From a virus, in IMG/VR virus record IMGVR_UViG_3300031660_000037, positions 1 to 28,331 of that record: a stretch of 28,331 bases of DNA. The stretch is one strand, 5' to 3'. Shown here in pieces: positions 1 to 28,331 of the stretch. The notes under the pieces are model-generated. The model made no database searches. It was not told where the DNA came from and saw only the letters and a program-made list of their open reading frames with translations. The position numbers were made by a program, and so were the translations under genes. The number at the start of each line of letters is the position of its first letter. Position 1 is the stretch's first letter.

Positions 1-55
1 TATCATCAATTTCAACGTATTCGTATTCAGCGATAGTTGGGTAAGTCTCGTACAT
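1..55 (-). CDS. Partial phage protein, N-terminus only
   Basis: The first 18 codons (MYETYPTIAEYEYVEIDD) of a gene that runs off the left edge. Its ATG lies one base after the stop of the preceding 56-aa gene, and GGAGGAG inside the end of that gene is a good ribosome binding site, so the two are translationally coupled. Position downstream of the capsid gene suggests a head-completion or connector gene, as in HK97-like gene order, but the visible part is too short to name. Confidence 0.6.
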   Translation of the reverse strand, partial: MYETYPTIAEYEYVEIDD

Positions 56-56
56 G

Positions 57-227
57 CTACTCCTCCACTAAATAAATTGTATTTGCCACTGGAGATGTTG
101 GGACTTCATCAACAACCGCGATTGCATAGCCGTTAAGTGTTCCAGCTGAAATACCTAGTGCATCTATATCGGCCTTACTTGGAGATGCATCAGGTACCAT
201 GCCTGTATTGTTCACTTCTATAGACAT
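57..227 (-). CDS. Hypothetical protein, 56 aa, downstream of capsid
   Basis: A 56-codon ORF (MSIEVNNTGMVPDASPSK...NTIYLVEE) starting after TAGGAGACCATT, a clear ribosome binding site at good spacing. It lies 9 bp after the 95-aa gene and one base before the next gene, as in a tight operon. No signal peptide, membrane segment or known motif is visible. It is acidic and small, in the place where HK97-like phages carry head-tail connector or decoration genes. The function is unknown; it is supported by ribosome binding site, spacing and operon fit. Confidence 0.65.
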   Translation of the reverse strand: MSIEVNNTGMVPDASPSKADIDALGISAGTLNGYAIAVVDEVPTSPVANTIYLVEE

Positions 228-236
228 AATGGTCTC

Positions 237-524
237 CTAGACGTGCATAGCGGCTAGAACTTCTAGGCCACTTGTATTAGTTACCACGACTCGAAACTCT
301 GGCGACATGACTACTTCCTGTTGCGCATCAGCGTCTGACACAGTGAGCACATCTATCCAATTGAAGTCGGAGCTGATTCTTGCTTGCAACTTGACGGTAT
401 CGCCACTGTTGCAGTTAGTTTGGAAAATTCCTGTACGGTTCCCACGAGTCTCGAACTTAAGAGCGTCCGAGTCATAAGAGACCGTGAGGCTTGGGGCTGT
501 GAATTGTTTTAGAGCGTATGACAT
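237..524 (-). CDS. Hypothetical protein, 95 aa, downstream of capsid
   Basis: A 95-aa soluble protein rich in beta-type sequence (alternating V, T, S and hydrophobics), with AAGAGG about 6 bases before the ATG. It is the first gene after the major capsid gene, separated from it by a stem-loop terminator. Its size, composition and place would fit a capsid decoration protein or a small head-completion protein, but I recognise no family motif, so this is only positional inference. Confidence 0.7.
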   Translation of the reverse strand: MSYALKQFTAPSLTVSYDSDALKFETRGNRTGIFQTNCNSGDTVKLQARISSDFNWIDVLTVSDADAQQEVVMSPEFRVVVTNTSGLEVLAAMHV

Positions 525-549
525 TTAAGACCTCTTAAATACTTAAAAT

Positions 550-577
550 ATGGAAAGCCGACCCCATAGGGGCCGAC
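550..577 (-). terminator. Stem-loop terminator after the capsid gene
   Basis: Read on the minus strand, 577-557 folds into a 9-bp stem (GTCGGCCCC / GGGGTCGGC, two G-U pairs, UAU loop), followed by CTTTCCATATTTT. It lies 39 bp after the capsid stop. T7 also places a terminator (T-phi) just after its capsid gene. The T run is interrupted, so termination may be partial. Confidence 0.6.
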
Positions 578-615
578 TCTTGTGTTACTTAACTATGTGT
601 TACTGTACTCTAGAC

Positions 616-1959
616 TTATGCTCCTACAGCAATGACCTTGAGAGCTTCAGTGTTTAACAACATAGAACCCACACGCTTACGAGTGTAGAAAGATACAGCA
701 CCGTGAGCACTGTACGGGTCACGTAACATGCTTACACCAACACGATCGACAACCTGATAACCAGCACCAAAATCACCGAAGATAACGGGCATGTTGCCAG
801 CACCAATGTCAGCCATGTCATCATTGATAACAATCTCGAATCCGAAGATACGTGAAGCGGCGGCTTCAGTGATGTTGCGCTGTAGGAAGTACTCTCCGTC
901 AGTAGTCTTAAGATCTACCAAAACGTTGTGAGTAGCTCGGTTCATCATAAACTTAGAGCCAGCTAGGTAGCCAGTCTTAGTGTTCAAGACAACAGAACGT
1001 AGCAAGTTGATAACTGCATCAGAAGTAGCGCCTAAAGAAGCGGCTTCGCCTGATTTGATTACCTGATACTTACCGAAAGCACGAGTAGCATCGCCAGCAG
1101 TATAAGCGGCAGTAGTGTCTAGACCGTTCAAGATTCCAACAGGCTTGTTGGTTCCGTTTCCGTCCAAGAATGCTTTGTTTTCTTGCTCAGAGAACTCACG
1201 AGCGACTTCAGCAGATAACCATGCTTCAACATTGAACATGGAGTCTTCTAGGACGTGCTGATACGCTTTTGGCGAAGCGAACACTTCACCAAAGACAGCA
1301 CTGATCTTAGCAAGCTCTGGCGAACCAGTGTTAGCTCGTGCGGCAGTCTCACCGACCCAGCCTGAAGCGGCTCCGCCGATAGATACTAGCTGGCTGTAGT
1401 CAGTAGTAGAAGTAGAGATACCACCTACTAGGCTACGGATAGGGCTACGCTCGTGTTGTAGTGCAATGATAGAAGACGCTACTTCTGTAGGTAGAGCGAA
1501 TCCACCTTGTGCGTCTACTGAGATTTGAACGTCAGCGGCTTTAGCTCGAAGTCCTTCAACGCCTTTACGAGCGAAAGTGCCCAAAAGATCTTTATTTTCC
1601 ATAGTATTAGTTTCCTTAACAGATTTAGTGGAGAGAGTCGGTCGAGAGCTTTTAGCTTCGAGGACTTCTAGTTTCTCATTGAGTGATTTAATTTGTGCTT
1701 CAGATTCAGACTTAACTGCTTCAAGGGCGGCGGTTGATGCTTTAGTTTCAATTTGAGCTTCAGTCTCTATGGACTTAGCTTCTAGTGCGTCAGCTACGTG
1801 CTTAAGTGTTACGTCTTCGTCTTCGATTGATGCTTCGACTTCAATAGATTCAGGTGCGTCAGATTTAATCTCGGCTTCGACTTCAACTACCTCTACAGCC
1901 ACCTCTTCGGACTTAATCTCTTCTACTAGTTCGTCTACAGCTTTTACTTCTTCAGTCAT
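616..1959 (-). CDS. HK97-type major capsid protein with N-terminal scaffold (delta) domain
   Basis: A 447-aa protein. Residues 1-105 are very rich in Glu, Val, Ala and Lys with heptad-like spacing, as expected for the coiled-coil delta domain that acts as scaffold and is cut off by the prohead protease. Residues from about 120 (MENKDLLGTF) to the end match the HK97 fold in order: GGFALPTEVASSI, ERSPIRSL, FGEVFASPKAYQHVLEDS, NGTNKPVGIL, and a C-terminal MLRDPYSA...FYTRKRVG segment. The start follows AGGAAAG and lies one base after the protease stop. The gene order portal-protease-capsid is canonical. An internal ATG at codon 120 has its own ribosome binding site-like sequence. Confidence 0.95.
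   Translation of the reverse strand: MTEEVKAVDELVEEIKSEEVAVEVVEVEAEIKSDAPESIEVEASIEDEDVTLKHVADALEAKSIETEAQIETKASTAALEAVKSESEAQIKSLNEKLEVLEAKSSRPTLSTKSVKETNTMENKDLLGTFARKGVEGLRAKAADVQISVDAQGGFALPTEVASSIIALQHERSPIRSLVGGISTSTTDYSQLVSIGGAASGWVGETAARANTGSPELAKISAVFGEVFASPKAYQHVLEDSMFNVEAWLSAEVAREFSEQENKAFLDGNGTNKPVGILNGLDTTAAYTAGDATRAFGKYQVIKSGEAASLGATSDAVINLLRSVVLNTKTGYLAGSKFMMNRATHNVLVDLKTTDGEYFLQRNITEAAASRIFGFEIVINDDMADIGAGNMPVIFGDFGAGYQVVDRVGVSMLRDPYSAHGAVSFYTRKRVGSMLLNTEALKVIAVGA
1600..1617 (-). promoter_or_regulatory. Possible internal ribosome binding site and start in the capsid gene
   Basis: The sequence AAGGAAACTAATACTATG places an AAGGA ribosome binding site 10 bases before ATG codon 120 of the capsid gene. 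That is just after the acidic coiled-coil region and before the capsid core. It could allow translation of a capsid form without the delta domain. It may equally be chance, since AAGGAAAC simply encodes lysine, glutamate and threonine residues. Confidence 0.35.
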
Positions 1960-1960
1960 A

Positions 1961-2695
1961 TTACTTTCCTAAGATTTTAAGCATTCGCTTTAGCTCAGAT
2001 TGAGCCTCCGCCTTTGCTAGTTTTGTAGAGTCATGGGCTGAAGCATCACGCTCAGATTCCAATCCACTAAGACCCTTCGCTAGAACGGCCTTCGCCTCAC
2101 GTCGTGATAAACCTGCATCGCGCAGACTTTTCTCGAGTGATCGAACGTCGTAACCGCTTTTAATGGCAGTTATGACAGACTCTTGGTTCGCTGGTATTGC
2201 TACCAAACTTATTTCGTGCAGGTCTACTTCATGAAGTAAGTTAGCACCTGATTTGCGATCGTATTCCTCACGCACGACACGGTATCCGATAGACATGGAA
2301 TCCAAAGCACCATCCTTCAGCAGTGCGTAGGCTTCGTCGGCATCTCGGACGCCCTTCGTTAATCTACCCTCGACATACAGACCCTTCTCGTCTTCTACCA
2401 TAACTTCCCAGACGCCAATAGGTCGGGTAACGTCATGGTGAGCTAACATCTTCGGCGTAGTGCCAGCGGTTAGGTGCTTCTGAATAGACTTAAGAAAGGC
2501 TCCACGCATAGTGATGTCACCGGCGCGGTCTAAGTGGTCGAACGTATTGGCATAACCTGAGAACTTGCGAGTATCCTCTGCATCAGCAGAGAAGCTCTTA
2601 GCGTCGAAGGTTACGTCTAGTCTTTGAATAGTGTCAGTACCGCATGGCTCACATATAGTGCCGTCGGTGCAACACATACCGCTAGGCTTCGTCAT
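1961..2695 (-). CDS. HK97-type prohead maturation protease
   Basis: A 244-aa serine protease (peptidase U35/S78 family) that cuts the capsid delta domain during head maturation. The family pattern is visible in order: FSGYANTFDHLDRAGDIT, the histidine motif KMLAHHD, GLYVEGRLTKG, DGALDSMSIGY with the likely nucleophilic serine, and HEVDLHEISLVAIPANQES. The tail from about residue 180 is charged and helical. The start at 2695 (MTKPSGMC) follows AGGAG at 7-8 bases and overlaps the portal stop by 14 bp; an upstream in-frame ATG at 2770 lies inside the portal gene and has no good ribosome binding site. The N-terminus is unusually Cys-rich (CCTDGTICEPC). Confidence 0.92.
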   Translation of the reverse strand: MTKPSGMCCTDGTICEPCGTDTIQRLDVTFDAKSFSADAEDTRKFSGYANTFDHLDRAGDITMRGAFLKSIQKHLTAGTTPKMLAHHDVTRPIGVWEVMVEDEKGLYVEGRLTKGVRDADEAYALLKDGALDSMSIGYRVVREEYDRKSGANLLHEVDLHEISLVAIPANQESVITAIKSGYDVRSLEKSLRDAGLSRREAKAVLAKGLSGLESERDASAHDSTKLAKAEAQSELKRMLKILGK

Positions 2696-3908
2696 CGGTT
2701 GGCTCCTGTGGTTCTGGTTGCTCTGTGTCACCGAATGTAAGGTTGTTAGACTGAGAGACATACTCGTCACCGCCTTCTCGTGGGTTGTATCCTAGCTCCA
2801 TTCGAGCCTCATTAGGATTCATAACGCCAGCAGTTATAAGGGTGTTGTATGTATCTACTCTAGTAGCCATATCGGTACGTAGTAGGTTAGATGTGTCGAA
2901 CTTAAAGCACTGAGTATTAACATTTAATAATGCTTTATTTAAACGGGCTTCTATTAACATCAGATACGGTAAGATCGTAGCTTTATAGAATGCTAGATCT
3001 TGGTGCTCAATGTTAGAGAACGTGGCGCGGTCCAAGTCACCGATCATGTGTGGGGGAACTCGGAACATTGCACATATCTCAGATCGTGTGTACTTACGCA
3101 TATCTAAAAGCTGTACATCTACCGGTGTCATTGATACAGGTGAGAACTTCAGCCCCTGTTCTAGGATCGCCACCTTATGAGAGTTAGAGACACCACCATG
3201 TGAAGCATTCCAAGACTGTTTGATATTCTCGAACGAATCGTCGTCTAAAATGCCATCAGTGTGTAGAACTCCTCTAGGGGTTGCATCATTAGTAAAGACA
3301 TTCGCCGCGTAGTTCCTTGCGTCAATACCAGCACCAATAGAATTAGCGTTATACTGTATAGGTGATATACCAGTCACCCCATCCAGAGACATACCACGGA
3401 TATGTAGGATCTGGTCGGAGCTTAATACGTCTTGCTTCCCATTATCGAAAGTGACCACATAGACTACGTTGTACTGTGAATCCTGCTGTACTGATACGTT
3501 TTCAGTCTTTAACGGTAGGATCTCGACAACTTTACCCGAGCTAGTCTTATTAATGTATCCGTAGAAGTTACCGGATAGGCATAAGTTAACCATAACGTAG
3601 CTGAAGAACTCAGCGCCCGTCTGGTAGTCGTTGGGGCTGTTTAGCATTAGATTGTGTAGAGGAGCCGAGTAGTGTAGTTCCTTACCGGCGGCAGTGTCTC
3701 GGTATAGATGACAAGGAAGTGTCGCCATAGTGTCCGAGAGTACTTTCACACAGGAGTACACTGTGTTAAGCCGCATAGCCTGCTCGTTAGTAACAGACTT
3801 CGTACTACCTGAGACACTCCCGAAGAAGTCAGATAGCGCGGCGCTGTTAAATGGTAGGCTAATGGGTGCCGCTTTCTCTTGGGTTCTACCCCAGTTGAAT
3901 AGGGCCAT
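2682..3908 (-). CDS. HK97-type portal protein
   Basis: A 408-aa portal, forming the ring at the packaging vertex. Recognisable family features are the N-terminal block TVYSCVKVLSDTMATLPCHLY, YVMVNLCLSGNFYGYI, the middle block HIRGMSLDGVTGISPI, and QLLDMRKYTRSEICAMFRVPPHMIGDLDRATFSNIEHQDLAFY near residue 300, which is diagnostic. The C-terminus is acidic. The start MALFNWG at 3908 follows CAGGAGGCCATT; an upstream ATG at 3983 would overlap TerL and is poorer. Its end overlaps the protease start by 14 bp. Confidence 0.95.
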   Translation of the reverse strand: MALFNWGRTQEKAAPISLPFNSAALSDFFGSVSGSTKSVTNEQAMRLNTVYSCVKVLSDTMATLPCHLYRDTAAGKELHYSAPLHNLMLNSPNDYQTGAEFFSYVMVNLCLSGNFYGYINKTSSGKVVEILPLKTENVSVQQDSQYNVVYVVTFDNGKQDVLSSDQILHIRGMSLDGVTGISPIQYNANSIGAGIDARNYAANVFTNDATPRGVLHTDGILDDDSFENIKQSWNASHGGVSNSHKVAILEQGLKFSPVSMTPVDVQLLDMRKYTRSEICAMFRVPPHMIGDLDRATFSNIEHQDLAFYKATILPYLMLIEARLNKALLNVNTQCFKFDTSNLLRTDMATRVDTYNTLITAGVMNPNEARMELGYNPREGGDEYVSQSNNLTFGDTEQPEPQEPTDDEA

Positions 3909-3930
3909 AATGGCCTCCTGTGTTTTTGTT

Positions 3931-5613
3931 TTATAAGGTTCTGATACCTCGCTTTTTGTAGATGTCTTTAACAAGACCTCCATTAACTTTTAGACGACCA
4001 AGGGCCATAATCAAGGCTATAACACCATCAATTTTATTTTTATCGCCCTGCTTTTTCACCTTTATATTATCGTTCGGGTCTATAAAAAGTACGCAGTTAG
4101 ACAACATCCAAGACAGCACAGGGTCACTCCCATGTATGAGGGTTTTAGCCTTGACCGCCTTCTCTAATTCCTTGGAAGGGTCTGACATAGCCATAATGCC
4201 CTGATTGAACTTAACCATCGGAGCGCCCTTCTCTATCAATGAGGCTGATAGCTGTGTGGCACCGTAGGCATCATAGGCAATCTCTCGGACGTTATATAAG
4301 CCCATAGCTTTCTCGATATCAGCCTCGATATAGCTTAGGTCTGTGATGTTCCCTTCCGTAGTCTTTATGAAGCCTGCATCGTTCCACTCGCGGTACTTAG
4401 CACCGATATAACCCGTCGCATTATTGACAGTATCTTCGGGTAGGTAGTGCTGTATATATGGGTAGAGCTTCCCGTCCTCTACGAACAGTAAGGCGCACGA
4501 CGCGAAGTCAGATACACTAGCTAGGTCGAGGCCTATGTAGCAGGGCTTGCCCTTGAAGTGTTCTATAGGTGGCCTCTCGCCTGCTGTAGCCTCCCAATCT
4601 TGTGACGTTAGCCAAGCTGAGGAGCTAGACATCCATTGATTCAGACGTTTAGTTCTAAAGTTGGTCTCAGCACTTGGGGACTCCATAGCCTGTCTAGCCA
4701 TGCGCTCGAGATCATCAGGGAATACAGATATACCATAGCTAGGATTAGCTTTCTTCCAGACTTCGGGGTCTTTCCAATCGTCGCCCTCGTCTATTGTCCA
4801 TATGGCCGCGAAGAACGTATCGTCCTCTACGTCTAGGTGTGGATCGATAACTTTCATACAGTATTCGCGTATCTCGTAACAGATTCCCTCCCGATTCGTC
4901 CCTGCTGTAGTGATAGCGAAGATGATCGGCTGTGCCCTCGCGCCAGAGGCTACATTTAGGACCTGCCATACGTCATCACGGAGATGACAATGTAGCTCAT
5001 CAACTACAGAAAAGCTGGGACTAAGCCCCTCTAGCGATCCAGCATCAGAACTCAGAGGAACAAACTTAGAACCAGAAGCCTCATGTAGAATTACCGATCT
5101 GTGTACTTTTAAATGCTGTGATAGTTGGGGTGACTTACGAACCATCTGGGAGGCGTCCCCATGTACGATACGTGCTTGATCTCGAGTCGTGGCCGCGCTA
5201 TAAATTTCGGCAGAATTCTCAGAATCAGCTATTAATCCGTAAAGGGCTAAACCAGAACAGAACGTAGACTTACCAGACTTTCGGGGTACTTCGACATAAG
5301 CGGAACGAAAACGACGATAGCCGTCAGATGATCTCATCCAGCCATATAGCTGGGAGACAATAAATATCTGCCAATCAGCAAGCTCTAGCGGTGTGTTAGC
5401 TAAGGGGCCTTTAAGATGATTCAAGAATCCGAAGAACTTTATCACCCTATTTGCGGCATCAGAATCATAATAGAATTTAGACTCCCTGCCTGTGTATTTT
5501 TTGCGATCCTCTATCGCACGGGTACAAGCATAGAGCAGAGGTTTAGCGGCTGGTTGCTCACCAGACACAACACGCTCCGCATAGGCCCAGCCCGTAGAGT
5601 CGTGTTGTGACAT
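3931..5613 (-). CDS. terL: Terminase large subunit, HK97/Terminase_1 type
   Basis: A 560-aa packaging motor and nuclease. The ATPase half shows a Walker A motif EVPRKSGKST (about residues 108-117), YSAATTRDQARIV, LEGLSPSFSVVDELH with Walker B VVDE (about 203-206), and the coupling block IFAITTAGTNREG. The RNase H-like nuclease half has IGLDLASVSDFAS (acidic Asp near 363), REIAYDAYGA and a C-terminal IDGVIALIMALGR. Length is normal for the family. It lies 22 bp before the portal start. Unusually, about 1.9 kb of small genes separate it from the small subunit. Confidence 0.96.
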   Translation of the reverse strand: MSQHDSTGWAYAERVVSGEQPAAKPLLYACTRAIEDRKKYTGRESKFYYDSDAANRVIKFFGFLNHLKGPLANTPLELADWQIFIVSQLYGWMRSSDGYRRFRSAYVEVPRKSGKSTFCSGLALYGLIADSENSAEIYSAATTRDQARIVHGDASQMVRKSPQLSQHLKVHRSVILHEASGSKFVPLSSDAGSLEGLSPSFSVVDELHCHLRDDVWQVLNVASGARAQPIIFAITTAGTNREGICYEIREYCMKVIDPHLDVEDDTFFAAIWTIDEGDDWKDPEVWKKANPSYGISVFPDDLERMARQAMESPSAETNFRTKRLNQWMSSSSAWLTSQDWEATAGERPPIEHFKGKPCYIGLDLASVSDFASCALLFVEDGKLYPYIQHYLPEDTVNNATGYIGAKYREWNDAGFIKTTEGNITDLSYIEADIEKAMGLYNVREIAYDAYGATQLSASLIEKGAPMVKFNQGIMAMSDPSKELEKAVKAKTLIHGSDPVLSWMLSNCVLFIDPNDNIKVKKQGDKNKIDGVIALIMALGRLKVNGGLVKDIYKKRGIRTL

Positions 5614-5633
5614 AGTTGTCTCCTATGATTGAC

Positions 5634-5756
5634 TTACTTAGCGGCCTTGGGTTTATTAGGCGCTGGCTTCTTCTTTGGTTCGACTTTAGGCGCAGGCGCA
5701 GGCGCTACATAGCGTCGTGCAGTATCACACCATACGTAGTTTATTCTTTCCTTCAT
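5634..5756 (-). CDS. Small basic Pro/Ala/Lys-rich protein, 40 aa
   Basis: A 40-codon ORF preceded by AATAAGGAATACATT, which resembles the AAGGAATACAGAC leader used by several early genes. The product begins MKERINYVWCDTARRYV and then becomes a tail of alternating Pro, Ala and Lys (APAPAPKVEPKKKPAPNK). It is strongly basic and probably disordered, so nucleic-acid binding is possible. It lies 20 bp upstream of the TerL start. No family is recognised. Confidence 0.6.
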   Translation of the reverse strand: MKERINYVWCDTARRYVAPAPAPKVEPKKKPAPNKPKAAK

Positions 5757-5777
5757 AATGTATTCCTTATTAGTTAG

Positions 5778-5993
5778 TTACTGGACTTTGAAAGCCCCCG
5801 AAGGGGCTGGTGTTTGATTAAAACTATGGATGTTGAGGTCTAGCGGCTTCCAAGCAGGATAGTAACCAACACCTTTCTTTCCATCTGAAAGCGTCACCAT
5901 AACTCCTGAATACATTCCGGCATCTTCAATCTTAACAATTACAGCATTAAGGTCGCGTAGGAATTGTCTGCTTTTGTCTGTTATATTTTTCAT
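5778..5993 (-). CDS. Hypothetical protein, 71 aa
   Basis: A small soluble protein (MKNITDKSRQFL...) with a beta-rich middle (GVMVTLSDGKKGVGYYPAW). GAGGAG lies about 8 bases before the ATG. Its 3' end contains a 6-bp UUCG-loop hairpin and it ends FKVQ-stop with CAGTAACT, the boundary motif seen elsewhere. It is part of the small-gene cassette inserted between TerS and TerL. Function unknown. Confidence 0.7.
   Translation of the reverse strand: MKNITDKSRQFLRDLNAVIVKIEDAGMYSGVMVTLSDGKKGVGYYPAWKPLDLNIHSFNQTPAPSGAFKVQ
5793..5808 (-). terminator. UUCG-loop hairpin at the end of the 71-aa gene
   Basis: AGCCCC-TTCG-GGGGCT on the minus strand, a 6-bp stem with a stable C(UUCG)G-type tetraloop, inside the last codons of the gene and followed by only three T. 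It is one of at least nine similar hairpins at gene ends. It is a weak terminator or an mRNA-stabilising or processing structure. Confidence 0.4.
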
Positions 5994-6014
5994 TTTAGAC
6001 TCCTCAGTCTCTAC

Positions 6015-6028
6015 GCCCCTGAAGGGGC
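6015..6028 (-). terminator. Intercistronic hairpin
   Basis: GCCCC-TTCA-GGGGC on the minus strand, between the 114-aa gene stop and the ribosome binding site of the 71-aa gene. No T run follows, so an RNA stability or processing role is as likely as termination. Confidence 0.35.
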
Positions 6029-6039
6029 TGGGAGTTTAA

Positions 6040-6384
6040 TTAAGCCGCCTGAGCTTCTAGGATCTTAGATTCTTGATTAGCACAGTGATCTTCCATCATG
6101 TTAATTGCTACCCTACAGGCAACACTGCCTACTCTTTTCAGTCCTGCTAGTCTTATTATAGAATTCTCTTCGTAGTCACTGAAGGTACCGTAGGCTAGGT
6201 GCCAACCGCTTCTAACTACACCAGCGTCTACTAGCGCGGCTATTGCTAGGTCGTTCTCATGCTTACGTTTGACTAGACCGTTCACATTGAAGTAATGAAA
6301 CATCATTGCTTCTTTATTGGTCTTGCACTGCCCGTCTATAGTGGCTGTTTTGGTGATGAAGTCGTATCGCTCAAAATTTTTCAT
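6040..6384 (-). CDS. Hypothetical protein, 114 aa, with its own sigma70-like promoter
   Basis: A soluble, mixed alpha/beta protein (MKNFERYDFITKTATIDGQ...ESKILEAQAA). It starts after the AAGGAATACAGAC leader and is driven by a promoter within a 96-bp repeat. Residues 18-65 (DGQCKTNKEAMMFHYFNVNGLVKRKHENDLA) look helical and charged. No family motif is recognised. Having a private host-type promoter inside the late packaging region suggests early or lysogenic expression, as for a moron or host-interaction gene. Confidence 0.75.
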   Translation of the reverse strand: MKNFERYDFITKTATIDGQCKTNKEAMMFHYFNVNGLVKRKHENDLAIAALVDAGVVRSGWHLAYGTFSDYEENSIIRLAGLKRVGSVACRVAINMMEDHCANQESKILEAQAA

Positions 6385-6388
6385 GTCT

Positions 6389-6484
6389 GTATTCCTTTAA
6401 GTAAGTAGTTGTTGTCTTGATGGTTCCCATTATAGGGCCTCATTTAGAAAGTGCAACAACTATTTAATATAAAGTTACTTATTA
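6389..6484 (-). repeat. 96-bp direct repeat, copy A (promoter plus leader)
   Basis: It differs from 7351-7446 at only two positions by eye (94 of 96 identical). It carries a sigma70-like promoter and the transcribed leader CATCAAGACAACAACTAC plus the AAGGAATAC ribosome binding region, so the whole expression signal was duplicated. The two copies flank a two-gene cassette. Confidence 0.9.
6429..6456 (-). promoter_or_regulatory. Sigma70-like promoter of the 114-aa gene
   Basis: -35 TTGCAC (6456-6451), 16-bp spacer, -10 TATAAT (6434-6429), reading leftward to the gene starting at 6384. It lies in repeat copy A. Confidence 0.75.
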
Positions 6485-6488
6485 ATCT

Positions 6489-6719
6489 TTAAAATTCTTC
6501 AGGTACATGACCGCACTCGTTGAATTGGCGGTTAACAAAGTCTGAAACCCAAGCATCTAGGGTCTGGTGATTCAAAGCGAACACAGGGATAGTCTCAAGC
6601 TCTAAACAGGTATCGTCCGTGGGGTGCCACCAGTAGAAGTACCCCTCGCCTTTTATAAGTTGCCAATCCGGTTCTATTTTTTGAATCGCGTTGTTTACTG
6701 TCGCTAATCTTAGATTCAT
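6489..6719 (-). CDS. Small phage protein, 76 aa, of a common uncharacterised family
   Basis: MNLRLATVNNAIQKIEPDWQLIKGEGYFYWWHP...LETIPVFALNHQTLDAWVSDFV. The pattern (TVN.A......LIKGEGYFYW, then V..LN..TLD.WV) resembles small proteins found in many enteric phages and plasmids; this is recall, not a search. The function of that family is unknown. It starts 12 bp after the 204-aa zinc-motif gene, with which it is probably co-transcribed from the copy B promoter. GGAG lies just before its ATG. Confidence 0.75.
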   Translation of the reverse strand: MNLRLATVNNAIQKIEPDWQLIKGEGYFYWWHPTDDTCLELETIPVFALNHQTLDAWVSDFVNRQFNECGHVPEEF

Positions 6720-6731
6720 CGCCCAGACTCC

Positions 6732-7346
6732 TTATTTAGATACAGGGGTTAAAGGCTTCTCGACCCATTCCGCTAGGCGTTTTTCTTGCCATTCTATATA
6801 GTTTTCCATCTGAGCTATATCGCGATCAATAACGCTCTTTACGTACTCAGCGTTAGCTCTTTTGATTAACTCTTCCAGAGTAGGTCTGTTCTCATAATCC
6901 CCGTCACGTTCTCGGCCCGTGTAGATATAGGCGCACTTGAATGTTTCAGTTGAGTAACCGTATGGGCGAGCTTCAGTGTAGCTGGACTTTAACTCTGATC
7001 CAGACCAGCCTGAGATACTCATAGTTTCAGCAGGTGCCGACACCCAGTGATACTCAGTAGTACCTACTCGTCTGTTGTGAAATTTGATCTGTACTTTACA
7101 AAAGTCTGTCATTTCTAGTAGTTCAGCTCTTTGTGATTTAAGGTGAACGACTGACCGCTTAACAGTTGCTACAATATCTTCGATAAGATTAGTAGACTGC
7201 TCGAAAGGTAGGTGAGAAGCTCCAGAACATACGCCTGAGAAGAATCCCCACTGAGTAGTGTAGCCATGCTTAGATAGGCGACCGTTAGGTAGCTTCTGGT
7301 TACATCCGCAGATCTGACAAGTTCCAGTGTGAGTCGCTTTAGCCAT
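6732..7346 (-). CDS. Phage protein with N-terminal zinc-binding motif, 204 aa
   Basis: Residues 8-42 contain CQICGC, then LSKHGYTTQWGFFSGVCSGA. This CxxC...HGY...G.C.G layout is seen in a family of uncharacterised phage and bacterial proteins and probably binds zinc. The middle is beta-rich and the C-terminal 60 residues form charged helices (IDRDIAQMENYIEWQEKRLAEWV), possibly a coiled coil. The start lies behind the repeat copy B leader and promoter. The family function is unknown. Together with the next gene it forms the cassette between the two 96-bp repeats. Confidence 0.8.
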   Translation of the reverse strand: MAKATHTGTCQICGCNQKLPNGRLSKHGYTTQWGFFSGVCSGASHLPFEQSTNLIEDIVATVKRSVVHLKSQRAELLEMTDFCKVQIKFHNRRVGTTEYHWVSAPAETMSISGWSGSELKSSYTEARPYGYSTETFKCAYIYTGRERDGDYENRPTLEELIKRANAEYVKSVIDRDIAQMENYIEWQEKRLAEWVEKPLTPVSK

Positions 7347-7350
7347 TTTC

Positions 7351-7446
7351 GTATTCCTTTAAGTAAGTAGTTGTTGTCTTGATGGTTCCCATTATAGGGC
7401 CTCATTTAGAAAGTACAACAACTATTTAACATAAAGTTACTTATTA
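7351..7446 (-). repeat. 96-bp direct repeat, copy B (promoter plus leader)
   Basis: Partner of 6389-6484, offset by 962 bp, with two mismatches (TTGTAC instead of TTGCAC at the -35, and one base upstream). Recombination between the copies would remove the genes at 6489-7346 and leave one promoter feeding the 114-aa gene. Confidence 0.9.
7391..7418 (-). promoter_or_regulatory. Sigma70-like promoter of the zinc-motif gene
   Basis: -35 TTGTAC (7418-7413), 16-bp spacer, -10 TATAAT (7396-7391), in repeat copy B, reading leftward into the gene at 7346. Confidence 0.75.
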
Positions 7447-7488
7447 TTCATTTATTTTAAAATTGGACTACTAGTAGTAGGTAGACTA

Positions 7489-7959
7489 CTACCCTTGAAG
7501 GAAACTATCAAAGCTGTCAACCTCGATAGGCTTAGAGGCATCTACTTTAGTCCTAGCGGCGGCGGTCAGACCATACTCAGTCATTAACCGAATAATGTTT
7601 GTGTATGACGTGTTCATCTGTGCGAGGGCTGGGTGAGGCTTCTGGTTTACTTGTCCGTTGGAGCCTTCGGTCTCTATGATAGGACCATCAGCAGACACCA
7701 AGGCTCTAAGGCGTAAGTACATAGAGAGTTGATCAGCTAACAGAGCGAATCCGAGAGAATCAACCCCAGTACCAACACCCATAGAGTAGCACTGTGAAGC
7801 TACTTGGTTGTATAGCTCGGAGGCTATCGGATCGTGGGTAGCCCATTCGGGCTTAGGGGGTATTCCGGCTGGTAGGGATATTGAGTCGCCTGCCCTATCC
7901 TGCCTAAATGTGCCCTCTAGTTTCTTAAGGGCTTCCGGCTTGCGTTTTCTTCCTGCCAT
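7489..7959 (-). CDS. terS: Terminase small subunit, P27 family
   Basis: A 156-aa DNA-recognition subunit of the packaging terminase. The N-terminus MAGRKRKPEALKKLEGTFRQDR is the typical basic opening of P27-type small terminases. A Pro-rich turn (LPAGIPPKPEW) and the helical core LYNQVASQCYSMGVGTGVDSLGFALLADQLSMYLRLRALV follow, then PHPALAQMNTSYTNIIRLMTEYGLTAAARTKV, also typical. GAGGAGG lies just before the ATG. It is next to a 525-bp non-coding region expected to hold the packaging recognition site, and 1.9 kb upstream of TerL. Confidence 0.9.
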   Translation of the reverse strand: MAGRKRKPEALKKLEGTFRQDRAGDSISLPAGIPPKPEWATHDPIASELYNQVASQCYSMGVGTGVDSLGFALLADQLSMYLRLRALVSADGPIIETEGSNGQVNQKPHPALAQMNTSYTNIIRLMTEYGLTAAARTKVDASKPIEVDSFDSFLQG

Positions 7960-8484
7960 TGGTTACCTCCTCAGATAGTTGGCGTTAAGTCTTAGAGCCG
8001 CGTGATGGACTCGGTATGGGTCGTGGCTGGTCATCACTGACGAGACATAAATTAGGGCGGTTTTGGGCCGAGGAGACAGTTCGGCACCCCGTGAGGAGGT
8101 CGGGGCTGGGCTAGGTCCGCAAACTAGCGACTTGGATATCTAATAGATTAAGAGCATTAGCTCTGAGGCGTTCGCGGCCCCAAGGGTCTCAGGGTCGTCT
8201 CTTACGCCTGTTTACCTTGTTTTTTTGTCTATCTTAGATATCCCTCAGTTATCGGGTAAGTTCCGATAGAATCAGGGTTTATTGCTTATTTATTGATATT
8301 TCTGTGACCGGAAAAAAAAGTCTTGTTCTGACATTACGAGAGGTAAAGGGGGGTGCGCTGTCCAGAGAGAGGTTTGTCATCAATCGGATAGCCCCCCTCC
8401 CCTATATGAGGCCCTCTAAGCCGATCTACTGATAGGGGAGTGTTATTATGTTGATTAATATAGAGTCGCTGTAATGAGCTTATA
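7960..8484 (-). other. 525-bp non-coding region, probable packaging (cos/pac) site
   Basis: No ORF with a credible ribosome binding site is present. The region holds a long imperfect inverted repeat at 8242-8277 (CCCT..TATCGG / CCGATA..AGGG), G-rich and C-rich tracts at 8347-8353 and 8393-8402 about 45 bp apart, and one copy of AATTAGGGCG (8050-8059). It lies between the HNH endonuclease genes and TerS. HK97-like phages carry cos there and need a neighbouring HNH protein for cleavage. The site itself cannot be fixed by eye. Confidence 0.5.
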
Positions 8485-9000
8485 TTAGCTCTCAGCGCAT
8501 CGCATGTACTCAGCCACGTACCAGTCAGGTGCTATGTGTGTGAGATAGTGCTCTAAGTCCTTAAGAGCCTCAGCTATGGTCTTACGATGTGGAGGCCTGT
8601 ACTCATAACCCGTCAGGGTGGCCGCTACCCTGTAGCCTGATACATTCTTACTAATTAGCCTGTACTCAGTGCTTCCTTTCATAACCTTATTTAGGTTATT
8701 GATCTGTGGGGTCACTTCTCTTAGGTTGGTAGGATGGTTGTTAGTTTTGTCCCTGTCCATGTGGTCTATCTGCATACCGTCTACAGGGAGGCTACCAGTG
8801 TGCATAGTCCACACTAGGCGGCCCATAGGCACCTCTAGTCTAGCTCCGTCTACCGTGATACGTGCTCTTATGTAGCCTTTAGTGTTTAGGCGGCCTTTAT
8901 GCACCTCACCATTCCATGTCAGTATGACCTGACCACTATCGTTAAGTACCGCCTTATTAGCCTCTATTATCTTCAATATGTTTCTGTTTGTTTGTGACAT
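8485..9000 (-). CDS. HNH homing-type endonuclease, 171 aa
   Basis: The core at about residues 60-105 has the HNH_3 pattern: LVWTMHTGSLPVDGMQIDHMDRDKTNNHPTNLREVT, with the DH pair, N..N and the C-terminal NLREV strand. The N-terminal KGRLNTKGYIRARITVDGARLEVP is the usual beta-rich lead-in. The C-terminal part (KNVSGYRVAATLTG...RKTIAEALKDLEHY) resembles the DNA-binding tail of such free-standing endonucleases. It sits between the packaging HNH gene and the presumed packaging site, so it may be a selfish insertion. GGAGAGC lies before the start. Confidence 0.85.
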   Translation of the reverse strand: MSQTNRNILKIIEANKAVLNDSGQVILTWNGEVHKGRLNTKGYIRARITVDGARLEVPMGRLVWTMHTGSLPVDGMQIDHMDRDKTNNHPTNLREVTPQINNLNKVMKGSTEYRLISKNVSGYRVAATLTGYEYRPPHRKTIAEALKDLEHYLTHIAPDWYVAEYMRCAES

Positions 9001-9020
9001 TGTTGCTCTCCTGAAAGGAT

Positions 9021-9033
9021 GCCCCAGTGGGGC
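9021..9033 (-). terminator. Intercistronic hairpin between two HNH genes
   Basis: GCCCC-ACT-GGGGC on the minus strand, just before the ribosome binding site of the 171-aa HNH gene. It lacks a T run, so it is more likely an RNA structure than a full terminator. Confidence 0.3.
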
Positions 9034-9055
9034 GTTAATATTAAGTTACTGTTTA

Positions 9056-9412
9056 TTATTGGCGATCTTTTGCCGTCTTTATAGCGTGACATCCATTACA
9101 TAGAGCCTGAAGATTAGAGCCTGTATATCGTAGCTCCCAGTCCACACGTATAGGGGTCACATGATCCACCATGTCGCATGGCTTAGTGATACCTTGTGAC
9201 ATACAGTGGGCACACAGTGGGTACCTCCTGCGGAAGGCCTTAGATAGGGACCTCCACTGGAGGCCCTGATAGAACGTGTTTAGCTTAGCTCTCTCAGGGG
9301 ATACCCTATAGGTAGTGGCCTTCTCCTTCCTGCAAGGCTCACATAGGGCACCCGTGGTAGCCATACCTGCACACATAGGGGTACCACATGCACTGGGTGC
9401 GGCTCTAGCCAT
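9056..9412 (-). CDS. HNH endonuclease of the packaging type (HK97 gp74-like)
   Basis: A 118-aa protein with paired cysteines (CGTPMC, CEPC) and the classic phage packaging HNH core: YQGLQWRSLSKAFRRRYPLCAHCMSQGITKPCDMVDHVTPIRVDW...NLQALCNGCHAIKTAKD. VDH carries the general-base histidine, and the CxxC pairs hold a structural zinc. In HK97-like phages this protein, encoded beside the terminase, is needed with it for cos cleavage. It overlaps the dNMP kinase end by 8 bp and precedes the packaging region, which supports that role. The stop is followed by ACAGTAACT. Confidence 0.9.
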   Translation of the reverse strand: MARAAPSACGTPMCAGMATTGALCEPCRKEKATTYRVSPERAKLNTFYQGLQWRSLSKAFRRRYPLCAHCMSQGITKPCDMVDHVTPIRVDWELRYTGSNLQALCNGCHAIKTAKDRQ

Positions 9413-10055
9413 ACCTGCACCGCCTAGCTACTCTATCCCACTCCTCTGGGCTAACGTCATCTAAGCCCATGCTCTGTGTAGGTAGACGCTGTAGCATAGC
9501 GGTCATCTGTGAGACCTCCATTCTTAGGTGTCCTATAGAGAGGCTATTGTCTATAACGTAGCATGGAGGCCTAGAGAGGCCTGCTTCTGAGGCATGGCTG
9601 GCAATAGGGGCGGCATCTGGACGATCTATGTATAGTATTGTCCCTGCGTTCTCTATGACCCAATCGGCCTCATTCTCATACCTTAAATCAGTAATAAATA
9701 GAAAATCGGCTTTCTGCTCTACAGCACTGTTAAAGCGCCTTTGTGCCAGCTTTATCCAGATCTGATCGTCGATCATCTGACGGGCATAATCATCGCCGAG
9801 TAGTTGCATTAATTGGCGAGGACTTGTCTTTAATCCATACGAATCGAGTAGTGATCCTTCTTTAAATTCACGATTATCAAAATCTGCGACATCACAGTCG
9901 AGTAAGCAGGCTACTGCCAGTTTGATAGGTGCGGCAAATGATAGCGTTCTAATGCGGACATTAGGATCTCTAGTTATCATCTGTTTAGTCATAATCTCGG
10001 CTGTCAGGTCCTTGCCTGAGCCAGCACTTCCTGTAAATGCAATTATCTTTGTCAT
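9405..10055 (-). CDS. Deoxynucleoside monophosphate kinase
   Basis: A 216-aa enzyme that phosphorylates dNMPs to feed phage DNA synthesis (T4 gp1-like family). The P-loop FTGSAGSGKDLTAE is at about residues 7-20. SFAAPIKLAVACLL, SPRQLMQLLGDDYARQMIDDQIWIKLAQRR and FLFITDLRYENEADWV are characteristic of the family. The start MTKIIAFTG at 10055 follows GAGGAGGCTATCA; an upstream in-frame ATG at 10106 lies within a terminator hairpin and is rejected. It overlaps the HNH gene by 8 bp. It is the first gene after a phage-type promoter and leader terminator. Confidence 0.9.
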   Translation of the reverse strand: MTKIIAFTGSAGSGKDLTAEIMTKQMITRDPNVRIRTLSFAAPIKLAVACLLDCDVADFDNREFKEGSLLDSYGLKTSPRQLMQLLGDDYARQMIDDQIWIKLAQRRFNSAVEQKADFLFITDLRYENEADWVIENAGTILYIDRPDAAPIASHASEAGLSRPPCYVIDNSLSIGHLRMEVSQMTAMLQRLPTQSMGLDDVSPEEWDRVARRCRYG

Positions 10056-10081
10056 TGATAGCCTCCTCAGACTGTTAGAAT

Positions 10082-10112
10082 AAAAAACCCCGAGGACGTT
10101 AAGCACTCGGGG
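10082..10112 (-). terminator. Intrinsic terminator in the leader of the packaging operon
   Basis: Minus strand CCCCGAG, 11-base loop, CTCGGGG, then TTTTTT: a strong rho-independent form. It lies about 145 bp after the predicted start of a phage-RNA-polymerase promoter and just before the dNMP kinase ribosome binding site, so it is either an attenuator or the end of a short RNA. Confidence 0.85.
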
Positions 10113-10256
10113 TCAATTAGGGCGCAGAGAGGCCATGGACGTCTCTGCTATATGTTGAAAATTAGGGCGTAGGGAAACGCTAAGTAGTGCGTACAGACCA
10201 CATAATAAAGTCCTACCAGTCACCTAAATCACTCTTAAAATCGAGTTTCTCTCTTC
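10082..10256 (-). ncRNA. Candidate short phage RNA or attenuated leader
   Basis: About 175 nt bounded by a predicted phage promoter start (G at 10256) and a strong terminator. It has no credible ORF. It contains two direct repeats of CGCCCTAATT (10169-10160 and 10124-10115) and a GCAGAG / CTCTGC stem around 10146-10122. The RNA either ends at the terminator or reads through into the packaging genes. Confidence 0.45.
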
Positions 10257-10280
10257 TGTATGGGACTTTTTTCGTTACAC
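10251..10280 (-). promoter_or_regulatory. Predicted phage RNA polymerase promoter, copy 1
   Basis: Minus strand GTGTAACGAAAAAAG followed by TCCCATACAGAAGAGA. It is one of three near-identical copies, differing from the others at one base. The end ATACA then GAAGAG matches the SP6 promoter initiation region (TATA then GAAGNG), which predicts a start at 10256. It follows the exonuclease gene and leads toward the packaging and head genes. Confidence 0.75.
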
Positions 10281-10323
10281 GCTGAAACCCACGCAATACG
10301 TGGGCTGTGGAAGTGTTGCACTG

Positions 10324-11166
10324 TTAGCCCTTTATAGGCAGTTGTAGCCATTCCTCCTTATCAGGATTAAATAGGCGTATACGTTTATTTTTACTGTCAT
10401 AGTCGCCCACTCTTAAGATCCTAGCCATCTGAGCCTGCTCTAACCAGTTCATCTGTCCCTTCTCTCTGTAGGCGCTTACTACAGCGTTCCATGCTCCCTC
10501 GAAGTCGAAGTCATGAGTCTGCTGACCATTGTCATCAATACCGATCTCCATAAACTCTGATAGGAGCTTCTCTGCTTTCTTTGGACCAGTTCCTAATAGC
10601 CCTTTGTACCCATCCGTAGAGTCACCTATAAGGACTTGGTATAACCAGTAGTAGTCTGCATAGTCTCGTGATGTATAGGCAGGAAAGGCCATCGTGTGGG
10701 GTCTTAGATACTCTATGTCCGGTAATGTATACATATCTTTATCGATAGACACGACTACAGAGTTAGGTATCTTTGCCTCTAACATAGCGAACAGGTCATC
10801 GCCTTCCAACCAGTCTATAGAGATATGGTCATAGCGTTTCTCTAGTTCATCACGTAGCTCCATGTAACATATAGGCTTAGGAGTAGCTTTCCGGTGCATC
10901 TTATAGGCTGGCATTACTAGCTTACGCCAGTTAGTGCTAGTCCGTGGTGAGTAGATAAGCAGGACCTTATTGCACCCTGCTTGCTCCATCTCCTTAAAGA
11001 TCTGCTCTTCAGCATCCGCTATAGCGCCTTTAATGTCTGACCATACTTCGGTCCCATAGTCTCTCTGAGCACTGGAGGCCGCGACATAGTTAATGACATC
11101 GGCATCAAGTAGCGCCGTCTTCGTCTTGGTGTATTTTAGTAGCTTAGATACTGTTCCAATATCCAT
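10324..11166 (-). CDS. T7 gp6-like 5'-3' exonuclease (FEN superfamily)
   Basis: A 280-aa enzyme that degrades host DNA or removes primers and supports recombination. Acidic metal-binding motifs are visible: TALLDADVINY near the N-terminus, MPAYKMHRKATPKP (the basic arch region), SIDWLEGDDLFAMLEAK, VVSIDKDMYTLPDIEYLRP, and the helix-hairpin-helix block IGDSTDGYKGLLGTGPKKAEKLL. The start at 11166 (MDIGTVSKLLK) follows AAGGAGAACCGT; an upstream ATG at 11202 lies inside the DNA polymerase gene. It lies 10 bp after the polymerase stop. Confidence 0.93.
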   Translation of the reverse strand: MDIGTVSKLLKYTKTKTALLDADVINYVAASSAQRDYGTEVWSDIKGAIADAEEQIFKEMEQAGCNKVLLIYSPRTSTNWRKLVMPAYKMHRKATPKPICYMELRDELEKRYDHISIDWLEGDDLFAMLEAKIPNSVVVSIDKDMYTLPDIEYLRPHTMAFPAYTSRDYADYYWLYQVLIGDSTDGYKGLLGTGPKKAEKLLSEFMEIGIDDNGQQTHDFDFEGAWNAVVSAYREKGQMNWLEQAQMARILRVGDYDSKNKRIRLFNPDKEEWLQLPIKG

Positions 11167-11176
11167 ACGGTTCTCC

Positions 11177-13069
11177 TTAGTGAGTCTGTGCCCATGAGTC
11201 ACCTACCATGTGTTCTCCATCTAGTGGACAACGTAGGCTGAGTGAGACGCCTGCTTGTCTGATTGCGGTACTGAATGCGGCTCCTAACTGATCAGCTATA
11301 GCTGGCTCAGCAGTCATCTGGACCTCATCGTGGACGTTCGCGACATAGTTCCAGCCGACTGGCATGTGGTTGTTGTCTACCAGTCCGAGCTTAGGTAGCA
11401 CATCAAAGTGAAAGTCTACTAATGCTTGCTTCATCACGATTGCACCGGCTCCCTGTAACAGGGTGTTTAATGCTGAGTGCTGACCGTTAGTAGCGATCTT
11501 TCGACCATCAAGTCCCTTAAGCCATTTCTGCCTCTTATCGCGCTCCTGACTAACTGCGATTAGGTTCTCTAGGCCGATAATGCCCTGCATGAGTTTGACG
11601 CGTATCTTCTTACCGTTCTGGTGGTTGATTGCCATAGGCTTCTCGCCAGCTTCCTTAGCATCAATAGCTGATACCTCGGCTAACTTCTGATTACCTGCGC
11701 CATAAAGAAAGGCATAGATTAGGGATTTCGCGCTATTACGAGAATAGAGACCAGCGATAGCCTGAGTGCGACTATGTACATCTGTCTTATCTTCGTTACG
11801 GCCCTTGATCACAGTATCGCCATAAGCTCCACCATCCCAGATAGCTAGATAGTGGGCTAACATGCGTAGCTCTAGTCCTGAGGCATCGCAACCAACTAAC
11901 TTATGCCCGTGGTCTGCTCTCCATACCTCACGCATACGTATGTCTTTCTTATCGACCTGCGCGAGGTTTGGATAGAAGTGCGACATGCGGTGAGTACGAC
12001 AGCCGATAGACTTAACACGTCCATGTACCCGTCCGTCCTGTTCCAGCTTTAACCAGCCGTTCTTACCGTCTACTAGCTGAGATAGTTGCTTAGTAACACG
12101 GAAGTAGCGATTTAGGTGTTTAGCTTCGGGGACCTTAAGGTTAGACAGTACGCTCTCGTCGATCTGTACCATACCTGCTGGGGTGAACTTAGTCGGCTTC
12201 CATTGGGGGTATTTAGAAGTTAAGCGGTGTACGATCTGAGGCCGTGAGCCAGCGTTAAACTGCTGGATGGTGACCTTAGTGTACGGTACGCCCTTGGTAG
12301 TACCAGTAGACTTATTGTTAACCTTAGGGACTGTAGTCTCTACGTTAGCGAAGCGGTTCTCTTGGTACGCCCAGTTACCTTTAGTGGGTATGATCACTGG
12401 AGGGAAAGTACCCTGCATATCTCTTTCTAATAGGATGGACTCTTCGCGCAGTACGCCCTCTAAGTCTCTAGCCTTGTCTAGGTCCAAGCGGAAGCCGTGA
12501 GACCCTTGCAAGGATAGACACCAGTTAGTCTTGAACTCTAGATCCATAGCACGACGCCAGTCGATCTTATGGTGTACCAGATCTTTCTTGAGCTTAAGCT
12601 GGAGGTCGTTATAGATACGGACGTTAATCTCTACGTCGCGTTCCATGTAGTCGAACATCTTTACGAATGTCTCTGCTCGTGTCTCGTTCTCTACAGGCTC
12701 CATCATGAAGTTAGTGAAGTCACCCTTAGGCGCTCCGTACTCAGCACCATAAGACTTAATGGCGTGAGATCGACGCTCAGGGTCGAGAAGCTGACATACG
12801 ATCATAGTGTCCCAGCATTTCTCGAAGGTGATAACGTCTGGGTATAGCTTATGGAGCGCCCAGAAGTCGAATCCGATCAGGTTATGTGCCACTACGCGAT
12901 CAGCGGCTTTAAGTCTTGCAAGACCCTCAGCTAGTGAAGGGTAGTTGGCATCGTAGTCGGTGTAGGTTGTTACTATACCGTCTGCTGGGTTGGCTATGCC
13001 GCAGGACCATATTGTAGTCATGCCCTTTACGAAGCCGTCTGTCTCTAAGTCGAATACTTCTACGTTCAT
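11177..13069 (-). CDS. T7-like family A DNA polymerase with 3'-5' exonuclease
   Basis: A 630-aa replicative polymerase. Proofreading domain: Exo I FDLETDG (6-12), Exo II AHNLIGFDF (61-69), Exo III YMERDVEIN (141-149). Polymerase domain: motif A GCDASGLELRMLAHY (393-407, metal ligand D395); motif B R444, K448, Y452, Y456 in SRNSAKSLIYAFLYGAG; motif C NVHDEVQ near 593. Tyr452 aligns with E. coli Pol I Phe762 and T7 Tyr526. Length is slightly under T7 gp5 (704 aa). The start follows AAAGGAGGGCCTT. In T7 the processivity factor is host thioredoxin; whether this enzyme uses it is unclear. Confidence 0.96.
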   Translation of the reverse strand: MNVEVFDLETDGFVKGMTTIWSCGIANPADGIVTTYTDYDANYPSLAEGLARLKAADRVVAHNLIGFDFWALHKLYPDVITFEKCWDTMIVCQLLDPERRSHAIKSYGAEYGAPKGDFTNFMMEPVENETRAETFVKMFDYMERDVEINVRIYNDLQLKLKKDLVHHKIDWRRAMDLEFKTNWCLSLQGSHGFRLDLDKARDLEGVLREESILLERDMQGTFPPVIIPTKGNWAYQENRFANVETTVPKVNNKSTGTTKGVPYTKVTIQQFNAGSRPQIVHRLTSKYPQWKPTKFTPAGMVQIDESVLSNLKVPEAKHLNRYFRVTKQLSQLVDGKNGWLKLEQDGRVHGRVKSIGCRTHRMSHFYPNLAQVDKKDIRMREVWRADHGHKLVGCDASGLELRMLAHYLAIWDGGAYGDTVIKGRNEDKTDVHSRTQAIAGLYSRNSAKSLIYAFLYGAGNQKLAEVSAIDAKEAGEKPMAINHQNGKKIRVKLMQGIIGLENLIAVSQERDKRQKWLKGLDGRKIATNGQHSALNTLLQGAGAIVMKQALVDFHFDVLPKLGLVDNNHMPVGWNYVANVHDEVQMTAEPAIADQLGAAFSTAIRQAGVSLSLRCPLDGEHMVGDSWAQTH

Positions 13070-13106
13070 AAGGCCCTCCTTTGGGCGGTTTCTTTTTGGT
13101 TAGTTA

Positions 13107-13823
13107 TTAAGTTACTGTACTTTCTATGCGTTCTTTAGCTATGCTGAAATAAGTCTCGTCTAGCTCGATACCTATGAAGTCTCGATTAGTGTTCACACAT
13201 GCCACGCCTGTAGTGCCAGACCCCATAGTGAAATCTAATACAGTTTCGTTTTCGTTGGTGTAGGTCTTGATTAGGTATTCCATTAAAGCGACTGGCTTTT
13301 GGGTTGGGTGGATGTTGTTCCCCCATATATTCTTGACTGAAATTTTGTTTCTTGGGTAGTTGGTATGAGCAGAGGTAATGAAATCTTTTTCCTTACCAAA
13401 CACGCTACTCCTGTCATCCTTTCCAACACATATTTTTTTTTGCTTTGCTGGGATTAATCCTTGTGGGTTGTATATACACTGAGTTTTATAAAAAACGGCT
13501 ATATCTTCATAAAGTCTCATTGGCTGTTTTTTGGCATTTAAGTGGCCCGACGGTTTGGATTTTTCCCACTTCCAATCATATTTATAGCGTTTAATATTGC
13601 TCATGCGTAAAGCACTACTAAACGGCTCACTTCCAAATAACACAACAGCACCATTGGGCTTAATTATTCTATTAAGTTGTTCCCACATTAAATCAAAGTC
13701 TATAATAGAATCCCATTTACAGGCAGTAGTCCCATAAGGCGGATCAGTCAGAATCATATCGACCGATCCATCCGGTATCTCTTTCATTCGCTCAAGGCAA
13801 TCACCTTGCATTAAGTTAATCAT
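13107..13823 (-). CDS. DNA methyltransferase, N6-adenine/N4-cytosine type, beta class
   Basis: A 238-aa methylase using S-adenosylmethionine. The catalytic motif TDPPYGTTACKWDS is at residues 26-39 and the cofactor motif VLDFTMGSGTTGVA lies near the C-terminus (about 203-216), so the motif order is that of the beta group. HPTQKPVALMEYLI precedes the cofactor motif, as in many phage methylases. No restriction endonuclease is adjacent, so it probably protects phage DNA or regulates. The start at 13823 has GAGGAG six bases ahead; the ATG at 13829 is too close to that site. It ends with the boundary motif GTACAGTAACT. Confidence 0.92.
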   Translation of the reverse strand: MINLMQGDCLERMKEIPDGSVDMILTDPPYGTTACKWDSIIDFDLMWEQLNRIIKPNGAVVLFGSEPFSSALRMSNIKRYKYDWKWEKSKPSGHLNAKKQPMRLYEDIAVFYKTQCIYNPQGLIPAKQKKICVGKDDRSSVFGKEKDFITSAHTNYPRNKISVKNIWGNNIHPTQKPVALMEYLIKTYTNENETVLDFTMGSGTTGVACVNTNRDFIGIELDETYFSIAKERIESTVT

Positions 13824-13851
13824 TCTCATCTCCTCAGATCTTCAGTGAATA

Positions 13852-13872
13852 AAGGGGCCTTTCGACCCCCTT
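13852..13872 (-). terminator. Hairpin after the reductase tail remnant
   Basis: Minus strand AAGGGG, 9-base loop, CCCCTT, followed by TATTCAC. It is a short stem between the reductase tail remnant and the methylase ribosome binding site; a weak terminator or RNA stability element. Confidence 0.35.
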
Positions 13873-13876
13873 AGGT

Positions 13877-13930
13877 TTAATTACCGATATCAACAATCTC
13901 ACAAGAACCACCCGAACAGGCGAGAGTCTG
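13877..13930 (-). pseudogene. Remnant of a second ribonucleotide reductase C-terminus
   Basis: Five bases after the reductase stop, in the -1 (+2) frame, the sequence reads QTLACSGGSCEIVDIGN then stop. It is a diverged copy of the intact tail QTLACTAGVCEIVDI. Both cysteines of the redox pair are kept, and many differences are synonymous, so this is the 3' end of a homologous gene and not a recent tandem duplication. There is no start codon or ribosome binding site. It is best read as the leftover 3' end of an earlier reductase allele after gene replacement. Confidence 0.85.
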
Positions 13931-13935
13931 ATCTC

Positions 13936-15822
13936 TTAGATATCGACGATCTCACATACGCCTGCGGTGCAGGCTAATGTTTGACTGCCTTTTGTTGTGT
14001 CTTCCTTCTCGAACTCTGGAAGCCGTGTCCAGTCAATAGTCGGGGGCATTGTGCTGAGCGCCGCCTCGTACTGTTCCTTAGAGCACTCCTGATAGGGAGC
14101 CTGTTTATAGCTGTGATCACTGTGCGGTAGGAATGAGACCCCTGATACTTCATCGAAGTGCTCAAAGACCCACGCCCCGACCTTCATCCACTCATCGTCA
14201 CGGACTGAGATAGTTACCGACGGTTTGTGCTCACACCACTTGCGCTGATACATAAGCCAGATATCTAACTGCTTAATAGCATCAACATCGTCTCGTGTTA
14301 CTGCGCCATCTGGTGACTTGGTTGGGAAGCTGAACACAGTAGTAGGTCCACCCATGACACACGGCTCGTTAGGGACTCCGCTATCCTTGAGGAACATCGT
14401 TAGCGGATCTTTGTTATCACCGCGCACCGTCCGAATGTAGTAATCGGAGTGGCGAGTGTGGATACCAGAGGCGCTATCGACTAACTGAGACACAGTGCCC
14501 GAAGGCTTGACTGCGGTGATCGAGGTGCTAACAGGAATCTCTAACTCCGCCGCCCAGATAACATTAGTAGAGATTGCGACACGTTGTAGAGCCTCTAGGA
14601 CTGCTGGTGTCTCATCTGCAAACGTAAGTAGATTGTTATCCATGATGCCTGTCATGCTGACACCTAGTAGCCGCTCCTCTGCGGTGTTGGTGTGCCAGAT
14701 GTCTCTAAGGTAGGGAAAGTTAACGTAGGTACTTTGAATAGTACCCAGAATGGTAGCTAGTCTAACCTTCTCCGATAGTGTCTCGAATGTATCGTCGGGT
14801 CGGGCTACTACTTCCGTGAGGTTACAAAATTGGTACGGGCGTAGGATGATTTCACTGCAAGGGTTCGTCCCGAACTCATGGTCAGCATCACGCCGACCTG
14901 TTTTCTCTGCCTGTGCCTTAGAAGCTGGACGACTGAAGATCCCACGCTCACCAGACTTAGACTCTACCAGTGCTGACCACTCACGGATAAATGTCTCCAT
15001 GTCGGGCTTCTCTGTGTAGCAGACTGAGTTATTAGATAAGGCTCTCTGTGCGTTATTGTCGAACCAACGGCCAGACTTAGCGTGACGCATACGGTCATCG
15101 GATAGGTTAGATAGCGAGATCATAGCGGAGCGTCTAACGCCACCACACACAACCACCTCACCAATCTTACACATCAAGTCGTGGCACTGGATCGATGATA
15201 GTTTGGAGCCTTTAGCCGCTACGAAGGTCTCACACGTAAACGTAAACAGGTCAACCAAGGGCTGAGGCCCACTTGCACGACCACCAAACGTCTTCAACTT
15301 AGCGCCTGCCGGTCTTACCTTAGATATGTCCCACTTAGGAATTTCACCAGCATAAAGTAAGCTGATTAGCTGGCGTAGTGCCTTAGCCCATCCTTCCTTA
15401 GAATCTCTGACGACGATAGTTGTCTCACTGTCAAACATTTGCTTGGGGATGTCGGGTAGCTTCGATATGTATTGCCGTTCGACGCTGAAACCAACACCAG
15501 TACCACACAGCAATATAAACATAGCTTCGTCAAAACATTTAGGGTCTTCGATGGGTAGGTATGAACAGTTATAGGCACAGGTATTATCTCGATCCATTGC
15601 GACGCCAGCGGTCATCATTGCTCTCATTGAGGGCATGACTTTTAGGTCTCTGATTGATTCAGCCAGTAGGTTATATGTTGCCTCATCCACCTTGTCCCCG
15701 ACCACGTTGTCCATATATCTATCGACTGTCTCTTCCCACGTTTCTCTCCTGCCTTGCTCCGGTAGCCATCGGGCGTATCGGCTCATGGCTATGTATCTTT
15801 GGTATCCTGTCATCTCGGTCAT
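13936..15822 (-). CDS. nrdJ: Class II (adenosylcobalamin-dependent) ribonucleotide reductase, monomeric type
   Basis: A 628-aa enzyme that makes deoxynucleotides from ribonucleotides with coenzyme B12. It resembles the monomeric Lactobacillus-type reductase. The active-site block FGTNPCSEIILRPYQFCNLTE is at 317-337, with Asn320, radical Cys322, Glu324 and redox Cys333. Earlier it has NTCAYNCSYLPI (80-91, partner cysteine) and FILLCGTGVGFSVE (102-115). VVVCGGVRRSAMISLS (223-238) and VKPSGTVSQLVDSASGIH are also typical. The C-terminal relay pair is Cys618 and Cys623. The start follows GAGGAGC. It depends on host B12. No intein or frameshift is seen inside. Confidence 0.95.
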   Translation of the reverse strand: MTEMTGYQRYIAMSRYARWLPEQGRRETWEETVDRYMDNVVGDKVDEATYNLLAESIRDLKVMPSMRAMMTAGVAMDRDNTCAYNCSYLPIEDPKCFDEAMFILLCGTGVGFSVERQYISKLPDIPKQMFDSETTIVVRDSKEGWAKALRQLISLLYAGEIPKWDISKVRPAGAKLKTFGGRASGPQPLVDLFTFTCETFVAAKGSKLSSIQCHDLMCKIGEVVVCGGVRRSAMISLSNLSDDRMRHAKSGRWFDNNAQRALSNNSVCYTEKPDMETFIREWSALVESKSGERGIFSRPASKAQAEKTGRRDADHEFGTNPCSEIILRPYQFCNLTEVVARPDDTFETLSEKVRLATILGTIQSTYVNFPYLRDIWHTNTAEERLLGVSMTGIMDNNLLTFADETPAVLEALQRVAISTNVIWAAELEIPVSTSITAVKPSGTVSQLVDSASGIHTRHSDYYIRTVRGDNKDPLTMFLKDSGVPNEPCVMGGPTTVFSFPTKSPDGAVTRDDVDAIKQLDIWLMYQRKWCEHKPSVTISVRDDEWMKVGAWVFEHFDEVSGVSFLPHSDHSYKQAPYQECSKEQYEAALSTMPPTIDWTRLPEFEKEDTTKGSQTLACTAGVCEIVDI

Positions 15823-15872
15823 TCTTGTAGCTCCTCGGGGGTGTTAGTTAGTTGATAGTTGTGTAGTTACTG

Positions 15873-17534
15873 TTAAAAAGGGACATCAGAAAACGGATCG
15901 AAGCCCTGTGTCGGTGGTGGTGGTTCTTGGTGGTCGTGGTGGACCATGCGACCACTAGGAACGTCATAGCGTAAGTGACCGGCTGGACCGACTTGTCCGA
16001 ATGGCCTGTTTTTTAGTAAGCGTATCTGGGCTATGTTGCCTTGGTCTTCAGATTGCTGATCGCGTTCGAGTGCTATACATACATCTGATAGTTGCTCTAG
16101 AGCCGCTGAGCCTCTTAGAGACGTTAGGCTAACCTGAGCACCCTCGTTGTATGACTTGTCGCCTGACCCACGTTTAATGTGAGAGACGGCAATAACGCCT
16201 ATACCTATGCTTTCTATAAGGGACCGCAACTTGGTCATCAAGGTGTCTAGGGCCTTACGCTCATCTTCGTTAGCGCCATCACTGACAACCATCGAGACGT
16301 GATCAAGTATCACAAAATCACAGTCAAGGCCTACACCTAGATAGCGTATCTTACTCATGAGCACATCGATTCCAGACGACCCAAACGAGTCATAGAACGC
16401 TGACTTAGCGACTACGTTATCGTATGCGTCCTGCCACTGATCATCAGATAGGATCGTCGGATCTTCCATTAAGTCTCCTAGGGGCGTGTTGTTATGTATC
16501 GCCACGATTCCCTGTGCAGTCTTAGATACACTCTCCTCCAGACATATGTAGCCTATTTTCTGACCGTGCTCTACTGATAGGTGATAGCCTAACTCTCTAC
16601 AGAAGGTAGATTTTCCTAAGCCGCTACCAGCGCATACCATGACTAACTCGCGCTTACGTAAGCCGCGTATCATTCCGTTAAGCTGAGCGAATGGGATAGA
16701 CTTTCCCTTGGGGGTGACTTCCTGTAGCTCTTTGATCGTTAGCTCAGAACCTAGGACGATACCTTCAGGGCTGAATGGTCTCGCGTTGTAGACAGCATTC
16801 TTAAGGTCCGCTATACGACCACTGACTAGCATTTCATTCGCGTCTTTTAGCGGTAGCTCACAGATCTTCGCCTTACTAGGTGAGATAAGCTGGGCGCATT
16901 CTCTAGCCGCATCCATACCGGCCTCATCAGAGTCGAACATAAATACGACTTCTTCGAATGACTCTAAGAACTCTAAGGACCGCTTGATAGCTTTAGTAGC
17001 ACCTGCGGCACCATTAGGAACTGACACAACCTGCCAGCTAGGCGCTACGGTTCTGTAGGATAAGGCGTCGAGTTCTCCTTCTGTAACGACAAGGCGCTTA
17101 CCGTTAGGTTTGCACTTATTCTGGAAGACTAAACCACCGTCTTTAAGGTCGCCTAAGACGCGGAATTGTTTATTAGGAAGTCGTAACTTCTGGGCAACCT
17201 TCTGCCCCTTGTCGTTATATATTGATGCTATGTGGCAGGGCTGACCCTGATACTCTCCGATCTGATAACCGAGGTCTTTGCAAGTCTCGGCAGAGATGCA
17301 CCGCTTACGAAGATCAACGTACTCACCAGCGACCCAATTATTAAAAACTCCAGCAGGCCGTGTAGGCTCCTTAGAGGTCGTGGTTCCATCGTTCTGGTCC
17401 CCGTGTTTGTGTGTTTGACATACGAAGCAAAAGGTATGCCCGTCTGTATATAAAGAGTTACCATCCGAGGATAGGCACTCTGGGTTGGTACAAGCGATAT
17501 GCTCGACGAACTCCGAATCTATTTCTGTTTTCAT
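15873..17534 (-). CDS. T7 gp4-like primase-helicase
   Basis: A 553-aa bifunctional replication protein. The zinc-binding domain has Cys15, Cys20, Cys36 and Cys39 (CTNPEC...CFVC). The Toprim/RNA-polymerase domain has VVTEGELDALSY (149-160) and VFMFDSDEAGMDAA (197-210). The DnaB-like helicase has Walker A CAGSGLGKST (301-310), YICLEES, Walker B DFVILDHVSM (406-415) and VSHIKRGSG...SLRGSAALEQLSD. The C-terminus is Pro-rich and acidic, like the T7 gp4 tail that contacts the polymerase. The start MKTEIDSEF at 17534 follows GGAGGCCTCAC; an upstream ATG at 17663 overlaps the HNH gene and is rejected. The stop is within the TAACAGTAACT motif. Confidence 0.96.
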   Translation of the reverse strand: MKTEIDSEFVEHIACTNPECLSSDGNSLYTDGHTFCFVCQTHKHGDQNDGTTTSKEPTRPAGVFNNWVAGEYVDLRKRCISAETCKDLGYQIGEYQGQPCHIASIYNDKGQKVAQKLRLPNKQFRVLGDLKDGGLVFQNKCKPNGKRLVVTEGELDALSYRTVAPSWQVVSVPNGAAGATKAIKRSLEFLESFEEVVFMFDSDEAGMDAARECAQLISPSKAKICELPLKDANEMLVSGRIADLKNAVYNARPFSPEGIVLGSELTIKELQEVTPKGKSIPFAQLNGMIRGLRKRELVMVCAGSGLGKSTFCRELGYHLSVEHGQKIGYICLEESVSKTAQGIVAIHNNTPLGDLMEDPTILSDDQWQDAYDNVVAKSAFYDSFGSSGIDVLMSKIRYLGVGLDCDFVILDHVSMVVSDGANEDERKALDTLMTKLRSLIESIGIGVIAVSHIKRGSGDKSYNEGAQVSLTSLRGSAALEQLSDVCIALERDQQSEDQGNIAQIRLLKNRPFGQVGPAGHLRYDVPSGRMVHHDHQEPPPPTQGFDPFSDVPF

Positions 17535-17580
17535 GTGAGGCCTCCAGCGGCGGTTAGTTATTTGGTTGGTTAATAGGGTG

Positions 17581-18027
17581 TTACTGGACTTTAAACTTAT
17601 TATTTTTTGAGAAGTTCTGTACTGCTGGTAGTATCTGTAGGTTTGACTCGACGTGTAGTCCACTAACTAATTTACCCTGTAATGGGATCACATGATCCAC
17701 GTTCATAGGTATACCGGTAGCCTCTTGCAATGCCGCCGCCCTAGCATAGATATCCTTAATCTTAGCTTTATCAGCCCAAGCTACGGTACGCTGTAACTTT
17801 GCGGCATGTCTTTTGGATAGCCAGTAATTTTTCTGGCCTCTATTGTTCTTAACGTATTCTTTTACCCATGCTCGTTGTTTCTCTCCGTTCTTAGCGTACC
17901 ACTCTCTTCTGTACACGGCCTGACACTCCCGACACTCCCAGCGGAGGCCATCAGGGTTACTCTTCTTTTTGGTGAACTGTTCTATCGGTTTCTCGTTCTT
18001 ACATTTTCCGCACTTTTTAACAGGCAT
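17581..18027 (-). CDS. HNH endonuclease, 148 aa, zinc-knuckle type
   Basis: The N-terminal half has CGKCKNEKP and WECRECQAVYRREWY, two CxxC pairs for a zinc knuckle. The C-terminal half has MNVDHVIPLQGKLVSGLHVESNLQILPAVQNFSKNNKF, a standard HNH core seen in many phage homing and recombination endonucleases. GGAGGG lies well before the ATG. It lies between the small regulators and the primase-helicase and could be a free-standing homing enzyme or a functional nuclease replacing T7 gp3; the sequence cannot decide. The stop is embedded in CCAGTAACA. Confidence 0.85.
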   Translation of the reverse strand: MPVKKCGKCKNEKPIEQFTKKKSNPDGLRWECRECQAVYRREWYAKNGEKQRAWVKEYVKNNRGQKNYWLSKRHAAKLQRTVAWADKAKIKDIYARAAALQEATGIPMNVDHVIPLQGKLVSGLHVESNLQILPAVQNFSKNNKFKVQ

Positions 18028-18052
18028 AGCTACGCCCTCCGAGTCACTTAGT

Positions 18053-18068
18053 GCCCCCGAAGGGAGCT
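18053..18068 (-). terminator. Intercistronic UUCG-type hairpin
   Basis: Minus strand AGCTCCCTTCGGGGGC forms a 4-6 bp GC stem with a UUC or UUCG loop between the 79-aa gene and the HNH gene. No T run; perhaps an RNA stability element. Confidence 0.35.
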
Positions 18069-18076
18069 AGGTGTAG

Positions 18077-18316
18077 TTAGTTAATTGCAGGTATAGGGTT
18101 GGTCCAGTCGTCCTGAGCTTCGAACTCCTGATTACGCCAGAGAGCGAACTCCATTAGCGGTACGATCTCAGTGATCCCCTCTTCTCGAAGGTGTTTGCAG
18201 AAGTCCTCATAATCACGAGCAAGGTCGAGCACCTCAGCAGACTGGGGAGACCTACAAGCGACACCCTTAGGGGTTGCCATCTCGGGCGTGAGGTTCTTTG
18301 AGTAATCAAGAATCAT
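18077..18316 (-). CDS. Hypothetical protein, 79 aa
   Basis: A soluble acidic protein (MILDYSKNLTPEMATPKG...DDWTNPIPAIN) with a helical middle (SAEVLDLARDYEDFCKHLREEG). GGAGGCCCGACGCG precedes the first ATG, and the gene overlaps the stop of the membrane-protein gene by 11 bp. It is part of the replication operon; no family is recognised. Confidence 0.7.
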   Translation of the reverse strand: MILDYSKNLTPEMATPKGVACRSPQSAEVLDLARDYEDFCKHLREEGITEIVPLMEFALWRNQEFEAQDDWTNPIPAIN

Positions 18317-18545
18317 CGCGTCGGGCCTCCTTAGCTTCTTTAATGACCTGCCTTAGTTCCTCATCCGTTAGGTCTGGGTACTCCCCGTAGTAGTCCGCGT
18401 CATCGTCTCCGTTCTGAGTGTTGACCCAAGCGCCTGCATGAACAATCGCGCTCCCTATCATAACGACACCTAGGCCCATGAAGATTAGAGCGGTGGCTGT
18501 CCAGCCTCTTAGAGTCTTAGAGATCTTTGCTATATTTGAGATCAT
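18306..18545 (-). CDS. Small single-pass membrane protein, 79 aa
   Basis: Residues 15-38 (WTATALIFMGLGVVMIGSAIVHAG) form one clear membrane segment, followed by an acidic stretch (NGDDDADYYGEYPDLTDEELRQ) and a charged helix. The basic N-terminus (KISKTLR) suggests N-in, C-out by the positive-inside rule. It overlaps its upstream neighbour by 4 bp. Function unknown; small phage membrane proteins are often superinfection-exclusion, anti-defence or lysis-related. Confidence 0.75.
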   Translation of the reverse strand: MISNIAKISKTLRGWTATALIFMGLGVVMIGSAIVHAGAWVNTQNGDDDADYYGEYPDLTDEELRQVIKEAKEARRDDS

Positions 18546-18760
18546 GAGGCCACCACCGGATAACTGTAACGGGCATATCTTTGACCGGTTAGGTCCTTCT
18601 TAAACTGAGTACCGATAGCCATACCTGACTTCCGTAGGCGTGAAATATTAGAGGTGATACAGCGGACTTTATAGATCGTGGCGGCTTCTACTGCTGTGAT
18701 AGTTCCGACTGTTTGTAGGTGGTTCTGTAATTGAAGATCTTGGGGTAATAAATTATTCAT
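18542..18760 (-). CDS. Small helix-turn-helix DNA-binding protein, 72 aa
   Basis: The pattern LQNHLQTVGTITAVEAATIYKVRCITSNISRLRKSGMAIGTQFKKDLTGQRYARYSY matches the short winged-helix family (HTH_39-like) common in phages: start helix, TI(T/S)..EA...Y...R....I..LRK.G, then a basic wing ending RYARY. This suggests a small transcription regulator or DNA-binding accessory. The family assignment is by eye. It lies inside the replication operon, 26 bp after a 36-aa membrane peptide gene. Confidence 0.8.
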   Translation of the reverse strand: MNNLLPQDLQLQNHLQTVGTITAVEAATIYKVRCITSNISRLRKSGMAIGTQFKKDLTGQRYARYSYPVVAS

Positions 18761-18786
18761 AGGTTTTTCCTCGGGGTTCTGTGTGG

Positions 18787-18897
18787 TTACATTAGGTGGT
18801 TTATGGAAGACGCCATGACTATCAGAGCACCGCCGAGTATGATTACTCGGGCGGCTATGATGTATCTTGGGGCCTTACTGGTACTACTAGGCTTCAT
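18787..18897 (-). CDS. Small membrane peptide, 36 aa
   Basis: Its ATG overlaps the end of the RusA gene (11 bp), with GAGG about 9 bases ahead in the RusA coding sequence. The product has a basic N-terminus (KPSSTSKAPR) followed by a membrane segment at about residues 12-30 (IIAARVIILGGALIVMASS). Overlap, ribosome binding site and the basic-then-hydrophobic plan support a real gene. Function unknown. Confidence 0.55.
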   Translation of the reverse strand: MKPSSTSKAPRYIIAARVIILGGALIVMASSINHLM

Positions 18898-19351
18898 TCT
18901 CTAGGACCTCGTATAGGTAAACGTGAGACCCTGCGGTCTCTATTGGGGTTTTTACTGCGTAGCGTTTATAGGCATATAGGGCCACGACCTGTACGTCATC
19001 GTTCCAGAAGTTTCCTGATTTAGTCATAATGTCCATAACGCCCTTGACGTAGTTATCGACGTCTCCTCGGGGGTGTAAGAGTTTCCCTGTTTTGGGTTTG
19101 GTACAGACTATTTCTATCAGAATGACAACCGGACCCTGAATGGGTGGTCGGTCCTTATATACATTGGCGTAGGGCTGTGCAGTTTGTCGGAAGATGGTGT
19201 AAGGCTTACCGAAATAGGTGCCGTACTTAGTGACTTTAGGTCTCGACGCTGGCCGAGGCTCTACAGGTAAAAAGAGGTACCGAACATCGTCCGAGACCTC
19301 CTTCATTTCTACTACCATCTGTTCGACAAGCTCTCGCACATCAGCCGACAT
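18887..19351 (-). CDS. rusA: RusA-family Holliday junction resolvase
   Basis: A 154-aa enzyme that cleaves four-way junctions made in recombination and replication. The diagnostic block PRGDVDNYVKGVMDIMTKSGNFWNDDVQVVALYAYKRY carries the metal-binding aspartates (GDVDN, and NDDVQ). Upstream it has the usual FLPVEPRPASRPKV segment of this fold. The first 28 residues form an extra acidic helix not needed for the family. It starts right after the SSB stop (1-bp gap or overlap). A RusA here occupies the role that gp3 endonuclease I has in T7. Confidence 0.93.
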   Translation of the reverse strand: MSADVRELVEQMVVEMKEVSDDVRYLFLPVEPRPASRPKVTKYGTYFGKPYTIFRQTAQPYANVYKDRPPIQGPVVILIEIVCTKPKTGKLLHPRGDVDNYVKGVMDIMTKSGNFWNDDVQVVALYAYKRYAVKTPIETAGSHVYLYEVLENEA

Positions 19352-19954
19352 CTAGAGGTCGTCGATATCGATAGCTGACCCAGTGTTAGCGACGGGGGCG
19401 CTCTCGAATACTTCAGTACTAGACTCGGCGGCTTCGAACCCTTCGTCCATTCCGAATACAGAAGTAGCAGTAGCAGGACCAGAACCTCCAGCGTTGTTCT
19501 TACTGATCAGCTTAACCATATCAAGATACAAGCTAACGCCTTTCTGCGCCCCGTTGTATGCCTTAGCGGCTCCAGCTACTCGGATGGTGTCTCCACTCAT
19601 AATAATAATATTAGAAGGTAATTCGAAGTTCTTCGCGTCTACTAAAGTAGGTTGACGGGTGGACTTCATGGTCATAAACACCATGCCAGCGTACTGCTCT
19701 TTTCCTGAAGCACATCCGTCCTTAAGAGGGTTATGGAAGCTGGGAGGAACCTTGTCTCCGAACTCTCGCTGTGCGGCGTCCTTCACTACAGCCTTAAGCT
19801 GGGCGACGACTGGATCGTCTTTCTGGAATGCTACAGTAACTTTAAATTTACCATCGCTGAACTCAGACCCAGTATCGGGCTTATTGAGCCATGCGTAATG
19901 TGATGTTCCTGCGGTAGTAGAAAAGTTAACGTAGAGTGATTTTTTGGTAGACAT
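19352..19954 (-). CDS. T7 gp2.5-like single-stranded DNA-binding protein
   Basis: A 200-aa SSB. It has LYVNFSTTAGTSHYAWLNKPDTG, the FKVTVAFQKDD strand, REFGDKVPPSFHNPLKDG and LPSNIIIMSGDTIRVAGAAKAYN, the OB-fold order of gp2.5-like proteins in T7-like phages. A Gly/Ala/Ser-rich linker leads to an acidic tail with terminal hydrophobics (AIDIDDL), the typical contact point for polymerase and primase-helicase. GAGGAGAATCTCT precedes the ATG. It is the first large gene after the two phage-type promoters. Confidence 0.93.
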   Translation of the reverse strand: MSTKKSLYVNFSTTAGTSHYAWLNKPDTGSEFSDGKFKVTVAFQKDDPVVAQLKAVVKDAAQREFGDKVPPSFHNPLKDGCASGKEQYAGMVFMTMKSTRQPTLVDAKNFELPSNIIIMSGDTIRVAGAAKAYNGAQKGVSLYLDMVKLISKNNAGGSGPATATSVFGMDEGFEAAESSTEVFESAPVANTGSAIDIDDL

Positions 19955-20036
19955 AGAGATTCTCCTCAGTGGTGTCTGTGGGGGTTGGGTTTAGGGTTGG
20001 TTTTGTTTAGGGTTTGTTTCTTATGATTAACAATGT

Positions 20037-20201
20037 TTACTTAATGAACTCTATAGAGCCATCTGGCCTTACTAGGTATGATCCTGTTTGGTTTATGTTG
20101 AGTGATGAGACGTATGCTTCAGTAGTGTCAACATTAGCCATGATGTCTATTTGATCGTTGAGTTTATCCATTGCTTTATCTATTGAGTCTTGAATGTTCA
20201 T
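20037..20201 (-). CDS. Hypothetical protein, 54 aa, first gene of the replication operon
   Basis: A 54-codon ORF (MNIQDSIDKAMDKLNDQIDIM...SYLVRPDGSIEFIK) with AAAGGA about 9 bases before the ATG. The first 25 residues form an amphipathic helix with heptad-like I/L/M spacing, probably a coiled coil. It lies 85 bp after the phage promoter copy 2 and 82 bp before the SSB start. No family recognised. Confidence 0.65.
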   Translation of the reverse strand: MNIQDSIDKAMDKLNDQIDIMANVDTTEAYVSSLNINQTGSYLVRPDGSIEFIK

Positions 20202-20283
20202 AGTGCTAATCCTTTGGGGGTTATGGTTGGTTGCTGTATGGTTAAATCATTGGCCCCTATACTTGGTGTAAACTTGGGGGCCT

Positions 20284-20311
20284 CTTCTGTATGGGACCTT
20301 TTTCGTTACAC
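20284..20311 (-). promoter_or_regulatory. Predicted phage RNA polymerase promoter, copy 2
   Basis: Minus strand GTGTAACGAAAAAGG then TCCCATACAGAAG, followed by AGG, giving GAAGAG at the predicted start (20287). It is identical over 27 bp to copy 3, which lies about 125 bp away. It leads into the SSB operon. Confidence 0.8.
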
Positions 20312-20408
20312 TTATCTAATACCCAGACACAGCACCGCCTGAGGCCGAGTGGACCATCTTGGTAATAGGGGTGTGATTAGGGGATATACTTAGTGGAATC
20401 TAGGGGTC

Positions 20409-20435
20409 CTTCTGTATGGGACCTTTTTCGTTACA
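20409..20435 (-). promoter_or_regulatory. Predicted phage RNA polymerase promoter, copy 3
   Basis: The same 27-bp repeat, predicted start 20412 with GAAGGA. It lies directly after an intrinsic terminator that ends the early operon, the expected place for the switch from host to phage polymerase. The 97 bp between copies 3 and 2 hold no credible gene. Confidence 0.8.
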
Positions 20436-20440
20436 GGCAT

Positions 20441-20462
20441 AAAAAAACCCAGCAGGGCTGGG
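20441..20462 (-). terminator. Intrinsic terminator ending the early operon
   Basis: Minus strand CCCAGC-CCT-GCTGGG followed by TTTTTTT, 32 bp after the stop of the 88-aa gene. It is a canonical rho-independent terminator separating early genes from the replication operon. Confidence 0.9.
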
Positions 20463-20493
20463 CTTGTAGGTTAAAAATCAGTGGCGCAGTTCT

Positions 20494-20760
20494 TCAGAAG
20501 CCCCTTAGGTATACTTCTGTGTAAACCGCGTCGCGCTCACGCTCTAGCTCTTCACATTCATTCAAGACCCACCGCTTAGCTAGTATTCTATTGTCATAAT
20601 CGGCAACTACTACGGGACTATCTGAACACTGGGTCCTAACATGCTCCATCATCACTATTTCATTCTTAATAACGCGAACGCCGCCCAGCTTATTGATTCT
20701 TAAAGTCATCTCGTTAGCCGAGGCCCTTAGGTCCATTATTGATACTTTTGATTTAGTCAT
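20494..20760 (-). CDS. Hypothetical early protein, 88 aa
   Basis: MTKSKVSIMDLRASANEMTLRINKLGGVRVIKN...ECEELERERDAVYTEVYLRGF. It is helical and charged at both ends with a short beta centre (SPVVVADYDNRILAK). AAGGAATAAGATA precedes the ATG, a variant of the shared early leader. It is the last gene before the early terminator and is co-transcribed with the 82-aa gene. No family recognised. Confidence 0.7.
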   Translation of the reverse strand: MTKSKVSIMDLRASANEMTLRINKLGGVRVIKNEIVMMEHVRTQCSDSPVVVADYDNRILAKRWVLNECEELERERDAVYTEVYLRGF

Positions 20761-20780
20761 TATCTTATTCCTTGTTTAAG

Positions 20781-20794
20781 GCCCCCGAAGGGGC
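20781..20794 (-). terminator. Intercistronic UUCG hairpin
   Basis: GCCCC-TTCG-GGGGC on the minus strand, a 5-bp stem with a UUCG tetraloop, between the 82-aa and 88-aa early genes. The following sequence is CTTAAAC, with no T run, so an RNA stability or processing role is likely. Confidence 0.4.
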
Positions 20795-20801
20795 GGTTAG
20801 T

Positions 20802-21050
20802 TTAGAAGCCAGTCTCTATATAGTAGACATCTTTATAAAACGGCTTGTTCGACAACCCCTGTTCGTCTATGGAAGTAATGACATGACCATAAATTCTTTT
20901 ACATTCTTCCGCATCTGGCTCAGGGTTAAGGCAACCATTTTGCGCCCAGCACAATATGTCGTTCCATGCTTTTTCAGCTTCCTTGCTGTCCAGATTGTAT
21001 AAATTGATTAAAACTTTATCGAACTGCTCGTACCATTTTAAATAATTCAT
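20802..21050 (-). CDS. Hypothetical early protein, 82 aa
   Basis: An acidic soluble protein (MNYLKWYEQFDKVLINLYNLDSKEAEKAWNDILCWAQNG...YYIETGF), mostly helical. It begins after the conserved AGGAATACAGAC leader and is driven by its own sigma70-like promoter at 21098-21125, whose spacer contains an 11-bp dyad. Early phage polymerase-adjacent genes of this size are often host-takeover or anti-defence proteins, but no family is recognised. Confidence 0.75.
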   Translation of the reverse strand: MNYLKWYEQFDKVLINLYNLDSKEAEKAWNDILCWAQNGCLNPEPDAEECKRIYGHVITSIDEQGLSNKPFYKDVYYIETGF

Positions 21051-21097
21051 GTCTGTATTCCTGTAAGTAGTTAGTGTTTCTCGTCTTGATGATAAGC

Positions 21098-21125
21098 ATT
21101 ATACAGTAACTTACTAACTATACAA
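21098..21125 (-). promoter_or_regulatory. Sigma70-like early promoter with dyad in spacer
   Basis: -35 TTGTAT (21125-21120), 16-bp spacer, -10 TATAAT (21103-21098). The inverted repeat AGTAACTTACT (21105-21115) fills most of the spacer, a classical place for an operator. Upstream it shares TTTATTTACTAGTTAGG with the promoter at 22796-22823. Confidence 0.75.
21105..21115. promoter_or_regulatory. Candidate operator AGTAACTTACT, site 1
   Basis: A perfect 11-bp inverted repeat (AGTAA-C-TTACT). Exact copies occur also at 26084-26094 and 26750-26760, all beside or inside predicted promoters. It is a candidate binding site for a phage regulator; the protein is not known. Confidence 0.45.
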
Positions 21126-21157
21126 CACCTAACTAGTAAATAAATAAAATTAAATGC

Positions 21158-21182
21158 AAAAAAAAGGACCCCGAAGGGTCCT
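21158..21182 (-). terminator. Intrinsic terminator with UUCG tetraloop
   Basis: Minus strand AGGACCC-TTCG-GGGTCCT followed by eight or more T. It overlaps the stop codon of the 65-aa gene by two bases and closes the operon that starts at the 22796-22823 promoter. Confidence 0.9.
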
Positions 21183-21378
21183 AGTGTATTTTGTTACGCC
21201 GTTCGGGATGGTGTAACCAAACTGAGTTAAGTGCTTGGACGTAGACCTCATATTCCCCGAGGTCCTTGTCTGCTATCATCTGTCTAGCTTCGCCCAGATC
21301 ACTAGCCTCGAATATAAAGCCATCGACATCAGCCATCATGTCACTCCTCGGCTCCATCAGTGCCACATACTTCATCAT
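21181..21378 (-). CDS. Hypothetical early protein, 65 aa
   Basis: MMKYVALMEPRSDMMADVDGFIFEASDLGEARQMIADKDLGEYEVYVQALNSVWLHHPERRNKIH. A short beta-alpha-beta pattern (YVALMEP; FIFEASDLGEARQMIADKDL; YEVYVQAL). The ATG overlaps the stop of the 112-aa gene by 4 bp, so translation is coupled. The gene ends inside a terminator hairpin. Function unknown. Confidence 0.7.
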   Translation of the reverse strand: MMKYVALMEPRSDMMADVDGFIFEASDLGEARQMIADKDLGEYEVYVQALNSVWLHHPERRNKIH

Positions 21379-21713
21379 AAGGGTTCAGGCCAGAGTTCGG
21401 GGTGGTTTATAGCCTCCTCGACACAGCCATACATGATAGAGTCGTCACCGTGTTCCTTTAAAAACTCATCCGCTTTAGCCTCAGTAGTGAATATACCCAC
21501 AAAATCATTACAGGCATCAGTTATATCATGTACAACCCAGACCCACGCACTCTCAGGTATAGTCTCATTCTCTTTATAAAGGTCAACAGTCCCAGCCTGA
21601 TCTATAAAAGGCTTTTCAGTACTTACGAATATAGAGTCCCAGTTTGACTCATATTTCTCTCGGTCTACGGGGCGTTGGGCTGACCCTTTGCCCCCGTGGT
21701 TTTGTCCGTTCAT
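21375..21713 (-). CDS. Phage protein with GGKGSxxRPVD motif, 112 aa
   Basis: The start MNGQNHGGKGSAQRPVDREKYESNWDSIF contains the GGKGS..RPVD...Y..NWD.IF signature that I recall from many small uncharacterised phage proteins. After it comes an acidic region with VWVVHDITDACNDFVGIFTTEAKADEFLKEHG. I chose the ATG at 21713 because it precedes the motif and overlaps the stop of a possible 22-aa upstream ORF (TAATG); a TTG at 21737 is less likely. Family function unknown. Confidence 0.75.
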   Translation of the reverse strand: MNGQNHGGKGSAQRPVDREKYESNWDSIFVSTEKPFIDQAGTVDLYKENETIPESAWVWVVHDITDACNDFVGIFTTEAKADEFLKEHGDDSIMYGCVEEAINHPELWPEPL

Positions 21714-21781
21714 TAGCACACCCCATAATTCAGACAATCGTTGTAGCTCATGTTGCAGACTGTTATGTAAAGCACAGCCAT
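21713..21781 (-). CDS. Possible 22-aa leader ORF
   Basis: MAVLYITVCNMSYNDCLNYGVC, ending TAATG on the start of the GGKGS-motif gene. That stop-start overlap suggests a coupled leader peptide, but there is no good ribosome binding site upstream and composition is unremarkable. Confidence 0.25.
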   Translation of the reverse strand: MAVLYITVCNMSYNDCLNYGVC

Positions 21782-21823
21782 AAGTAAAACTAAGTGCCGT
21801 GTTCTTATTTTTATATTATCCAC

Positions 21824-21991
21824 TTACTGTACTCCCAAGGTTATTTCAAAGTTAACCGCTGACACAACCTCGTCCGCAGTTTCGAAGGTGGTACCCATGT
21901 CGAGTAACCACATTAGTACATCTGTAGTTTTCAGCCCTTCGTATTCTATTGAGTTAAGGGTTAAATTTATTAGCTCGTTTATGTTGTACAT
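21824..21991 (-). CDS. Hypothetical early protein, 55 aa
   Basis: A 55-codon ORF with TAGGAGAGCAGTATT before the ATG, a strong ribosome binding site. The product (MYNINELINLTLNSIEYEGLKTTDVLMWLLDMGTTFETADEVVSAVNFEITLGVQ) is acidic and helical. It ends GTACAGTAA, so its stop lies in the boundary motif. It lies 34 bp after the 81-aa gene in the same operon. No family recognised. Confidence 0.7.
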   Translation of the reverse strand: MYNINELINLTLNSIEYEGLKTTDVLMWLLDMGTTFETADEVVSAVNFEITLGVQ

Positions 21992-22025
21992 AATACTGCT
22001 CTCCTAGTTAAACAGTTACTGTATA

Positions 22026-22271
22026 TTAAGGGTTCGTTTGAACCCAGCCGCCATTAGTCTTGACTCTTACATAGTCCTGTAAGCTGTCCTCTGATCTGTC
22101 AACATCTGACAGTATGGACAACCACCCATCATGAGTACTAGCGTTAGGAAGGCTCCAAAGCGCCTCGACCAGAGTCTGCCCTGCTGGACTTAACTCATCA
22201 TTCATCACATATTTAACCTTGCGGTCCCAGTTTATTTTCTGAGCCTTCAGATCTGCATAGATATTAGACAT
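22026..22271 (-). CDS. Hypothetical early protein, 81 aa
   Basis: MSNIYADLKAQKINWDRKVKYVMNDELSPAGQTLVEALWSLPNASTHDGWLSIL... soluble and mainly helical. The start at 22271 has AGGAGAG six bases ahead; the ATG at 22277 is too close to that site. It overlaps the stop of the 85-aa gene by 8 bp. The stop is followed by TATACAGTAACT. Function unknown. Confidence 0.7.
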   Translation of the reverse strand: MSNIYADLKAQKINWDRKVKYVMNDELSPAGQTLVEALWSLPNASTHDGWLSILSDVDRSEDSLQDYVRVKTNGGWVQTNP

Positions 22272-22521
22272 TCTCATCTCTCCTCATTAGTTCGCTAACA
22301 CACTCGTCGATCTCACACTCTATGACGGTTATTAGCCGTTTCTTAGCGCGACAGTTAAAAGCTATGTTATCTAGTTGCTCGTGGCTGTAGCCGCGCCGAC
22401 TAACTAACTTCTTCTCCATGCTCTTAATTGCACTTTTACAGTCTTTTAGATCCCAAGCTCGGTTAGTGATCACGTCCTGTAGTGTTTCTACTGAGTACAC
22501 GGTGTAGTCAAAATCTTCCAT
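22264..22521 (-). CDS. Hypothetical early coiled-coil protein, 85 aa
   Basis: MEDFDYTVYSVETLQDVITNRAWDLKDCKSAIKSMEKKLVSRRGYSHEQLDNIAFNCRAKKRLITVIECEIDECVSELMRRDENV. Two long charged helices with heptad-like hydrophobics around a short turn (RRGYSH) suggest a helical hairpin. GAGGAGATACAAA precedes the ATG. Operon with the genes on either side. No family recognised. Confidence 0.7.
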   Translation of the reverse strand: MEDFDYTVYSVETLQDVITNRAWDLKDCKSAIKSMEKKLVSRRGYSHEQLDNIAFNCRAKKRLITVIECEIDECVSELMRRDENV

Positions 22522-22537
22522 TTTGTATCTCCTCAGT

Positions 22538-22550
22538 GGCCCGTAGGGCC
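22538..22550 (-). terminator. Intercistronic hairpin
   Basis: GGCCC-TAC-GGGCC on the minus strand, between the 63-aa and 85-aa early genes. No T run; probably an RNA structure and not a full terminator. Confidence 0.35.
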
Positions 22551-22560
22551 GTTAGTTAAG

Positions 22561-22752
22561 TTATTTGACCCAGAACGAGGTCTGCCATCCTGTAGCACCC
22601 TCTGGTGTGCGAACGGTAAACCGTAACTTACTTTGCGAGCGAACCTGTAACATCTGACCTCTTGAAGGACAGTTTAGTAGGACATTATCGATTAGCCACT
22701 GTTGGCCTTCTATCGTTACTATCTGTCCTACCTTGTATTCGATCATGCTCAT
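22561..22752 (-). CDS. Hypothetical early protein, 63 aa, beta-rich
   Basis: MSMIEYKVGQIVTIEGQQWLIDNVLLNCPSRGQMLQVRSQSKLRFTVRTPEGATGWQTSFWVK. Short strands with Gly turns (YKVGQIVTIEGQQWLIDNV) suggest a small SH3- or OB-like barrel. The start follows the conserved AAGGAATACAGAC leader exactly. First gene of the operon from the promoter at 22796-22823. Function unknown. Confidence 0.75.
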   Translation of the reverse strand: MSMIEYKVGQIVTIEGQQWLIDNVLLNCPSRGQMLQVRSQSKLRFTVRTPEGATGWQTSFWVK

Positions 22753-22795
22753 GTCTGTATTCCTTATTTAAGTATTTGTTGTCTTGATGGTTAGC

Positions 22796-22823
22796 AGTAT
22801 ACAGTGACTCTATAACGTGTCAA
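22796..22823 (-). promoter_or_regulatory. Sigma70-like early promoter
   Basis: -35 TTGACA (22823-22818), 16-bp spacer, -10 TATACT (22801-22796), then the CATCAAGACAACAAATAC leader. It drives the six-gene early operon down to the terminator at 21158. Confidence 0.85.
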
Positions 22824-22852
22824 TACCTAACTAGTAAATAAATGAAAATAAA

Positions 22853-23044
22853 TCAATTTAATTTTAGATCCCCATCCTCGATCTCTTTCAGGCTTTGCTT
22901 AATAGACTCATATCTAGCTATAGCCTTATGAAGTCTCTCCACCGCACCGCTATATCCAAATCCTAGAATAGTCTGCCTGTACTCCTCGTACCGTATGAAG
23001 ACCAGTTTTTCAGCTTGTCTCTTCTCTGCGTATAGATGTTCCAT
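22853..23044 (-). CDS. Hypothetical early helical protein, 63 aa
   Basis: MEHLYAEKRQAEKLVFIRYEEYRQTILGFGYSGAVERLHKAIARYESIKQSLKEIEDGDLKLN. It is nearly all charged helix with a central Gly break, so a helical hairpin or coiled coil. Its ATG shares one base with the stop of the 91-aa gene (TAATG-type coupling). Function unknown. Confidence 0.7.
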   Translation of the reverse strand: MEHLYAEKRQAEKLVFIRYEEYRQTILGFGYSGAVERLHKAIARYESIKQSLKEIEDGDLKLN

Positions 23045-23319
23045 TAGCGTAAGTCCTCATTATTAAGTTGCTGTTTAATAAAGCCATAAAAATACTTACC
23101 TACCCGACGACCTGTACCGAACGCATTTGCGTATAGAGTGTCGCCCATGAACTTATACCCATTCGTGAACACCATGTCGGGAGCCGATTCGAACTCACTG
23201 TCGAAGTTTCCCCAGTCTACCGACTCAACTACTAACGTCCATTCGTGGGCGTAACCGTTAATGCGATCACCCTCTAGAACGATGGTGTCCCCTGCTGTAA
23301 AGTCTTCTAAATATGCCAT
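23044..23319 (-). CDS. Hypothetical early protein, 91 aa
   Basis: MAYLEDFTAGDTIVLEGDRINGYAHEWTLVVESVDWGNFDSEFESAPDMVFTNGYKFMGDTLYANAFGTGRRVGKYFYGFIKQQLNNEDLR. The opening (F..GD.I.LEGDRI......W.L.VE) looks like a small beta-barrel, then a basic aromatic stretch. It is the first gene after the RNA polymerase gene, with its own sigma70-like promoter at 23362-23389. Position like T7 early host-takeover genes; no family recognised. Confidence 0.75.
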   Translation of the reverse strand: MAYLEDFTAGDTIVLEGDRINGYAHEWTLVVESVDWGNFDSEFESAPDMVFTNGYKFMGDTLYANAFGTGRRVGKYFYGFIKQQLNNEDLR

Positions 23320-23361
23320 GCTTGTCGCCTCGTAGTTAGTGTCTTACTGTCTATGGGTAGG

Positions 23362-23389
23362 ATTTTACACACACCACCACCTATGTCAA
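23362..23389 (-). promoter_or_regulatory. Sigma70-like early promoter
   Basis: -35 TTGACA (23389-23384), 16-bp spacer, -10 TAAAAT (23367-23362), reading into the 91-aa gene. No dyad is seen in the spacer. Confidence 0.75.
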
Positions 23390-23416
23390 CAACTAAATAA
23401 TATAGAGTTACTGTAC

Positions 23417-25900
23417 TTACGAGAAAAAATAAAGGGCGTTAGTTATCTCGTTAATGTCGTAGTCGCCTAGTGTTGGTGGAGTTGGTAGCTCGACATCTGT
23501 ATTCGACTGCACGTAGTCGTGTAGGTCCTGTAGAGGGTTGCCGCTAAACATCTCGAACGCTACCGCTCTTAAAGCCACATGAAGCTCTTCTACATTGCTA
23601 GGGTGCATACCGTAGCTATCGTGGATCATTGCAAATGAGTCATGACCTGCCTGCTTTAGACGCTCTAACGTCATCTGTAACATCGCCGCGTCTAATGAGT
23701 GGATGATGTTCGGGGCTGAGCTATTCGCCTGCTTGGTAACACGTAGCCCCATCTCTGCGTCTTCGACCATCAAACGGATATCACCCAGTACAGTCTTAAC
23801 TCGCTTCTCTGCTAGGTTGTTGTACTGCTGTGTGACCTTAAGACCCATAGGCGTGTACCAGCTAAGGCCTAAACCTACTTCAGCGAGTGCGAGTGTCATA
23901 GTCTGGAAGTAGTGCATGATCTCTACAGCCTTACCGTTAACAGACCCCATAGACTCTAGGATAGCCTTCGTCATGTACTGCGCCGCTTCCTTAGAGTTAC
24001 TCATGCCGACACAGTGGTCGTCATTCTCTAACTGGGTAGCGATACCCTTAGGAGTAACGCCGTAGGGGACGGTCATACAGGCGCGTTTAACGATTCCACG
24101 GCCCTTGCCAAACCTAGCGGCCCACTCTTTAGCCATTGGGTTCTCATCTTGATCACGCGCAATTATAGCCCTTACTGCGGTGGCTACTGTCATGTAGAGA
24201 TCCTGTCGCTCATCTAAAGAAGTGCAGTTAGTCGCCTTAGCTCCGATCTGATCCTTACCTAGCATAGATAAAATCTGCATCCCGTTGCAGGTTCCGTCTT
24301 GCGCTACTGCTATGTGGCTCACAAAATCAGAAGGATTAGACAGCTTCATAGCTTCGGTAATTTCTCTAGCCGCCGCTAGAAAGGGTAATGCTTCGTTATC
24401 CACTTTACCTTGATCATTTATAATTACCCAGCGTTGATCAGTTATATAGTTACTGGATACTGAGGCCATAAGCTCGAGGTTATCCCAACCCCACTGCTCA
24501 CGATCAGTAAGAGACGCCTTGTCCATTCCGTAGCAGTTAGCCGCGTGAATCATCAACCACTTAAGACCTGACTCCCCTAGCTTCTTACCATTAGCAAACT
24601 GTAATAGGCCCTTAGCGATCTGGTCGCCCTGTGGTGTAAGCTCTGAGCACATAGGATAAAGACGGCCTCTGAAGTCTGCAAAATGTGGGAAGAAAAACTC
24701 CTCGTGTACTGACATCTTCTCAGCAATCGCCAGCTTACGTAGGAAAGCTGAATGCTTCCCACGATGACTAGCCATCGCCTTAACTATCGCGGTCCGTTTC
24801 TTTTGATACTTCTTAGCCTCTTCCTTATCCATAGCTTCGTAGTCTGCTTGGTCCATGTAAGGAGTGGTAGTCTCATCGTTCTGTGTAACACCACCGACAG
24901 CCAGCTTCATATCGGCCAGCGTCTTAATAACTAGCAGAGTAAACGGGTTGACAGCCCACGCTGTATTTTGCAGGATGCTAACCGACTCTAGGAACCGAAC
25001 AGAAGCCGCTGAATTGTCGGCTGAAGTATGAGCCGTTAGACGTGAGTCAGAGAATAGACCCTTATCAATATGGTAGTAGCCACCCTCAACCTTACCCTCG
25101 ACATACTTCCAATCTCGCGGCTTGATTAATGTAGGCAATAAGAAGGGGCGCTGTAGCTCGGCGGTCTCTTCGGAGATTACGTAGGTATTCCACGCCTCGT
25201 CTGTCATGATGAATTTGCGCTCCTGCTTGTTGCGAGTCTTGATCGTTTTGTACTCAAAGAACTCAGAGCAGTAGGTTACGAGAATGTCCAATAACTTAGC
25301 GCCTATGTTGTACTCGTCCTCTCCCCATTCTATGTTTTTGTAGGACTCGAACTTCTTCTCCCATCGCGCCAGCTTAGGGCGTGTAATTTGCCCCTTTGCC
25401 TGCTCAATCAAATATTGAGCCTTTGACTTACGACGTGTCTCACCTTCACCACAGCTAAAATTATGTTCCTTAAGTAGTTCCTTTTCGGTCTCCTTCCAGT
25501 TCTCAAATTTTACCTGCTGGCGTATTTGTTTACCGATCTCCTTAGTTAAAGGACGGACAATACCCTCCCTACCTTGGTCCTGATTACTGCATGATTGAAT
25601 AGCCTTATTCAGGGTTATCACTGCGGCCTGCTCAGCAGATACTAGTCCGATCATGTATACCCAGTTATCCTTACCGCCTGAGGTTGGTGAGTAGAGTGCT
25701 TTCTCTACATCTGACCATGCTTCCTTAATACCTTCGATTAGCTGAGGAATAGCCTGCTTAAGGAGTTTCTGACCGCCGGTGGTAGCTTCCATCGTCTTTG
25801 ATTCCTTCAAGGCGTTGTACTTAGCTACGCCCTCATCGATTGCGTGGTTTTCCCATAAAATCTCTTTGATCATCATCTCGGTAGTTATTGTATTTTCCAT
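23417..25900 (-). CDS. T7-like single-subunit DNA-dependent RNA polymerase
   Basis: An 827-aa polymerase, near the T7 length of 883. Motifs: PHFADFRGRLYP (405-416); motif A VAQDGTCNGMQILS (532-545) with metal ligand Asp535; motif B VKRACMTVPYGVTPKG (604-619) with Lys605 and Tyr613, equal to T7 Lys631 and Tyr639; SAPNIIHSLDAAML (728-741); motif C AMIHDSYGMHP (757-767) with Asp761; terminus YFFS instead of T7 FAFA. The residues before SAPN (about 690-725) should be the promoter-reading specificity loop. It has a sigma70-like promoter and lies beside attP. It likely reads the three GAAGRG promoters. Confidence 0.97.
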   Translation of the reverse strand: MENTITTEMMIKEILWENHAIDEGVAKYNALKESKTMEATTGGQKLLKQAIPQLIEGIKEAWSDVEKALYSPTSGGKDNWVYMIGLVSAEQAAVITLNKAIQSCSNQDQGREGIVRPLTKEIGKQIRQQVKFENWKETEKELLKEHNFSCGEGETRRKSKAQYLIEQAKGQITRPKLARWEKKFESYKNIEWGEDEYNIGAKLLDILVTYCSEFFEYKTIKTRNKQERKFIMTDEAWNTYVISEETAELQRPFLLPTLIKPRDWKYVEGKVEGGYYHIDKGLFSDSRLTAHTSADNSAASVRFLESVSILQNTAWAVNPFTLLVIKTLADMKLAVGGVTQNDETTTPYMDQADYEAMDKEEAKKYQKKRTAIVKAMASHRGKHSAFLRKLAIAEKMSVHEEFFFPHFADFRGRLYPMCSELTPQGDQIAKGLLQFANGKKLGESGLKWLMIHAANCYGMDKASLTDREQWGWDNLELMASVSSNYITDQRWVIINDQGKVDNEALPFLAAAREITEAMKLSNPSDFVSHIAVAQDGTCNGMQILSMLGKDQIGAKATNCTSLDERQDLYMTVATAVRAIIARDQDENPMAKEWAARFGKGRGIVKRACMTVPYGVTPKGIATQLENDDHCVGMSNSKEAAQYMTKAILESMGSVNGKAVEIMHYFQTMTLALAEVGLGLSWYTPMGLKVTQQYNNLAEKRVKTVLGDIRLMVEDAEMGLRVTKQANSSAPNIIHSLDAAMLQMTLERLKQAGHDSFAMIHDSYGMHPSNVEELHVALRAVAFEMFSGNPLQDLHDYVQSNTDVELPTPPTLGDYDINEITNALYFFS

Positions 25901-25957
25901 CGTTAACGCCTCTAGTTATGTAATTTATAATATATAGTTACTGTTTATTTGGAGCGC

Positions 25958-25985
25958 AGTTTACCCAGTCAATAAAGTTTGTCAA
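25958..25985 (-). promoter_or_regulatory. Sigma70-like promoter of the RNA polymerase gene
   Basis: -35 TTGACA (25985-25980), 16-bp spacer, -10 TAAACT (25963-25958). ACAGTAACT follows in the leader. Four bases upstream of the -35 lies AGTAAAAT (25990-25997), half of the palindrome found next to the promoter at 26779-26806. Confidence 0.75.
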
Positions 25986-26080
25986 CCATATTTTACTATT
26001 AATTAAATCTGTAGATAAGAAAATTAAAAAGTGTGTCTTTTTTGTGTCCGTTTTATACGTAGATGTACGCTGGAGAGGTG

Positions 26081-26109
26081 TTCAGTAACTTACTAGGCCC
26101 AGCTATAAT
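26081..26109 (+). promoter_or_regulatory. Possible plus-strand promoter before attP
   Basis: A perfect TATAAT (26104-26109) followed by GCGGCC, with a weak -35 TTCAGT 17 bp upstream. The AGTAACTTACT dyad covers 26084-26094. It points through the tRNA-like attP to the palindrome at 26205-26226. Opposite in direction to all genes. Confidence 0.4.
26084..26094. promoter_or_regulatory. Candidate operator AGTAACTTACT, site 2
   Basis: An exact copy of the 11-bp dyad, within the plus-strand promoter-like region beside attP. Confidence 0.4.
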
Positions 26110-26145
26110 GCGGCCTCAGGAGGTGCCTAGGGTGGTACCCTGTAA

Positions 26146-26190
26146 CTGTTAATCATTGGGTCCTTGGTTCGAATCCAAGAGGTGGAGCCA
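26146..26190 (+). other. attP: Putative attP: 3' half of a tRNA-Asn(GUU) gene
   Basis: Forty-five bases line up without gaps with the 3' half of tRNA-Asn. It has the anticodon loop CTGTTAA, stem half TCATT, variable region, T-arm CTTGG-TTCGAAT-CCAAG, acceptor half AGGTGGA, discriminator G and encoded CCA. The 5' half is absent: upstream bases do not pair with the acceptor or anticodon stem. A tRNA 3' half close to an integrase gene is the usual form of a phage attP, because it restores the host tRNA on integration. Expected host tRNA acceptor 5' strand: TCCACCT. Confidence 0.85.
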
Positions 26191-26204
26191 AATGTGTAGT
26201 AACG

Positions 26205-26226
26205 ACGGGGCCTCTAGAGGCCCCGT
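26205..26226. terminator. Perfect 22-bp palindrome, bidirectional terminator-like
   Basis: ACGGGGCCTCTAGAGGCCCC then GT is fully self-complementary (11-bp arms, no spacer). On the plus strand TTATTGATTT follows. On the minus strand it lies 11 bp after the 124-aa gene stop, but no T run follows. Likely terminator for one or both directions, or an integrase-region structure. Confidence 0.6.
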
Positions 26227-26237
26227 TATTGATTTAC

Positions 26238-26612
26238 TTAACATGAAAATACGTACTGTGTCTGATATGTGTCACTTTGTAAAAGCGGACCGAAATAAGC
26301 CTCATTATTAGAACCGCCGGGTCGCGCCCACATCTTACTGAACGTCTCCTTATAGACCCCTCCAATCTTTCCCCCATCTAACACGACATCGATCGCTTGC
26401 CAATAATCCATTTTTAGTTGCTCTGGTACATAAACGGCTTCTGGGCCTTTCTTAAATTGGAGGCGGTGTATGGTACATGGCTCTTTAAAATGGATAGGAC
26501 GCTCCCCCCATAATCCCTCCGCCTCGACCTGTGATAGCTGGAATAAAGTAAGCCCCTCCTCTCCGTGTTTTTGAAGAGCCTTAGCTCCTATTGATCTTAG
26601 GTTACAGTCCAT
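26238..26612 (-). CDS. Hypothetical protein, 124 aa, between attP and integrase
   Basis: MDCNLRSIGAKALQKHGEEGLTLFQLSQVEAEGLWGERPIHFKEP...KMDYWQAIDVVLDGGKIGGVYKETFSKMWARPGGSNNEAYFGPLL. Soluble, mixed fold, no recognised motif. It overlaps the 38-aa gene by 11 bp and both use the promoter at 26779-26806. Its place next to attP would fit an excision or lysogeny-related gene or a lysogenic-conversion gene, but the sequence does not show which. Confidence 0.7.
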   Translation of the reverse strand: MDCNLRSIGAKALQKHGEEGLTLFQLSQVEAEGLWGERPIHFKEPCTIHRLQFKKGPEAVYVPEQLKMDYWQAIDVVLDGGKIGGVYKETFSKMWARPGGSNNEAYFGPLLQSDTYQTQYVFSC

Positions 26613-26718
26613 AAGTAAAACCCTCCGGCTCAGTTAGCCACCAGATCATTTCTGCTGTCTGGTTCAACCCCTTAGCAATTATTTCATATCCCTTGCTCAT
26701 ACAGTATTCCTTGCTCAT
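26602..26718 (-). CDS. Small protein, 38 aa, with tandem start sites
   Basis: The start region is an 18-bp tandem duplication: GGAATACTGTATGAGCAA occurs twice, giving two in-frame ATGs each with its own ribosome binding site (26718 and 26700). The product reads MSKEYCMSKGYEIIAKGLNQTAEMIWWLTEPEGFTYGL or the 32-aa short form. It overlaps the 124-aa gene by 11 bp. Length and helical character could suit an excisionase-like accessory, but no motif supports that. Confidence 0.55.
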   Translation of the reverse strand: MSKEYCMSKGYEIIAKGLNQTAEMIWWLTEPEGFTYGL

Positions 26719-26749
26719 ACAGTATTCCTTCAATTTAAGTTTATTAGTT

Positions 26750-26760
26750 AGTAAGTTACT
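26750..26760. promoter_or_regulatory. Candidate operator AGTAACTTACT, site 3
   Basis: An exact copy of the 11-bp dyad, about 19 bp downstream of the -10 of the promoter at 26779-26806, that is, in the early transcribed region. Confidence 0.45.
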
Positions 26761-26778
26761 ATCTTTTACGTAACAGAG

Positions 26779-26806
26779 TTTACATGCTATTAAATCAGCA
26801 TGTCAA
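26779..26806 (-). promoter_or_regulatory. Sigma70-like promoter upstream of the 38-aa and 124-aa genes
   Basis: -35 TTGACA (26806-26801), 16-bp spacer, -10 TGTAAA (26784-26779). A perfect palindrome lies five bases upstream of the -35 and a dyad lies just downstream, so it looks strongly regulated. Confidence 0.65.
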
Positions 26807-26811
26807 CACTT

Positions 26812-26830
26812 ATTTTACTATAAGTAAAAT
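26812..26830. promoter_or_regulatory. Palindromic candidate operator ATTTTACT-ATA-AGTAAAAT
   Basis: Two perfect 8-bp arms around ATA, directly upstream of a TTGACA -35. A half-site (AGTAAAAT) is at the same place at the RNA polymerase promoter (25990-25997). Candidate site for the XRE regulator encoded at 27876-28196; an AT-rich UP-element is the alternative. Confidence 0.5.
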
Positions 26831-26847
26831 TTGTTAGTGGATAAAAA

Positions 26848-27879
26848 CTATGAGAGTGCGCGTAATACTTTAGAACCGATATCGCCAGTGCTTAGGTGCG
26901 CGTATTTTTGAGTCATTATTGGAGAGGCATGTCCTAACATCGTCTGGACTTCGTAAAGGGTACAACCGGCCCTAATAAGCCGTGTAGCGTAGGTGTCCCT
27001 ACAACTATGTCCCACAAATTTACCCAGCTTAGCAACGATCTCAGGCGTGTTTAAACCGGCCCGACCAGCGGCTAGTATGAGTGCTTTTGTTGCTGTTGTT
27101 CTATGCGTTCCTATCTTGGTTTTATGTGGAAACACATAGGCAGATATGGAGGTCTCTTCTCGCCTCTCTAGGACCTCTAGGAGACGTTTAGTGATAGGTA
27201 GTAGCGAACGTATCCCCGTCTTACCTCTGTACGTTACAAGGCACTCTACGCCGTTCTCTGAGGTCCTATCAGTCCACATAGTGGCTACAGCTTCAGAGAT
27301 CCTCATTCCTGTATCCAGAAGGAAGACAGTAAGGTCCTTAAGATCCTGTTCCTTCATAGCATCGAGGAGCTTCTCCTCCTCACCATCATTAAGGTGTCTA
27401 AATTTAGCTACCGTCTTCAGCTTCTTAACTTTAAATGGTGGCTCTAGAATCTCCCAGACATCAGCGCGGTTACGCATGGTCGTGAGGGCCGTTGTAATAT
27501 GGTTAATTGAGGCAGGCTTCAGGGTCTCTGATTTGAGTTTCTGTAGCTTAATAATGTCCCTGCTGGTTAGGGTTTCGAAGGGCACATCAGGACTCCATAT
27601 AGAGCCGTCTAAGAGGTGTAGGACATTGAACTTAGCGTTGGCATAGGTAGCCTTCTCTTTATGACTCTGGTCATCCAAGTACGCCGCACAGGCATCGAAT
27701 AGAGACATACTTCTGCTCTTACCATAGTTCGATGAATCATTAATGACCTGTTGCTGGTAGGTTGCAATCTGTATCGCTTCCCGTTTTAGAGAAGTCTTTG
27801 AACTGAATCTCTTCTTTCCATTAGGCGTGGAGAGTTCGATCTGCCAGATGTCAGACCCGTTACGCTTATATACTCTCAA
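26848..27879 (-). CDS. int: Tyrosine recombinase integrase
   Basis: A 343-aa site-specific recombinase. It has an N-terminal arm-binding part (MRVYKRNGSDIWQIELSTPNGKKRFSSKTS), then a SAM-like core-binding domain (about 58-145). The catalytic domain has Arg193 in LLDTGMRISEAV, Lys near 221, His291 and Arg294 in GHSCRDTYATRLI, His317 in MLGHASPIMTQKYAHLS and nucleophile Tyr326: the full set. It starts at TTG (27879), sharing TTGA with the stop of the XRE gene, with no ribosome binding site of its own, so it must be translationally coupled. attP lies about 0.66 kb downstream. Confidence 0.95.
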   Translation of the reverse strand: MRVYKRNGSDIWQIELSTPNGKKRFSSKTSLKREAIQIATYQQQVINDSSNYGKSRSMSLFDACAAYLDDQSHKEKATYANAKFNVLHLLDGSIWSPDVPFETLTSRDIIKLQKLKSETLKPASINHITTALTTMRNRADVWEILEPPFKVKKLKTVAKFRHLNDGEEEKLLDAMKEQDLKDLTVFLLDTGMRISEAVATMWTDRTSENGVECLVTYRGKTGIRSLLPITKRLLEVLERREETSISAYVFPHKTKIGTHRTTATKALILAAGRAGLNTPEIVAKLGKFVGHSCRDTYATRLIRAGCTLYEVQTMLGHASPIMTQKYAHLSTGDIGSKVLRALS

Positions 27880-28196
27880 TTAAGGAGATCTAGCATTTCT
27901 ATCTTAGTATTTCCCCATAAGGCTTTATAGGTATGCGGATCGTAATACTGCATTAACTTCCTGACGAACTTCTCAGGATCTACGCCTAGAACTTTCGCGT
28001 AGGGAATGTAAGTGTCCGGCGGTATTCGCGCCGTACCAGCTTCCATCTGAGCTATCATTGTGTAATAGTTCATTTTAAGAGCCACAGCCACTTCACGTTG
28101 TGTAAGCCCTGCATGTGTTCGTAGTGCCTTAATGAACAAACCGCCTTCTTTGCGGAGTGCTAGATTCTCCTCGGTTCGTGCCCCTTGCTTATTCAT
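27876..28196 (-). CDS. XRE-family helix-turn-helix regulator, 106 aa
   Basis: Residues 20-72 have the classic HTH_3 form: FIKALRTHAGLTQREVAVALKMNYYTMIAQMEAGTARIPPDTYIPYAKVLGVDPEKFV, with the LTQREVA turn and IAQMEAGTARIP recognition region. There is no protease-type C-terminal domain as in lambda CI, so induction by RecA cleavage is not expected. It is in an operon with the integrase, sharing 4 bp. It is the best candidate for the lysogeny repressor or a Cro-like protein. Confidence 0.9.
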   Translation of the reverse strand: MNKQGARTEENLALRKEGGLFIKALRTHAGLTQREVAVALKMNYYTMIAQMEAGTARIPPDTYIPYAKVLGVDPEKFVRKLMQYYDPHTYKALWGNTKIEMLDLLN

Positions 28197-28231
28197 GCGT
28201 ATCCCCTAGTTATAGAATCATTAGTATTGTA

Positions 28232-28260
28232 AAGATAAGTTATAATCTCACTGTTGTCAA
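28232..28260 (-). promoter_or_regulatory. Sigma70-like promoter of the regulator-integrase operon
   Basis: -35 TTGACA (28260-28255), 17-bp spacer, -10 TATCTT (28237-28232). A TATAAT on the opposite strand (28241-28246) lies in the spacer but lacks a good -35. Confidence 0.55.
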
Positions 28261-28300
28261 GTGCTAACTTTAGAGGCTATGAATACTTTTAGTGTAATGC

Positions 28301-28328
28301 AAAAAAACCCCACCGGTTAAAGTGGGGT
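28301..28328 (-). terminator. Intrinsic terminator at the right edge
   Basis: Minus strand ACCCCAC, 8-base loop, GTGGGGT, then TTTTTTT. It must end a leftward transcript coming from beyond the window (probably the late tail or lysis genes) and insulates the regulator-integrase operon. Confidence 0.9.
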
Positions 28329-28331
28329 TAA

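Follow-up and report, generated by a model that had tools for sequence, protein, structure and literature searches.

Three oriented repeats as predicted promoters for the single-subunit RNA polymerase of a temperate marine phage

The 28.3-kb IMG/VR virus record analyzed here in full (28,331 nucleotides; hereafter, the window) carries three copies of a short oriented repeat together with a gene for a single-subunit RNA polymerase (RNAP), raising the question of whether the repeats are the promoters of that enzyme and, if so, to which polymerase-promoter family they belong. A sequence-only reading had described a 27-28-bp repeat in three minus-strand copies differing at one base, and our searches bear this out: TGTAACGAAAAARGTCCCATACAGAAG has three exact matches in the whole window, all on the minus strand (10253-10279, 20284-20310 and 20409-20435), and none in 100 dinucleotide shuffles of it (chance expectation zero). 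The sole difference among the copies over 27 bases lies at -11, which is A in the 10253 copy and G in the other two. No further copy with up to eight mismatches was found in the window, and a degenerate scan of IMG/VR for the repeat matched only L004 and L005. We refer to the tandem pair, spaced 125 bp apart, as copy A (20409..20435, minus strand; predicted +1 at G20412, initial transcript GAAGGACCCC) and copy B (20284..20310, minus strand; G20287, GAAGAGGCCCC), and to the late copy as copy C (10253..10279, minus strand; G10256, GAAGAGAGAAA). A 5' stem-loop (GGCCCC..GGGGCC, z -1.75) is predicted for copy B. The predicted initial transcribed bases are GAAGGA at 20412 and GAAGAG at both 20287 and 10256; the SP6 start GAAGNG, previously assigned to all three copies, holds for B and C and fails for A.

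All major genes of the window lie on the minus strand. In order of transcription, an HTH protein (27876-28196; a candidate DNA-binding regulator), the integrase, the RNAP and small early genes are followed by an intrinsic terminator (20445..20465, minus strand) just upstream of copy A, placing the tandem pair behind the end of the early region, as had been proposed. Copies A and B precede a small ORF of 54 aa (20037..20201, minus strand), the ssDNA-binding protein (SSB) gene, second in the middle operon (19352..19954, minus strand; phrog_112, 2.7e-33; Pfam Enc34_ssDNA-bd), and genes for a RusA-like resolvase, endonuclease VII, primase/helicase, ribonucleotide reductase, methylase, DNA polymerase and exonuclease. 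Copy C comes next, ahead of dNMP kinase, HNH genes, TerS, TerL, portal, protease and capsid. A weak terminator-like hairpin (CCCACG..CGTGGG TTT; 10288..10304, minus strand), conserved in L005/L150, lies upstream of copy C behind the exonuclease gene. Five sigma-70-like sites score at least 10/12 on the minus strand, all inside 22.8-28.3 kb: one at 22796..22823 (TTGACA-16-TATACT) and others with 5' ends at 28260, 26806, 25985 and 23389. Downstream of the early region, the repeats are the sole promoter-like elements of note, and no copy precedes the RNAP gene in the window.

The phage is a temperate marine virus with an HK97-type head, as seen in its packaging and head genes (portal PF04860, TerL PF03354/PF20441, capsid PF05065); the combination of RNAP with T7-type portal, capsid and short tail that characterizes Autographiviridae is not found in the window. 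Long tails are likely, because a 45-kb relative carries major tail protein, tail terminator and head-tail adaptor families.

The putative cognate polymerase (23417..25900, minus strand; 827 aa) is a T7-superfamily single-subunit RNAP (Pfam RNA_pol PF00940, 1.5e-89; phrog_414, 2.5e-174) with an intact active site: the residues at T7 positions 472, 537, 627, 631, 635, 639, 811 and 812 are identical to those of T7. Its overall kinship is distant, with 23% identity to T7, 25.0% to SP6, and 27-28% to LUZ100, CRP-113 and ProddE, the last three of which also carry an integrase just upstream of the RNAP gene; the best matches in annotated phages stay below 30%. In a quick tree, the group of the window RNAP separated from T7, SP6, Syn5 and phiKMV. 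The same tree, which has long branches and includes mitochondrial sequences as fragments only, placed this group on the mitochondrial side, with L026 beside the mitochondrial sequences and L020 also concerned, and the best PDB match of the window RNAP is yeast mitochondrial RNA polymerase. An AlphaFold model built from 16 rows was poor (pLDDT 61, pTM 0.39).

The repeats have the general makeup of T7-superfamily promoters, being a repeated, oriented, intergenic element of 20-25 bp situated after the early genes and before replication and late genes. Among phage RNAP promoters, conservation falls on positions -4, -3, -1 and +1, and T7, T3 and SP6 share CACTATAG at -7..+1 (PMC13029058). All four positions are conserved in the window repeat, although its core CCATACAG retains the full consensus only in part (5/8, with matches at -7 C, -4 T, -3 A, -1 A and +1 G); one related core discussed below, CCCTATAG of the L095 class, matches at 7/8. 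When CACTATAG is scored in the window alone, alternative registers tie with the chosen one, and the register therefore rests on the relatives.

Searches for related loci returned nothing with the single RNAP sequence as query but succeeded with alignments as queries, yielding, with RNAPs 48-67% identical to that of the window, fifteen loci from IMG/VR plus a prophage of SAR92 clade bacterium H921. The prophage (L141-L142; JAOALD010000003.1, about 285-308 kb) points to a host group for these phages. Gene order in the relatives is that of the window, the genes for primase/helicase and DNA polymerase are conserved from class to class, the small ORF keeps its place (43-72% aa identity) wherever the region is present, and in every relative read the SSB promoters are preceded by a hairpin with a T-run. 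Relatives whose RNAPs are 48-54% identical to the window's carry class-specific promoter-like sequences in the same two slots, the first between the terminator and the small ORF-SSB pair and the second between the exonuclease gene and the next gene.

In the first slot, each RNAP group has its own sequence. The window class reads TGTAACGAAAAAGGTCCCATACA followed by GAAGRG from +1, twice; the L012 class TGTAACGATTAACCTACTTAATA followed by GGAAGA, twice; the L013/L099/L101 class TGTAACGATTAASCTACRTTATAT followed by GRAAGAC, twice, with its G one base later than in the other classes; the L014/L100 class GTGCTYCACGTAAAGCCCCCCTTTA followed by GAGAGA, twice; and the L095/L094/L097/L098/L102/prophage class GGTCACAAAACCCCGCCCTATA followed by GAGGACC, once. 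The tandem arrangement is accordingly seen in the window, L012, L013, L099, L101, L014 and L100, and the single copy in L095, L094, L097, L098, L102 and the SAR92 prophage. L092 was left out of the classes because its contig ends inside the RNAP gene. Each class also has its own version in the second slot: L149/L150 carry the window class, L155 the L012 class, L151 (from the same metagenome as L014) the L014 class, L152-L154 and L164 the L013 class, and L156-L163 and the prophage the L095 class. Allowing up to three mismatches, the L095-class pattern matches the 2.6-Mb SAR92 genome once, at a site within the prophage, whose late copy diverges more.

Aligned at +1, all five classes share -7 C and -1 A, with an AT-rich stretch leading into the G, and -11 varies within three of them. 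This alignment supports the register, and with it the starts at 20412, 20287 and 10256 that had been predicted from the window. Conservation at copy C is tight: 29/29 bases of the copy and its start are kept in L005/L150, where the exonuclease and dNMP kinase DNA are 74% and 63% identical, respectively. Identity within classes begins at about -23 (window, L012, L013), -25 (L014) or -21 (L095) and extends a few bases past +1. Recognition of the T7 promoter starts at -17 (PMC10138996); since the conserved block reaches beyond this, to about -23, part of it may serve another protein.

Two further observations concern the copies themselves. Late copies (window 10256, L155, L164, L153, L159) commonly show A at -11 and begin with a longer run of purines only (GAAGAGAGAAA, GGAGAGAAAA, GAAGGAGGAA), and copies at SSB run into C-rich sequence after 5-7 bases; these differences could possibly encode strength or timing. 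Separately, promoter copies at L013 9126-9160 and 13129-13195 and at L099 12922-12980 have an intrinsic terminator within about 10 nt. One of these L013 units is conserved in L099, and such units would yield very short RNAs.

With five polymerase groups matched by five promoter classes in the same slots, the three repeats are very probably promoters of the phage's own T7-superfamily RNAP (23417-25900), in keeping with the earlier proposal. To compare the polymerases where they would contact these sequences, we aligned the specificity loop (residues about 694-716; 23753..23821, minus strand) to that of T7, matching residues to T7 R746, N748, R756 and Q758 by motif and allowing for a loop one residue shorter. 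The loops are alike within promoter classes and unlike between them, the four residues being R-K-R-M in the window, R-Q-I/V-W in L012/L013, R-Q-R-E in L014 and E-K-I/V-H in the L095 class. Between L012 and L013, RNAP identity is 66% overall and 78% in the loop, and the promoters agree over -17..-7 except at -11; between the window and L092, it is 67% overall and 61% in the loop, with the L092 loop differing at the equivalents of T7 748, 756 and 758. This pattern fits a coupling of loop and promoter, as a search for co-variation in related phages had been expected to reveal, although with only four or five independent lineages the agreement could come from phylogeny alone.

The change of repeat class along with the polymerase also bears on the view that a phage DNA-binding protein, such as the HTH regulator encoded at 27876-28196, uses the repeats as operators and that they are not promoters. 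Such a role would account for a conserved block that extends to about -23, past the reach of a T7-type promoter; however, the repeat is non-palindromic, strictly oriented and located after terminators, and it ends in a TATA-like stretch, a G and purines. A better operator candidate is TACAGTAACTTA, which is partly palindromic and lies near early sigma-70 promoters in relatives, and we regard an operator function of the repeats as very unlikely. TACAGTAACTTA itself, a candidate operator of the HTH regulator, occurs in the window at 21102 and 13108, in L092 at 8723-8747 and 8895-8919 (where it is palindromic), in L095 at 12519, 14027, 14487 and 14552, and in L012 at 12484, 13080, 13606 and 14160.

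If the repeats are promoters of the phage RNAP, there is still the question of family. They had been called SP6-like, and membership in the SP6 (Zindervirus) polymerase-promoter family would agree with the GAAGAG starts and with the window loop RVKTVLGDIRLM, which resembles RVRTCLMGDIKMS of SP6. The SP6 consensus ATTTAGGTGACACTATAGAAGNG is matched only at the start GAAGRG, at -7 C, -4 T, -3 A and -1 A, and by the G at -11 in two copies, whereas -13..-8 is unlike SP6; the RNAP is 25% identical to that of SP6 and 23% to that of T7, and lies on a different branch of the tree. A GAAG start is not a lineage mark, because sister classes begin GGAAGA, GAGAGA or GAGGAC. True SP6-type promoters are thus highly improbable here, and the family label should be dropped since the RNAP groups with neither SP6 nor T7; the accompanying suggestion of a new specificity is supported. 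A leftover SP6 promoter (ATTTAGGTGAC near 10230) was also considered, but it lies inside the leader described below, is lacking in that form from the other classes, and was set down to chance.

In T7, the tandem promoters phi1.1A/B lie near the primary origin. Tandem copies after the early genes recall that arrangement, and a strongly conserved 175-nt stretch lies behind copy C, upstream of the terminase genes; yet replication-origin or packaging sites devoid of a promoter role are most improbable, as a pure origin fails to account for a repeat that changes by clade, recurs as a late copy at 10 kb distance and ends in TATA-G-purine, and all classes have conserved genes for primase/helicase and DNA polymerase. 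A dual role as origin and promoter is possible.

Taking the repeats as promoters, the sequence behind copy C complicates its relation to the late genes. Copy C does precede dNMP kinase, HNH, TerS, TerL, portal and capsid genes, as had been stated, but it does not simply feed the packaging genes, because a conserved non-coding leader of 175 nt (10082..10256, minus strand), its predicted product, and an intrinsic terminator ending that leader (ACCCCGAG...CTCGGGGTTTTTT; 10082..10113, minus strand) intervene. The first gene thereafter encodes dNMP kinase (9405..10055, minus strand; phrog_139, 2.1e-43), for which the ATG at 10055 with CTGAGGAGG is a more probable start codon than the GTG that is listed. 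The part of the leader that precedes the terminator shares 94% nucleotide identity with that of L150, compared to 63-76% in the flanking genes. A unit of promoter, 165-193-nt leader, terminator (hairpin and U-tract) and CTGAGGAG is found in every class, with leader equivalents at L150 5130-5296, L151 2865-3033, L155 4122-4287, L153 6812-6984, L164 6812-6983, L159 6793-6985 and L141 13603-13794 (minus strand). The gene that follows varies, being dNMP kinase, a different protein in L153/L164, or another in L155.

RNAalifold gave no convincing consensus fold for the leaders, which fold no better than shuffles when the terminator is removed (z -1.3 to +0.4), and the leader has no Rfam match; it may therefore act as DNA, as loosely structured RNA, or through a fold that these methods did not find. 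T7, T3 and SP6 RNAPs terminate at intrinsic terminators with 12-86% efficiency (PMC11347151), which makes a late-gene attenuator a reasonable proposal; a small RNA or a DNA site is likewise possible.

From this arrangement we infer where the phage RNAP initiates, when, and how far it reads. Host RNA polymerase would start at the sigma-70 promoters of the 22.8-28.3 kb region, produce the regulator, integrase, phage polymerase and early proteins, and stop at the 20445-20465 terminator. The phage polymerase would then transcribe the small ORF, SSB and the replication genes from G20412 and G20287, and the conserved 175-nt leader from G10256; leader transcripts would partly end at the 10082 terminator, with read-through supplying the dNMP kinase, packaging and head genes. 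A bolder possibility, which we advance tentatively and with more doubt than confidence, is that these phages represent a deep, undescribed RNAP branch whose promoters extend about 6 bp further 5' than those of T7 (the TGTAACGA box at -23..-16, retained by two groups despite a changing core), and whose late genes may be gated by a leader RNA transcribed by the phage RNAP and its terminator, in a layout like the pR'-6S RNA-tR' of lambda.

Together, the five natural polymerase-promoter pairs, with polymerases mostly 46-67% identical, offer a test set for the joint change of loop and promoter and may supply mutually independent transcription parts. The pairs would likewise place a T7-type transcription switch in temperate phages that have HK97 heads and belong to marine gammaproteobacteria, and the unit of promoter C, leader and terminator raises the prospect of late-gene control by termination, which has hardly been studied for single-subunit polymerases.

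Judged from sequence, the window system has a new, upstream-extended specificity within a deep-branching RNAP of temperate HK97-head phages, and its predicted working principle is that of T7, LUZ100 and Xp10. With SP6 it shares the GAAGNG start and similar loop residues, but its RNAP (25% identical) sits on another branch and its recognition bases differ. The likeness to T7 includes a tandem pair just after the RNAP gene (phi1.1A/phi1.1B, 75 bp apart), -7 C, -4 T, -3 A, -1 A and +1 G, and starts such as GAGGGAC; T7 is, however, a lytic podovirus with a different -17..-8 sequence and recognition to -17, as opposed to conservation to about -23 in the window. Xanthomonas phage Xp10 has lambda/HK97-like head genes. 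By its published description, Xp10 also has its own single-subunit RNAP, a distant T7 relative, and differs in being lytic and in using the P7 antitermination protein. Two long perfect repeats upstream of its structural cluster contain two confirmed promoters of about 20 bp (PMC4331800), and its switch from host to phage RNAP includes a terminator that separates early from late genes (PMC3985653). LUZ100, a T7-like Pseudomonas phage with temperate features and promoters phi1-phi8, resembles the window in its order of regulator, integrase, RNAP and SSB, in its tandem phage promoters before SSB (phi2/phi3, mapped directly upstream of that gene) and in having its own promoter specificity (PMC10134795); it differs in an RNAP 27% identical to the window's, AATTACCACACAGGTATGGA-like promoters, T7-type podovirus structural genes and a phage promoter before the RNAP gene.
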